Below, one piece after another: positions 1 to 55,021 of a stretch of 55,021 bases of DNA. A model generated the notes under the pieces. The model made no database searches, was not told the DNA's origin, and was given only the letters and a program-made list of their open reading frames with translations. The stretch comes from Clostridia bacterium (lineage in GTDB: Bacteria > Bacillota > Clostridia > JAQVDB01), in assembly GCA_028698525.1 (NCBI GenBank), contig JAQVDB010000003.1, positions 1-55,021 on the forward strand, given 5' to 3'. Each line of letters begins with the position of its first letter. The stretch's first letter is position 1. Position numbers and translations under genes: made by a program.

Positions 1-22
1 TAAAAGTTTATTCAGTTTATGC

Positions 23-51
23 TTTATAAACATGATGATTTTAATTATAAT
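23..51 (+). promoter_or_regulatory. Possible sigma-A promoter for the thioesterase gene
   Basis: TTTATA (23-28) and a perfect TATAAT (46-51) are separated by 17 nt and lie about 40 nt before the first start codon. The -35 box matches only 4 of 6 consensus bases, so this is suggestive. Confidence 0.4.
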
Positions 52-92
52 ATAGGTATGTTTATAATCAGTTTACAAGAAAGGAATATGAT

Positions 93-572
93 ATGGATAA
101 GATAAAGACACCTTCACAATCGCAACTTGAAATGACAGAGATGGTGATTCCAAATGATACGAATATGCTGGGCAATTTACTAGGTGGCAGGATGATGCAT
201 TGGCTGGACATAGCAGGTGCAATCGTAGCTTCCCGGCATTCAAACAGTACTGTTGTCACTGTCGCTGTTGATAGTTTGGAATTTAAGCATCCTGTAAAGC
301 TGGGTGAGGTCGTTATCCTAGAAGCCAAAATGGTATGGACAGGTAGGACCTCTATGGCGGTAAAAGTCGATGCTTTTTCTGAAGACCTTAAAGAAGGTAA
401 GAAAAGGCATACCAATTCGGCATATTTGACATTTGTTGCATTGGACGATGAAGGCAGTCCCACCCCTGTACCGCATTTAGAGCCAGAGACTGAAGAGGAA
501 AAGAGAGAATTTAGACTTTTTGAACAAAGGAGAAACTGTGTTACAGTTAAAGATAGCAAGGGAGATGAATAG
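93..572 (+). CDS. Acyl-CoA thioesterase, hotdog fold (YciA/ACOT type)
   Basis: This 159-residue protein is probably a cytosolic thioesterase that hydrolyses acyl-CoA to free acid and CoA. Seen: the N-terminal half carries the hotdog signature PNDTNMLGNLLGG followed by a helix containing HWLDIAGA, and later the strand pattern VTVAVDSLEFKHPVKLGEVV typical of the ACOT7/YciA family. Length fits a single hotdog domain that would work as a multimer. The ATG at 93 follows AAGGAA by about 6 nt. It is separated from rodA by about 80 nt with its own possible promoter on each side, so it may be a single-gene unit. Substrate chain length cannot be read from the sequence. In many clostridia minCD genes precede rodA; here this metabolic gene does. 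Confidence 0.85.
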   Translation: MDKIKTPSQSQLEMTEMVIPNDTNMLGNLLGGRMMHWLDIAGAIVASRHSNSTVVTVAVDSLEFKHPVKLGEVVILEAKMVWTGRTSMAVKVDAFSEDLKEGKKRHTNSAYLTFVALDDEGSPTPVPHLEPETEEEKREFRLFEQRRNCVTVKDSKGDE

Positions 573-589
573 TGTAAGTGATTGTATTA

Positions 590-598
590 TGTTATAAT
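590..598 (+). promoter_or_regulatory. Extended -10 promoter candidate for rodA-mgsA
   Basis: TGTTATAAT (590-598) is an extended -10 element (TGnTATAAT) located 54 nt before the rodA start. No good -35 box is visible 17 nt upstream, which extended -10 promoters can tolerate. Confidence 0.35.
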
Positions 599-651
599 AC
601 AGTTGAATTTTAATTATTTTCCTTGTTTTGCAAGAGGGGGGTGAAGTATAG

Positions 652-1785
652 TTGTTTAAGAAAAAATTATTTAAAAATTTTGATTGGATTTTATTTATTG
701 TAATGATAATTACTATATTGTACGGATTAGTAATAATAGGGGCAGCTACAAATGCTGTAGATATAGATCCGGATACTGGAGAGATGGTACTGGGAAATTT
801 ATATTTTATAAAAAGACAGTTTATATGGTTTATAGTAGGTTTAATTGCTATGATAATTATTATAAGCATTGATTACCATGTGCTGGGGAATTTAGCTAAT
901 TATATATATGTTCTCAATTTGGTGCCATTGATCATGGTAGAATTATTTGCTGATGAGACCAAGGGTGCTGCTAGGTGGTTAGAGATAGGGACAATTAAGA
1001 TACAGCCTTCTGAATTTGCTAAAGTTGCAATAATAATAACTCTTGCAAAGCTTTTATCCAAAAAGACTGAAGATATCGATAGCATTGGCGAGCTTTTTTT
1101 GGTTTTATTACATGTGGGTATTCCTATGATTTTGATATTGAAGCAACCTGATTTGGGTACTTCTATTGTTTTTTTGGTGATAACTTTCTTTATGCTCTAT
1201 ATTGGAGGTATAAAATATAAGCTTCTTGCAGGTCTAACGGCAGCAGGTGTGGTATCCGGAGTTCTTATGTTTTTCTTTGGGTTGGGAAAATTTCAAAAGG
1301 CGAGACTGCTGGCTTATAAATACCCTGAAATGGATAAGTTGGGCGTAGGCTATAATGTAAGACTTGCAAAAACGGCGATAGGTTCCGGGCAGATGTTTGG
1401 GCAAGGTTTGTTCAATGACAATGCATTGAGTAAGTTAAACTTTATACCTGAAAAACAAACGGATTTTATTTTTTCGGTATTGGGTGAATCCCTTGGGTTT
1501 GTCGGGTGTATAGGGTTAATTTTGTTATATTTTATAATGATAATGAGGATTATTAGAATCTCAAGGTTGGCAAAGGATAAATTTGGACAGCTAATCGCCA
1601 TAGGTGTAGTATCTGTCTTAATGTTTCAAATTTTTGAAAATATAGGTATGAACGTAGGGATTATGCCTGTAACGGGTATCCCTCTTCCGTTTGTAAGCTA
1701 TGGGGGAAGTTCTTTACTAGTTTCAATGATTTCGATAGGTATTGTATTGAATGTTGGTATGAGGAGAAATGTAATTAAATTTTGA
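652..1785 (+). CDS. rodA: Rod-shape SEDS glycosyltransferase RodA
   Basis: RodA polymerises lipid II into glycan strands during cell elongation, working with a class B penicillin-binding protein. The 377-residue product is highly hydrophobic with about ten membrane segments. It has the SEDS family signatures [13 protein letters not shown] in the middle, [19 protein letters not shown] (containing the conserved functional Asp) and the C-terminal [13 protein letters not shown]. The start is a TTG at 652 preceded by the run AGAGGGGGGTGA. mgsA follows after 19 nt, so the two are probably cotranscribed. FtsW and SpoVE are paralogues with the same fold; the mgsA/spoIVF neighbourhood favours RodA. 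Confidence 0.9.
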
Positions 1786-1804
1786 CAGTAATAGGGGGGA
1801 TATT

Positions 1805-2218
1805 ATGGATGTAGCATTGATCGCACATGATAAAAAAAAGAGTTTAATGATTGATCTGTGCATTGCATATAGAGATATTCTTACAAATCATAACCTGTAT
1901 GCTACAGGAACAACGGGAAAATTGATAATAGAGAACACCGGGCTTAAAGTTCATAGGTTTTTATCTGGTCCGATGGGTGGAGATCAGCAAATAGGCTCGC
2001 TGATTGCATACAATAAGATGGATGTGGTGATATTTATGAGGGATCCATTAACTGCTCAACCCCATGAACCTGATGTAAACGCGCTACTGCGGTTATGTGA
2101 TGTGCACAATATACCACTGGCCACTAACATGGCAACTGCTGAGGTTATGATAAAGGCATTGGAGAGAGGAGATTTGGATTGGAGGAAGGTAGTGAATCCT
2201 TCTGATAAAAAGGATTGA
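1805..2218 (+). CDS. mgsA: Methylglyoxal synthase
   Basis: MgsA converts dihydroxyacetone phosphate into methylglyoxal and phosphate, a bypass of lower glycolysis that relieves sugar-phosphate stress. The 137-residue protein is complete. It shows the N-terminal LIAHDKKK, the phosphate loop [22 protein letters not shown] with the catalytic Asp, and [18 protein letters not shown], all typical of the family. ATG 1805 is preceded by AGGGGGGA. The gene lies 19 nt after rodA and is followed directly by a strong terminator. Confidence 0.95.
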
Positions 2219-2232
2219 TTGTATACTATAAG

Positions 2233-2263
2233 AGGATGCGTGAAAGGCGGCGCATCCTTTTTT
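2233..2263 (+). terminator. Rho-independent terminator after mgsA
   Basis: AGGATGCG (2233-2240) and CGCATCCT (2251-2258) form an 8-bp GC-rich stem with a 10-nt loop, followed by a run of T. The 158 nt from here to the next gene hold no other clear signal. Confidence 0.85.
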
Positions 2264-2421
2264 GTATTTATATAATATAATGCACTAAATTGAGGAGCTC
2301 TGAAGGTATTATATATACTGGTGCTGGTATTTCAAAAGTTGATTATCTATATATCATGCCAATGTTCGAGTAATATTATCAATCACAATTAAATATATTA
2401 TATTAAGCAGGAGGTGGTATA

Positions 2422-3222
2422 GTGGATAAAATAAAGTTGGACAGAGAACAATTAAAGGAAAAGATTCTCGAAAGAAGCAGAGAGCTTAGGACCCGCTATA
2501 ATATACAAAAAGACGATGAAGAAAGCGGTACAGGAGACGTTATGCTCAAAAAGTTAGGGATATGTGTGGTAATAGTATTGATTGTATTATTGATAAAGAG
2601 TATAAATACTCCTTTTACACAATCGGTTACGGATGGAATAAGGAGTGTAATCACTAGTTCTTTTGATATAGAGAAGAACATTGGCAAACTTAAATTTGTA
2701 GATGAGGTATTTCCTAATTTTACACAAAAAATTTCTCAAGTTTTTAGTGAAGAACAGGGGGATTTTGAATCTTCGGAAGATGAGATTACAACAGAGGATA
2801 TAGAGCAAGAACAAGTGAATTCAGGAACTCATATATATTTTATAGCTCCGCTAGAGGGTAGTTTGCAACGAAAGTTTGGAAAAGCGAAACATCCTATATA
2901 CGATAAAGATGTAATGAATTACGGAATAGATATAGCCGGAGAAGATAATAGTCCGGTGTTTGCAGTTTATGATGGTGAGGTGGTTGAAACAGGGACAAAT
3001 AATGAATATAAGAATTATATAAAGATAAAGCATGAAAAGGACACATATACTATATACAGCAATTGTTCTAATATTTTGGTACAAAAAGGTGATATAGTAA
3101 AACAATCTGATATAATAGGAAATATAGGTAAAAACTCTTATTTGCACTTTGAAGTGATAGTGAATCAGCAGAGATTAGATCCGTTAAAATTCATTAAACC
3201 AGAAAACAAGATAGTTAAGTAG
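2422..3222 (+). CDS. spoIVFA: SpoIVFA-like LytM (M23-fold) membrane protein
   Basis: The 266-residue product has a charged N-terminal cytoplasmic segment, one membrane helix (about residues 45-63), a spacer, and a C-terminal M23/LytM-like domain (about 140-262). It sits immediately before spoIVFB, the position of SpoIVFA, which in B. subtilis holds the SpoIVFB protease inactive until signalled. Usual zinc ligands are missing: the motif corresponding to HxGxD reads NYGIDIA and the terminal HxH reads YLH in SYLHFEV. This suggests a structural rather than hydrolytic domain. GTG 2422 follows AGGAGGTGG. The SpoIVFA role is inferred mainly from context plus architecture; a degenerate SpoIIQ-like protein is the alternative. 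Confidence 0.75.
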   Translation: MDKIKLDREQLKEKILERSRELRTRYNIQKDDEESGTGDVMLKKLGICVVIVLIVLLIKSINTPFTQSVTDGIRSVITSSFDIEKNIGKLKFVDEVFPNFTQKISQVFSEEQGDFESSEDEITTEDIEQEQVNSGTHIYFIAPLEGSLQRKFGKAKHPIYDKDVMNYGIDIAGEDNSPVFAVYDGEVVETGTNNEYKNYIKIKHEKDTYTIYSNCSNILVQKGDIVKQSDIIGNIGKNSYLHFEVIVNQQRLDPLKFIKPENKIVK

Positions 3223-3244
3223 ATGGGGAAGGCTACAGCTGATA

Positions 3245-4132
3245 ATGAGGATGTTCGATATTTATGGTATAAAGTTCAAGATAGGGGTTTTTACTATATT
3301 GTTGTTTGCATTAATAATAATTGCCGGTTTTATAAAGGAGACAGCAGTAATGCTGTCAATTATTTTTATACATGAATTTTCACACATTATAGTTGCTATT
3401 TTATATGGGTTAAAAGTAGTTGAAATAGAGTTACTTCCTATAGGTGGAACTGCTAAAATAGAAAATATGCAGGGATTATTTCCTGAACAAGAAATATTAA
3501 TATCTTTAGCAGGGCCTGCTGTAAATTTTATGATAGTTTTTATGATCAGATCATTAAACTTCAATACAAAAATAGATGGAAGCTTATTGCACTTTTTTAG
3601 TTGCGGTAACCTAATGCTAGGGATTTTTAATCTGATTCCTGCACTACCCCTTGATGGCGGAAGAATTTTGCGGGGAATATTGCATTATTTTATTGGATAT
3701 AAGAAGGCTACAAAAATACTGATAGCTTTAACTAGAGTAATCGCTGTTGGATTATTTATATTTAGTTTGTGTATAATAATTGAAGGTGGGAAAAATATAT
3801 TATCTTTATTTGTATCGATATTTTTATTGATAAATTCTAGAAAAGAATCAAAGATTTTGCCTTACATAAGCATAAGAAATATCTTGTCAAGACAAGAATA
3901 TAGCAATTTGAGGAGGAATCAGTCTAATATTAGGCACATTATTACGGATAAAGACACAAAAGCAAAAAACATAGTCGATGATTTTAAACCCTATAATTAT
4001 TATATTGTAGTCTTAACAGATCACGATGGGAAAGTATTAGGCTGCTTAGATGAATCCAGTTTAATCGATGGGATGATAGAATATGGTATAGATGTGCCAA
4101 TAGGAAAATTGGTATATATAAAGGATTTATAA
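3245..4132 (+). CDS. spoIVFB: Sporulation intramembrane metalloprotease SpoIVFB
   Basis: SpoIVFB is a site-2-protease (M50) that in B. subtilis cleaves pro-sigma-K inside the mother-cell membrane. The 295-residue protein has the zinc motif HEFSH at residues 43-47 and the third ligand in ALPLDGGR (Asp137), each embedded in hydrophobic segments. These positions match the B. subtilis enzyme. The C-terminal 90 residues resemble the CBS domain of this family (VVLTDHDGKVLGCLDESSL). The start at 3245 is preceded by GGGGAAGG at a rather long spacing. The gene is 22 nt after its presumed regulator. Its presence implies a mother-cell programme with a processed sigma-K or another substrate. Confidence 0.92.
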   Translation: MRMFDIYGIKFKIGVFTILLFALIIIAGFIKETAVMLSIIFIHEFSHIIVAILYGLKVVEIELLPIGGTAKIENMQGLFPEQEILISLAGPAVNFMIVFMIRSLNFNTKIDGSLLHFFSCGNLMLGIFNLIPALPLDGGRILRGILHYFIGYKKATKILIALTRVIAVGLFIFSLCIIIEGGKNILSLFVSIFLLINSRKESKILPYISIRNILSRQEYSNLRRNQSNIRHIITDKDTKAKNIVDDFKPYNYYIVVLTDHDGKVLGCLDESSLIDGMIEYGIDVPIGKLVYIKDL

Positions 4133-4183
4133 AATTTATGTAGAATAAAATGATAGTACGTTTTATTTTTAGGAGGAGTAGCA

Positions 4184-6019
4184 GTGTATCAAGAAATAGA
4201 CAGAGTTTTAAAGAAAGTCCAGAAACCAGCTAGATACATAGGCAATGAATATAACATGGTTATCAAAGATGTAGAAACTGTAGATGTTCGCTTTGCGTTT
4301 GCGTTTCCAGATACTTATGAAGTGGGAATGTCCCACTTGGGCCTTAAAATTTTATACCACTTGATGAATGAAAGAGATGATGTGTTTTGTGAAAGGGTAT
4401 TTGCCCCATGGCTGGATATGGAAGAGCAAATGCGAGGTAGGAATATCCCATTGTTTTCCCTCGAGACAAGGACAGCATTAAATGATTTTGATTTGATTGG
4501 ATTTACGTTGCAATATGAAATGTGTTATACAAACATATTAACTATGCTTGATCTTGGAAATATCCCTTTATTTTCAAAAGAAAGAGAATTGGAGCATCCC
4601 TTTATAATTGCCGGTGGACCAAGTGTTTATAATCCCGAACCATTGGCGGATATAATTGATTTTTTTGTGGTAGGTGAAGCAGAAAATGTAATAAACGATA
4701 TTATCGATGTATATAAGGAATGGAGGCATTTACCAGGCAAGAGCAGAGATGATTTTTTGAAACAAGCAGCTAGACTACCTGGTATATATGTCCCTAAATT
4801 TTATAATGTAGAGTATTATAAGGATGGTAGGATAAAAGAGTTTTATCCGATGCAAGAAGGCTGTCCGGTGAAAATTAAAAAAAATATAATAACTGATATG
4901 GATAAAGTTTATTATCCGGACAATGTCATAGTACCGTTTACCGATATAGTTCACGATAGAATAGTACTTGAAATATTCAGGGGGTGTACAAGAGGCTGCC
5001 GATTTTGTCAAGCGGGGATGGTATATAGGCCGGTTAGGGAGAAGTCTATATCTAGATTGATGGAACTATCACAAGATTTAATAAAAAATACCGGGTATGA
5101 ACAGATTTCGTTGGCTTCATTGAGTACAGGGGATTATTCTGAAATTGAAGATCTTATCCTTAAGTTGATGGAGAAAAATGAGGGACAAAAAGTTTCTTTA
5201 TCACTACCGTCTTTAAGGTTGGACAGTTTTTCAAAAGAATTTATCAAACAAATAAAAAAAGTAAAGAAAACAGGATTGACCTTTGCACCAGAGGCAGGGA
5301 CTCAAAGATTGAGAAATGTCATAAATAAGGGAATAGATGAGAAGGATTTGATAAATTCTGCTATAACCGCCTTTGAATTTGGATGGACAAGCTTGAAGTT
5401 TTATTTTATGTTAGGGTTACCTACTGAACAGGATGAGGATGTGGAGGCAATATTTGATCTTACGCAAAAGGTTGTAGATGAATATAAAAAAATGTCAAAG
5501 CCTTTAAAGAGATTAAAGATAACTGTGAGCACCTCTACTTTTGTTCCTAAAGCATTTACTCCCTTTCAATGGGAACCTCAGTTGTCAATATCAGAAATAC
5601 ATAGGAGACAGCAATATTTGAATTCTTTATTTAAGAACAAAAGAATAACATATAATTGGCATGATGCTGAACTGTCTTATCTAGAAGCAGTTTTTGCACG
5701 TGGGGATAGAAAGCTCAACAAAGTATTGTATAGGGCATGGCAGAAAGGATGCAGATTTGATAGCTGGAACAGCAATTTTAATTATCAAAAATGGATGCAG
5801 GCATTTGAAGAATGCCATATTGATCCTGATTTTTATGTATATAGAAAGAGAAATTATGATGAAATATTGCCTTGGGATCATATAGATGCAGGAGTATCAA
5901 AGCAATTTTTGATAAAAGAGCATAAAAGAGCTCTAAAGGGAATTACAACTCCTGATTGCAGAGAGGCATGCATTAATTGCGGGGTTAAGAACTTAAAAGA
6001 AGGTGTTTGTGAGCGATGA
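4184..6019 (+). CDS. B12-binding-type radical SAM protein, TIGR03960 family
   Basis: This 611-residue protein belongs to an uncharacterised family annotated as TIGR03960. The N-terminal third resembles a cobalamin-binding fold (FAFPDTYEVGMSHLGLKI; FIIAGGPSVYNPEPL). The central radical SAM core has the cluster motif CTRGCRFC (Cys268, Cys272, Cys275). A second cysteine group lies at the extreme C-terminus: Cys592, Cys596, Cys599 and Cys609, again spaced CxxxCxxC. The GTG start at 4184 follows GGAGGAGT. Its stop overlaps the next start (ATGA), and in other genomes the same partner is fused or adjacent. Biochemical function is unknown. The neighbourhood (rng, rplU, rpmA) suggests an RNA or ribosome modification, but that is inference. 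Confidence 0.88.
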   Translation: MYQEIDRVLKKVQKPARYIGNEYNMVIKDVETVDVRFAFAFPDTYEVGMSHLGLKILYHLMNERDDVFCERVFAPWLDMEEQMRGRNIPLFSLETRTALNDFDLIGFTLQYEMCYTNILTMLDLGNIPLFSKERELEHPFIIAGGPSVYNPEPLADIIDFFVVGEAENVINDIIDVYKEWRHLPGKSRDDFLKQAARLPGIYVPKFYNVEYYKDGRIKEFYPMQEGCPVKIKKNIITDMDKVYYPDNVIVPFTDIVHDRIVLEIFRGCTRGCRFCQAGMVYRPVREKSISRLMELSQDLIKNTGYEQISLASLSTGDYSEIEDLILKLMEKNEGQKVSLSLPSLRLDSFSKEFIKQIKKVKKTGLTFAPEAGTQRLRNVINKGIDEKDLINSAITAFEFGWTSLKFYFMLGLPTEQDEDVEAIFDLTQKVVDEYKKMSKPLKRLKITVSTSTFVPKAFTPFQWEPQLSISEIHRRQQYLNSLFKNKRITYNWHDAELSYLEAVFARGDRKLNKVLYRAWQKGCRFDSWNSNFNYQKWMQAFEECHIDPDFYVYRKRNYDEILPWDHIDAGVSKQFLIKEHKRALKGITTPDCREACINCGVKNLKEGVCER

Positions 6020-6705
6020 GACTATGGGCTAAATTCACCAAAAAAGAAAAATTAAAATATTTATCTCATTTAGACCTAGTAAGGACTTTTGAGAGAAGCT
6101 TCAGGAGAAGCAGACTTCCTGTTACTTTTACAAAAGGATATAATCCACATGTAAAATTTGCATTTGCATCTGCTTTGCCGGTAGGTACTAGCAGTACTTC
6201 TGAATATATAGACATATATTTAGATTCTCAACTGCATGCTTTAGATGTTATGAACAGACTGAATTGTAGTTTACCTGATGGCATAATAGTTACAGATATT
6301 AAAGAGGTGGAAGCGGATTTTCCATCTCTAATGTCTTTAATTAGAGGGGCTGAATATAAATTAACTTTAACTGAACCTTTAATTAAAACAGAGGGACACA
6401 TAAATCAATGCATAGTTGAAATGTTGAATAAAAAAGATGTTTTTATCGATAAAAAAACCAAAAAAGGATGGAAAAAGGTTGATTTAAAACCTTTAATTGT
6501 GAGCGCTTCATATAAAAACAATTATTTTGAAATTTTTTTGAAAACCGGTAGTGTAGCCAATGCTACACCGGAGCAATTTATACAGGCGTTGAACGATTAT
6601 ACTGATTTAAGTTTGGATATGGATATTATCGACATTCAAAGAAAGGGATTATTTATAAATAATCGAACAGAATTAAAGGAGACACCTTTTGACTATAAAC
6701 TTTAA
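6016..6705 (+). CDS. DUF2344 / TIGR03936 protein, partner of the radical SAM protein
   Basis: This 229-residue protein belongs to the DUF2344 family (TIGR03936). Visible family features are the N-terminal WAKFTKKEKLKYLSHLDLVR and the following SRLPVTFTKGYNPHVKFAFA, which resemble sequences found fused to radical SAM proteins elsewhere. It overlaps the upstream gene by 4 nt (ATGA), indicating translational coupling, and lies 20 nt before rng. No catalytic motif is visible and there is no membrane segment. It probably acts with the radical SAM protein, perhaps in substrate binding. Function is not known. Confidence 0.85.
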   Translation: MRLWAKFTKKEKLKYLSHLDLVRTFERSFRRSRLPVTFTKGYNPHVKFAFASALPVGTSSTSEYIDIYLDSQLHALDVMNRLNCSLPDGIIVTDIKEVEADFPSLMSLIRGAEYKLTLTEPLIKTEGHINQCIVEMLNKKDVFIDKKTKKGWKKVDLKPLIVSASYKNNYFEIFLKTGSVANATPEQFIQALNDYTDLSLDMDIIDIQRKGLFINNRTELKETPFDYKL

Positions 6706-6725
6706 TTATGCGGGAGAGTTGCTAA

Positions 6726-8417
6726 ATGAGCAAAGAAATAGTATCTGATATAAATTTTGAACAAACAAGAGTAGCCTTATTAGAAGATGGAGACTTGGTC
6801 GAAATTTACATAGAAAGACATGATAATCGCAGAATAGTGGGTAATATATACAAAGGAAAGGTTTCAAATGTTTTATCCGGTATGCAGGCGGCCTTTGTGG
6901 ATATAGGACTTGATAAAAATGCGTTTTTATACATAGGAGATATTGCTACAGATAAATCAGTGTTTGAATTTGAAAACTCGCAAATGAATATAGACAACAT
7001 ATCAATAACGGATGTTCTCAGACCAGGACAGGAAATAGTAGTCCAAGTTGTAAAAGAACCCATAGAAAGAAAGGGGCCAAGGATTACTACTAATATCACT
7101 ATACCCGGTAAATATCTTGTTTTGATGCCAACAGTCAATCATACAGGGGTATCTAAAAGGATACAAGAGGAAGATGAAAGGAATCGGTTAAAGCTAATAG
7201 CTGAAAAAATAAAGCGGGATGATATTGGTATAATTGTAAGGACTGCAGCTAGAAATAAAACAGAAGAAGAACTAAAGAAAGAACTGTCGTATTTGGAAAG
7301 TCTTTGGGAAAATATTAAGCAGAAAATCGCGGATGCCAAAGCTCCTTCGACTATATATCAAGATGAAAATTTGATGTATAGGATATTCAGGGATATTTTT
7401 TGTGATGATATAGATAAGTTTGTAATAAACGATAGAGAATGCTATCAAAACATATGTGATTATGCCAGATGTTCTTCACCAGAACTGGTTGATAGGATAA
7501 TATATTCAGATAACATACATATATTTGATGAATATAACATTGAATCAAAGATATTGAAGGCTATAAACAGAAAGGTCTGGTTGGATTGTGGTGGATATCT
7601 TGTAATAGATCAGACAGAAGCTTTGACTGTAATTGATGTAAATACAGGAAAATTTGTGGGATCAAAAAATCTAGAAGATACTGTATTTATAACTAATCTA
7701 CAAGCTGCAAAAGAAATAGCGAAACAGCTGAGGCTTAGGGATATAGGAGGAATAATAATAATTGATTTTATCGACATGGAGGTTGAACAGCATCAGAATG
7801 AGGTTTTGGAATTATTAAAACAGAGTCTGGAAAAGGACAGAACTAAAACTAACGTGCTAGGCATTACAAAATTAGGACTAGTTGAAATAACTAGAAAAAA
7901 AATAAGACAGAGAATAAGGTCTGTGTTGCAAAAGCCTTGCCCATATTGTGAAGGTACAGGGAAAGTTTTTTCTGAAGAGACAATGGTGATAAAGGTAAAA
8001 CGAAAGATAAGCAAGCTTTTTGCTGATAGTGGGGCTGAAGCAGTTCTTATTGAAGTGTATCCTGATGTTGCCTCTATGGTTATTGGTCAGAACGGAGAGG
8101 GATTATTACAACTAGAAAATCAATTTAAAGGAAAAGTTTATATAAAAGGTAACTATAATCTACATATTGAAGATATAAAAATCAAAGCAATAGGTGATGA
8201 TAAAGCGATAAACTCCCTTGCAATGCCGGTAAAGCAAGGAGAAATACTCTATCTGAACATTGAAGGGAGACATGTTGCTCAAAACAGAAATGGTATAGGA
8301 AGGATCGATGGTTATATAGTAGATGTTGAAAATGCGGGAAACTTAGTTGGTAAGCGAGTAAAGATAAAAATTGAAAAGGTATTTAGGACATATGCAAAAG
8401 CAATAATAACAAGTTGA
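6726..8417 (+). CDS. rng: Ribonuclease E/G family endoribonuclease
   Basis: The enzyme cuts single-stranded AU-rich RNA, as in rRNA maturation and mRNA decay. The 563-residue protein shows an S1 RNA-binding domain (about 37-125), an RNase-H-like catalytic region with the metal-binding aspartates in VIDVNTGKF (Asp304) and IIIDFID (Asp347), and the zinc-link CPYC (Cys405, Cys408). It is longer than E. coli RNase G (about 489 aa) because of a C-terminal extension (about 505-563) resembling a TRAM domain, an RNA-binding module. ATG 6726 follows GCGGGAGAG. It is the last gene of the operon with the radical SAM/DUF2344 pair, and the rplU promoter overlaps its stop codon. Confidence 0.93.
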   Translation: MSKEIVSDINFEQTRVALLEDGDLVEIYIERHDNRRIVGNIYKGKVSNVLSGMQAAFVDIGLDKNAFLYIGDIATDKSVFEFENSQMNIDNISITDVLRPGQEIVVQVVKEPIERKGPRITTNITIPGKYLVLMPTVNHTGVSKRIQEEDERNRLKLIAEKIKRDDIGIIVRTAARNKTEEELKKELSYLESLWENIKQKIADAKAPSTIYQDENLMYRIFRDIFCDDIDKFVINDRECYQNICDYARCSSPELVDRIIYSDNIHIFDEYNIESKILKAINRKVWLDCGGYLVIDQTEALTVIDVNTGKFVGSKNLEDTVFITNLQAAKEIAKQLRLRDIGGIIIIDFIDMEVEQHQNEVLELLKQSLEKDRTKTNVLGITKLGLVEITRKKIRQRIRSVLQKPCPYCEGTGKVFSEETMVIKVKRKISKLFADSGAEAVLIEVYPDVASMVIGQNGEGLLQLENQFKGKVYIKGNYNLHIEDIKIKAIGDDKAINSLAMPVKQGEILYLNIEGRHVAQNRNGIGRIDGYIVDVENAGNLVGKRVKIKIEKVFRTYAKAIITS

Positions 8418-8442
8418 CATGCAATATGCATTGTGCTAGAAT
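8414..8442 (+). promoter_or_regulatory. Sigma-A promoter of the rplU-prp-rpmA operon
   Basis: A perfect TTGACA (8414-8419) and TAGAAT (8437-8442) are separated by 17 nt. The -35 box overlaps the rng stop codon, and transcription would start near 8449 at the head of the L21 leader. Confidence 0.8.
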
Positions 8443-8448
8443 TACAGA

Positions 8449-8521
8449 GGTAAGCCGCTCAAAATGGGTTTAAAATCAATTTTTGATACCTGATTTTGGC
8501 GAGACTGGGAACGAGGAGGTG
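8449..8521 (+). promoter_or_regulatory. L21 leader RNA (ribosomal-protein autoregulatory leader)
   Basis: Between promoter and rplU lies a long hairpin. CGC-T-CAAAAT (8456-8465) pairs with ATTTTGGCG (8493-8501) with one bulged T, and an inner stem pairs GGT...ATCAA with TTGAT..ACC. It is followed by GAGACTGGGAACGAGGAGGTG, which contains the ribosome binding site. This layout and 3' sequence match my recollection of the L21 leader of Firmicutes, thought to bind L21 or L27 for feedback control. Assignment is by pattern only; a covariance-model search would confirm it. Confidence 0.7.
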
Positions 8522-8531
8522 TATTCACAAC

Positions 8532-8843
8532 ATGTATGCAATAATTAAGACTGGCGGAAAACAGTATAGAGTTAAAGAAGGGGACGAAATATTTGTAGAA
8601 AAGCTGGGGATAGATGAGGGAGAAGCTGTAGAATTTGATGAGGTTTTAGCAATATCAGATGAAAATGGCTTAAAGTATGGAACTCCTTATCTTAAAAATG
8701 CAAAAGTATGTGCTGATGTAGTTAAAAACGGCAAAGGAAAGAAGATTATTGTTTTTAAATATAAGCCTAAAAAAGATTATAGGAGAAAGCAAGGACATAG
8801 ACAGCCATATACCAAGGTGAAGATAACAAAGATTGAATTCTAA
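8532..8843 (+). CDS. rplU: 50S ribosomal protein L21
   Basis: L21 is a 23S rRNA-binding protein of the large subunit. The 103-residue product begins [18 protein letters not shown] and ends with the basic [20 protein letters not shown], as usual for the family. The longer frame starting at a TTG at 8496 is rejected because it runs through the leader hairpin and adds non-family residues. ATG 8532 follows GAGGAGGTG. Genes for its regulator-linked neighbours prp and rpmA follow at once, giving the conserved L21-Prp-L27 operon. Confidence 0.97.
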
Positions 8844-8857
8844 GGAAATTGATTTTT

Positions 8858-9208
8858 ATGATAAATGTAGTATTCTATAAAGACAATTCAAAAGGTTATT
8901 GTGGTTTTTTGGCTGAAGGACATGCCGGCTTTGACGAATACAGCAAAGATATTGTTTGTTCTGCTGTATCCATGTTGACTCAGACTATATTGTTGGGAAT
9001 TGTTGAAGTTTTGAATATAGATGCAAACTTCAGAGTTCATCCAGGATATATTAAATGTATAATTCCACCTCTGGATGATGAAAATCTTCAACAAAAAGTA
9101 AATCTACTTTTAGAAACTATGTATACCGGATTGAGAGGTATTGAATGCGATTATAGAGGATATATAAAGATATGTGAAAAGGAGGTGCAGTACGGTGATG
9201 AGGATTGA
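8858..9208 (+). CDS. prp: Ribosomal-processing cysteine protease Prp
   Basis: Prp removes the N-terminal extension of L27 in Firmicutes, a step needed for functional ribosomes. The 116-residue protein has the catalytic histidine in GHAGFDEY (His22) and the catalytic cysteine in DIVCSAVS (Cys34), the same positions as in the S. aureus enzyme. ATG 8858 is chosen over a TTG at 8849 because TAAGGAAA then stands at normal distance. Its last codons overlap the rpmA start by 11 nt, so protease and substrate are translationally coupled. Confidence 0.93.
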
Positions 9209-9485
9209 TTTGCAGCTATTTGCTCAAAAAAAAGGAGTTGGTAGCTCTAGAAACGGAAGAGATAGCGAGTCAAAAAGGTTAGGATTAAAAAGAACAGATG
9301 GCCAGTTTGTACTTGCAGGGAATATAATAGTAAGGCAGAGAGGGACCAAGATCCACCCCGGAATTAATGTAGGTAGGGGCAGTGATGATACATTGTTTGC
9401 AAAGGTAGATGGAATCGTTAAGTTTGAAAGAAAAGGAAAAGACAGAAAGCAGGTTAGCATTTATAGCGATGAGGCAATGGCATAA
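9198..9485 (+). CDS. rpmA: 50S ribosomal protein L27 with cleavable N-terminus
   Basis: L27 reaches toward the peptidyl transferase centre. The 95-residue precursor starts [20 protein letters not shown]. The segment LQLFA matches the Prp recognition motif, with cleavage expected between Ala and Gln. The rest ([33 protein letters not shown]) is classical L27. The start is ATG 9198, or possibly the adjacent GTG 9195, preceded by AAGGAGGTG. A terminator begins at its stop codon and ends the operon. Confidence 0.96.
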
Positions 9486-9513
9486 AAATACTGTCCGAAA
9501 GGACAGTATTTTT
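9485..9513 (+). terminator. Terminator of the rplU-prp-rpmA operon
   Basis: AAAATACTGTCC and GGACAGTATTTTT flank a GAAA tetraloop (9497-9500). This is a near-ideal intrinsic terminator with its T-run in the 3' arm. Confidence 0.93.
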
Positions 9514-9547
9514 GTGTTTTAAGGTGAATAATAGTTTTAGGAGGTGA

Positions 9548-10855
<1,308 letters not shown>

Positions 10856-10863
10856 GGGTGATT

Positions 10864-11151
10864 ATGTTGATAACAAGTAAGCAGAGGAGCATGTTGCGTT
10901 CGGTTGCAAATAGTATGGATTCTATATTTCAGGTGGGTAAGAATGGGCTCAGCAAGAATCTCATATCTCAATTAAATGATGCGCTTGAAGCGAGGGAAGT
11001 AATAAAGATAAAAGTTTTAGAAAATTGTAAAGAGGATATAAAGGATGTTGCAAGACTTATTTGTGATGAGACGAAATCTGAAATCGTACAAATTATTGGC
11101 AGTAAAATAATACTATATAAAAAATCAGAGAAAAATATCTATGATATGTAG
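10864..11151 (+). CDS. yhbY: YhbY/CRM-domain ribosome assembly RNA-binding protein
   Basis: The 95-residue protein is a single CRM (CRS1-YhbY) domain that associates with pre-50S particles. The hallmark GxxG loop appears in FQVGKNGLSKNL, followed by ALEAREVIKIKVLENC. The family N-terminus is of the type MLTGKQ, so I use ATG 10864 (MLITSKQ), 8 nt after the obgE stop, rather than the ATG at 10852 that overlaps obgE. The adjoining TTG at 10867 is an alternative with better Shine-Dalgarno spacing. Confidence 0.92.
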   Translation: MLITSKQRSMLRSVANSMDSIFQVGKNGLSKNLISQLNDALEAREVIKIKVLENCKEDIKDVARLICDETKSEIVQIIGSKIILYKKSEKNIYDM

Positions 11152-11184
11152 ATATTTCTGAATTTTGTTTGAGTTTACTCAATG

Positions 11185-11213
11185 TTGTAAAGATACTATG
11201 AATATTATATCAT
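11185..11213 (+). promoter_or_regulatory. Possible sigma-A promoter for nadD-yqeK
   Basis: TTGTAA (11185-11190) and TATCAT (11208-11213) are separated by 17 nt, 34 nt before nadD. The match is 4/6 and 5/6. A weak AT-rich hairpin (AAATATCTA/TAGATATTT, 11134-11157) over the yhbY stop could end the preceding transcript. Confidence 0.35.
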
Positions 11214-11246
11214 TATGTATGAATATCCGATTTAAAGGAGAAGGTC

Positions 11247-11870
11247 ATGGAAAGCATATCAGAGAATAATCGAATAGGAATTATGGGAGGAACATTTGAT
11301 CCTATTCACTATGGACATTTAGTAACTGCAGAAGCTATTAGACATCAATTTGATCTTAAAAAAGTAATTTTTGTTCCTTCAGGGAATCCCCCCCATAAGA
11401 AAAATAGATTAATAACTAGAAATAAACATAGGTATTTGATGACTGTATTGGCAACTGTCACAAATGAATATTTCGATGTTTCTAGGATTGAACTGAACAA
11501 AGAAGGCTATACATATACCATTGATACAATAAAGGAATTTAGAGAGATCTATGGAGAGGGTAATGAATTGTTTTTTATAACAGGTGCAGATGCGTTGTTG
11601 GAGATATTCACATGGAAGAATGCAGAGGAGTTGTTGGAACTATGTCAGTTTATTGCTGCAACGAGACCGGGTTTTGATTCTAAAGAAATTGATCAACAAT
11701 TGAAAAATATATGGACCAGATTCGGCAAGCATATTTATGCGGTGGAAGTTCCTTCCCTTGCGATTTCTTCTACTGATATCAGGGAAAGAGTTAATATGGA
11801 TAGACCTATAAAATACCTGGTTCCTGAAGCTGTAGAAAATTATATAAAAAAGAATAATTTATACAAATAA
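11247..11870 (+). CDS. nadD: Nicotinate-mononucleotide adenylyltransferase
   Basis: NadD adenylates nicotinate mononucleotide to form deamido-NAD in NAD synthesis. The 207-residue protein has the nucleotidyl-transferase motif [12 protein letters not shown] near the N-terminus, the substrate loop PSGNPPHK, and the C-terminal [10 protein letters not shown], a complete set for the family. ATG 11247 follows AAAGGAGAAGG. yqeK and rsfS follow, the usual Firmicute order nadD-yqeK-rsfS. Confidence 0.97.
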
Positions 11871-11883
11871 TGTGGTGTGAAAT

Positions 11884-12456
11884 ATGTTAAAAATAGATAT
11901 GATAAAAGAGAGATTAAAAGGATATCTTGATGATAAAAGATATGTGCATTCTTTAAATGTAGCAAATACTGCAGTTGAGCTTGCAAAACTATGCCAGCAA
12001 CAGCCCATAAAATTTGAGATAGCTGGATTGCTACATGACTGCGCAAAGTGTTTTACTCGAAATAAGAGCTTATATTATGTAAATAAATATAAGCTCGAAT
12101 TGGATAGTATAACTATGAATTTATCTGCATTAAATCATGGGCCTATTGGAGCAGTGGTTGCAAAACATGAATTTGATATAAAAGACAATGACATATTAAA
12201 TGCAATATACTATCACACCACCGGGCGTGAAAACATGTCTACTTTAATGAAGATAACGTACCTTGCAGATTTTATCGAGCCTGCAAGGGAATATCCAGGC
12301 GTTGAGCAGCTGAGAAAAATCGCTTTTTCTGGGGACTTGAATGGTGCTGTGCTTAAAGCCTTTGATAATACCATAATATATGTAGTACATAACCAGAAAC
12401 CATTACACCCTAGAACAGTGTATGCTAGGAATTATCTGTTAGAAAAACAATCGTGA
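11884..12456 (+). CDS. yqeK: HD-domain hydrolase YqeK (Ap4A hydrolase)
   Basis: YqeK-type HD proteins hydrolyse diadenosine tetraphosphate symmetrically to two ADP. The 190-residue protein has the first histidine in RYVHSLNVA, the HD pair in LLHDCAKC, and further metal-site residues in LNHGPIGA and YHTTGRENMS, with LADFIEPAR toward the C-terminus. ATG 11884 lies 13 nt after nadD. Position between nadD and rsfS is the conserved one. Confidence 0.9.
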   Translation: MLKIDMIKERLKGYLDDKRYVHSLNVANTAVELAKLCQQQPIKFEIAGLLHDCAKCFTRNKSLYYVNKYKLELDSITMNLSALNHGPIGAVVAKHEFDIKDNDILNAIYYHTTGRENMSTLMKITYLADFIEPAREYPGVEQLRKIAFSGDLNGAVLKAFDNTIIYVVHNQKPLHPRTVYARNYLLEKQS

Positions 12457-12468
12457 ATTTATGATTTA

Positions 12469-12496
12469 TTGACAAAAATAATATATTAGGTATAAT
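12469..12496 (+). promoter_or_regulatory. Sigma-A promoter for rsfS
   Basis: Perfect TTGACA (12469-12474) and perfect TATAAT (12491-12496) are separated by 16 nt, 36 nt before rsfS. This is one of the strongest promoter matches in the window. Confidence 0.8.
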
Positions 12497-12531
12497 TAGA
12501 AATATAAATAAAAAATTTGGGAGGTTGCATA

Positions 12532-12900
12532 TTGCCAGCAACAAGTGATGGTATAGCGCAAGATATAATAAATATTTTGAAAGATAAAAAAGCAAAAGAT
12601 ATTATTTCATTGGATATACATGAACTTACTGTTATAGCTGATTATTTTGTCATATGCCATGGAAATTCCACTAGAGAAGCAAGGGCTTTAGCGGAAGAGG
12701 TAGAGGAAAAAATGCAGCTAAAGGGCTATAGACTTTTGAGAAAAGAAGGTCTAGATCTTTCCAAATGGGTATTGTTAGACTACGGGTCTGTGATAGTTCA
12801 TATTTTCCGTAAGGATGAAAGAGAGTTTTATGGACTGGAGAGATTATGGGCAGATGCTAAAGCCAAATATTTCCAAGCTGATACAGCACAAAATATGTGA
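12532..12900 (+). CDS. rsfS: Ribosomal silencing factor RsfS
   Basis: RsfS binds L14 and blocks subunit joining when nutrients are short. The 122-residue protein has the family core DIISLDIHELTVIADYFVIC, LDLSKWVLLDYG and VHIFRKDEREFYGLERLW. I place the start at TTG 12532 because TGGGAGGT (12518-12525) stands at normal spacing. The longer frame from TTG 12517 would use the Shine-Dalgarno itself as coding sequence. Confidence 0.94.
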   Translation: MPATSDGIAQDIINILKDKKAKDIISLDIHELTVIADYFVICHGNSTREARALAEEVEEKMQLKGYRLLRKEGLDLSKWVLLDYGSVIVHIFRKDEREFYGLERLWADAKAKYFQADTAQNM

Positions 12901-12924
12901 TTATTAGATGAGGAGCAGTAGATA

Positions 12925-13110
12925 AATATAAACTAAAAGAGAGCTGGTGGTTGGTGTGAACTAGTAGTTTTATTTATTGAACTCGCCTCGTTAGATATCT
13001 AAATGGTTAGCTCCATTAAAAGCTTTAAGAGTTGATATTTTCAAGATATCAAATAGGGTGGTAACACGGGAATAGAACCTCGTCCCTAACGGGATAGAGG
13101 TTTTTTTTAT
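12925..13110 (+). promoter_or_regulatory. Leucine T-box riboswitch
   Basis: A T-box leader precedes leuS. Stem I contains AGAGAGCTGGTGGTTGGTG and ends at the specifier loop GAACTCGCC, in which CTC (12982-12984) would pair with a tRNA-Leu GAG anticodon. The T-box sequence AGGGTGGTAACACGGG (13055-13070) provides TGGT to pair with the uncharged acceptor end ACCA, consistent with discriminator A of tRNA-Leu. It is followed by the terminator at 13076-13108. Uncharged tRNA-Leu should stabilise the antiterminator and switch leuS on. Confidence 0.93.
13076..13108 (+). terminator. T-box regulated terminator before leuS
   Basis: ACCTC..CCC and GGG...AGAGGT form a stem around TAAC, followed by a run of eight T. 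Part of its 5' arm neighbours the T-box sequence, so terminator and antiterminator can exclude each other. Confidence 0.88.
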
Positions 13111-13134
13111 ATATTACTACAAGGAGGATGGCCG

Positions 13135-15606
13135 ATGAGCTATAATTTTAAAGATATAGAACAAAAATGGCAGGAAAATTGGGAAAAGGAAAAAGCCTTT
13201 AAGACACTTGAACAATCCAGTGGAAAAAGGAAATATTATATACTTGAAATGTTTCCGTATCCTTCCGGTAAATTGCATATGGGACATGTACGGAATTATT
13301 CAATAGGAGATGTTATCGCTAGATATAAACGTATGAAAGGTTTTAACGTGCTTCATCCTATGGGCTGGGATTCTTTTGGATTGCCGGCAGAAAATGCAGC
13401 TATTGAACGTAAAATTCATCCAAGTGAATGGACTCGTGACAATATTGATACTATGAGGCGCCAGTTAAAACAACTTGGCCTTAGTTATGATTGGGACAGA
13501 GAAGTAACTACAAGCCATCCTGACTATTATAAGTGGACTCAGTGGCTGTTCTTACAGCTTTATAAAAAAGGCCTGGCATATAAGAAAAAACAGCCTGTTA
13601 ATTGGTGTCCATCATGTGCTACTGTTTTAGCTAATGAGCAAGTAGTGAATGGCGGATGTGAAAGATGCGGGTCAGAAGTAGTACAAAAACAATTAGAACA
13701 ATGGTTTTTTAAGATAACCGATTATGCTGAACAATTGCTCAAAGACATAGAAAAACTTTCCGGATGGCCGGAAAAAGTCAAAATCATGCAAAAAAACTGG
13801 ATAGGCAAAAGCATGGGTGCAGAAATTGATTTTAAAATTGATGGAATGGATGATTACTTAAGCGTTTATACAACCAGGCCTGATACTATATTCGGTGTTT
13901 CATATATGGTGCTATCGCCAGAACATCCCATTGTGCCGGAGTTGATGAAAAATAATGATCGTAGAGAAGAGATGCAAGAGTTTATAGAAAAAGTTTCATC
14001 CATGAATAGCATAGCAAGAACTTCAGATGATGCTGAAAAAATAGGTGTTTTTTCAGGCAGATACGTAATTAATCCTTTAAATGGAGAAAAAGTACCTTTA
14101 TATCTTGCTAATTATGTATTGATGGATTATGGTACAGGAGCTGTAATGGGAGTACCTGCTCATGACCAGAGAGACTTTGAGTTTGCAAAGAAATATAATT
14201 TACCTATAGTACCTGTGATACAGCCAAAAGAAGATAATATTGACTTAGATAATTTAGAGCATGCTTTTGAAGCTGAAGGAATATTGATAAACTCAGGAAA
14301 ATTTAACGGTTTAGATAACAATACCGCAATTAAAGAAATAATTAAATTTTTAGAACAAAACAAAAGTGGAAGACAAAAAACCAATTATAAATTAAGAGAC
14401 TGGTTAGTATCCAGGCAGAGATATTGGGGTGTTCCAATACCTATTATATATTGTGATAAATGTGGCATAGTCCCTGTACCTGAAGACCAATTACCTGTAG
14501 AGCTACCTATAGATATAAAATTTACAGGGAAAGGTAAATCACCACTTTCAGAATGCAGTGAATTTATTAATACTACTTGTCCTGTATGTGGCTCTAGTGC
14601 TAAAAGGGAAGAAGATACCTTGGATACATTTGTGTGTTCATCTTGGTATTTCTTCAGGTATGCTGATGCTAAAAATGATAAGAAGGTATTTGATTTCAAT
14701 AAAGCAAAATATTGGATGCCGGTAGACCAGTATGTTGGTGGAGTGGAACATGCTATATTGCATTTGCTTTATTCAAGATTTTTTGCCAAAGTGTTGTATG
14801 ATTTAGATATCAGCAGTGTTGATGAGCCATTTGCAAACCTTTTGACACAGGGGATGGTGCTCAAGGAAGGTGCTAAGATGTCAAAATCCAAGGGAAATGT
14901 TGTAAGTCCTAAAGAAATTATGGATGAATATGGTGCAGATACTGCGAGAATGTTTATTCTGTTTGCTTCTCCCCCCGAGAGGGATCTAGAATGGAGCGAT
15001 AAAGGAGTAGAAGGTTGTTATAGGTTTTTAAACAGGGTATGGAGGCTGGTCACTGAAATAAAGGATGTATTCGTTGAATATAATATTGATCAAAACAAAT
15101 TGGATAAAGAAGATAAAAGATTAAGATATGCAACCCATAGTGCTATAAAAAAAGTGACTGAGGATATTGATAAACGGTTTAATTTCAATACTGCCATAAG
15201 TGCGATTATGGAGTTGGTAAATTCAATTTATCATTATAAAGAAAATATAGAAGATGTAAATAGAGATGTTTTAAGTGAAGCGGCAGAAAAGTTATTATTA
15301 CTTTTATCTCCTTTTACGCCTCATATAGCCGAGGAGCTTTGGCATAATTTAGGGAAACAGACCAGCGTACATCAGATGGAATGGCCTGAATATGATGAGG
15401 CAGCTTTGGTAAAGGAAGAAATAGAAATTGTTATACAAGTAAACGGAAAAGTAAAAGATAGGGTTAAAATGCCTGCTGATGTGGACAAAGAGTCCATGGA
15501 AAATATCGCAAAGCAAAGCGATAAGATAAAAACTATCTTAAGTGGAAAAGATGTAGTTAAAACAATAGTAGTTCCTAAAAAGCTGGTAAATATTGTAGTG
15601 AAGTAG
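13135..15606 (+). CDS. leuS: Leucyl-tRNA synthetase
   Basis: LeuRS charges tRNA-Leu. The 823-residue class I synthetase has the HIGH-equivalent HMGH at residues 48-51 and KMSKS at 581-585. It has a zinc-knuckle segment (CPSC ... CERCG near residues 160-180) and the CP1 editing domain ([32 protein letters not shown]). Length is typical of bacterial LeuRS. ATG 13135 follows AAGGAGGA; an upstream ATG at 13128 overlaps that site and is less likely. Expression is controlled by the T-box directly upstream. Confidence 0.98.
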
Positions 15607-15608
15607 AT

Positions 15609-15650
15609 AAAGCACCTCACTTGCTTTAAAGCAAGTGAGGTGCTTTAAAA
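15609..15650. terminator. Bidirectional terminator between leuS and the dacF-type gene
   Basis: A perfect palindrome with 19-nt arms (15609-15627 and 15628-15646) separates two convergent genes. Its arms begin AAAGCACCTCACTTGC. T-runs are short on both sides, but the stem is very stable. The minus-strand gene's stop codon lies inside the distal arm. Confidence 0.8.
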
Positions 15651-16892
15651 TCTTCTAATTTTTCTCGCTTTTCTTATTTTCCTCCTTATTGCTATATAAA
15701 TTCGTAAAGGTATGTATATTAATATTAGAATTATCAGTACCCATGCCGGGATTGATAATTCTTTTTTGGGTTTAACTATATTTATTAAATTTTTCTTTTC
15801 AACATCATTTAAGGCAATGAGGTTTACTGTTCGGTTTTCGTTTCCTATATGATAAGTCACTCTGCCCAGTATTTCTCCCTTTTTAATTGGAGCTGTGATA
15901 TCATCTTTTATATCTACAACATGGTATATAGAATCACTGTTTTCTTTAGGAAAAACATCAATAATATCTTCCTCTGTAGCTATGTCTACAGTCTTTGATT
16001 CACTACCATATACTTCTACCGTTTCAATTATTTTGTTTTTATTGACTATATTTAGTTTCTTGTAGTGTTCAAATCCATACTCAAACAATGCCCTAGCTTG
16101 AGAAAACATATCTTTCTCACAGCCTAATATAACTGCTATTAATTCCATATTATCATTACTTGCAGATGCTACTAAACAGTTTTTGGCTACACTAGTGTAG
16201 CCTGTTTTAATCCCGGTAGATTTAGGGTAGTATTCTTTGCTTTCAGGATTTATAAGCTTATTTGTGTTTATCCATCTGCGTTCTTGGTCAAACTTATTGG
16301 TAGGCGGCAGTACATATTTATATGTACTTATTATTTTTCTGAAGTCATGATTTTTCAAAGCATATCGAGCTATTATTGCCATATCATAGGCAGTGGTATA
16401 ATGATCGGGGTCATGAAAACCATGAGGATTAACAAAATGCGTGTTGTTTGCACCAAGCTCTTTTGATTTATAATTCATTAAAGTAACAAAGCTTTCAATT
16501 GATTCAGATACATGATCAGCGAGTGCTATGGCAGCATCATTGCCGGAAGGCAACATCAATGCATATAGCAATTGTTCTACTGACATTTTTTCTCCAGGGT
16601 TAAGATATATCCTGCTGCTACCGTTGTTAATATTTAAGACATCATCGTTGGGAACAACAATCTCATTTTTCCCTGAGTTTTCCAGGGCTAGAATAGCTGT
16701 TAATATTTTAGTAGTGCTTGCAGGATATGATTTAATATAAGCATTTTTTTTATATAAAATTTTGCCGGTTTCTGCTTCCATCAAAATGACTTTATCAGCA
16801 GTTATTTGTAAATCTTGGGCAAAAGAAATTTTTATAGGATTAAAAAAACAAATTAAAAAGATGATAATTGCAATTAATATTTTTTTATTCAT
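15645..16892 (-). CDS. dacF: D-alanyl-D-alanine carboxypeptidase (DacF/PBP5 type)
   Basis: This low-molecular-weight penicillin-binding protein trims the terminal D-Ala from peptidoglycan stem peptides. The 415-residue protein has a signal peptide (MNKKILIAII...SFAQ), then the SxxK motif STTK at 59-62, SGN at 116-118 and KTG at 229-231. A PBP5-type C-terminal domain follows, then a membrane anchor with a very basic tail. The start at 16892 is chosen because GGAGGGG precedes it and the signal peptide begins there; a longer frame adds 27 unlikely residues. In a spore former this is often DacF, but DacA/DacB paralogues cannot be excluded. It is divergent from comEA. Confidence 0.9.
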   Translation of the reverse strand: MNKKILIAIIIFLICFFNPIKISFAQDLQITADKVILMEAETGKILYKKNAYIKSYPASTTKILTAILALENSGKNEIVVPNDDVLNINNGSSRIYLNPGEKMSVEQLLYALMLPSGNDAAIALADHVSESIESFVTLMNYKSKELGANNTHFVNPHGFHDPDHYTTAYDMAIIARYALKNHDFRKIISTYKYVLPPTNKFDQERRWINTNKLINPESKEYYPKSTGIKTGYTSVAKNCLVASASNDNMELIAVILGCEKDMFSQARALFEYGFEHYKKLNIVNKNKIIETVEVYGSESKTVDIATEEDIIDVFPKENSDSIYHVVDIKDDITAPIKKGEILGRVTYHIGNENRTVNLIALNDVEKKNLINIVKPKKELSIPAWVLIILILIYIPLRIYIAIRRKIRKARKIRRF

Positions 16893-17043
16893 AGAGGCCC
16901 CTCCAGTGATAATATTAAAAATCTCACTTCTATAGTATAACAAAAATTTTATCATCGTTGTATATCTAAACATTAAAAATCAACGCTTAAAAGGAGGGTA
17001 AAAAGGATAAATATCGAATATATTGTAAGGGGGTGCATCCATT

Positions 17044-17691
17044 ATGAATATTTTTTCAAAAAAAGAACAGATAATTATAATAATATTAACAATTATAATA
17101 ATCATTTTGTTTGCATCTAAAGTTTTTAAAGAGCCGGATATCGGCCTTGAGCGAGAAAGGGTTTCTTTAGATAATGATTTAGAGAATGATACAGAGTATT
17201 CGGATGACCAGTATGAACAATGGGTTGAACACCAAACAAAAGAACAAAGTCCAGAGGACCAATTGATAAAGGTATACATAACTGGAGCTGTAGAAAATCC
17301 AGGAGTTGTAGAACTCAAGCTGGGGGATAGGATTGAGGATGCAGTAAAAAAGGCAGGCGGACTCAAAGAAAGTGCGGATAGGCATTATATAAACCTTGCA
17401 AAAAAGGTTAAGGATGAAGACAAAATCTATGTGCCGGAAGTAGGGGAATACCCTAAAGAAGAATATTTTCAGGAAAATGATGAGAATAATACTGATAGCG
17501 GCATAAATATAAACACTGCAGATAAAGGTCAACTGGAAACGTTGCCAGGCATAGGACCGGTTAAAGCGGAAGCTATAATAAAATATCGTGAAGAAAATGG
17601 TCCATTTAAGGACATAAAAGAGATTACTAATGTAACCAATATAGGAGAAAGAACATTTGAAAATATAAAAGATTATATATGTGTTGATTGA
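17044..17691 (+). CDS. comEA: ComEA-type DNA-binding protein (SLBB + helix-hairpin-helix)
   Basis: ComEA is the membrane-anchored DNA receptor of natural transformation. The 215-residue protein has one membrane helix (about 9-25), an acidic linker, an SLBB domain (about 73-125: VYITGAVENPGVVELKLGDR) and a C-terminal tandem HhH (about 150-215: NINTADKGQLETLPGIGPVKA). ATG 17044 follows TAAGGGGGTG. comEB is absent, and comEC lies about 7 kb downstream rather than adjacent. This scattered arrangement gives no proof that competence is active. Confidence 0.9.
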   Translation: MNIFSKKEQIIIIILTIIIIILFASKVFKEPDIGLERERVSLDNDLENDTEYSDDQYEQWVEHQTKEQSPEDQLIKVYITGAVENPGVVELKLGDRIEDAVKKAGGLKESADRHYINLAKKVKDEDKIYVPEVGEYPKEEYFQENDENNTDSGININTADKGQLETLPGIGPVKAEAIIKYREENGPFKDIKEITNVTNIGERTFENIKDYICVD

Positions 17692-17701
17692 TATATTCGA
17701 G

Positions 17702-17731
17702 TTTACAATATCAAGCAGGATAATATATAAT
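17702..17731 (+). promoter_or_regulatory. Sigma-A promoter for the two-component operon
   Basis: TTTACA (17702-17707) and TATAAT (17726-17731) with an 18-nt spacer, 90 nt before the response regulator. Confidence 0.6.
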
Positions 17732-17762
17732 CAAATAAGGACATGTATTTGAGGTTTTATTT

Positions 17763-17810
17763 ATGAATATTAAAATCGATTATAAGTACAAAAACAATAA
17801 CTTATCATGA
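17763..17810 (+). CDS. Possible 15-codon leader ORF before the response regulator
   Basis: ATG 17763 opens a frame of 15 residues (MNIKIDYKYKNNNLS) ending with TGA 17808-17810, inside the ribosome binding site ATGAGGTGAT of the response regulator. A TTGAGG sequence sits 8 nt before the ATG. Such a short frame can occur by chance. If translated, it would couple initiation of the regulator to leader translation. Confidence 0.22.
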   Translation: MNIKIDYKYKNNNLS

Positions 17811-17820
17811 GGTGATATAA

Positions 17821-18513
17821 ATGAGCGTTAAAATATTGATAGTAGATGATGAACCGATGCTAGTAAAGGGTCTAAAGTTCAGCCTGGAACAAGATGGTTA
17901 TAAAACTGATGTGGCATATGACGGGGAAGAAGCTGTGGAGAAAATACTTAACAATGAGTATAATTTGATTATACTGGATGTGATGTTGCCTAAAATGAAC
18001 GGATTGGAGGTATGTCAAAAGGTTAGAGAAAAAGTGAGTATCCCTATAATAATGCTCACTGCAAAAGGTGATGATATGGATAAAATACTAGGACTTGAAT
18101 ATGGGGCAGATGATTATCTTACAAAGCCATTTAACATACTTGAACTTAAGGCACGTATAAAAGCTATTTTGAGAAGGTTTAATTCTCTAACTAAAAAGGA
18201 TGAAAACCAAATAATCGAAGTAGAGAACATGAAAATTAATATTTCCAATAGAAGTTTGACTATTGATGGAAAGGAAATTAATCTGACTGCAAAAGAGTTT
18301 GATCTGTTAAAATTATTTGCATCTAATCCAGGTAAAGTATTTAGCAGAGAAAAATTATTGGAGATAATATGGCAATATGATTATTTAGGTGATTTAAGAA
18401 CAGTAGATGTCCATATAAGAAGGTTGAGAGAAAAGATAGAAAAGAATCCAAGTCAACCTGAGTATATTTTCACTAAGTGGGGAGTGGGGTATTATTTTGC
18501 AGATAAGAAGTAG
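17821..18513 (+). CDS. OmpR/PhoB-family response regulator
   Basis: The 230-residue protein has an N-terminal receiver domain with the acidic pocket DDE (9-11), phospho-acceptor Asp53 in ILDVMLPKMNG, MLTAKGDD and KPF, followed by a winged-helix DNA-binding domain (about 130-230: LTAKEFDLLKLFASNPGKVF; RTVDVHIRRLREKIE). It forms an operon with the overlapping histidine kinase and probably activates or represses nearby promoters. The two GerMN genes downstream are plausible targets by position only. It most resembles the PhoP/WalR/ResD class, and a specific identity cannot be given. Confidence 0.93.
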   Translation: MSVKILIVDDEPMLVKGLKFSLEQDGYKTDVAYDGEEAVEKILNNEYNLIILDVMLPKMNGLEVCQKVREKVSIPIIMLTAKGDDMDKILGLEYGADDYLTKPFNILELKARIKAILRRFNSLTKKDENQIIEVENMKINISNRSLTIDGKEINLTAKEFDLLKLFASNPGKVFSREKLLEIIWQYDYLGDLRTVDVHIRRLREKIEKNPSQPEYIFTKWGVGYYFADKK

Positions 18514-19942
18514 GGTTACATCAAGTCTTAGATTCAAGATTGTAATGTCATATTTTTTGATAATAATAATATCATTTTATGTTATAAACTATGTAACTAA
18601 TTTTGTATTAGAGAAGGATTTTATAGATGATACAAAAAATGAATTAAAAAAAAATTCTAATATGATATCAGTTGTGGTGTCTGAGTACCTTTATAATGAT
18701 GAGATTGCTTATATAAATAATTTGGTAAAGGATTTTTCTGGTGAAATAGATGGCAGGATTTTGATTCTTGACAACAGGGGAGTTGTCATATCCGATGCTT
18801 TTAACCAAATAGAATTAGCTAACAGGAAATTAGAGCATGAAGAGATACTATATGCATTGAATGGAGCTAATACTGCTCAAAAGCATTATATCCCTGTAAT
18901 TAAAAATGGAGAAAACTCTCATCAATGGGTGATGTATTCTGCTGCGCCGATATATTATAGATCGGAGATAATAGGGGTTACTTTTTTGTCCACCTCAATA
19001 CAGCAGTTTTATGACTCATTAGGCATGATAAAGTGGCGGTTAAATATATATTCTTTAGTGATAAGTATTCTAGTGGCAGTCTTCAGCCTTTATATTTCAG
19101 GTTATATTACAGATCCTCTAAATAAAATAACAGAAGTTATAAGAAATATGGGACAGGGTCATCTCAATCAGAGAGTTGAGATTAAGGGGAATAATGAATT
19201 AGCTGAACTGGGAAATGCGTTCAATAGCATGAGTGAAAGGTTAGAAAATTTAGATAAGGCAAGAGAAGAATTCGTTGCAAATGCCTCCCATGAATTAAAG
19301 ACACCTTTAAGTTCTATGAAGGTATTGGTTGAATCCCTAATACATCAGCCTGGCGGAGACATAGAAATTTTTAAAGAGTTTTTAAAAGATGTTAATTCTG
19401 AGATAGATAGGTTAACTGCAATAATCAATGACCTATTAGTACTTGTACAGATAGATAAGAAAGATATGGAACTAAAGAAGACACAGGTAAATATTGAAGA
19501 TGTTTTATCTTATACTATAAAGAGATTACAACCGATAGCTCGGAAAAAAAATATTGAAATCAGCTTTCTCAGTGACTATAAAGGCACCATTGATGTAGAT
19601 AAATTGAAAATTCAGCAGGTTTCTTTAAATCTAGTTGATAATGCTATAAAATATACTCCAGATGACGGGGAAGTAAATATAAGGTTGACATCTGATAATG
19701 ATTATGTGATTTTTATGATATCTGATACCGGGATTGGTATTCCGGAAGAAGATAAAAAGTTAATATTTGAAAGATTTTATCGGGTAGATAAAGCTAGAGC
19801 CCGGGGAACAGGTGGCACAGGATTAGGTTTATCGATAGTTAGTAGAATAGTAAGGCTTCATCAAGGAGAAATTTTTGTGGAAAGTGAACCGGGTAAAGGG
19901 ACAACATTTACTGTTAAATTACCAAAAAATGGCCAAGTATAA
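18497..19942 (+). CDS. Membrane sensor histidine kinase
   Basis: The 481-residue kinase has two membrane helices (about 11-33 and 184-203) framing an extracytoplasmic sensor of about 150 residues, a HAMP linker (about 204-255) and a HisKA domain with phospho-accepting His265 in NASHELKTPL. The HATPase domain has boxes N (LNLVDNAIKYTPDDG), G1 (DTGIGIPEEDK) and G2 (GTGLGLSIV). The TTG at 18497 overlaps the regulator by 17 nt and follows GGGGAGTGGGG. A Cache-like sensor fold is possible; the ligand is unknown. Confidence 0.92.
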   Translation: MQIRSRVTSSLRFKIVMSYFLIIIISFYVINYVTNFVLEKDFIDDTKNELKKNSNMISVVVSEYLYNDEIAYINNLVKDFSGEIDGRILILDNRGVVISDAFNQIELANRKLEHEEILYALNGANTAQKHYIPVIKNGENSHQWVMYSAAPIYYRSEIIGVTFLSTSIQQFYDSLGMIKWRLNIYSLVISILVAVFSLYISGYITDPLNKITEVIRNMGQGHLNQRVEIKGNNELAELGNAFNSMSERLENLDKAREEFVANASHELKTPLSSMKVLVESLIHQPGGDIEIFKEFLKDVNSEIDRLTAIINDLLVLVQIDKKDMELKKTQVNIEDVLSYTIKRLQPIARKKNIEISFLSDYKGTIDVDKLKIQQVSLNLVDNAIKYTPDDGEVNIRLTSDNDYVIFMISDTGIGIPEEDKKLIFERFYRVDKARARGTGGTGLGLSIVSRIVRLHQGEIFVESEPGKGTTFTVKLPKNGQV

Positions 19943-20039
19943 GGGTTTCATTAATAAATAGTTAACAAAAAATAAACTGTTTTGTAAGATTAATATATTA
20001 TACTCTTATTGTCGGTGAAATAGGGAGGGCATCAATCAG

Positions 20040-20978
20040 GTGAAAAATATGAAAAAAATTATTGTTTTTGTTTTGGTAATTATACTCATGATTACTTATG
20101 GCTGTACACCAAAACACAAAAAAGACCTACAAGCAGATGATGAAAATGATCACAGCAACAATATACCCATCAGTCCTGAACTATCCGAAGATGAGATAGA
20201 GGTTACATTGTATTTTGCTGATGATTCTTTTAATTATTTGGTTCCTGAACAAAGGGTTATAAAAAAAGATGATGATGTACTGGAGCAGATTGTTGGGCAA
20301 TTGTTGAAAGGACCATATCAACCTGAAAAGAAAAAATTGTTTGATGAAGAGGTAAAAGTACTGTCTACAGCTGAAATAGACGGAGTTGCTTTTGTTGATT
20401 TTAATCAAACTTTCATGGATATGCTTACCGGGAAGCTGGCACAAGAAGGACAGGAAGAAAAAGTAGATAAAGAAGAATTAAAAAGAAAAAATGAATTAGC
20501 TATTTACTCAATAGTAAATTCTCTAACTGAAACAGAAGGGGTAGAAAGAGTAAATTTCTTGGTCAATGGTGATGTCATAAAAAGCGATATAACTGATTTT
20601 AATTTAGAGAATAAGCTGTCTAGAGACAAAGATTATATATTAAATCCCCAAAAACTTGTAGAAGAATATTTCAAGGAAATTGCAGCTAAAAACTGGGAGC
20701 AAGCATATAAATATGTCTATACAAATATTGATGAGAATGATATCATTACCTATGAGCAATTTGTAGTAAATGCTAATAAAAAGGATGCAGTTCTTGTAAA
20801 GTATGAAGTTAATGATTATGAGATTTTGAATACTGGGGACAAGGCTTTGGTATCGGTTGACTATGAAATAAAATTCAACGATGATACCGATATTCATAGG
20901 GAAGAACAATTGATTTCTGTAGTAAAAGTTGATGATATATGGAAGGTTAAGTGGCTTTTTCCTCCTGAAAACTGGTAA
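20040..20978 (+). CDS. GerMN-domain lipoprotein with C-terminal NTF2-like region
   Basis: The 312-residue protein starts with a lipoprotein-like signal ending at Cys22 (ITYGC; not a perfect lipobox). One GerMN domain follows (about 55-185: LYFADDSFNYLVPEQRVI, LLKGPY, AFVDFNQTFMDML), then a C-terminal region (about 205-312: YFKEIAAKNWEQAYKYV ... WKVKWLFPPENW) that looks like an NTF2-like/DUF4878 fold. GerM in B. subtilis localises sporulation proteins, but GerMN domains also occur in other envelope proteins. GTG 20040 is used because AGGGAGGG lies 10 nt upstream. It directly follows the kinase and precedes a second GerMN gene. Confidence 0.85.
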   Translation: MKNMKKIIVFVLVIILMITYGCTPKHKKDLQADDENDHSNNIPISPELSEDEIEVTLYFADDSFNYLVPEQRVIKKDDDVLEQIVGQLLKGPYQPEKKKLFDEEVKVLSTAEIDGVAFVDFNQTFMDMLTGKLAQEGQEEKVDKEELKRKNELAIYSIVNSLTETEGVERVNFLVNGDVIKSDITDFNLENKLSRDKDYILNPQKLVEEYFKEIAAKNWEQAYKYVYTNIDENDIITYEQFVVNANKKDAVLVKYEVNDYEILNTGDKALVSVDYEIKFNDDTDIHREEQLISVVKVDDIWKVKWLFPPENW

Positions 20979-20993
20979 CGAGGGGAGTTTAAA

Positions 20994-22454
20994 ATGAAAA
21001 GGATAATTATATTTTTAATCATTGTTTATTTTATTACGACATGTGTAATTGGTTGTGCACCAAATTTAACTAAAGACAAAAAAGCAGATCAGGAATATGA
21101 TAGTTCCTCTGTTACAGATGAATCAGGTGGTAATGAAGAGACTGAAGCGAGTCTTGTTTTATATTTTCCTGACAAACAGAATTCAAAGATGATTACAGAA
21201 GTAAGAAATGTGAAATTGGTAAATAATGATGATATATATCAAGCTGCTGTAGATGAGTTGTTAAAAGGACCATATGACAAAGAAAAGTTTAATAATGTTT
21301 TTAATAGTAAAATAAAATTGTTAAACGTAAAAAAATATGAAGACATAGTAGAAGTAAATCTTTCAAAAGAATTTGCCAAAACTGCTGATGATAATAACAA
21401 TATTGAAATTATTCGAACTATATCTATAGTAAATACTTTGGCTGAACTACAGAATGTAAAGTATGTAAAAATACTTATAGAAGGAGAAGAATTGAAGGAT
21501 TTAAACGATGAGCCGTATGGGTTCTTGGAAAAGTTTGATACAGACATTGAGAAAGTATTAAAACAAGAAAAAGCTAATGCTAAAATATCAAAAGAAGAAA
21601 AAGTTTGTTTTAAAAAGATTATATTGTATTTTAAAGATAAATACTCAGAATTTGTTATTCCTGAAATAAGGGAGATAGAAATAATAGATAACTCTCTTGA
21701 AAAAGCAGTGATAAATGAGCTTATCAAAGGGCCACAAAAACAAGGGCTTGTAAGGACTATACCCGAAGGGACACAATTATTAGATTTTAATATCTCAAAG
21801 GGTACTGCTGTAGTTACTTTTTCTGAAGAGATGAGCAGCAATTTCAATGGTGGCAGTGCGAATGAAGAAGCAGTAATAAGCTCAATAGCAAATACATTGA
21901 CAGAGCTTCCACATATCAAAAATGTAAAAATAAATATAAAACATAAGAAAAAAGGTAACTATGGGATAAATACTATTGGAGGACATTTTTTACTGGATAA
22001 ACCTATAGAAAGGATAGAATCAAGAATAGGCAAACGTATAAACTTATACTTTGCTGAACAAAATGCTGAAAACTTGATACCGGAATATAGAGCTATAGAA
22101 ATGGGCATTAAGAGTGTTGCCAGAAGAGCTATTCAGGAATTGATAAATGGACCTAAAAATGAAAAGCTGTTCCCTACAATACCAGAAGGGACTCAATTGT
22201 TGTCAATATCTATAAAGGATGAAATATGCTATGTAAATTTTTCCAATGAAATAATCGATAATCACAAAGGCGGGTCTGCTGGAGAAGCAATGACAATATA
22301 TTCTATAGTTAATACTCTTACACAATTTGATTCTATCGATAAAGTTCAAATATTGGTGGATGATAAGGCAAGAGAAACTTTAGCAGGTCATATAGCCATA
22401 GATCAGCCAATAGCTAGAAATGCAAAACTGATAAAAGAAGAGGAAAAGAGGTAA
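20994..22454 (+). CDS. Lipoprotein with three tandem GerMN domains
   Basis: The 486-residue protein has a good lipobox (VIGC, Cys21) and three GerMN repeats, roughly residues 50-165, 205-310 and 345-465. Each carries the pattern LYF...E.R, a helix ending in L(L/I).GP, a segment like IPEGTQLL, V.FS.E and (A/S)I.NTL(T/A). B. subtilis GerM has two domains, so three is an expansion. It is 15 nt downstream of the single-domain GerMN gene and ends at a strong terminator. An envelope, possibly peptidoglycan-related, role is likely; the precise function is unknown. Confidence 0.85.
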   Translation: MKRIIIFLIIVYFITTCVIGCAPNLTKDKKADQEYDSSSVTDESGGNEETEASLVLYFPDKQNSKMITEVRNVKLVNNDDIYQAAVDELLKGPYDKEKFNNVFNSKIKLLNVKKYEDIVEVNLSKEFAKTADDNNNIEIIRTISIVNTLAELQNVKYVKILIEGEELKDLNDEPYGFLEKFDTDIEKVLKQEKANAKISKEEKVCFKKIILYFKDKYSEFVIPEIREIEIIDNSLEKAVINELIKGPQKQGLVRTIPEGTQLLDFNISKGTAVVTFSEEMSSNFNGGSANEEAVISSIANTLTELPHIKNVKINIKHKKKGNYGINTIGGHFLLDKPIERIESRIGKRINLYFAEQNAENLIPEYRAIEMGIKSVARRAIQELINGPKNEKLFPTIPEGTQLLSISIKDEICYVNFSNEIIDNHKGGSAGEAMTIYSIVNTLTQFDSIDKVQILVDDKARETLAGHIAIDQPIARNAKLIKEEEKR

Positions 22455-22473
22455 GCTAACTTACCTCTTTTTA
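22444..22473. terminator. Bidirectional terminator between the GerMN gene and the metallo-hydrolase gene
   Basis: AAAAGAGGTAAG (22444-22455) and CTTACCTCTTTT (22460-22471) form a 12-bp stem with loop CTAA, flanked by A-run and T-run. It can serve both convergent genes. Confidence 0.88.
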
Positions 22474-23202
22474 TATTATATATGTTTTCATTTCTTCGGC
22501 GACTTCAGTATTTTCAAATGATTGCCTAGCCATTCTGAGGTGCTCAAGCACATCATCTTGATACCAAAAATGAGTCAATAGCAGCTTTTCTACCTTTGCT
22601 TGAGTAGCTATTTCGGATGCCTGCCTTACAGTCATGTGGGGGATGTCTCCATTTTCAGGAGCATCCAAAAATGCTGCATCGCAAATGAATAAATTTGCTC
22701 TGTTAGCAAAATTTATTATCTTTTTATTATATGATGTATCTCCGGTATACACCAGCGTGGAGTCAGAGTTTTGAATTTTTATTGCATAGCATTTATAAGG
22801 ATGGGTCATTTCTTCGAAAGACAACTTTAATCCTTTTATATTTACATTTAGATCAGGATAAATATCATGTAGTTGAAACACATCTTTATAATTCAACATA
22901 TCATATTCAGTTTTTGGCTGCGAAGGAGCATATAAAGGTATAGGTTTATCTATTTCACCTTTTTGTATCAATATATCTAGCACATACCTTAATACCAATA
23001 TGTCGGATATGTGATCGCTGTGCAGATGTGTCAAAACGATTGCATCTATCTGTTTTATATCACATAGATTTTGAACTCTGCTCATTACACCACTACCACA
23101 ATCCAGCAGTATTTTGCAGTTATTGTATTCCACTAAGTAACCAGAACAAGCTCCATTTTGTTTGGGAAAGGGGCCATAATGGCCAATTACTGTTACTTTC
23201 AA
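22471..23202 (-). CDS. Metallo-beta-lactamase fold hydrolase (YhfI-like)
   Basis: The 243-residue protein has the dinuclear metal motif HLHSDH at residues 59-64, a later aspartate in YTGDTSYN, and the distal histidine in LLTHFW. This is the RNase Z/YhfI-like subgroup. The N-terminus VTVIGHYGPFPKQNGACSGY resembles B. subtilis YhfI. The start is a TTG at 23202 just after AAAGGAGG; the longer frame would translate that ribosome binding site. It is cytosolic with no signal peptide. Substrate is unknown; it lacks the extra exosite expected of a tRNase Z, so I do not call it rnz. Confidence 0.85.
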   Translation of the reverse strand: MKVTVIGHYGPFPKQNGACSGYLVEYNNCKILLDCGSGVMSRVQNLCDIKQIDAIVLTHLHSDHISDILVLRYVLDILIQKGEIDKPIPLYAPSQPKTEYDMLNYKDVFQLHDIYPDLNVNIKGLKLSFEEMTHPYKCYAIKIQNSDSTLVYTGDTSYNKKIINFANRANLFICDAAFLDAPENGDIPHMTVRQASEIATQAKVEKLLLTHFWYQDDVLEHLRMARQSFENTEVAEEMKTYII

Positions 23203-23340
23203 TGTAATTCCTCCTTTTATCAATTATATTTTTACTTTATTTAACATTTATTTTATCAGCATTGTTATACATATTCAAATAAAGAAGTACCAGCACGGAC
23301 ACATGTGGTATTTTCAATAAAATTTGGATTAAACCACTTG

Positions 23341-23384
23341 ACAGAAACTTGTATAGAAGATAAATAAATTGTTTATAAATATTC
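23341..23384 (+). repeat. Intergenic repeat, copy A (upstream of yibE/F)
   Basis: ACAGAAACTTGTATA (23341-23355), 19 variable nt, then ATAAATATTC (23375-23384). Copy B has the same two blocks 20 nt apart on the same strand, 1.4 kb downstream. Confidence 0.6.
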
Positions 23385-23416
23385 GGATAGAAAACACAGG
23401 CAGCAAAAGAGGATGA

Positions 23417-23453
23417 TTTATTGTGCGTATAGATATAAAAAGCACAATAAATT
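23417..23453. repeat. Perfect 11-bp inverted repeat, possible operator
   Basis: ATTTATTGTGC (23417-23427) and GCACAATAAAT (23443-23453) are separated by 15 nt. The right arm abuts the -35 box of the promoter candidate for the YibE/F gene. No T-run follows, so it does not look like a terminator. Confidence 0.6.
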
Positions 23454-23482
23454 GACTTGTTATAATAAAAAATGGTAAAATA
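23453..23482 (+). promoter_or_regulatory. Promoter candidate for the yibE/F gene
   Basis: TTGACT (23453-23458) and TAAAAT (23477-23482) with 18-nt spacing, 47 nt before the start codon and directly beside the inverted repeat. Confidence 0.5.
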
Positions 23483-23529
23483 TCAACGAATTCAACTATC
23501 TTTCAGAATATAAAAAGGAGAATTAAGAA

Positions 23530-24717
23530 ATGCAAAAAAGGTTAAAGATTCTTTGTGCATTAATCATTTTTATTATTATAGCTCCGAATATAGTGAAAGC
23601 TTTTGATGATGGACAATCTGAAACCCAATATTTTAGGGGTAAGATACTCCAGGTACATGAAGTTGATTTTAAAGAAGGAGTTGAAGGGGATACTGAACAA
23701 AAATCAGTGGATGAGTGGCTGGAGGATGATCATCTAGAGGATAATAATCAGCATATAGACGGTTTTTTTACTGGTAAGCAGCTAGTAAAGGCTAAAATAT
23801 TAAACGGAAGATTTAAAGACAAGGTTGTTGATATAGAAAATATGTTATCAGGAAATCCAGGAATAGACATTAAAGTAGAACAAAACGATGAAGTATTGCT
23901 GTTACTTGAGTTGAAGGATGATGAAATAGCTAATGCCCATATAGCAGATTATATGAGGATAAAATATTTGAAGTATATTTTATTACTTTTTGTTGTTGTA
24001 ATTTTGCTGGTTGGTGGATTAAAAGGGATAAAGACTCTTTTAACCTTAGGTCTAACTATAGCTATTATATATAAGGTGCTTTTGCCTCTCATGTTATCAG
24101 GGTACAGTCCTGTTCTAGTCACTATAATTACTTCTATAATTATCACAGTTATTGTAATGCTGACAGTAGGAGGTATAAATGAAAAATCTATTGCTGCAAT
24201 AGTTGGTACTGTAATAGGAGTATGTATAGCCGGAATTATTGCTTATTTTATTGGTAATGCAGCACGATTAACTGGTTTTAGCATGGAGGAAGCCCAGATG
24301 CTTAGCTTTATTCCTCAAAATGTGGATTTTGACCTGGAGGGGCTGCTGTTTTCCGGTATAATAATTGGTTCGCTGGGTGCTGTAATGGATGTAGCTATGT
24401 CAATATCCTCTTCCATTTATGAGATTGGTTCTGTCAATCCCGACTTAGATTTAGCACAATTGATCAGATCAGGTATGAATATAGGAAGAGATGTAATGGG
24501 AACCATGTCTAATACTCTTATTCTTGCATATGCAGGAAGTGCGATACCTATGATGTTGCTTTTTATGGCATATAATAATCCCTTTGACAGGATAATAAAT
24601 ATGGATCTTATAGCTACTGAAGTAGTCAGGGCATTAGCAGGGAGTATTGGATTGGTTATGACAATACCCATTACAGCAGTAATTGCAGCATTGCTGAGAA
24701 CGAAAGGTTTTAAATGA
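23530..24717 (+). CDS. YibE/F family multi-pass membrane protein
   Basis: The 395-residue protein has a signal-like N-terminus, an extracytoplasmic region of about 120 residues with OB-like strands (TGKQLVKAKILNGRFKDKVV), and then seven or so membrane helices. Conserved YibE/F features include GGLKGIKTLLTLGLT and GAVMDVAMSISSSIYEI followed by GRDVMGTMSNTLILAYAG. ATG 23530 follows AAAAGGAGAA. The family is thought to be a transporter or membrane-remodelling component, but its function is not established. The gene stands alone between a repeat-bearing promoter region and comEC. Confidence 0.88.
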   Translation: MQKRLKILCALIIFIIIAPNIVKAFDDGQSETQYFRGKILQVHEVDFKEGVEGDTEQKSVDEWLEDDHLEDNNQHIDGFFTGKQLVKAKILNGRFKDKVVDIENMLSGNPGIDIKVEQNDEVLLLLELKDDEIANAHIADYMRIKYLKYILLLFVVVILLVGGLKGIKTLLTLGLTIAIIYKVLLPLMLSGYSPVLVTIITSIIITVIVMLTVGGINEKSIAAIVGTVIGVCIAGIIAYFIGNAARLTGFSMEEAQMLSFIPQNVDFDLEGLLFSGIIIGSLGAVMDVAMSISSSIYEIGSVNPDLDLAQLIRSGMNIGRDVMGTMSNTLILAYAGSAIPMMLLFMAYNNPFDRIINMDLIATEVVRALAGSIGLVMTIPITAVIAALLRTKGFK

Positions 24718-24736
24718 TTGTTGGAAAAATCACCGA

Positions 24737-24781
24737 ACAGGAACTTGTATATATAGGTTAATGAACTATTCATAAATATTC
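24737..24781 (+). repeat. Intergenic repeat, copy B (upstream of comEC)
   Basis: ACAGGAACTTGTATA (24737-24751) differs from copy A at one base. ATAAATATTC (24772-24781) is identical to the second block of copy A. The 20 nt between the blocks are diverged. A nearby 8-bp inverted repeat (TTGATGAA 24794-24801, TTCATCAA 24832-24839) precedes comEC. Confidence 0.6.
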
Positions 24782-24863
24782 AGTTAAAATAACTTGATGA
24801 ATGGACAAAATTTTAGAGTAAATTTTTTCGTTTCATCAATTCATATAAACGGGAGTGCTGATA

Positions 24864-27224
24864 TTGAGAAGACCTTTTTTGTATATATGTCTCTTTTTTA
24901 TGAGTGGCATTATATTGGGAAGTAAAATTGATATTAACATTTCCATCCTTGTATCGATGCTGGTAGTAGCTATAACAATATTTTTAATTTTATATTTTAC
25001 GTACAACAAAAATTATTCTATATTACTATCCGTAATAATAATCTTGTCAGGCATGACTTCATATATTTATAAAGAGAATGATAAAATTGATATCATATTT
25101 CAGCCTGATTTAGCGGCTGTGGTATATGGTAATATTGTGGAACAGCCTAATTACCAGAAGGAAAAGACAGTTTTGACATTAAAGCCTCAATATGTAAAAG
25201 TAAATAATCGGAAGCAAAAAATAAATAGCAATATTTTATTAAATATATATAGCCATTACAGCGATCAACATCATTTGGCTTTAAACTATGGAGATAAGAT
25301 AGCAGTACAGGGGAAAATATATCAACCGCCTGGAAGGAGAAATCCCGGCTGTTTTGACTATAAAGCCTACTTAAAGCAAAAGGGTATTTATTATATGATG
25401 TCATCTAATTGGCATCAAATAGAATACCTAGGTAAAACAGATTTAAATAAATTTGAAAGATTTGTGTTTTTGTTTAAAAATGTATTGATTAATGCTATTG
25501 ATGACTATTTAAAGCCATCTCAAAGTTCTATGCTAAAAGGGATGTTGTTTGGAGATAAGTCGGAGATGGACAAGCAAACAAAAGAAGGGTTCACAGATAC
25601 AGGGATAGCACATGTGCTGGCAGTATCTGGCCTTCACGTAGGTTTTATAGCTGCCGGCTTAATTTATATTTTAAAAGTATTAAAGATAAAAAAATGGTGG
25701 GCTTTTTTTTTAACAAGTTTTATATTGGTTATATATTGTCTGATGTGTGGTGCTACTCCATCGGTGATCAGAGCAACAATCATGTTTTGTTTAGTATTGA
25801 TGGGTAAAAACATAAATAGGAACTCTGATTCTTTAACCAATATATCCATTGCAGCATTGGTCATTTTAATATTGAATCCTTTTATGTTGTTTAATCTAGG
25901 TTTTCAATTTTCATTCTTAACTACAACATCTATTGTTATTTTATACCCTACAATGAAAGATAAAATAAGGGGCGATAATATTTCAGGAAAGACAATAGAC
26001 CTTTTTCTCATCACTCTATCAGCTCAATTAGGAATAATGCCTTTATTGATGTTCCATTTTAATAAGTTTTCATTAATATCTTTTATTTCAAATATTTTCT
26101 TAACCCCTTTGATAGGAGTGTCAGTTATATTAGGATTTATAGGTGGTTTAGCAAGTTTCATAAGCCTTTATTTATCCTATTATATATTTAGAATAGTGAA
26201 TTTGTTGTTGGTTATTATAGAGAGAGCGGTTTATTATTTAGGACGAATCCCTTTTTCATCTATAAGAGCTGTAAGTCCTCCCACAATGATCATAGTTATA
26301 TATTATTTGTTGTTGTTGCTGGTTATCAGTGTAGACCAGTTAAAGTATATCAGTCTAGAATTATTGAAAAAGATAACTGTTGTCATAATTACAATATCCT
26401 TGATTTTGCCTTTAGGGATGTTAATAGATGATGGATTGTTAAAAGTTGTTTTTGTAGATGTTGGTCAAGGTGATTGTATACACATCAGCAAGAGCGGCTA
26501 TAACGTACTTATTGATTCAGGTGGTAATATTTACGGTGATGATTTTGATACAGGACAAGATATTGTTTTGCCTTACCTTCTAAAGAATGGAGTAAATAGC
26601 ATTGATGCTGTTTTTATAAGCCATGCACATGATGATCATATAAAAGGATTAAAAGCACTTATTGAAAATATAAAAATAAAAAGTGTATTTATAGGTACGG
26701 ATGTTTTCAGAAACGATGTTTTTGATGATATAATGCAGATAGCTAAATATAAAAGTATTCCCATTTATAAGCTTGAATCAGGTGATATAATTAAAATAGA
26801 TGAAGTTGTTTTTCATGTTTTGCATCCACAAAAAGATATAATGGAGAATATCGGATGGGATGAAAATAATAATTCCATGGTTTTAAAGATGGAATATGAT
26901 AATATGAACTTTTTGTTTACCGGAGATATAGAAGAGCAAGCAGAGACATATATTGCTGATAAATATTCAAGACAATTGGATGTGGATATATTAAAGGTTC
27001 CCCACCATGGCAGCAGTACATCCAGTACAGATGATTTTTTAAAATGGGTAAATCCTGATGTTGCTATAATTCAGGTAGGCAGGAACAATTTTGGTCAACC
27101 TGATCCTATGGTGATCAATAGATTTGCTAGATATAATACTGAAGTCTATACAACTGAACAAAAGGGTGCTGTAATAGTAAAGAGTGATGGAAAAGAGTAT
27201 TTTATTGATACTGTTGTCAAATAA
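24864..27224 (+). CDS. comEC: ComEC/Rec2 family DNA-uptake channel
   Basis: ComEC carries incoming single-stranded DNA across the membrane. The 786-residue protein has N-terminal membrane helices with a DUF4131 region, the Competence domain with HVLAVSGLHVGFIAAGL and GATPSVIRATIM, more membrane helices, and a C-terminal metallo-beta-lactamase domain (FVDVGQGDCIHI; SHAHDDHIKG; FTGDIEEQAE; VPHHGSSTSS), so it is the full-length three-part type. TTG 24864 is used because GGGAG lies 8 nt before it. holA follows after 43 nt, as in many Firmicutes. Confidence 0.94.
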   Translation: MRRPFLYICLFFMSGIILGSKIDINISILVSMLVVAITIFLILYFTYNKNYSILLSVIIILSGMTSYIYKENDKIDIIFQPDLAAVVYGNIVEQPNYQKEKTVLTLKPQYVKVNNRKQKINSNILLNIYSHYSDQHHLALNYGDKIAVQGKIYQPPGRRNPGCFDYKAYLKQKGIYYMMSSNWHQIEYLGKTDLNKFERFVFLFKNVLINAIDDYLKPSQSSMLKGMLFGDKSEMDKQTKEGFTDTGIAHVLAVSGLHVGFIAAGLIYILKVLKIKKWWAFFLTSFILVIYCLMCGATPSVIRATIMFCLVLMGKNINRNSDSLTNISIAALVILILNPFMLFNLGFQFSFLTTTSIVILYPTMKDKIRGDNISGKTIDLFLITLSAQLGIMPLLMFHFNKFSLISFISNIFLTPLIGVSVILGFIGGLASFISLYLSYYIFRIVNLLLVIIERAVYYLGRIPFSSIRAVSPPTMIIVIYYLLLLLVISVDQLKYISLELLKKITVVIITISLILPLGMLIDDGLLKVVFVDVGQGDCIHISKSGYNVLIDSGGNIYGDDFDTGQDIVLPYLLKNGVNSIDAVFISHAHDDHIKGLKALIENIKIKSVFIGTDVFRNDVFDDIMQIAKYKSIPIYKLESGDIIKIDEVVFHVLHPQKDIMENIGWDENNNSMVLKMEYDNMNFLFTGDIEEQAETYIADKYSRQLDVDILKVPHHGSSTSSTDDFLKWVNPDVAIIQVGRNNFGQPDPMVINRFARYNTEVYTTEQKGAVIVKSDGKEYFIDTVVK

Positions 27225-27267
27225 TGATTCGAAACACATATATTTTATGATAGGAAGGTAATGCTGA

Positions 27268-28275
27268 GTGGATTTCAACGCTTTATTTAAAAATATAAAT
27301 AGTGGTACCATAGATAATATTTATCTTTTTTATGGGGAAGAAGATTATCTCAAACAATATGCTATAAACCTATTAAAAAAGCAAATAATACCACCAGAAT
27401 ATGAAGTTTTAAATTATCAAGTAATAGAGGGCAATAAGGCGACTTTTGATGACATTAAAAATAGCTGTGATACTATTCCGTTTATGAATGACTATAGAAT
27501 GGTGTTAATAAATGATTTTGATGCCACCAGTTTTTCTGATAAAGATACAAACCAAGTTGAAAAGTTGTTGGAGTATTTAAAAGAGCTATCATCAAGTACC
27601 TGTATGGTTTTTTGTGTGAATGGAAAAATAGACAAGAGGAAAAAGTTGTTCAGATATATAGACAAAAACGGTACCTCAGTAGAATTCAATACTTTAAATT
27701 TTTTTCAATTAAAGAAATGGATAAAAAAATATTTAAGCGATAGAAAAAAGAAGTTTAGCGACGATGCATTGAATACTTTTATAACCAATTGTTCCAATCG
27801 TTTGATTGAAATAAAAAACGAATTGGACAAAATAATAGATTATTCCGGTACTATGAAAGTAATAACTGTAAGTCAAGTTAATGCAATTGTTAGTGATTAT
27901 ATACAAAATAATATATTTGTCCTTGTGGATGGAATTGGCGAAAAAGATTATTTTAAGGCAATGAAAGCTATGGATGAACTTATTACAAACAATGAACCTG
28001 TTCTTAGAATACTGTCCATGATAACGCGACAATTTAGATTGTTGGTGAATATAAAGCTTATGACAGAAAAAGGATACTCATTTAAACAGATAAGCAAAAA
28101 GCTGAGACTACCTGAATTTGTAACAAAAAAATGTATCAACCAATGCAAAAATTTTCGTATTTCTGATTTGGAGAAACTTATGAAATTATGTCTTCAAGCT
28201 GATTATATGATAAAAACAGGCCAATTTGATGAAAAGCTGGCTGTTGAACTATTAGTTTTTGAAGGTTGTGCATGA
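27268..28275 (+). CDS. holA: DNA polymerase III subunit delta
   Basis: The delta subunit opens the sliding clamp during clamp loading. The 335-residue protein begins with the family-typical NIYLFYGEEDYLKQYA and has the AAA-type fold without a functional Walker A motif. C-terminal segments such as LRILSMITRQFRLLV and FDEKLAVELLVF are typical. GTG 27268 follows GGAAGG. It faces rpsT, with a shared terminator between, as is usual in Firmicutes. Confidence 0.95.
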   Translation: MDFNALFKNINSGTIDNIYLFYGEEDYLKQYAINLLKKQIIPPEYEVLNYQVIEGNKATFDDIKNSCDTIPFMNDYRMVLINDFDATSFSDKDTNQVEKLLEYLKELSSSTCMVFCVNGKIDKRKKLFRYIDKNGTSVEFNTLNFFQLKKWIKKYLSDRKKKFSDDALNTFITNCSNRLIEIKNELDKIIDYSGTMKVITVSQVNAIVSDYIQNNIFVLVDGIGEKDYFKAMKAMDELITNNEPVLRILSMITRQFRLLVNIKLMTEKGYSFKQISKKLRLPEFVTKKCINQCKNFRISDLEKLMKLCLQADYMIKTGQFDEKLAVELLVFEGCA

Positions 28276-28300
28276 TATTGGAATATATTGGTGTAAAGAA

Positions 28301-28364
28301 ATAGCAAGAATAAACATAAATTAAAAACGTACATATTTTTTTAATGTACGTTTATTCTTGCTAT
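28301..28364. terminator. Shared holA/rpsT terminator with nested stems
   Basis: An outer 15-bp inverted repeat (ATAGCAAGAATAAAC 28301-28315; complement 28350-28364) encloses an inner 10-bp stem (AAACGTACAT 28325-28334; ATGTACGTTT 28344-28353). The two share the bases GTTT at 28350-28353. Read on the minus strand, the inner stem is followed by TTTTTAATTT, a fair terminator for rpsT. Confidence 0.8.
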
Positions 28365-28372
28365 GAATATCT

Positions 28373-28645
28373 TTAATCGTTGTATACCAATTTATTATAA
28401 CTTTTTGTAAGCAGAGATTTCTTCCTTGCAGCTGTATTTTTATGGATTATTCCTTTGGCTGCAGCTTTATCTATTTCTTTTTGAGTTATATCCAGCAAAG
28501 ATTTCGATTTTTCTTTATCGCCTTCCTGAATGGCTGACTCAAATTTTCTTATATGAGTCTTCATCGCTGATTTAACGGATTTATTTCTCAATGTTTTAGT
28601 TTCAATGATTTTAACCCTTTTTTTAGCTGACTTTATATTAGGCAT
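28373..28645 (-). CDS. rpsT: 30S ribosomal protein S20
   Basis: S20 binds 16S rRNA early in 30S assembly. The 90-residue basic protein begins MPNIKSAKKRVKIIETKTLR and contains KAAAKGIIHKNTAARKKSLL, the family signature. A strong ribosome binding site, TAAGGAGGTG, precedes the ATG on the minus strand. It is monocistronic, between its own promoter and the terminator shared with holA. Confidence 0.98.
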   Translation of the reverse strand: MPNIKSAKKRVKIIETKTLRNKSVKSAMKTHIRKFESAIQEGDKEKSKSLLDITQKEIDKAAAKGIIHKNTAARKKSLLTKSYNKLVYND

Positions 28646-28680
28646 TACTTCACCTCCTTAAGAGCTACTTAACAAAAATC

Positions 28681-28709
28681 ATTTTAACATGAATGGATAA
28701 TTATTGCAA
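28681..28709 (-). promoter_or_regulatory. Sigma-A promoter of rpsT
   Basis: On the minus strand TTGCAA (28709-28704) and TAAAAT (28686-28681) are separated by 17 nt, 36 nt before the rpsT start. Confidence 0.7.
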
Positions 28710-28735
28710 GATTTTTTATAAAAAGCCCTAGACTC

Positions 28736-28765
28736 GAATAATTGCACAAGCAAAAGGCAAATATA
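28736..28765 (+). promoter_or_regulatory. Possible sigma-G/sigma-F promoter of gpr
   Basis: GAATA (28736-28740) and GGCAAATATA (28756-28765) resemble forespore sigma -35 and -10 elements, at a spacing that fits and 36 nt before gpr. gpr is a forespore gene in Bacillus, which supports the reading. The -10 has one mismatch to the sigma-F pattern. Confidence 0.45.
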
Positions 28766-28801
28766 AAATATAGCAAATAAATAAACACGGAGGAAATTCG
28801 G

Positions 28802-29782
28802 ATGAGCAATATTAGGACAGATTTAGCTATCGAGGCAAGGGAGATATATCAGGAGGATAAAAAACAAGAGATACCTGGCGTAGAGGTTAAAGTCGAAAAA
28901 CTACAGGATATAAATATAACTAATGTTAAAGTGTTGGATTATAGGGGAGAGCAGATTATCAACAAACCTATAGGCACTTATATAACTATAGAGGTGCCAA
29001 AGCTCAGAGATAGGGATAAAGAGTTGGAAAAAGAAGTTAGTCATGTTCTAGCTCAACAACTTTCTAAACTGGATAAGTTAAAGGAAAATAAAGCAAAGGT
29101 GTTGGTAGTAGGGCTGGGAAACTGGAATATAACACCAGATGCTCTAGGCCCCAAGGTAGTTTCAAATCTATTAATCACAAGACATATGCTTGAATTAATT
29201 CCGGATAAGTTGGATGAGAGATTAAAGCCTGTTTGTGGAATGGCTCCAGGAGTATTGGGGATTACTGGCATTGAGACAGGCGAAATAATAAAAGGTATTG
29301 TAGAAAAAGTAGGCCCTACTGTCGTAGTTGCAATAGATGCGTTGGCATCTAGAAAGACCGAAAGGCTCAATACCACTATTCAAATATCTGATTCAGGAAT
29401 AAATCCAGGTTCGGGGGTAGGTAATAGGAGAATGGCTCTCACAGAAGAAACATTGAAAGTACCTGTAATTGGAATTGGAGTGCCTACTGTGGTTAATGCT
29501 GCTACTATTGTTAATGATACTATAACTTTGTTGGTGAAAGCATTAAAGAATAATACATCACCTGATAGTAGTTTTTTTAAAATTTTAGATAAAATGAATG
29601 AAAATGATAAGACATCATTGATAAACGAGGTTTTAACCCCTTATATAGGCAATTTGATGGTGACACCTAAGGAGATTGACGCACTAATAGACGATGTATC
29701 AAAGATAATAGCAGATGGGATAAATATGAGTGTCCACCAAGGTATGAGTTTAGAAGAAATAAATACTTATATTAATTTATGA
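28802..29782 (+). CDS. gpr: Spore germination protease GPR
   Basis: GPR degrades small acid-soluble spore proteins at germination. It is made as a zymogen that cuts itself. The 326-residue protein starts MSNIRTDLAIEARE. By comparison with the Bacillus cleavage site TD/LAVE, maturation should occur after Asp7, giving a propeptide of only 7 residues against about 15. Family aspartate-containing segments are GLGNWNITPDALGP and VVAIDALASRKTERLNTTIQ, with GINPGSGVGNRR after. ATG 28802 follows CGGAGGA. It is followed by a terminator that contains its stop codon. Confidence 0.96.
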   Translation: MSNIRTDLAIEAREIYQEDKKQEIPGVEVKVEKLQDINITNVKVLDYRGEQIINKPIGTYITIEVPKLRDRDKELEKEVSHVLAQQLSKLDKLKENKAKVLVVGLGNWNITPDALGPKVVSNLLITRHMLELIPDKLDERLKPVCGMAPGVLGITGIETGEIIKGIVEKVGPTVVVAIDALASRKTERLNTTIQISDSGINPGSGVGNRRMALTEETLKVPVIGIGVPTVVNAATIVNDTITLLVKALKNNTSPDSSFFKILDKMNENDKTSLINEVLTPYIGNLMVTPKEIDALIDDVSKIIADGINMSVHQGMSLEEINTYINL

Positions 29783-29812
29783 GTAGATAACAATCTACTC
29801 ATAAATTTTTTA
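29774..29812 (+). terminator. Terminator after gpr
   Basis: Perfect 15-bp arms (29774-29788 and 29793-29807) around loop AACA, followed by T residues. The gpr TGA (29780-29782) lies inside the 5' arm. Confidence 0.88.
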
Positions 29813-29875
29813 TGGAAGGAATATCTATTATAGAAGGATAAAAATTGTTCCAATCAATGAGAGGTGTTTGTTCGG

Positions 29876-31069
29876 GTGAAGAACAGAACTATATCTGTAA
29901 CTAAGATAGCATATTATACAATAATAATATTATTAGTTGTGATAATATTATTTTTATCCATGAGACTTTTTATAAATAGAAATCAGGTAGTTGAAGTTTT
30001 TAATGAAAAATCTGATCAGGGAAACGATACAATAGAGAAGTCATGGACGCTGAAAAGCGTATTAAAGAAAGCTATTCCATTGTTCTATATTGATACAGAA
30101 AATAGGGAAAACAAAGCTGAAATTAACGATAAAAATTCTAAAGACTTTAGACGCACATTTAGTTTGAATTTAAAAGATCCTAAAACCTTGTTGTCCATTC
30201 AGATGCCATTTTTAACTTATGATGAGCAAACAGTTGCAACAGGAAATATAAACCGAGGAGAGGATATGAAGAGAGATGTACCTTTAGTGGATGAAAAAGA
30301 AGGTGAAGCACAGGATATTTATGAGGTGGATAGTGAAGGGGAAATAATTTTTAAAAACAAAAACGAACAAAACGATTATAACATAGACAATACTAGAAAG
30401 GAATTGCCAGATTTGAAATTAGATGGAGAAGGACCTGAAATACTTATATATCATACTCATACTACAGAAGCTTATAGATCTACCTCACAAAACAAATATA
30501 AAGAAACCGATCCATTTAGGACTACTGATCAAGTTTATAATGTGACACGGGTAGGAAGAGAATTAGCTCTCCATTTAGAGAATGATTATAATATTGATGT
30601 TGTGCATGCAACGGATATTCACGATTATCCTGTTTACAATTATTCTTATAATAGATCATTAAAGACGATAGAAAAACAAAGGGAAAAGTACAAACAGTTA
30701 AAGATTTTTTTTGACATCCATAGGAACGCTTATAAAAACAAGCCAAATGATAGTGAAATAGATTGTATCAATATATCGGGTAAAAAAGCAGCAAAAATAA
30801 TGATTGTAGTAGGAAGTGATAAGGCAGGATTGAGCCATCCAAACTGGAAGGAGAATTATGCTTTTGCACTATTGCTAAAAGATAAGCTTAATAAAATTTA
30901 TCCGGGTTTGTGCAGCAAGGTGCTAGTAAAGACCTATAGATACAATCAACATATATCACAAAATGCACTTTTGTTGGAAATAGGGAGCACTGAAACAACT
31001 CTTGAAGAAGCAATTGAAAGCACCAAATATTTAGCTAAAGCGATAGCAGATACAGTTAAGTCAGAATAA
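29876..31069 (+). CDS. spoIIP: Stage II sporulation protein P
   Basis: SpoIIP is a peptidoglycan amidase/endopeptidase that, with SpoIID and SpoIIM, drives engulfment. The 397-residue protein has an N-terminal membrane helix (about 10-30), a variable linker, and the SpoIIP domain from about residue 185. That domain contains ILIYHTHTTEAY, FDIHRNAY and LLEIGSTETTLEEA, holding the metal-binding residues. GTG 29876 is used because GAGAGGTG (29859-29866) stands 9 nt before it; a longer frame from 29864 would overlap that site. gpr-spoIIP-lepA-hemW is the standard Firmicute order. Confidence 0.95.
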   Translation: MKNRTISVTKIAYYTIIILLVVIILFLSMRLFINRNQVVEVFNEKSDQGNDTIEKSWTLKSVLKKAIPLFYIDTENRENKAEINDKNSKDFRRTFSLNLKDPKTLLSIQMPFLTYDEQTVATGNINRGEDMKRDVPLVDEKEGEAQDIYEVDSEGEIIFKNKNEQNDYNIDNTRKELPDLKLDGEGPEILIYHTHTTEAYRSTSQNKYKETDPFRTTDQVYNVTRVGRELALHLENDYNIDVVHATDIHDYPVYNYSYNRSLKTIEKQREKYKQLKIFFDIHRNAYKNKPNDSEIDCINISGKKAAKIMIVVGSDKAGLSHPNWKENYAFALLLKDKLNKIYPGLCSKVLVKTYRYNQHISQNALLLEIGSTETTLEEAIESTKYLAKAIADTVKSE

Positions 31070-31109
31070 AATGCCTATAACTGCATATTCTATTTTTGGA
31101 GGTGCAGAT

Positions 31110-31418
31110 ATGGGAAGGCTAGAAAGGAATAAAGAACGAAAACGAAAGAGAAGAAATTTTATTTTGGGAGTCATTTTATGCATATCAATATTGGTTGGAG
31201 GCATAGGTATAATAAATCGAGAAGTATCCAAAATAACAAATCAACAATTGGATGATAGCTTAATAAACATATCAAAAGGTTCGAAGTATATTTACAATTT
31301 GAACTTGATAGGGATGAATATAAAGCTGGATTTTAAAAAGATATTTGAGTTTATAGATTCTTTAAAAAGACTTTTGAATGAACTTTCAGCTGTAGCTCCC
31401 CTGGGATTTTATAAATGA
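31110..31418 (+). CDS. Small single-pass membrane protein of unknown function
   Basis: This 102-residue protein has a very basic N-terminus (RLERNKERKRKRR), one membrane helix (about 17-36) and a short extracytoplasmic tail of about 65 residues. ATG 31110 is preceded by TTTGGAGGTG at 5-6 nt; the longer frame from 31071 lacks a ribosome binding site. I do not recognise the family. It occupies the place of yqxA between spoIIP and lepA in Bacillus but has no clear similarity that I can see. It is likely cotranscribed with spoIIP and so may be made during sporulation. Confidence 0.7.
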   Translation: MGRLERNKERKRKRRNFILGVILCISILVGGIGIINREVSKITNQQLDDSLINISKGSKYIYNLNLIGMNIKLDFKKIFEFIDSLKRLLNELSAVAPLGFYK

Positions 31419-31435
31419 ACAGGGGAGTTATTTTT
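31396..31435 (+). terminator. Terminator at the end of the spoIIP unit
   Basis: CTCCCCTG (31396-31403) and CAGGGGAG (31420-31427) form an 8-bp GC-rich stem, with loop 16 nt, followed by TTATTTTT. The preceding gene's stop codon lies in the loop. Confidence 0.82.
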
Positions 31436-31459
31436 GTATAAAAAATAAAACAGCTATTT

Positions 31460-31488
31460 TTGAAATTGGTGTCTGGAGTTAGTATAAT
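31460..31488 (+). promoter_or_regulatory. Sigma-A promoter of lepA-hemW
   Basis: TTGAAA (31460-31465) and perfect TATAAT (31483-31488) with 17-nt spacing, 42 nt before lepA. A second TATAAT at 31498-31503 has no matching -35 box. Confidence 0.75.
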
Positions 31489-31529
31489 TGTATATGTTAT
31501 AATGGATTCTGAAAAGGAGGAAGCATTTA

Positions 31530-33332
31530 ATGAAACAAAACAAACAGGATAAAATACGGAATTTTTGTATAATTGCACATATAGATCATGGAAAATCTAC
31601 GCTTGCAGACAGATTGTTAGAGGATACAGGAACCTTTACAAAGAGAGAAATGGAAGAACAAATATTGGATACTATGGATCTAGAAAGAGAACGGGGTATT
31701 ACAATAAAGGCCCAGCCTGTAAGGCTAATATATAAAACAGATGGGGAAGAGTATATTTTAAATTTGATAGATACCCCTGGTCATGTGGATTTTACCTATG
31801 AGGTATCAAGAAGCTTAGCTGCATGTGAAGGTGCTATATTGGTGGTGGATGCGTCTCAAGGGATAGAAGCTCAGACATTGGCAAATGTATATATGGCTTT
31901 GGAACATGATTTAGAGGTATTTCCAGTGATAAACAAAATTGATCTTCCAGGTGCTCGCCCGGAAGAAGTAAAAAAGGAGATAGAAGATGTAATTGGATTA
32001 GATGCATCGGATGCTCCTCTTATTTCTGCAAAGGAAAAAATAGGAATTGAGAGTGTGCTTAAAAAAATTGTAGATGCAGTACCTGCACCGAAAGGAGATA
32101 GTAATACACCGCTGAAGGCATTGGTTTTTGACTCTTTTTATGATAGTTATAAAGGTGTAATCCCATATGTAAGAGTTAAAGAAGGTACTATAAAGCCTGG
32201 AATGAATATAAAATTCATGTCAAACAATAAGGTGTTTGAGGTAAATGAGGTGGGATTTTTTACGCCGGCATTAGTGAGTACTAACCAGTTAAAAGCTGGT
32301 GAAGTTGGATATATAGCTGCCAGCATCAAAAATGTGGCGGATGTAAATGTTGGAGATACTGTTACTGATGAAAATAAACCAACAGACAAACCTTTGCCAG
32401 GGTACAAAAAAGTAAAGCCCATGGTATATTGTGGGATATATCCTGCTGATGGTTCCAAGTATGATGATCTAAGAGAGGCTTTAGAAAAATTAAAACTGAA
32501 CGATGCTTCACTTGAATTTGAGCCTGAAACATCCATTGCATTGGGATTTGGATTCAGATGTGGATTTTTAGGATTATTACATATGGAGATAATGCAAGAG
32601 CGCATAGAAAGGGAATTTGAATTAGACATCATCACAACAGCTCCCAGTGTAATATACAAGGTAAAAAGGACTGATGGAGAGGTAATATTGGTAGATAATC
32701 CTACTAATTTACCTAATCCTTCAGAAATTGAATATATGGAAGAACCTTTGGTGGAAGCACAGATAATGTGTCCTTCAGAATATGTAGGTGCTGTGATGGA
32801 ACTGTGCCAGGAAAAAAGAGGTATGTATGACAACATGAAATATATAGAAGAGACTAGAGTATTGATGACTTATAAAATGCCCTTAAATGAGATAATATAT
32901 GATTTTTTTGATTCCTTAAAGTCAAAGACCCGTGGGTATGCATCTTTTGATTATGAATTTATTGGTTATCAGCAATCATCGCTAGTTAAACTTGATATAC
33001 TGATAAACAAAGAAGTTGTTGATGCATTATCCTTGATAGTGCATGAGGATAAGGCTCAGGCTAAAGGGAGATTGATTGCTGAAAAATTAAAAGAAATAAT
33101 ACCCAGACAATTATTTGAAATCCCAATACAGGCTGCAATTGGGAATACGATAATAGCTAGGGAAACAGTAAAGGCACTCAGAAAAGATGTATTGGCAAAA
33201 TGTTATGGTGGAGATATAACAAGGAAAAGAAAATTGCTTGAGAAGCAAAAGGAAGGAAAGAAACGTATGAGGCAGATAGGAAAGGTAGAGATTCCCCAGG
33301 AAGCATTTATGTCAGTCTTGAAAATGGACTGA
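31530..33332 (+). CDS. lepA: Elongation factor 4 (LepA)
   Basis: LepA is a ribosome-dependent GTPase affecting elongation or 30S biogenesis. The 600-residue protein has G1 AHIDHGKST (16-24), the switch II segment DTPGHVDF and G4 NKIDLPG. The LepA-specific C-terminal domain follows ([50 protein letters not shown]). ATG 31530 follows AAAAGGAGGAA. hemW follows 22 nt downstream. Confidence 0.98.
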
Positions 33333-33354
33333 TATAAAGAAGCGGGGTAATAAC

Positions 33355-34506
33355 ATGGATAAAATTGGGTTATATATTCATATGCCATTTTGCGAAAAAA
33401 AGTGTTTTTATTGTGATTTTAACTCATATGAAGGTGCAGGGGAATATATAGATTCCTATATTGATGCGTTGATAAGAGAAGTAAATATTTATTCTTCCAA
33501 AATTAAAGATAGTAAGATAACCAGCATATATATTGGAGGGGGAACCCCATCATATATACCTTCATCGCGCATAAATTATGTATTAGACGCAGTATTTAAT
33601 AAATTTGATATAGTTAGAAATCCGGAGATTTCAATTGAAGCTAATCCCGGAACTTTAAATAAGAATAAACTTATTCGATATAGAAGAGCAGGCATTAATC
33701 GATTGAGTATAGGTCTTCAAGCATTACAAAACAAAATTTTATCTCGTATTGGACGTATACATACGAAAGAAGACTTTTTATACAGTTACTCAATGGCGAG
33801 GGATACAGGGTTTGACAATATAAACATAGATTTAATTTTTGGTATCCCAACACAAAAAATGGAAGACTGGGAAGAAAGCTTATATGAAGTGATAAAGCTG
33901 GAGCCGGAACATATTTCATGTTATAGTTTGCAAGTATCTGAAAATACTCCTTTGTATGACATGATCAATAGTGGACAGATGCCGCATCCCGACGAAGATC
34001 TGGATAGAGACATGTATAGTCTTGTCAAACAAGTTTTGGAAACAAATGGATATGAACACTATGAAATTTCGAACTTTTGCAAGAAAGGAAGACAATGTAG
34101 ACACAACCTGATATATTGGTTGAACAGAAAATATTTGGGGTTGGGGTGTAGTGCACATTCCTATTTGTTTGACAGTAGGTTTGCAAATACAGATAGCATA
34201 CATGAATATATACAATCATTAAATAAAGAAAGTCTGCCATTAAAATTTAAAGAATATGTAGATTTGTCAACCTGTATAAATGACGAGTTAATGCTTGCAA
34301 TGAGATTGATTAGGGGAGTCAATAGGAATATATTTAAGAAACATTTTGCAATGCCTATAGAAATGATTATACCTAATGAAACGATATCTTTTCTAGAAGA
34401 AAAAAAATTATTACATCAAGATGAAAAGTATATAAGCCTGACGGATAAGGGTATGGATATATATAATTCAGTAATGATTGAATTGTTACCCATAAAACAC
34501 ATATAA
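33355..34506 (+). CDS. hemW: HemW-type radical SAM heme chaperone
   Basis: HemW transfers heme and is related to oxygen-independent coproporphyrinogen oxidase HemN. The 383-residue protein has CxxxCxxC at Cys13, Cys17 and Cys20 (FCEKKCFYC). The residue two positions on is Phe, not the fourth cysteine of true HemN, which supports HemW. Other radical SAM core parts are YIGGGTPS and NRLSIGLQALQ. The HemW C-terminal region is present (SRFANT to the end). ATG 33355 follows GCGGGG. lepA-hemW-hrcA is the conserved order. Confidence 0.93.
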   Translation: MDKIGLYIHMPFCEKKCFYCDFNSYEGAGEYIDSYIDALIREVNIYSSKIKDSKITSIYIGGGTPSYIPSSRINYVLDAVFNKFDIVRNPEISIEANPGTLNKNKLIRYRRAGINRLSIGLQALQNKILSRIGRIHTKEDFLYSYSMARDTGFDNINIDLIFGIPTQKMEDWEESLYEVIKLEPEHISCYSLQVSENTPLYDMINSGQMPHPDEDLDRDMYSLVKQVLETNGYEHYEISNFCKKGRQCRHNLIYWLNRKYLGLGCSAHSYLFDSRFANTDSIHEYIQSLNKESLPLKFKEYVDLSTCINDELMLAMRLIRGVNRNIFKKHFAMPIEMIIPNETISFLEEKKLLHQDEKYISLTDKGMDIYNSVMIELLPIKHI

Positions 34507-34570
34507 CAGAAAAATAAGAGTTAATTAAAAGTATTGATAAAAATTAGTAATAAATAAAGATAAACAGCTA

Positions 34571-34599
34571 TTGACAAAAACCATGTCAAATGGTATTCT
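34571..34599 (+). promoter_or_regulatory. Promoter of the hrcA-grpE-dnaK-dnaJ operon
   Basis: Perfect TTGACA (34571-34576) and TATTCT (34594-34599) with 17-nt spacing. Transcription would start just before or in the CIRCE operator. Confidence 0.78.
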
Positions 34600-34612
34600 C
34601 TATATCATAGAA

Positions 34613-34639
34613 TTAGCACTCTACTAACAAGAGTGCTAA
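34613..34639. promoter_or_regulatory. CIRCE operator (HrcA binding site)
   Basis: TTAGCACTC (34613-34621), 9 nt, GAGTGCTAA (34631-34639): an exact consensus CIRCE element. HrcA binds here and represses the operon until heat stress lowers active HrcA. Confidence 0.98.
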
Positions 34640-34660
34640 CAAAAAGGAGGGATGATTCTA

Positions 34661-35695
34661 GTGGAACTGAATGAAAGAAAATTGGCAATTCTTCAAGCTG
34701 TGGTTGATGATTATATCATGAATGCAGAGCCTGTGGGTTCAAGGACTATAGCGAAGAAATATAATGTAGGTATTAGCTCCGCAACCATAAGGAATGAAAT
34801 GTCAGATTTAGAGGAGTTAGGATACTTGATACAGCCGCATACTTCCGCAGGAAGAATTCCTTCTGATAAAGGATACAGATTGTATGTAGATAATCTGATG
34901 AGAGTAAATGAATTAAGCGAGGTGCAGGCGAGAGAAATAAACAGAATATATAAAAAGCATTTGGATAAAATTGAAACTATAATAGTAAATACTGCAAAAA
35001 TTATATCTGATTTAACAAAGTATACATCATTAGTATTAGCTCCTCAGCTCAATAATGTGATGATAAAAAACATAGAAATCATTCAGGTAGCAAGTAGAAG
35101 AGCATTATTGATAATTGTTACCAATGCTGGTATCATAAAAGATGTGATAATTAAATTACCCAGTGGGATAACCCGGGAAGAGCTTCATAAGATATCTAGG
35201 CTGCTGACCTCAAAATTTAGAGGTAAGACGGTATCGGAAGTTGATATATCGGTTTTAGGCGAGCTAAAAAATGAATTAGCCAGATACAAGGATATATTGA
35301 ATAACATTGTTGATAATATCAATAAATGTGCTAACTCTCCAGATTACAATGACATATATTTGGATGGTGCTACAAACATATTTAATTTTCCTGAGTACAA
35401 TGATGTTCTAAAGGCTAAAGGGTTTTTATCAATTTTTGAGGAAAAGTCGTTATTGATAGATTTGCTCACTATGCCTTCAAATTTAGATTTGGAGATATCA
35501 ATAGGTCAAGAAAATGAATATGAAGAAATGCATGACTGTAGCGTAATTAAAGCTACCTATAAAATAGGTGATAAAAAAATCGGGACTATTGGTGTTATAG
35601 GACCTACGCGAATGCAGTATGCAAATGTTATAACGCTCATCAATTTCATAAAAAATAATCTGAGTGATATGCTTACAAATATGGTTTTGAAATAA
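34661..35695 (+). CDS. hrcA: Heat-inducible transcription repressor HrcA
   Basis: HrcA represses CIRCE-controlled heat-shock genes, and GroE assists its folding. The 344-residue protein has an N-terminal winged helix (MELNERKLAILQAVVDDYI; ISSATIRNEMSDLEELGYL), then IQPHTSAGRIPSDKGYRLYVD and a GAF-like domain with the insert typical of HrcA. GTG 34661 is chosen because AAGGAGG lies 10 nt upstream; an ATG at 34652 is too close to it. It is the first gene of the operon and sits next to its own operator, giving autoregulation. Confidence 0.97.
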   Translation: MELNERKLAILQAVVDDYIMNAEPVGSRTIAKKYNVGISSATIRNEMSDLEELGYLIQPHTSAGRIPSDKGYRLYVDNLMRVNELSEVQAREINRIYKKHLDKIETIIVNTAKIISDLTKYTSLVLAPQLNNVMIKNIEIIQVASRRALLIIVTNAGIIKDVIIKLPSGITREELHKISRLLTSKFRGKTVSEVDISVLGELKNELARYKDILNNIVDNINKCANSPDYNDIYLDGATNIFNFPEYNDVLKAKGFLSIFEEKSLLIDLLTMPSNLDLEISIGQENEYEEMHDCSVIKATYKIGDKKIGTIGVIGPTRMQYANVITLINFIKNNLSDMLTNMVLK

Positions 35696-35746
35696 GTTGG
35701 CATATTTTGTTCAGTAGAAAAAACAAATAAAAGAAGGTGAATAGAA

Positions 35747-36310
35747 GTGGAAGCTAATCATGAAAAAGAAGATGTAGTAAATATTGATGAAGAGGAAAAT
35801 ATTGACACAGACGATGAGAAAAAAAATTTTGTTTCTAAAGCTGAATTTGAAGATTTAAAAAAAGAGTGTGAAGAATACAAATCAAAAGCTGAAGAATATA
35901 TAAATTTAGCCAAAAGGGTTCAGGCTGATTTTGAAAATTATAAAAAGAGAAACAAAAATGCGATGTCTAAAATGTATGAGGACACTTTATTTAATGTGGT
36001 AAACGATTTTCTTCCCGTATTGGATAATATTGAGAGAGCTATTGAAACAGGCAAGAATGAAAAGTGGCCTAAAGCTGTTGTAGATGGTATTGAAAAGATA
36101 GCTAAGCAATACGAAGGTATATTGGCCAGCAAAGGTATTGTGGAGATAAAATGTATGGGGGAAAAATTTGATCCTAATTTGCATGATGCTGTGATGACAG
36201 TTGACAGGCAGGAAGATCAGGAAGAAAATATAATTGTAGAAGTATTACAGAAGGGATATATTAAAGACGAAAAAGTGGTGCGACATAGCATAGTAAAAGT
36301 AGCAAACTAA
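35747..36310 (+). CDS. grpE: GrpE nucleotide exchange factor
   Basis: GrpE releases ADP from DnaK. The 187-residue protein has an acidic N-terminus, a long coiled coil (about 30-75, AEFEDLKKECEEYKSKAEEY) and the C-terminal beta domain (KYEGI-like QYEGILASKGIVEI; GEKFDPNLHDAVM). GTG 35747 follows AGAAGGTGA. dnaK follows 37 nt downstream. Confidence 0.96.
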   Translation: MEANHEKEDVVNIDEEENIDTDDEKKNFVSKAEFEDLKKECEEYKSKAEEYINLAKRVQADFENYKKRNKNAMSKMYEDTLFNVVNDFLPVLDNIERAIETGKNEKWPKAVVDGIEKIAKQYEGILASKGIVEIKCMGEKFDPNLHDAVMTVDRQEDQEENIIVEVLQKGYIKDEKVVRHSIVKVAN

Positions 36311-36347
36311 TTTAAAATTTTAATTTAATCATAAAGGAGGACAAAAT

Positions 36348-38201
36348 ATGGGAAAAATAATTGGTATAGATTTAGGAACGACAAATTCATGTGTCGCTGT
36401 GATGGAAGGTGGGGAACCTGTAGTAATCCCGAACCAAGAAGGTAATAGGACTACTCCCTCTGTTGTAGCATTTACCAAAGAAGGAGAAAGATTGGTAGGA
36501 GAGGTTGCAAAAAGACAGTCAATAACAAATCCCGATAGAACTGTTATATCTATAAAAAGAGATATGGGTACAGATAAAACTGTACATATCGATGATAAAG
36601 ATTATTCTCCTCAGGAAATTTCCGCTATGGTACTGCAAAAGCTAAAAACAGATGCAGAAAGTTATCTGGGAGAAGAAGTAAAGCAAGCGGTAATAACTGT
36701 ACCTGCATATTTTAGTGATAGCCAGAGGCAGGCTACTAAAGATGCGGGGAAAATAGCTGGACTGGAAGTGTTGCGTATCATCAACGAGCCTACTGCTGCA
36801 GCATTAGCCTATGGTGCAGACAAGGAAAACAATCAAAAGATACTCATATATGACCTTGGTGGAGGTACGTTTGATGTTTCTATACTGGAGCTTGGAGATG
36901 GAGTTTTTGAAGTGCTGGCAACAAGCGGTAACAATAAGCTTGGGGGGGACGATTTTGATCAAAGATTGATAGACTATTTTGCCCAAGAGTTTAAAAAGGA
37001 AAATGGTATAGATTTAAAAAACGACAAGATCGCCATGCAGAGATTAAAGGATGCTGCAGAAAAGGCCAAGAAAGAGCTATCAACTGCTATGACTACAAAT
37101 GTAAATCTTCCTTTTATAACTGCAGATGCATCAGGACCGAAACATCTTGACATAAATATCACAAGAGCTAAGTTCGAAGAATTGATTGTAGATTTGATTG
37201 ACAAGACTACCGAACCCATGAAAAGAGCATTGCAGGATGCTTCCCTTAAACCAAGTGAGCTTGATAAAATTATCCTTGTAGGAGGTTCTACTAGGGTACC
37301 GGCTGTTCAAGAGGCTGTAAAAAAGGTGACCGGTAAAGATCCTCATAAAGGAATAAATCCAGACGAATGTGTAGCCATTGGTGCGGCTATTCAAGCAGGA
37401 GTTTTAGGTGGCGAAGTAAAAGATGTTTTGCTGCTAGATGTTACTCCTTTGTCATTGGGTATAGAGACTCTAGGAGGCGTATTCACCAAGATAATAGAGA
37501 GAAATACCACTATACCAACCAAAAAGAGCCAAGTATTTTCTACTGCAGCTGATGGTCAAACTAGCGTAGATATTCATGTGCTTCAGGGCGAAAGAGAAAT
37601 GGCTACGTATAATAAGACATTAGGAAGATTTCAGCTAACAGGTATTCCGCCTGCACCAAGAGGAGTTCCACAGATAGAGGTTACTTTTGACATAGATTCA
37701 AATGGAATAGTCCATGTATCTGCAAAAGATTTAGGTACTGGAAATAAACAGGATATCACTATCACTGCTACTACTAATATGTCTGAGGAAGAAATTGAAA
37801 AAGCAGTAAACGAAGCTAAAAAATTTGAAGAAGAGGATAAAAAGAAGAAAGAATTTGTTGAGGCAAAGAATAAAGGTGATTCACTCGTCTATCAAACCGA
37901 AAAGACATTAAAGGAAATGGATGAAAAATTGGATCAAACAGATAAGGAAAAGATTCAGCAAAATATAGATAAATTAAAGAAAGCCCTTGATTCTGATAAT
38001 GTAGATGAAATAAACAATAGTGCGGATGAACTGTCCAAGGTTTCTTACGAAATATTCGGTAAAATCTATCAGAGTCAAGCTCAACAGCAAGGTGCTTCAT
38101 CAGCAGGAGATACAGGGCCACAACAGGAGTCAAAATCAGATGATGATGTAGTAGATGCTGATTATGAGGTAGTGGACGATGATGAAAGCAAAAATGATTA
38201 A
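36348..38201 (+). CDS. dnaK: Chaperone DnaK (Hsp70)
   Basis: The 617-residue Hsp70 has the nucleotide-binding domain starting [13 protein letters not shown], with the phosphate-2 loop [12 protein letters not shown] and the linker [17 protein letters not shown]. The substrate domain and a charged helical lid follow, ending in an acidic tail with EVVDDDE. It is typical in length for Gram-positive DnaK. ATG 36348 follows AAAGGAGGA. A long hairpin without a T-run separates it from dnaJ. Confidence 0.99.
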
Positions 38202-38220
38202 ACAGAATATAGCTTTTTGT

Positions 38221-38260
38221 CACATTAAAGCCAAAGCTAAAAAGCTTTGGCTTTAATGTG
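38221..38260 (+). other. 18-bp hairpin between dnaK and dnaJ
   Basis: CACATTAAAGCCAAAGCT (38221-38238) and its exact complement (38243-38260) flank AAAA. GATGAAAAGG follows with no T-run, so intrinsic termination is unlikely. It could slow decay of the upstream dnaK message, act as an RNase processing site, or partly attenuate dnaJ. Confidence 0.75.
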
Positions 38261-38285
38261 GATGAAAAGGGAAGGTGATAAAAAC

Positions 38286-39428
38286 GTGGCAAAAAGGGAT
38301 TATTATGAAGTATTAGGCATTGATAAGAACGCAAATGATGATGAGATAAAAAGGGCATATAGAAAGCTTGCTAAGAAATACCATCCTGATTTAAATCAAG
38401 GAGATAAGCAAGCTGAAGCCATGTTTAAAGAAGTTAATGAAGCCTATAAAGTTTTGAGCAATCCGGAGACTAGAGCAAGATATGACAGATTTGGCCATGC
38501 AGGGGCGGAACAGAATGGATTTGGTGGCGGATTTGGAGGTTTTGAGGGGTTTGATGAGACCGGCTTTGGCGATATTTTTGACATGTTTTTTGGTGGTACT
38601 GGATTTACTGGGTCACGAAGAAGAAGAAACGGGCCACGAAAGGGTGCGGATATAAGGTATGACCTGGATATAACGTTTGAGGAAGCAGCATTTGGTACAA
38701 AAAAGACTATGAAAATATCAAAAATGGATATATGCGGAAATTGTAATGGGACGGGCGCTAAATCAGGTACCGAAATAGAAGTTTGTCCCAAATGTGATGG
38801 AACTGGTGAATATCAACAAGTTCAAAGTACACCTTTTGGCAGGTTTGTAAATATTAAGACCTGTGATAAATGTCATGGAGCAGGAAAAATTATCAAAGAA
38901 CCTTGCGATAAATGCCACGGTAAAGGCAAAGTAAGAGCAACTAAAAAGATTAGTATTAATATACCTGCAGGAATAGATTCAGGGCAAGCTATAACCATAA
39001 GAGAACAAGGAGAACCCGGAGAGCATGGTGGTCCGCCAGGGGATTTATATGTATATATCAACGTTAAGCCACACAATTTATTTGAAAGGCAAGGCAATGA
39101 TGTGTATTGTGAGATCCCTATTACTTTTGCACAGGCAGCATTGGGTACAGAACTTGAGATCCCTACTCTGGATGGCAAAATAAAATTTAAGATACCTGAA
39201 GGCACTCAAACAGGTACTACTTTTAAAATAAAAAATAAAGGCATACCGAGTTTAAGAGGTTACGGCAGAGGTGACCAATTTATAAATGTAAAAATTTCAG
39301 TACCTAAAAAACTTAATCATGAACAGAAAGAGCTACTGAAAAAGTTTGAAGAAGCTACTAGTGGAAAGGAAATTTATGAGGAGAGAAAGACGTTTTTCAA
39401 GAAAATGAAAGATGTTTTTGGAGTCTGA
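38286..39428 (+). CDS. dnaJ: Chaperone DnaJ (Hsp40)
   Basis: DnaJ delivers substrates to DnaK and stimulates its ATPase. The 380-residue protein has the J domain with HPD (KYHPDLNQGD), a G/F region (GFGGGFGGFEGF), four CxxCxGxG zinc repeats (CGNCNGTG, CPKCDGTG, CDKCHGAG, CDKCHGKG) and the C-terminal substrate domain. GTG 38286 is used: the family N-terminus is AKRDYYEVLG and GGGAAGGTGAT precedes it. A longer frame from 38247 would run through the hairpin. Confidence 0.98.
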   Translation: MAKRDYYEVLGIDKNANDDEIKRAYRKLAKKYHPDLNQGDKQAEAMFKEVNEAYKVLSNPETRARYDRFGHAGAEQNGFGGGFGGFEGFDETGFGDIFDMFFGGTGFTGSRRRRNGPRKGADIRYDLDITFEEAAFGTKKTMKISKMDICGNCNGTGAKSGTEIEVCPKCDGTGEYQQVQSTPFGRFVNIKTCDKCHGAGKIIKEPCDKCHGKGKVRATKKISINIPAGIDSGQAITIREQGEPGEHGGPPGDLYVYINVKPHNLFERQGNDVYCEIPITFAQAALGTELEIPTLDGKIKFKIPEGTQTGTTFKIKNKGIPSLRGYGRGDQFINVKISVPKKLNHEQKELLKKFEEATSGKEIYEERKTFFKKMKDVFGV

Positions 39429-39444
39429 AAGGAATGGCTTTAGA

Positions 39445-40395
39445 ATGGAATGGATAGAAGTTGCTATAAAGGTTACCAGGGATATACAAGAGGCGGCTTC
39501 AAATGTATTGTTTGAAACTGGGATTAATGGATTGGTTATAGAAGACTCAAAAGACATATTGGACTGCAGGCAACAAATTGATTATTGGGACTATTTTGAC
39601 GAAGATTCGGTAAAACATGCGGGTGAATATGTTTTAATTAAAGCTTACTTGATTAATGATATATCTTTGCATGACCAACTAAATCTAATCGAGGATAGAT
39701 TGGGTTATATTAAAAAAGCGTTTTTTCCTAAGGCCAGCTTTGAAATAGACTTCAAGAAAGTTTATCAAAAAGATTGGGAAAATAACTGGAAAAAATTTTA
39801 TAAGACATTCAATGTTGGTAATAATTTTATTGTTAAACCTACATGGGACCAAAAAAGTTATTCAAGAGAAAAAAATAAAATAGTGATCGAAATGGATCCT
39901 GGGATGGCTTTTGGAACGGGCACCCATGAGACGTCCAGCATGTGCTTGGAATTATTGGAGAAATATGTGAAGAATGGCTATACACTCATTGATGTTGGAT
40001 GTGGGAGCGGTATACTGTCAATAGCTGCAGCAAAACTTGGCTGTGAAAAAGTTATCGCATTGGATACAGACGATAACGCTATAAAAGCATGCAAGGAAAA
40101 CGTAGCCAGAAATTGCGTTTCAAATATTGTTGAAGTGGGTAAAGCTAATTTGTTATATAATGTTGATGTTAAGGCTAATATAGTTGTTGCAAATATTATC
40201 GCTGATTGCATAATAGAGTTGTGTGGAATAGCATACAAAAACTTAATACCAGGCGGGTTATTTGTATCATCCGGAATAATCAAAGAAAGGTATCAAGATG
40301 TAGTTGATGAACTCAATATGTTTGGGTATGATGAAGTTGAGGTTCTAACTAAGGGCGAATGGATTACTATTGTAGCAAAGCATGAGGAGCATTAA
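39445..40395 (+). CDS. prmA: Ribosomal protein L11 methyltransferase
   Basis: PrmA trimethylates L11 using S-adenosylmethionine. The 316-residue protein has the N-terminal substrate domain (MEWIEVAIK...NGLVIED), then MDPGMAFGTGTHETSSMCLE and the SAM-binding LIDVGCGSGILSIAAAKLG, and NIIADCIIEL with the catalytic-site NIxA type motif. ATG 39445 is supported by AAAGGAA; a longer frame from 39412 overlaps dnaJ. It is part of the dnaJ-prmA-rsmE-mtaB string. Confidence 0.95.
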   Translation: MEWIEVAIKVTRDIQEAASNVLFETGINGLVIEDSKDILDCRQQIDYWDYFDEDSVKHAGEYVLIKAYLINDISLHDQLNLIEDRLGYIKKAFFPKASFEIDFKKVYQKDWENNWKKFYKTFNVGNNFIVKPTWDQKSYSREKNKIVIEMDPGMAFGTGTHETSSMCLELLEKYVKNGYTLIDVGCGSGILSIAAAKLGCEKVIALDTDDNAIKACKENVARNCVSNIVEVGKANLLYNVDVKANIVVANIIADCIIELCGIAYKNLIPGGLFVSSGIIKERYQDVVDELNMFGYDEVEVLTKGEWITIVAKHEEH

Positions 40396-40396
40396 A

Positions 40397-41143
40397 GTGA
40401 AAAAGATTTTTGTGGATCATGAAGATATAAAGGATGGCAAGGTTTTAATAAACGGTGATGACTTGCACCATATAATTAATGTGCTTAGAATGCAAGTAGG
40501 ACAACAATTGAATATTTGTGATAAGAAGGGCAATGAATATATTGCTGAGATTGCCCAAATCAATAAAGAACAAATTGTGTGCTGCATAAAAGATAAAGTG
40601 TCTATAGATATAGAGCCAAAACTAAAAATTTCGTTGTTCCAAGCAATACCGAAATCGGCTAAAATGGATTATATAATTCAAAAAAGTGTCGAGATAGGTG
40701 TAAACAGAATTATACCGATAATGACTAAACGAACAATAGTAAAACTAGATAGGAATAATGCTAAAAGAAAAGTAGAAAGATGGAAAAAGATAAGTGAGAA
40801 TGCGTGTAAACAATCAGGCAGGACCATTATACCTCAGATAGATTTTCCTATCAACTATAATGAGGCATTGTTTCAGTCAAAGGAGAATGATTTAAACATC
40901 ATTCCCTTTGTTGGGGAGCAAAAAAAATCGTTAAAAAGTGTAATAAATGATAATATTGATAAAATAATAAGTGTGGGCATATTTATAGGGCCTGAAGGTG
41001 GTTTTGATAGACAGGAGATAGATGCTGCTGTTTCTAGAGAAATAACACCTATAACACTTGGACCTAGAATACTGCGTACCGAGACAGCAGGTATTGTTGT
41101 TGCTTCGATATTTTTATATGAGTTTGGAGATATAGGAGGATAA
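40397..41143 (+). CDS. rsmE: 16S rRNA m3U1498 methyltransferase RsmE
   Basis: RsmE methylates U1498 of 16S rRNA. The 248-residue SPOUT-class enzyme has a PUA-like N-terminus (DDLHHIINVLRMQVG) and the knotted C-terminus with IFIGPEGGFDRQEIDAA and LGPRILRTETAGIVV. GTG 40397 follows GAGGAGC at 6 nt and lies 1 nt after the prmA stop; a frame from 40382 would overlap prmA. Confidence 0.95.
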   Translation: MKKIFVDHEDIKDGKVLINGDDLHHIINVLRMQVGQQLNICDKKGNEYIAEIAQINKEQIVCCIKDKVSIDIEPKLKISLFQAIPKSAKMDYIIQKSVEIGVNRIIPIMTKRTIVKLDRNNAKRKVERWKKISENACKQSGRTIIPQIDFPINYNEALFQSKENDLNIIPFVGEQKKSLKSVINDNIDKIISVGIFIGPEGGFDRQEIDAAVSREITPITLGPRILRTETAGIVVASIFLYEFGDIGG

Positions 41144-41146
41144 AAG

Positions 41147-42451
41147 TTGCCAAAAGCCGCATTTTATACTCTAGGGTGTAAAGTTAACCAATACGATACC
41201 CAGGGAATTGTAGAACAGTTTGAACAAAACGGATATCAAATAGTTGGATTTGATGATAATGCAGATGTTTATGTTGTAAATACCTGTACTGTTACAAATA
41301 TTAGTGCTAGAAAATCCAGGCAGATGATAAGGAGAGCAAAACGCCATAACAAAAAAGCTATTGTTGTGGTGATGGGTTGTTATGCTCAAATATCTCCAAA
41401 AGAGCTGGAAGGATTGGAAGATGTAGATATAGTTTTGGGTACTAATAAAAGAGGTCAATTGCTTTATTATATTGATCAAGTGAAAAAGAACAGACAAAAA
41501 ATATCTATTGTTGATGATATAAAGGACATTAATCAATTTGAGGAAATACCTATAAGCGGGTATCAGACAAGAACTAGGGCGTTTGTAAAAATACAGGAAG
41601 GTTGTAACCAGTTTTGCTCTTATTGCATAATACCTTATGCAAGGGGACGGATAAGGAGTAGAAATCAAAGCAGTATAATAAACGAAGTAAAGAAGCTTTC
41701 TTCTGAAGGATACAAGGAAATTGTGCTTACTGGTATTCATATAGCATCATACGGATTAGATACAGGAGAATCAGGGCTTATAGATGTTATTGAGGCTATA
41801 AATGAAATATCTGGTATAGAAAGAATAAGGTTAAGTTCTGTTGATCCACGTTTGTTGACGGACGAGTTTATAGAAAGGGTATCAATCATTACCAAGATGT
41901 GTCCACATTACCATGTTTCTTTACAGAGTGGGTGCAATAAAATTTTAAGAGATATGAACAGAAGATACACAACAGAGGAATATGAGACTGCAATAATGAA
42001 GTTAAAATCTGCAATTCCAAATGTTTCAGTAACTACAGATATTATAGTGGGATTCCCGGGAGAGACAGCTGATGACTTTAAAATGACTTGTGATTTTGTG
42101 AAAAGGATAAAGTTCAGCCAGATACACATATTTAAGTTTTCTCCTAGAAAGGGTACCCATGCAGCTCTATTAGATAATCAGGTGAATTCTAAAGTAAAAG
42201 AACAAAGAAGCAGACAGCTGAACGAGATTGCACAACAGTTAAAATATGATTTTATGATTTCGTCTAAAGGCAAGAAAGCTAAAGTATTATTTGAGCAGGA
42301 ATCGCCTGCAATTGAAGGTTATTATGAAGGGCATACTGATAATTATATTAAAGTATTATCAAAAAGCGATTATGATATTATAAATAAGATAATGGATGTA
42401 AAACTTACAAAAATATTTAATGAAAGCATTATTGGTGATATTGTACAATAA
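41147..42451 (+). CDS. mtaB: tRNA (t6A37) methylthiotransferase MtaB
   Basis: MtaB converts t6A37 to ms2t6A in tRNAs. The 434-residue protein has an N-terminal UPF0004 domain (TLGCKVNQYDTQ, VVNTCTVT, MGCYAQ) holding three cysteines for an auxiliary cluster. The radical SAM motif is Cys153, Cys157 and Cys160 (GCNQFCSYC), with a C-terminal TRAM-like region. The sequence GCKVNQYD and the position after rsmE favour MtaB over MiaB. The TTG start at 41147 follows TAGGAGGAT and lies 3 nt after rsmE. Confidence 0.94.
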   Translation: MPKAAFYTLGCKVNQYDTQGIVEQFEQNGYQIVGFDDNADVYVVNTCTVTNISARKSRQMIRRAKRHNKKAIVVVMGCYAQISPKELEGLEDVDIVLGTNKRGQLLYYIDQVKKNRQKISIVDDIKDINQFEEIPISGYQTRTRAFVKIQEGCNQFCSYCIIPYARGRIRSRNQSSIINEVKKLSSEGYKEIVLTGIHIASYGLDTGESGLIDVIEAINEISGIERIRLSSVDPRLLTDEFIERVSIITKMCPHYHVSLQSGCNKILRDMNRRYTTEEYETAIMKLKSAIPNVSVTTDIIVGFPGETADDFKMTCDFVKRIKFSQIHIFKFSPRKGTHAALLDNQVNSKVKEQRSRQLNEIAQQLKYDFMISSKGKKAKVLFEQESPAIEGYYEGHTDNYIKVLSKSDYDIINKIMDVKLTKIFNESIIGDIVQ

Positions 42452-42516
42452 TGCTGTACCAAAATGCATGAAGGGTTTTAAATATTTTTGTTGAATATAT
42501 TTATATAAACATCCGG

Positions 42517-42559
42517 TTTAAAACTTAGGTTTGTTAATTAAGTTTTAAATTAAATTTTG
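42517..42559 (+). terminator. Possible terminator after mtaB
   Basis: TTTAAAACTTA (42517-42527) and TAAGTTTTAAA (42539-42549) are exact inverted repeats with an 11-nt loop. The stem is AT-rich and the following TTAAATTTTG is only a weak T-tract. Confidence 0.4.
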
Positions 42560-42584
42560 CAGTTGGATTTTTATATTTTATACT
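42557..42584 (+). promoter_or_regulatory. Possible promoter of hinT
   Basis: TTGCAG (42557-42562) and TATACT (42579-42584) with 16-nt spacing, 37 nt before hinT. The -35 match is weak. Confidence 0.35.
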
Positions 42585-42620
42585 TAATGCTGTATTGATT
42601 TTTATTGAGGAGGTGATTGG

Positions 42621-42965
42621 ATGCAGGATTGCATATTTTGTAAAATTGCCAACAAAGAAATTCCCAGCAAAATATTATTTGAAGATGACAATATCATAGC
42701 ATTTAAAGACATTGATCCTAAAGCACCTGTACATGTTTTAATAATACCTAAACAGCATATTTCATCTCTTCTTGATATAGATGAAAGCAATGTTTATGTT
42801 GTTAAAGAAGCAGTTAAAGTAGCAAAATATCTGGCAAAGGAACTTGGTATCCACCAAAATGGATTTAGGCTTGTTAATAACTGTGGGAAAGATGGAGGAC
42901 AAACAGTTGAGCACATACACTTCCACCTTTTGGGTGGTAGACAGTTGAATTGGCCTCCAGGCTGA
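42621..42965 (+). CDS. hinT: HIT-family nucleotide hydrolase (HinT)
   Basis: HinT-type proteins hydrolyse nucleoside phosphoramidates such as adenylated lysine. The 114-residue protein begins CIFCKIANKEIPSKILFEDD and carries the catalytic histidine triad HIHFHLLGG near the C-terminus. It ends with NWPPG, the usual Hint C-terminus. ATG 42621 follows GAGGAGGTGATT. It lies between mtaB and rpsU, a common clostridial neighbourhood. Confidence 0.94.
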   Translation: MQDCIFCKIANKEIPSKILFEDDNIIAFKDIDPKAPVHVLIIPKQHISSLLDIDESNVYVVKEAVKVAKYLAKELGIHQNGFRLVNNCGKDGGQTVEHIHFHLLGGRQLNWPPG

Positions 42966-42973
42966 TAATTATT

Positions 42974-43002
42974 TTGCAATCCAAGTTCATATAAGTTATA
43001 AT
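42974..43002 (+). promoter_or_regulatory. Sigma-A promoter of rpsU-yqeY
   Basis: TTGCAA (42974-42979) and perfect TATAAT (42997-43002) with 17-nt spacing, 46 nt before rpsU. Confidence 0.75.
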
Positions 43003-43047
43003 ATTCTATAGTTTCTATCTGTCCAGGTAGCGGAGGGAGGGAGAGAA

Positions 43048-43227
43048 ATGTCGGAAATCAGAGTGGGGGAAAATGAATCCCTAGACAGTGCTTTAAAAAG
43101 ATTTAAACGTAAATGTGCAAAATCAGGAGTGCTGTCAGAGATAAGAAAAAGAGAACACTATGAAAAGCCCAGCATAAAGAAAAAGAAAAAGGCAGAGGCT
43201 GCAAGAAAAAAGAGAAGAAGAAGATAA
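43048..43227 (+). CDS. rpsU: 30S ribosomal protein S21
   Basis: S21 is a small, basic 30S protein involved in initiation. The 59-residue protein reads [20 protein letters not shown] at the start, then [20 protein letters not shown] and a lysine/arginine-rich tail ending KKRRRR. This matches S21 fully. ATG 43048 follows CGGAGGGAGGGAG. It has its own strong promoter and is followed after 18 nt by yqeY, ending at the terminator near 43750. Confidence 0.96.
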
Positions 43228-43245
43228 TAAAGGAGAATTATATCT

Positions 43246-43695
43246 ATGTCTCTCAAAGATAGATTGTTAGAAGATATGAAATCTGCCATGAAGGACAGAC
43301 AAACTTTAAGAAAGAACGCTATCAGCATGACTAGGGCGGCTATACTTCAAGTCGAAAAAGATAAGAGAGTAGAACTTGATGACCAAGGTGTTATTGAGAT
43401 CATTGCGAAAGAAGTAAAGCAGCGAAGGGACTCAATCCCTGAATTCGAAAGAGGTAACAGACAAGATATTGTAGATGATTTAAAAGAAGAGATAAATGTC
43501 TTGATGGAATATTTACCTCGCCAACTCTCTGAATCTGAAATAATGGAAATGGTAGATCAGACTGCAAGTGAAGTAGGAGCGAATAGCATGAAAGATATGG
43601 GAAAGATTATGAGTAAAATAATGCCTAAAGTAAGAGGAAGAGCTGATGGCAGCATTGTTAGTAAATTAGTAAAGCAATATCTACAAACACTTTAA
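43246..43695 (+). CDS. yqeY: GatB/YqeY domain protein
   Basis: The 149-residue protein is the free-standing form of the GatB C-terminal (YqeY) domain. It contains KDRLLEDMKSAMKDRQTLRK, the middle helix REVKQRRDS-like KEVKQRRDSIPEFERGNRQD and the glycine-rich end MGKIMSKIMPKVRGRADGS. A role in tRNA-dependent amidation or tRNA binding is inferred from GatB; none is proven. ATG 43246 follows AAAGGAGAA. It follows rpsU in one operon. Confidence 0.93.
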   Translation: MSLKDRLLEDMKSAMKDRQTLRKNAISMTRAAILQVEKDKRVELDDQGVIEIIAKEVKQRRDSIPEFERGNRQDIVDDLKEEINVLMEYLPRQLSESEIMEMVDQTASEVGANSMKDMGKIMSKIMPKVRGRADGSIVSKLVKQYLQTL

Positions 43696-43745
43696 AAGTG
43701 GAATATAATTCTTGAAGATTCAAGTTGCGAAAACATGGTATAATA

Positions 43746-43778
43746 TAAAGGAAAACTGATAGTTTTCCTTTATTTTTT
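43746..43778 (+). terminator. Terminator of rpsU-yqeY
   Basis: TAAAGGAAAACT (43746-43757) and AGTTTTCCTTTA (43761-43772) form a 12-bp stem with loop GAT, followed by six T. Confidence 0.9.
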
Positions 43779-43906
43779 GCTTAATTAAGAGATATTTGAT
43801 GTTAATAGTTAATATCTATTAATTAAGCAGCATAGGTGTAAACAACACCTGTTGTATATATCTTCGACAAAGTTTAAGCTAAACCATTCAATATGGGACT
43901 TGAATG
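43779..43906 (+). other. Stem-loop-rich region upstream of nfeD
   Basis: Three inverted repeats occur in a row: GCTTAATTAA (43779-43788)/TTAATTAAGC (43819-43828) with an inner AGATATT/AATATCT; AGGTGT (43834-43839)/ACACCT (43845-43850); and CATTCAA (43885-43891)/TTGAATG (43900-43906). No reading frame with a ribosome binding site is visible, and I see no convincing promoter. It may be a structured leader for nfeD-floA. I do not recognise a known RNA class. Confidence 0.45.
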
Positions 43907-43954
43907 TAAGGCAGATGGAGTATTTCTTTAATTTAGAAGTAAAGGGTGAGCTTT

Positions 43955-45250
43955 ATGTATAAAAAAAATATATTTATCATGGTTCTAGTTATACTTGTAT
44001 TGTTTCTGCCAATTTATTCAGCAAATGCAGAATCAGAGGACCAGGCGAATATATGTGTTATACCTGTAAGCGGTGAAATCAATCCTGCACAGGCAGGCTT
44101 TGTTAAAAGCGCTATTGAGAAAGCGGAAGCAGAGAAATTCGATCTTATAATATTAGATATAAATACTCCTGGTGGACTGATAGACTCAGCTTTTGAGATA
44201 AAAGATGCTATATTCGATTGTAATATTAGAACAATATCCTTTGTGAATAAGCGCGCTTTATCTGCAGGCGTCCTGTTAGCTGTATCCTGTGATAAAATGT
44301 ATATGGCACCAGGCAGTACAATAGGCGCTGCTGAAACAATACCAAATGATGAGAAAATATTGTCTGCATGGAAAGAGGATGTAATCAGTGCGGCTGAGGT
44401 AAATGGTAAGGATGCAGATATTGTATCAGCTATGATAGATAGGGATGTTGAAATTGAAGGGTTGATAGACAAAGGGAAATTGCTGACCTTGTCTTCTACA
44501 AAGGCACAACAAATAGGATTTAGTGACGGAACATTTCAAAACATATCAAAAATAGCTGAAGTTCAAGGGTTTGATTCTTATAAAGCACAACGGGTTGATT
44601 CTGATTTTAAGGTTAATTTAGCTAAAATGGTAAGCAGCGCTTATGTTGCACCTTTTTTATTGAGCATAGGGATAATCAGTCTTATAATAGAAATTTTTGC
44701 TGCAGGCTTTGGATTAGCAGGAACTATAAGTATAGTATCATTTTCATTGTATTTTTGGGGTAATATACTAGCCGGTAATGCAGATTGGGGTGCGGTTATT
44801 TTATTTTTAGCAGGTCTTATGCTATTGTTGATTGAATTAGGTATACCAGGTTTTGGGGTGGTGGGTGCAGGCGGAATAATATGTGTGATATTAAGTATAT
44901 TCTTGGCTTCTTCTAGTCCTCAAAGCGCATTAATTTCATTGGTTACAGCTATTATACTTAGCATAATAATATTGCCGATAACATTTAAATATGTTTCAAA
45001 AAGCAAAATATTTGATAAAATAATATTAAGATATTCACAGAAAGACGATTCAGGGAATATAGGCTGGTCAAAATATCAGGATTATCTTGATAAATCCGGT
45101 TATGCATTGACCGACTTAAGACCTTCAGGGGCGGTTGATGTAAATGGAGAGAAAATCGATGTGGTATCGGAAGGAGAATTCATTGATAGAGGATCTGAAG
45201 TAAAGGTAGTAAGAGTTGAAGGCAGAAAAATAGTTGTTAAAAAAATTTAA
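43955..45250 (+). CDS. NfeD family membrane serine protease
   Basis: The 431-residue protein has a signal peptide, a ClpP/SppA-like protease domain (about 30-230: CVIPVSGEINPAQAGFVKSA; INTPGGLIDSA; the likely nucleophile Ser in KRALSAGVLLAVSC; APGSTIGAAETI), four to five membrane helices (about 235-350) and a C-terminal OB-fold NfeD domain (LTDLRPSGAVDVNGEKIDVV). It is the long NfeD-1b type. ATG 43955 follows AAAGGGTGAG. floA follows 17 nt downstream, the usual NfeD-flotillin pair that organises membrane microdomains. Confidence 0.92.
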   Translation: MYKKNIFIMVLVILVLFLPIYSANAESEDQANICVIPVSGEINPAQAGFVKSAIEKAEAEKFDLIILDINTPGGLIDSAFEIKDAIFDCNIRTISFVNKRALSAGVLLAVSCDKMYMAPGSTIGAAETIPNDEKILSAWKEDVISAAEVNGKDADIVSAMIDRDVEIEGLIDKGKLLTLSSTKAQQIGFSDGTFQNISKIAEVQGFDSYKAQRVDSDFKVNLAKMVSSAYVAPFLLSIGIISLIIEIFAAGFGLAGTISIVSFSLYFWGNILAGNADWGAVILFLAGLMLLLIELGIPGFGVVGAGGIICVILSIFLASSSPQSALISLVTAIILSIIILPITFKYVSKSKIFDKIILRYSQKDDSGNIGWSKYQDYLDKSGYALTDLRPSGAVDVNGEKIDVVSEGEFIDRGSEVKVVRVEGRKIVVKKI

Positions 45251-45267
45251 TTTAAGGAGGAATGTGT

Positions 45268-46254
45268 ATGTTTGAAGGTTTGATTGCATTAGTTATTTTG
45301 GTAGTGATAATTATCATTGCGCTAATAGCGTTGTTCACTTTTATCCCAGTAGGCCTTTGGATTTCTGCCCTTGCGGCAGGGGTAAAAGTAGGTATTTTTA
45401 CTCTTGTGGGAATGAGGCTGAGAAGGGTTGTTCCACAAAAAATAGTAAACCCTCTTATTAAGGCAAATAAAGCAGGCTTGGATATGTCGATAAATAAATT
45501 GGAGGCTCATCATTTGGCAGGAGGGAATGTAGATAAAGTTGTAAATGCCTTGATAGCTTCTCAAAGAGCTGATATCGAACTGCAGTTTGAACGTGCTGCG
45601 GCTATCGATCTTGCGGGGAGAGATGTTTTACAGGCTGTAAAGATGAGCGTTAATCCCAGAGTCATTGAAACACCTAATGTGGCAGCAGTTGCTAAAGATG
45701 GTATAGAAGTAATAGTAAAAGCACGTGTTACAGTAAGGGCCAATATTGATCGACTGGTAGGGGGCGCTGGGGAAGAAACAATTATAGCTAGAGTGGGAGA
45801 AGGCATAGTTACAACTGTAGGATCTTCACCAACACATAAAGAAGTGCTGGAAAATCCCGATTCGATTTCCAAGACTGTTTTAAACAAAGGACTGGATTCA
45901 GGAACGGCTTTTGAAATACTGTCTATTGATATTGCAGATGTAGATGTGGGAAGAAATATTGGAGCTCAATTACAGACTGATCAAGCAGAAGCGGATAAGA
46001 GAATTGCACAGGCCCGAGCAGAGGAAAGGAGAGCTATGGCAGTTGCCAAAGAACAAGAGATGATAGCAGCTGTACAGGAAATGAAGGCTAAAGTTGTAGA
46101 AGCTGAAGCAGAGGTGCCTAAGGCCATGGCTAAAGCTTTAAGCGAAGGGAAACTGGGCGTTATGGACTATTACAATATGAAGAACATCCTAGCAGACACA
46201 GGTATGAGGGAAGCTATTTCTAAAATCGGTAATGACGGTAAACATGAAGAATAA
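45268..46254 (+). CDS. floA: Flotillin-like protein FloA
   Basis: FloA scaffolds functional membrane microdomains. The 328-residue protein has a hydrophobic N-terminal anchor (about 1-30), the FloA-specific segment [20 protein letters not shown], an SPFH-like region ([20 protein letters not shown]), and a helical EA-rich stretch ([20 protein letters not shown]) ending in [21 protein letters not shown] 45268 is preferred to ATG 45262 because AAGGAGG ends only 1 nt before the latter. It is paired with the NfeD protease. Confidence 0.94.
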
Positions 46255-46289
46255 AAATTTACCTCTTTTATGTACGGAGGTGTAATATA

Positions 46290-46706
46290 ATGGAGATTAT
46301 TGTAGTAATTGCAATAATAGTTGCGGTATTGAATAACATTGCAAAACAATCCCAAAAGGCCAACAAAACTAGACAAACAATTAAATCACAAGTATCTAAA
46401 GCCCAAACGCCTTATACCGACATTCAACAAGATACTGTAAAGGTCCCATCAAAGAGAGTGGCGAATAAAGCAACTGGAAACAAGAATTATGATATTGAAC
46501 AACAGCCAAAACAGAACTATCCAGAAAAAGCTACAGAACAAAATATCGCTGAAATGGATAGTATTAAAAATACGAAACGCAAAGTGAATAAGCAATTATT
46601 AGCTTTCAACAAAAAAAGTATACTACAAGGTATCATAATGAAGGAAATTCTAGGGCCACCGAAATCTTTGAAAGGTGGAAGGCAATCAAGAGCAAAAGAA
46701 TGGTAA
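46290..46706 (+). CDS. Single-pass membrane protein with a conserved-looking C-terminal motif
   Basis: This 138-residue protein has an N-terminal membrane helix (MEIIVVIAIIVAVL), a low-complexity hydrophilic linker rich in Lys, Gln, Thr and Asn, and the C-terminal motif ILQGIIMKEILGPPKSLKGG. I recall similar endings of the type EILGPP in other Firmicute hypothetical proteins, but no function is known. ATG 46290 follows CGGAGGTG. It is 35 nt after floA and before a terminator, so it belongs to the nfeD-floA unit. Confidence 0.75.
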   Translation: MEIIVVIAIIVAVLNNIAKQSQKANKTRQTIKSQVSKAQTPYTDIQQDTVKVPSKRVANKATGNKNYDIEQQPKQNYPEKATEQNIAEMDSIKNTKRKVNKQLLAFNKKSILQGIIMKEILGPPKSLKGGRQSRAKEW

Positions 46707-46731
46707 CATGAAATTTACCATTCTTTTTTTT
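46697..46731 (+). terminator. Terminator of the nfeD-floA unit
   Basis: AAAGAATGGTAA and TTACCATTCTTT form a stem around 8 nt, followed by a run of T up to 46731. The stop codon of the preceding gene lies in the 5' arm. Confidence 0.9.
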
Positions 46732-46840
46732 GTTTTAAAAGCATACATTTTAAATATAGATGAATGACATTTCTCCTTAAATTCGAATAATAAAATTAGT
46801 GCCAGTTGATTATTCCCAATGTGGAAAAAGGAGGCTGACT

Positions 46841-47122
46841 ATGGACAGCAAAAAAACAGATAATATAAAAGCTTTGCTTTCAGAAATGCTAGAGCTTCCC
46901 AAAGATGTAATGTTAGATTTACCTAGGATAACTATGATTGGAAACTTGCAGATGTATATAGAAAATCATAAAGGGATTATAGAATATAATTTACAAAGAG
47001 CAAGAATAAATACAAGCATTGGAATTATAAGAATTGTTGGCAGGGATCTTTCAATAAGTAAAATACGAACAGACGAAATAATCGTGGCAGGTCAGATTGA
47101 AAACGTTGAGTTTATTTTTTGA
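46841..47122 (+). CDS. yqfC: Sporulation protein YqfC
   Basis: The 93-residue protein matches the YabP/YqfC family: LPKDVMLDLPRITMIGNLQM, YIENHKGIIEYN and a C-terminal IVAGQIENVEFI. YqfC is made in the mother cell in Bacillus and is needed for efficient sporulation, by an unknown mechanism. ATG 46841 follows AAAAAGGAGG; a frame from 46799 is longer but has no ribosome binding site. yqfD follows after 31 nt, the conserved pair. Confidence 0.9.
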   Translation: MDSKKTDNIKALLSEMLELPKDVMLDLPRITMIGNLQMYIENHKGIIEYNLQRARINTSIGIIRIVGRDLSISKIRTDEIIVAGQIENVEFIF

Positions 47123-47153
47123 TTTAGTTTATACCGTATAAAGGGTGGTACTT

Positions 47154-48362
47154 TTGAAAATAGAATTGTGGAGTTATGTAAGAGGTTATGTTATTATAAA
47201 AATAGAAGGATTATCGGTAGAAAAATTTTTAAATTTGGCTGTCCGTGAAGACATCCATATCTGGGATGTACACAAGCTCAGTCATATAGTTTTAACAGCA
47301 AAAGCCACAGTTAAAGATTTTAAAAGATTAAGCAATATAGCTCAAAAGGTTAAATGTAATATTTCAATAATAGAAAAAAAAGGACTGCCTTTTATTATTT
47401 ATAGGTTAAAGATAAGGAAGATGCTTGCAGCAGGGGCTGTGCTGTTTTTGTTAATATTGTATTATCTGTCTTCTTTTATTTGGGATATAGAAATTCAGGG
47501 TATTAAAACGGTAGATGAAAATTATGTAATTGATAAATTAAATGAGTATGGAGTAAAGATAGGTGTAAAAAAACGAAGCATAGATACCAATCTGCTGGAG
47601 AATAACTTGCTATTAAATCTCACTGAGTTTAGCTGGATAGGCATAGAGATTAGAGGTACTAAGATTATTGTCAATGTAGTAGAAAGTATAGAAAAGCCGG
47701 AAATAATAGACGATCAAGTACCATGTGATATAATTGCAGTAAAGGATGCTATGGTAGAAACTATAGTTGCTTTTAATGGGAATGCTGTTGTACAGCCGGG
47801 GGATATTGTAAAAAAGGGTGATATCCTTATAACAGGTATTATTGAATTGGACCAAGAACGCTGTTTTTATGTACATTCAATGGGTGAAATTATAGGAAGG
47901 GTTTGGTATGAATCTGATGCGGAACAGGATTTGCAAGAAATCAAAGTAATTCGTACAGGCAATAAAGATGAAAGGAAAATTTTAAAAGTATCCGATCTGG
48001 AGTTAATTATTAAGGAGAGGGATCAAGACTTTAACAAGTATCAAAAACAAACCAATGAAAAAAAACTTATAAATAGCAACATATTTGATTTTCCTATATA
48101 TATAAAGAGTGAGATATACTATGAAACATATGAAAAAAAAGAAAAGATAAATATAGAGCAAGCGCAAAACATCGTTAAAGATAAAGCTTTGCAAAAAATA
48201 ATGGATAGAATACCCCCAAATACCAAAATAGTTGACAAACAGTTCAGTTTTAGTATCATAGGGAAAAAGAGAATAAAGGTAAAAGCTATTATAGAAGCAT
48301 TAGAAAATATAGGCAATAAACATCCTATCAATATCAATCAGGAGGAAAACAGTATTGAGTGA
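47154..48362 (+). CDS. yqfD: Sporulation protein YqfD
   Basis: YqfD is a mother-cell sporulation membrane protein of unknown mechanism. The 402-residue protein has an N-terminal domain (LWSYVRGYVIIKIEGLSVEK), a membrane helix (about 84-105), and a long extracytoplasmic region with FtsQ/DivIB-like features (WDIEIQGIKTVDENYV; LTEFSWIGIEIRGTKIIVNV) and AKDAMVETIVAFNGNAVVQP-type strands. TTG 47154 follows AAAGGGTGG. Its end overlaps the phoH start by 8 nt. Confidence 0.92.
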   Translation: MKIELWSYVRGYVIIKIEGLSVEKFLNLAVREDIHIWDVHKLSHIVLTAKATVKDFKRLSNIAQKVKCNISIIEKKGLPFIIYRLKIRKMLAAGAVLFLLILYYLSSFIWDIEIQGIKTVDENYVIDKLNEYGVKIGVKKRSIDTNLLENNLLLNLTEFSWIGIEIRGTKIIVNVVESIEKPEIIDDQVPCDIIAVKDAMVETIVAFNGNAVVQPGDIVKKGDILITGIIELDQERCFYVHSMGEIIGRVWYESDAEQDLQEIKVIRTGNKDERKILKVSDLELIIKERDQDFNKYQKQTNEKKLINSNIFDFPIYIKSEIYYETYEKKEKINIEQAQNIVKDKALQKIMDRIPPNTKIVDKQFSFSIIGKKRIKVKAIIEALENIGNKHPININQEENSIE

Positions 48363-49326
48363 TCAACTAAAAGAGAAAACCATAAAGGTAGAGTCTGTAG
48401 ATCAAGTAATAAATTTGTTTGGTAGTCAGGATAGAAATATAAAGGTGCTGGAACACAAGTTAAATGTGAGTGTAGTGTTGAGAGAAGATGAAATTAAAAT
48501 CAGTGGAGACAGGTATGGCGTCGAGTTAGCGCAAAAGGTGATAAAAAAACTATTAGAAGTTATTAAATCTGGTGAAATAGTAGATACCTACAAGATAAAA
48601 TATGCCATAAAACTTGCGAAAGTCGGTAAAGAACACTTTTTAACCGATTCGTCATCAGATGTTGCTTGTATCACTTATAAAGGAAGGCCAATAAAATGCA
48701 AAACTCTCGGCCAAAGATTATATCTGAACTCAATGCTGAAGAATGATATTGTTTTTTCGATTGGTCCGGCAGGGACGGGCAAGACTTATCTTGCAATGGC
48801 TGCTGCAGTCAAGGCATTTAAGGACAAGAGCGTTTATCGAATAATTCTTACTAGACCAGCTGTAGAGGCAGGTGAAAAACTGGGTTTTTTGCCAGGGGAT
48901 CTTCAAAATAAAGTTGATCCTTATTTAAGGCCTTTATATGATGCATTATATGACATTATAGGTGGCGAAGCTTTTGATAAATATATGGAAAGAGGTTTGA
49001 TAGAAGTAGCACCACTGGCTTATATGAGAGGCAGAACGCTGAATGATTCTTTTATAATTTTAGACGAGGCTCAAAATACTACCCCAGAACAGATGAAAAT
49101 GTTTTTGACTAGGATGGGGTTTGGTTCAAAAGTTGTGGTTACAGGTGATATAACTCAGACCGATCTGCCGAATGGCAAATTTTCTGGATTAAAACAAGCT
49201 ATTAAAATATTGCAGAATATAAATGGTATTGATTTTGTATATCTAGATGAAAATGATGTGGTAAGACATGAGCTGGTGAAAAAGATAATAAGAGCTTATG
49301 ATACTTACAAAGAAGAAACAAATTAA
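48355..49326 (+). CDS. phoH: PhoH-family ATPase
   Basis: The 323-residue protein is a PhoH-type P-loop ATPase with an N-terminal KH-like region. It contains the Walker A motif GPAGTGKT (137-144), EAGEKLGFLPGD, the Walker B-like FIILDEAQNTTPEQMKMFLTR and VVTGDITQTDLP. It is probably RNA-related and works near ybeY and the rRNA maturation genes. TTG 48355 lies inside the end of yqfD with GGAGG upstream. Confidence 0.94.
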   Translation: MSDQLKEKTIKVESVDQVINLFGSQDRNIKVLEHKLNVSVVLREDEIKISGDRYGVELAQKVIKKLLEVIKSGEIVDTYKIKYAIKLAKVGKEHFLTDSSSDVACITYKGRPIKCKTLGQRLYLNSMLKNDIVFSIGPAGTGKTYLAMAAAVKAFKDKSVYRIILTRPAVEAGEKLGFLPGDLQNKVDPYLRPLYDALYDIIGGEAFDKYMERGLIEVAPLAYMRGRTLNDSFIILDEAQNTTPEQMKMFLTRMGFGSKVVVTGDITQTDLPNGKFSGLKQAIKILQNINGIDFVYLDENDVVRHELVKKIIRAYDTYKEETN

Positions 49327-49350
49327 TAAAAATGCTGGGAGATGTTTTCT

Positions 49351-51498
49351 ATGCCATCTACAGGGTTAAAACTGGACAAGCGTCCAAAAATCTCTATAAA
49401 TAAGTTCAAGAGCAGCAATTCGTTGAAAAATATCCTTGTTGCTATTGTGACATATATAATAATTTTTATAATTATTTTATCCAGCATAATGCCAGAAAGG
49501 TATGATGTTAAGGCTGGAGAGGTAGCACAGCAAAATATAAAGGCTACAAAAGATGTTGTGGATATATTGACTACTGACCGGTTGAAAGAACAAGCAATGG
49601 AAAAAGTGATGGATACTTATAAATTAGATACCGATATAACTCAAAATGCCATAGACCAATATAATGATTTTTTTAATATTTTAAAAAATATCAGACAAAA
49701 CGCCCAATCTATGCAAGATGATACTGTAGAACAAAAAAATGTTAATGATAACATTTCAACAGATATACCAGATGAAAACCAACAATTTTTTTTAAAATAC
49801 AAGGACGAATTCCCTTTTAAAGTATCTACTAAGGATTTGACAACTGCATTTACATCGGATATAGAAGAGATTAACCTCATTCAATCAGAAGGTTTATCGT
49901 TGCTCAAAAAAATTATGAGTGCTGGGATTAAGTCAGACTCACTTTACCAAGCAAAAAGTGATATACTGGTTGAACTCCAAGATTTGGATATCTCGAACGA
50001 GGTAAGAACATTAGGTTATAATATAATTTGTTCTGCTATTAAACCTAATTTAATATATGATGAAACTACTACCACTATGGAGAGAGAAAAAGCTGCTGAA
50101 AAGGTAGAAAAACAGATATATAAGAAGGGCCAAAATATAATAAAAGAAGGAGAGATAATAACTCGGGAGCAGATTGCAGTACTTGATAGTCTCGGTATTC
50201 TAAAGAATGAAAAGATAGATTTTACCATATATATTGGAATCGGAATTATAATATTTATGTTGGAACTAATAGTCATATTGTATTTAGTACTGTATGAAAG
50301 AAAATTGATTGAAAAGCCCAGTTATATGTTGCTACTGAGCTGTTTATCAATTTTATTTTTATTCGTGGCATATTTGACAGCAAAGATCAACCTTTATCTT
50401 ATACCTGTTTCTGCATTTGCTATGCTTTTATGTATATTGATAAATGCGCGAATAGCTATTGTAATAAATGTAGTTTTAGTACTTTTGATCGGGTTAGCAA
50501 CAGGCAATGATGTAAATTTCATTATAATTTCAATTGTGGCAGGTTCAATAGGTGTATATAAGGTAGCAAATTCTCAACAGAGAAATTCACTGGTATGGGC
50601 TGGGCTGATAGTAGGTATGACTAATTTCCTGATGATGCTATCTCTTGGGATAATATCAAATACAGAGATAAATAGTATATTAAGCGAGAGTATTTGGGGT
50701 GTTGGCAATGGGGTGTTGTCATCTGTTTTAACAATCGGAACATTGCCGATGTGGGAGAACCTTTTTGGTATAATAACACATGTAAAACTGCTTGAGTTAT
50801 CAAACCCTAACCAGCCGGTACTAAAAAAACTATTAGTAGAGGCTCCTGGAACATATCATCATAGTATAATCGTGAGTAATCTTGCTGAAAGGGCAGCGGA
50901 AGCAGTAATGGGGAATCCTGTATTGGCTAGGGTGGGTGCGTACTATCATGATATAGGAAAGTTAAAGAGACCGTATTTTTTCAAGGAAAATCAATTAAAC
51001 AACCAAAACCCTCATGACAAAATAAATCCAAATCTAAGTACTTTGATTATTACATCACATACAAAAGATGGACTGGAAATAGCCAAGAGGAATAAGCTTC
51101 CTAAAGTGTTATGTGATATCATAGTCCAGCATCATGGAACTACTTTAGTGGCATATTTTTACCATAAGGCGAAAACAAAAAATAAAACCGATGAAATATA
51201 TGAGGAAAATTTTAGATACCCAGGCCCCAAACCTCAAACTAAAGAATCGGCGGTTATCATGCTTGCTGATTCTGTTGAGGCTGCTGTTAGAGCAATGAAT
51301 GGGGCGGGAAAGGGAGAAATAGACGGATTCATAAGAAAGATAATCAAGGAAAAACTAGATGATGGACAATTAGATGAATCTGATCTGACATTAAAAGATT
51401 TAAATAAAATAGCATTGGCTTTTTCTGAAGTCTTGGTAGGAATTTTCCACGAGCGAATAGAGTATCCAGATTTAAATTCAAAACATGAGGTGGAATAG
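49351..51498 (+). CDS. pgpH: 7TM HD-domain cyclic di-AMP phosphodiesterase PgpH
   Basis: PgpH/YqfF proteins hydrolyse cyclic di-AMP. The 715-residue protein has an N-terminal membrane helix (about 28-48), an extracytoplasmic 7TMR-HDED domain (about 50-285), seven membrane helices (about 290-470) and a cytosolic HD domain. The HD domain carries YHHSIIVSNLAERAA, the HD pair at 533-534 (YYHDIGKLKRPYFF), QHHGTTL and LADSVEAAVRAM. ATG 49351 is used for Shine-Dalgarno spacing; ATG 49342 overlaps the likely site. ybeY follows 2 nt downstream. Confidence 0.93.
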   Translation: MPSTGLKLDKRPKISINKFKSSNSLKNILVAIVTYIIIFIIILSSIMPERYDVKAGEVAQQNIKATKDVVDILTTDRLKEQAMEKVMDTYKLDTDITQNAIDQYNDFFNILKNIRQNAQSMQDDTVEQKNVNDNISTDIPDENQQFFLKYKDEFPFKVSTKDLTTAFTSDIEEINLIQSEGLSLLKKIMSAGIKSDSLYQAKSDILVELQDLDISNEVRTLGYNIICSAIKPNLIYDETTTTMEREKAAEKVEKQIYKKGQNIIKEGEIITREQIAVLDSLGILKNEKIDFTIYIGIGIIIFMLELIVILYLVLYERKLIEKPSYMLLLSCLSILFLFVAYLTAKINLYLIPVSAFAMLLCILINARIAIVINVVLVLLIGLATGNDVNFIIISIVAGSIGVYKVANSQQRNSLVWAGLIVGMTNFLMMLSLGIISNTEINSILSESIWGVGNGVLSSVLTIGTLPMWENLFGIITHVKLLELSNPNQPVLKKLLVEAPGTYHHSIIVSNLAERAAEAVMGNPVLARVGAYYHDIGKLKRPYFFKENQLNNQNPHDKINPNLSTLIITSHTKDGLEIAKRNKLPKVLCDIIVQHHGTTLVAYFYHKAKTKNKTDEIYEENFRYPGPKPQTKESAVIMLADSVEAAVRAMNGAGKGEIDGFIRKIIKEKLDDGQLDESDLTLKDLNKIALAFSEVLVGIFHERIEYPDLNSKHEVE

Positions 51499-51500
51499 GC

Positions 51501-51980
51501 ATGGTGCTAATAGACAATAGACAAGATACTTATGATATGAGTGAATACAATAATTTAATAAATATTGTAGTTCAAGAGGTGTTTAAACAGGAAGATATAG
51601 CAATAAATTTTGAAGTCAGCGTGTCGATAGTGGACGAATGCGAGATAAAATATCTGAATTATGAATATAGAAAAACAGATAAAGTTACTGATGTATTGTC
51701 TTTTCCCCTATATGACCTTAAGCCGGGCAAACCTATAGATATCGATAAATTAGATTGTATTCCAGGTGAAGAGGCGCCTTTAGGTGATATAGTCATTTGT
51801 TTTTCCAAGGCGGTTGAACAGTCTATCGAATACGCCCATTCAGTTCAAAGGGAGCTATCTTATTTGTTAGTTCATGGGACTTTGCATTTATTGGGCTATG
51901 ACCATATGGATGAGGAACAAACAAAGATAATGAGGGATAAAGAAGAAAAAGTATTAGATGCTCTATCTATTAGAAGATAG
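51501..51980 (+). CDS. ybeY: Endoribonuclease YbeY
   Basis: YbeY is a zinc-dependent RNase in 16S rRNA 3'-end maturation and ribosome quality control. The 159-residue protein has the metal motif HGTLHLLGYDH and the family segments YRKTDKVTDVLSFPL and LGDIVICFSKA. ATG 51501 is 2 nt after pgpH, and the pair is tightly linked. It is typical in length. Confidence 0.96.
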   Translation: MVLIDNRQDTYDMSEYNNLINIVVQEVFKQEDIAINFEVSVSIVDECEIKYLNYEYRKTDKVTDVLSFPLYDLKPGKPIDIDKLDCIPGEEAPLGDIVICFSKAVEQSIEYAHSVQRELSYLLVHGTLHLLGYDHMDEEQTKIMRDKEEKVLDALSIRR

Positions 51981-51991
51981 GAGATAAATTT

Positions 51992-52696
51992 ATGTATAAG
52001 AAATCAAAAAATCTTATAGATAGTTTTAACTATGCAATAAAAGGGCTAATCTATGCATTTAAGACACAAAGGAATATGAAAATACATATTTCCATTTCTA
52101 TAGTTGTTCTGCTGGCCAGCCTTTTTATGGATTTTAAAAAAAATGAGATAATACTTTTATTCGTTACGATATCCTTGGTTATTGCAGCAGAGTTACTGAA
52201 TACAGCCGTTGAGGCAGTAGTTGATATTTTATGCAAAGATTATCATCCTAAAGCGGAAGTTGCCAAGAATGTAGCAGCCGGATCTGTTTTAGTGACTTCT
52301 ATAAATGCGATATTTGTGGGATATCTATTATTTTTTGAAAGGTTGAATATATCTGTCAATAATATAATTAACAAAGTTACAAATTCGCCTGCTCATATTA
52401 CATTTATTACCCTTATAATAGTTTCTTTTGCAGTAATTATATTAAAATCCCGCAGCAAAAAAGGCACTTTTCTTAAGGGAGGTATGCCTAGCGGGCATAG
52501 TGCAATAGCTTTTTCAGTAGTTATAATAATTTCTTTTATTGTAAAAAATACCCTTATAATTTCTCTTTCAATACTGCTTGCAATTCTTGTAGTTCAAAGC
52601 AGAATAGAATCGGGGATACATAATGTATACGAGGTGATAGCAGGTGCTGTGCTAGGAACATTGATAACTACTTTGATCTTTCAAATTTTCACATAA
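51992..52696 (+). CDS. DgkA-like lipid kinase fused to a PAP2 phosphatase
   Basis: The 234-residue membrane protein has two parts. Residues 1-120 are DgkA-like, with SFNYAIKGLIYAFKTQRNMK and the active-site helix AELLNTAVEAVVDILC, as in undecaprenol/diacylglycerol kinases. Residues 130-234 are PAP2-like, with GGMPSGHSAIAFS and QSRIESGIHNVYEV. In this half the first PAP2 motif (K-x6-RP) is degenerate and the final Asp is Glu. In B. subtilis the equivalent locus encodes only the kinase. The fusion suggests that phosphorylation and dephosphorylation of a membrane lipid are joined. ATG 51992 follows TAGGAGATAA. Confidence 0.88.
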   Translation: MYKKSKNLIDSFNYAIKGLIYAFKTQRNMKIHISISIVVLLASLFMDFKKNEIILLFVTISLVIAAELLNTAVEAVVDILCKDYHPKAEVAKNVAAGSVLVTSINAIFVGYLLFFERLNISVNNIINKVTNSPAHITFITLIIVSFAVIILKSRSKKGTFLKGGMPSGHSAIAFSVVIIISFIVKNTLIISLSILLAILVVQSRIESGIHNVYEVIAGAVLGTLITTLIFQIFT

Positions 52697-52769
52697 ATAA
52701 CGTTGCGGAATGTTAGTGCAGCAGGAACAATTAAGCAACAACATAATTTATAAAGATGGAAGTGAAATA

Positions 52770-53171
52770 ATGATTGATAATTATGGTCTGATAAAGATGG
52801 CAAATGAAGCAAGAAAAAGTTCCTATTCTCCTTATTCTAATTTTAAAGTAGGGGCTGCTGTTTTGACATCAAATGGGAATATTTATACAGGGTGTAATGT
52901 TGAGAACGCATCTTTCGGTGCTACTAACTGTGCCGAAAGGACAGCTATATATAAGGCAGTTTCGGAGGGTGAAAGGGAGATAAGAGCAATTGCAATTGTA
53001 GGAGACTCCCAGGAATTGACTTTCCCATGCGGCATTTGTAGGCAGGTAATATTTGAGTTTTCAAACAAAGATACCCTAGTTATTGTAGCAAAGTCTGATG
53101 GAACTTATAAAATTTTCAATATATCAGAACTTATACCTTTTTCATTTTCAAAAAAAGATATAGGTCATTGA
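52770..53171 (+). CDS. cdd: Cytidine deaminase
   Basis: Cdd deaminates cytidine and deoxycytidine for pyrimidine salvage. The 133-residue protein has SSYSPYSNFKVGAAVLTSNG, the zinc-site CAERTAIYKA and PCGICRQVIFEF. ATG 52770 (MIDNYGLIKMA) is chosen to match the family length; a frame from 52710 adds 20 residues without a good ribosome binding site. The location dgkA-cdd-era is conserved. Confidence 0.96.
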   Translation: MIDNYGLIKMANEARKSSYSPYSNFKVGAAVLTSNGNIYTGCNVENASFGATNCAERTAIYKAVSEGEREIRAIAIVGDSQELTFPCGICRQVIFEFSNKDTLVIVAKSDGTYKIFNISELIPFSFSKKDIGH

Positions 53172-53239
53172 CTCTAATCATAATTTTATTTTTATAATTG
53201 GTTATCTATATAACAGTATAAATATAAGGAGGTTGTTAT

Positions 53240-54133
53240 TTGAGCAGTAAATTCAAATCCGGTTTTATTACAATTGTTGGTCAGCCAAATGTTGGGAAGT
53301 CTACTTTGCTCAACAAGTTGACGGGGGAAAAGGTTGCTATTGTATCTAATAAACCTCAAACTACAAGAAATACAATAAAGAGCATATTAACTAGTGAAAA
53401 ATATCAGTTTATATTTATAGATACCCCGGGTATTCATAGACCTAAAAATAAATTGGGGGATTATATGGTGGAGGCTGCTACAAATACTTTTAAAGAAGTA
53501 GATATAATTTTATTTGTCACAGATTTATCTAGAGGCAGTAAAGATATAGATTCTAGGATTATTCAGATGTTTAATGATGTAGATACACCGGTGTTTTTGA
53601 TAATCAATAAAGCTGATATAATTGATAATCGGATTATAAAAGAAAAAGAGGCCGAATATAAATCATTATATGATTTCAATGATATAATTGAGATATCCGC
53701 TTTAAGAGGTACTAATGTTGACATATTAGTAGACAAGATTTATTCAGTTATGCCGGAAGGCCCTAAATATTTTCCCGATGATATGTATACAGATCAGCCT
53801 GAAAGGACTATAGTGGCCGAGATAATAAGAGAAAAGATATTAGAACTGCTTGAACAAGAGGTGCCCCATGGTATCATGGTAGAGGTTGATACTTTTAAAG
53901 AGAGGAGCAATCGGAATATAATTTATATATCTGCTAATATAATTTGTGAAAAAAATTCACATAAGGGGATAGTGATAGGTAAACGGGGTAATATGTTAAA
54001 AGAAATAGGCAGAAGGTCAAGGGCTGAAATACAAAATTTGCTGGGTACTAAGGTTTATTTGGATTTATGGGTTAAGGTTAATAAAGATTGGAGAAACAAG
54101 TCAAATTATTTAAAATTTTTTGGTTATAAGTAA
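53240..54133 (+). CDS. era: GTPase Era
   Basis: Era binds 16S rRNA and acts in 30S assembly. The 297-residue protein has G1 GQPNVGKS (14-21), the switch TTRNTIKSI, DTPGIHRPKNKLG, G4 NKAD and a KH domain with GIVIGKRGNMLKEIGRRSRAEIQ near the C-terminus. The TTG start 53240 follows AAGGAGG. yqzL and recO follow, as in Bacillus. Confidence 0.97.
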   Translation: MSSKFKSGFITIVGQPNVGKSTLLNKLTGEKVAIVSNKPQTTRNTIKSILTSEKYQFIFIDTPGIHRPKNKLGDYMVEAATNTFKEVDIILFVTDLSRGSKDIDSRIIQMFNDVDTPVFLIINKADIIDNRIIKEKEAEYKSLYDFNDIIEISALRGTNVDILVDKIYSVMPEGPKYFPDDMYTDQPERTIVAEIIREKILELLEQEVPHGIMVEVDTFKERSNRNIIYISANIICEKNSHKGIVIGKRGNMLKEIGRRSRAEIQNLLGTKVYLDLWVKVNKDWRNKSNYLKFFGYK

Positions 54134-54246
54134 CAAATAATATTTTTACTATGTTTTTAGTTTGATTTAGCGGTTATTTTTTCATAGAATACAACTTCCC
54201 GGGCAGGGCAAAATATATTATGAAAACCTCATAAAGGAGGAACAAA

Positions 54247-54384
54247 ATGATAACTGATCTATTGTGGAACATATTTGAGAAATCTGGAATGGTGAATATA
54301 TATTTATTATACAAACAAATAAATAATCCGGATAAGGAGTTGTATTCAAATAGGACTAAAAACCAAACAATTAATGTAAAGTAA
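54247..54384 (+). CDS. yqzL: YqzL-like small protein
   Basis: A 45-residue frame, MITDLLWNIFEKSGMVNIYL and onward, has a strong ribosome binding site (AAAGGAGGA) and lies exactly between era and recO. YqzL-family proteins there start with a similar aromatic-rich DFTWKLF-type helix and YLLFKE-type segment; here NIYLLYKQ. Function is unknown. The 14-nt gap to recO suggests cotranscription. Confidence 0.8.
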   Translation: MITDLLWNIFEKSGMVNIYLLYKQINNPDKELYSNRTKNQTINVK

Positions 54385-54398
54385 GCGGGAGGATGTAA

Positions 54399-55021
54399 GT
54401 GAATCTAGTAAATACTAGTGCAGTGGTTATAATGCACACGAACTTCGGGGAAGCTGACAAAATATTAACATTATTTTCTCCCACCATGGGTAAATTACAG
54501 GTATTATGTAAAGGCTGCCGAAGGACTAAAAGCAGCCTACTGTCCGCCTCCCAAATTTTTTGTTATGGGGATTATTTATTATTTAAAGGAAAGAATTTGT
54601 ATACGCTATCCCAGTGTAATGTTTTTGAAACTTTTTATAGCTTAAGAAATGATTTAAAACGATTGGGATATTCTTCATATATAATAAATCTATGCAGAGA
54701 AGCAGTACAAGAGGGACAGCCAAACCCACGTCTTTTTAACCTTCTTGTAAATATTTTAAAGCAAATTTCCTATTCAGATCAGGAACTAGAAAAGCTTGTA
54801 CTTATTTTTGAATTAAAATATTTAGATATATTAGGGTATAAGCCTTATTTGCATGATTGTGTAAATTGTAATCAACGAATATATGAGCGGGATTTTAGAT
54901 TCAGCACTAAATTCAACGGAATTATATGTAATAAATGTTTAAAATATGATTTGAGTTCTTTGAAATTAAGTATAGCTGCTTTTAAAACTATGAGCTATAT
55001 ACTGGAGAATGATATAGGCAG
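54399..55021 (+). CDS. recO: DNA repair protein RecO (5' part, cut by window end)
   Basis: RecO loads RecA onto SSB-covered DNA with RecR. The frame from GTG 54399 continues to the window edge without a stop, giving 207 residues. The N-terminal OB fold is typical (NTSAVVIMHTNFGEADKILT, LQVLCKGCRRTKS). It is followed by the helical domain and a zinc-finger pair CVNC...CNKC. The ribosome binding site is CGGGAGG. The C-terminal end lies outside the window. Confidence 0.93.
   Translation, partial: MNLVNTSAVVIMHTNFGEADKILTLFSPTMGKLQVLCKGCRRTKSSLLSASQIFCYGDYLLFKGKNLYTLSQCNVFETFYSLRNDLKRLGYSSYIINLCREAVQEGQPNPRLFNLLVNILKQISYSDQELEKLVLIFELKYLDILGYKPYLHDCVNCNQRIYERDFRFSTKFNGIICNKCLKYDLSSLKLSIAAFKTMSYILENDIG

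Follow-up and report, generated by a model that had tools for sequence, protein, structure and literature searches.

The window, a 55,021-nt stretch of DNA from a Clostridia bacterium (contig JAQVDB010000003.1), carries three closely packed genes on the forward strand, as are all features described here. The first (4184..6019; GTG start, 611 aa) encodes a B12-type radical-SAM protein of the TIGR03960 family, and the second (6016..6705; ATG start, 229 aa) a TIGR03936/DUF2344 protein with a predicted TruA-type pseudouridine-synthase fold. The third is rng (6726..8417), whose 563-aa product belongs to the RNase E/G family and has S1, thioredoxin-like and C-terminal TRAM domains. The radical-SAM and DUF2344 genes overlap by 4 nt (ATGA), and rng begins 20 nt past the DUF2344 stop. 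Further downstream are an L21_leader-like element (8456..8506; RF00559 at 33.6 bits, just under the Rfam cut-off of 36) and rplU, the gene for L21 (8532..8843), for which an ATG start was read from the sequence, the start in the ORF list being a TTG at 8496; rplU opens an L21-prp-L27-obgE run. These ORF coordinates agree with the original prediction, which had placed rng 20 nt beyond a pair of genes overlapping by 4 nt, with L21/L27 next.

Both members of the pair are full members of their families by score. TIGR03960 (NCBIfam rSAM_fuse_unch) matches at 952.7 bits against a cut-off of 462.3, over positions 1-605 of the 605-position model; TIGR03936 (sam_1_link_chp) matches at 202.8 bits against 71.9, and PF10105 at 177.1 against 23.8. 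Spacing was analyzed in the 78 of 80 relative loci in which both genes were placed, with start codons chosen by script. The two genes overlap in 62 of these 78, and in another 13 DUF2344 starts no more than 200 nt away; the remaining three are a fusion, a locus with a distance of 4460 nt and a locus (L023) in which the radical-SAM ORF stops early. Given this spacing, the arrangement is not due to chance. Fused genes were found in L069, G122, G188, G025, G227 and G168, the DUF2344 half being confirmed by Pfam in G122 and identified by eye in the others. Thus, the two families are often adjacent or fused, as the original prediction had stated.

The distribution of the pair was examined in 249 genomes sampled from the phylum of the window. 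Both families were found in 222 genomes and neither in 26, while one genome (G207) has, as its second gene, only a DUF2344 fragment that spans 43 model positions with one internal stop. TIGR03960 was called present at E <= 1e-100 (223 genomes, of which 222 also exceed the cut-off), TIGR03936 when over its cut-off (222) and RNase E/G at E <= 1e-30 (219). Weak TIGR03936 matches in seven pair-negative genomes, which proved to be TruA itself, were scored absent. Negatives were inferred from absence among the positives listed for 6 genomes in the case of TIGR03960, 10 in that of RNase E/G and 26 in that of the corrinoid domain PF02607, and gene adjacency counts likewise rest on the matches listed (118 and 104 genomes). 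The TIGR03960 cut-off is also exceeded in Synechococcus elongatus, which has a TIGR03936 match as well, and in Thermotoga maritima, which carries the pair. Nonomuraea, of another phylum, has the same gene order as the window. In R. albus and three relative loci (L015, L021, L023) the pair has an L19-YlqF setting, cases that may represent one single event. Non-ribosomal contexts were also seen, with ligA after the pair in L006 and L009, and mreB in L041. Our search of the open-licence PMC literature found no functional study of DUF2344 or of TIGR03960/TIGR03936.

The radical-SAM protein has the CxxxCxxC motif of its superfamily (C268/C272/C275; 4985..5008) within a PF04055 match, and its fold matches include the barrel core. 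All three cysteines are present in 58/58 aligned proteins, an alignment made up of the window protein and 57 of 79 relatives after near-duplicates and short sequences were dropped by eye. Three further cysteines near the C terminus, C592, C596 and C599, are equally invariant (58/58, including the window), and a fourth, C609, is found in 56/58; by eye, the fourth cysteine sits elsewhere in other lineages. This C592-x3-C-x2-C...C609 element (5957..6010) is a candidate site for an Fe-S cluster or zinc. The N-terminal region includes a Radical_SAM_N2 domain (residues 53-204, 4340..4795; PF19864, E 1.6e-66) that belongs to a Rossmann-like region. The DxHxxG motif is absent, D43-x-Y45-x-x-G48 sitting just ahead of Radical_SAM_N2; the B12 enzyme Mmp10 is likewise reported to lack DXHXXG (PMC8828468). 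In the Pfam search, PF02310 did not match the window protein at E 0.001, and on a fused relative it scored 20.6 bits, below the cut-off of 32.1.

The AlphaFold2 model of this protein (pLDDT 87.2, pTM 0.89) is of low confidence (51-61) at about residues 11-20, at 251-260 and 341-360 and at the C-terminal end. Its nearest solved structure is MgmA (PDB 9ccb; TIGR04014), with Z 20.1 over 372 residues (36-508 of the model), followed by MtaB (17.1), CysS (16.8), MiaB (16.7), RimO (16.0) and TsrM (15.7). MgmA is by its NCBIfam name a B12-type radical-SAM protein, the glutamine C-methyltransferase of methyl-coenzyme M reductase. The radical-SAM core resembles it in sequence (E 2.6e-8) and in profile (9.7e-14), but identity is 19% and TIGR04014 matches the window core at 57.8 bits, far under its cut-off of 360. 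Unlike MgmA, the window protein has the four-cysteine C-terminal extension and a partner with a pseudouridine-synthase fold. MgmA, TsrM, CysS and OxsB align over both domains of the model, a match at the level of fold; MiaB and RimO have the same two-domain arrangement without B12, and the N-terminal domain as a lone query gave no meaningful match. PF02607 was found in 190 of 223 pair-positive genomes, compared with 13 of 26 among the pair-negative ones (Fisher p 1e-4, kinship ignored); in the other 33 pair-positive genomes, which lack it, B12 use is only putative. From family and fold together, the TIGR03960 protein is a predicted class-B (cobalamin-type) radical-SAM enzyme that would bind B12.

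For the DUF2344 protein, the AlphaFold2 model (pLDDT 95.6, pTM 0.90) gave 27 Foldseek matches at E <= 0.001, all of them pseudouridine synthases or H/ACA, telomerase and mitoribosome-assembly chains, which we take to have the pseudouridine-synthase fold. Among the VIA-align matches listed, the best 50 were of the same kinds, led by PUS3 (Z 14.2; 199/229 residues, 3.1 A), PUS10 (13.9) and TruA (13.8), and the superposition on these three covers 195-200 of the 229 residues. No significant relative of DUF2344 came up when the PDB was searched by sequence. Profile comparison by hhalign with TruA (29 of 30 TruA loci, the script having found no TruA in L113) gave E 2.9e-5 in one direction and 5.1e-5 in the other, at probabilities of just 74 and 67%; the control comparison of the radical-SAM profile with TruA gave E 0.57. 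In 11 of 11 genomes picked for having weak or second TIGR03936 matches, these fall inside the TruA gene. Pfam is reported to group DUF2344 beside pseudouridine synthases in its PUA clan (PMC7955657). Structure prediction thus gives DUF2344 a TruA-type fold over its full length, with which the profile comparison agrees; this predicted fold is new to the present analysis.

The same comparisons point to loss of the catalytic residue. Residue 55, a Pro in the window protein (6178..6180), is aligned by profile to the catalytic Asp of TruA (D52), and among 67 aligned DUF2344 proteins (the window and 66 of 79 relatives, near-duplicates and short sequences dropped by eye) this column holds G in 36, S in 18, P in 9, A in 4 and Asp in none. 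The alignment with TruA starts at the edge of column 55, which leaves some doubt as to the exact column; none of columns 54-57, however, holds an acidic residue, and no equivalent of the Asp of the TruA RTDxGVHA loop was found in any of the 67. DUF2344 thus shares its whole predicted fold with TruA, PUS3 and PUS1 (Z 13-14), together with the profile similarity and the weak HMM cross-matches, and differs from them in the missing Asp and in being almost always paired with, or fused to, a radical-SAM protein. The family is not basic overall, with a median net charge of -4 and pI 5.8; the window protein is at +5 and pI 9.0.

Taking these features together, we favour, with moderate confidence, the view that the pair modifies RNA: a catalytically dead pseudouridine-synthase fold would present the RNA, and a B12-dependent radical-SAM enzyme would act on it, probably by C-methylation. 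TIGR03960 and DUF2344 would be two subunits of one enzyme. DUF2344, its catalytic Asp lost, would have been kept as an RNA-binding module that presents a base; the TIGR03960 protein would cleave SAM at its CxxxCxxC cluster and, with cobalamin in its N-terminal domain as methyl carrier, methylate that base on a carbon atom. An RNA substrate is supported by the predicted TruA-type fold of DUF2344. Given the setting beside L21/L27/Obg or, in some clostridia, L19/YlqF, the likeliest target may be 23S rRNA or the 50S subunit during its assembly, with tRNA second, although this assignment is a weak one. The original prediction of cobalamin-dependent methylation or thiolation of an RNA or ribosomal protein is therefore partly supported, as regards a cobalamin-type enzyme and an RNA substrate; thiolation has become less likely, for reasons given below.

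The closest solved relative, MgmA, is by family name a methylator of protein, which speaks against an RNA substrate. The pair might instead modify a ribosomal protein or translation factor, with DUF2344 docking on the ribosome or a ribonucleoprotein and presenting no base. MgmA heads the fold matches and its family is among the nearest ones, and genes for L21, L27 or L19 adjoin the pair. However, the low identity to MgmA, with MtaB, MiaB and RimO close behind it, and the prediction of an RNA-modifying-enzyme fold over the full length of DUF2344 make a protein substrate unlikely.

RNase G might also belong to a single pathway with the pair, the modified site marking or following RNase G cleavage in rRNA maturation; the original prediction assigned to RNase G the trimming of whatever the pair modifies. 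The rng product scores 505 bits against the Rne/Rng subfamily model TIGR00757 (cut-off 325.95) and 490.2 against the narrower 'ribonuclease G' model, below its cut-off of 594. DUF2344 adjoins rng in 103 of 104 genomes that have both among the matches listed, and the two are neighbours in Nonomuraea as well, so that the wide separation from rng in relatives that was to count against the original prediction did not occur. Across the 249 genomes, 202 have both the pair and rng and 9 have neither; the pair occurs without rng in 21 at most, and rng without the pair in 17. The association has an odds ratio of 5.1 (Fisher p 0.001, kinship ignored). The figure of 21 is an upper bound because one rng-negative genome (G023) carries a shortened RNase E/G ORF. 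Pair and rng are thus associated yet separable, and across these genomes the pair does not behave as an obligate partner of RNase G. The M50-rng-L21 order is intact minus the pair in 8/8 rng-only genomes examined (of 17; three share one genus), and the M50 or rodA-pair-L21 order is intact minus rng in 4/11 pair-only genomes examined (of 21; two of the four share one family). Collinsella has the pair immediately before L21 with no intervening rng, and the controls E. coli, Caulobacter and Corynebacterium have the RNase with no TIGR03960 or TIGR03936 match. Since pair and rng are lost independently, trimming of the same substrate is not supported, and a common pathway is improbable. RNase G often accompanies the pair in its operon but is separable from it.

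It is very unlikely that DUF2344 itself catalyses pseudouridine synthesis or base isomerization with D20, E63 or D66 as the acid, the radical-SAM enzyme further modifying its product. These residues are well conserved (D20 in 67/67, E63 in 66, D66 in 63), and D20 belongs to an H18-L19-D20 motif (6067..6075) that is invariant in the clostridial alignment (67/67). However, the catalytic-loop Asp is lost, and by eye Collinsella has Glu in place of D20, and Nonomuraea has Glu in place of D66 and Arg in place of L19.

Least probable of all is a methylthiotransferase-like enzyme that thiolates RNA or protein. MiaB, MtaB and RimO, methylthiotransferases acting on tRNA or ribosomal protein S12, share with TIGR03960 the radical-SAM core and a Rossmann-like N-terminal domain (Z 16-17), and their hallmark is three N-terminal cluster cysteines, for which C69, C114 and C147 (Cys in 56, 57 and 57 of the 58 aligned proteins) might stand; but the cluster is not family-wide, since the window protein has Ser at 147 and, by eye, C69, C114 or both are missing from the fused lineage and from L144-L147, and Pfam found no TRAM domain on the window radical-SAM protein.

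Two candidate links to earlier work were rejected or doubted. The unknown 16S nucleoside N-330 (position 1404) is reported in Thermotoga maritima and in Haloferax volcanii (PMC2584109). H. volcanii, one of 14 control genomes, has no TIGR03960 match at E 0.001 and no TIGR03936 match, and therefore the pair is not the general maker of N-330. Slr0320 of Synechocystis, a B12-radical-SAM protein reported to be required at high light (PMC8065906), is doubtful as a TIGR03960 member, having 532 codons and a radical-SAM domain that starts at about residue 242.

Although 222 of the 249 genomes sampled from the phylum contain the pair, neither family has a reaction in its NCBIfam name. That one half resembles a dead pseudouridine synthase turns an unassigned radical-SAM gene into a specific question, namely which nucleoside the pair would make. 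No B12-dependent radical-SAM enzyme with an RNA substrate is known to us. More tentatively than for the enzyme itself, we suggest that such an enzyme, steered by a dead TruA, may install a nucleotide not yet described, with C-methylation or another change at carbon. It would lie in the ribosomes or tRNAs of most clostridia (the window's phylum) and of pair-bearing cyanobacteria, Thermotoga and actinobacteria, with E. coli and B. subtilis excluded. If true, this would join B12 radical chemistry to RNA modification, and the new modification would be invisible in E. coli and B. subtilis because both lack the genes.

The TIGR03960 radical-SAM gene (611 aa, 4184-6019) and the DUF2344/TIGR03936 gene (229 aa, 6016-6705) are followed by an RNase E/G family gene, rng (6726-8417), in the order rodA - mgsA - M23 peptidase - M50 peptidase - TIGR03960 - DUF2344/TIGR03936 - rng - L21 - prp - L27 - obgE - yhbY - nadD - yqeK - rsfS. 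The rodA, L21, L27, obgE, nadD, yqeK and rsfS identities match annotated Collinsella genes; mgsA and yhbY were identified by eye. Both members of the pair score well above their own NCBIfam cut-offs, and rng is above the Rne/Rng subfamily cut-off. The ORF coordinates bore out the original prediction of a 4-nt overlap within the pair and a 20-nt gap to rng, and the four C-terminal cysteines claimed for the radical-SAM protein are present. An L21_leader-like element at 8456-8506 scored 33.6 bits, slightly below the Rfam cut-off of 36. Elsewhere in the window, a T-box leader (12902-13090, 113.9 bits) lies directly upstream of a leucyl-tRNA synthetase gene named by eye, and a MiaB/MtaB-type methylthiotransferase gene recognized by eye (41147-42451) is the genome's second, weak TIGR03960 match (E 7.7e-8).

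The pair is the unit, and its coupling and co-occurrence are established. Among 249 genomes from the window's phylum (requested completeness at least 95%), both genes were found in 222 and neither in 26, six of the latter being assigned by absence among the listed TIGR03960 positives; one genome, G207, has the radical-SAM gene and a DUF2344 fragment that carries a stop. The genes adjoin in 117 of the 118 genomes with both positions recorded (in the one remaining genome, 394 nt separate the matches), and they overlap in 62 of 78 relatives' loci. They are fused in one relative's locus (L069) and in five sampled genomes of one family (G122, G188, G025, G227 and G168).

RNase G is a companion of the pair. 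Of 104 genomes where both positions are recorded, 103 have rng directly after the pair and one has the two on separate contigs; the full order rodA - pair - RNase E/G - L21 - L27 - obgE recurs in the actinomycete Nonomuraea. Pair and rng show a positive association (odds ratio 5.1, p 0.001, kinship ignored) but not a strict one: 202 of the 249 genomes contain the pair together with rng, the pair stands without rng in at most 21 and rng without the pair in 17, and 9 lack both. All eight rng-only genomes examined, out of the 17, keep rodA - M50 - rng - L21 - prp - L27 - obgE without the pair. Of eleven pair-only genomes examined, out of the 21, four have the pair before L21 without rng and five have other or unrecognised genes downstream; G023 has a shortened RNase E/G, and in G226 the contig stops right after the pair. 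In Collinsella, L21 follows the pair immediately, with no rng at that place. Because each is lost without the other, an obligatory substrate shared by the pair and RNase G, which the original prediction had RNase G trimming, is disfavoured. The window RNase G has a C-terminal TRAM domain (PF01938); many rng open frames are about 560-590 aa in the genome scan and about 395-400 in the relatives' loci.

Structure prediction gave folds for both halves of the pair. The DUF2344 AlphaFold2 model is confident (pLDDT 95.6, pTM 0.90), and its best Foldseek match is the pseudouridine synthase PUS3 (E 9.5e-8). The 27 matches below 0.001 were pseudouridine synthases or chains from H/ACA, telomerase and mitoribosome-assembly entries, which presumably share that fold; the best 50 VIA-align rows were of the same kinds, led by PUS3 (Z 14.2), PUS10 (13.9) and TruA (13.8) over 195-200 of 229 residues. 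With hhalign, DUF2344 matched 29 relatives' TruA at E 2.9e-5 in one direction (probability 73.6) and 5.1e-5 in the other (67.3), against 0.57 for the radical-SAM profile as a control. In each of 11 genomes inspected, a weak or second TIGR03936 match falls inside a TruA gene. PMC7955657 refers to Pfam's grouping of DUF2344 alongside the pseudouridine synthases. The fold is alike by prediction, but the catalytic Asp of TruA is missing: the Asp of RTDxGVHA aligns with DUF2344 residue 55, which among 67 aligned proteins is Gly (36), Ser (18), Pro (9) or Ala (4), and no Asp was seen there by eye in actinobacterial or fused relatives. Every aligned protein has H18, L19, D20 and G41, and nearly all have K9, R23, R31, K146, K149 and R209. 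DUF2344 looks like a dead TruA; in the open-licence literature searched, neither the dead site nor its meaning for the radical-SAM partner was found. The predicted fold suggests that RNA may be the substrate of the pair, although DUF2344 proteins as a family have a median net charge of -4 (window protein +5), an overall acidity that counts against simple RNA binding.

The radical-SAM model (pLDDT 87.2) is weak over core residues 341-360 and towards its C-terminal end. Both the sequence of the core (E 2.6e-8; profile 9.7e-14) and the fold of the protein (Z 20.1 over 372 residues) are closest to MgmA, the methyl-coenzyme M reductase glutamine C-methyltransferase. Next in fold were MtaB (17.1), CysS (16.8), MiaB (16.7), AprD4 (16.3), RimO (16.0), TsrM (15.7) and OxsB (14.7), so that B12 and non-B12 enzymes are intermixed beneath the top match. 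The protein lacks a DxHxxG motif, as does the B12 enzyme Mmp10 according to a passage in PMC8828468. Of 223 pair-positive genomes 190 carry the corrinoid domain PF02607, against 13 of 26 pair-negative ones (kinship ignored), a distribution suggestive of a B12 link; the other 33 pair-positive genomes do without it. By analogy with its radical-SAM class, the pair would use cobalamin and carry out a C-methylation. Thiolation, the other reaction originally proposed, is disfavoured because methylthiotransferases need three N-terminal cysteines, and these are not constant in the family (Ser147 in the window protein; other residues in place of C69 and C114 in the fused lineage).

The neighbouring genes hint that rRNA or the 50S subunit might be the target. 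A second ribosomal setting, pair - L19 - (lepB) - ylqF - rnhB - yraN, occurs in R. albus and in three relatives' loci (L015, L021, L023), and both neighbour sets (L21/L27/obgE and L19/ylqF/rnhB) occur in genome G244. Between them lies an 810-codon TIGR03960 open frame (L144:3438-5867) with an HD domain (PF01966, E 2.7e-7) in frame before the radical-SAM protein. Non-ribosomal settings with ligA or mreB also exist; in loci L006, L009, L041 and L123-L127 the pair has no adjoining rng and stands in various settings, e.g. before either of these genes. Ruminococcus albus plasmid pRUMAL02 (L089), typed conjugative, carries the pair with L19, ylqF and rnhB.

In E. coli and B. subtilis, which served as controls, TIGR03960 was below cut-off and TIGR03936 had no match; the product is therefore not expected in their well-mapped RNAs. 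Synechococcus elongatus and Thermotoga maritima gave matches to both families, and their RNAs could hold the product of the pair.
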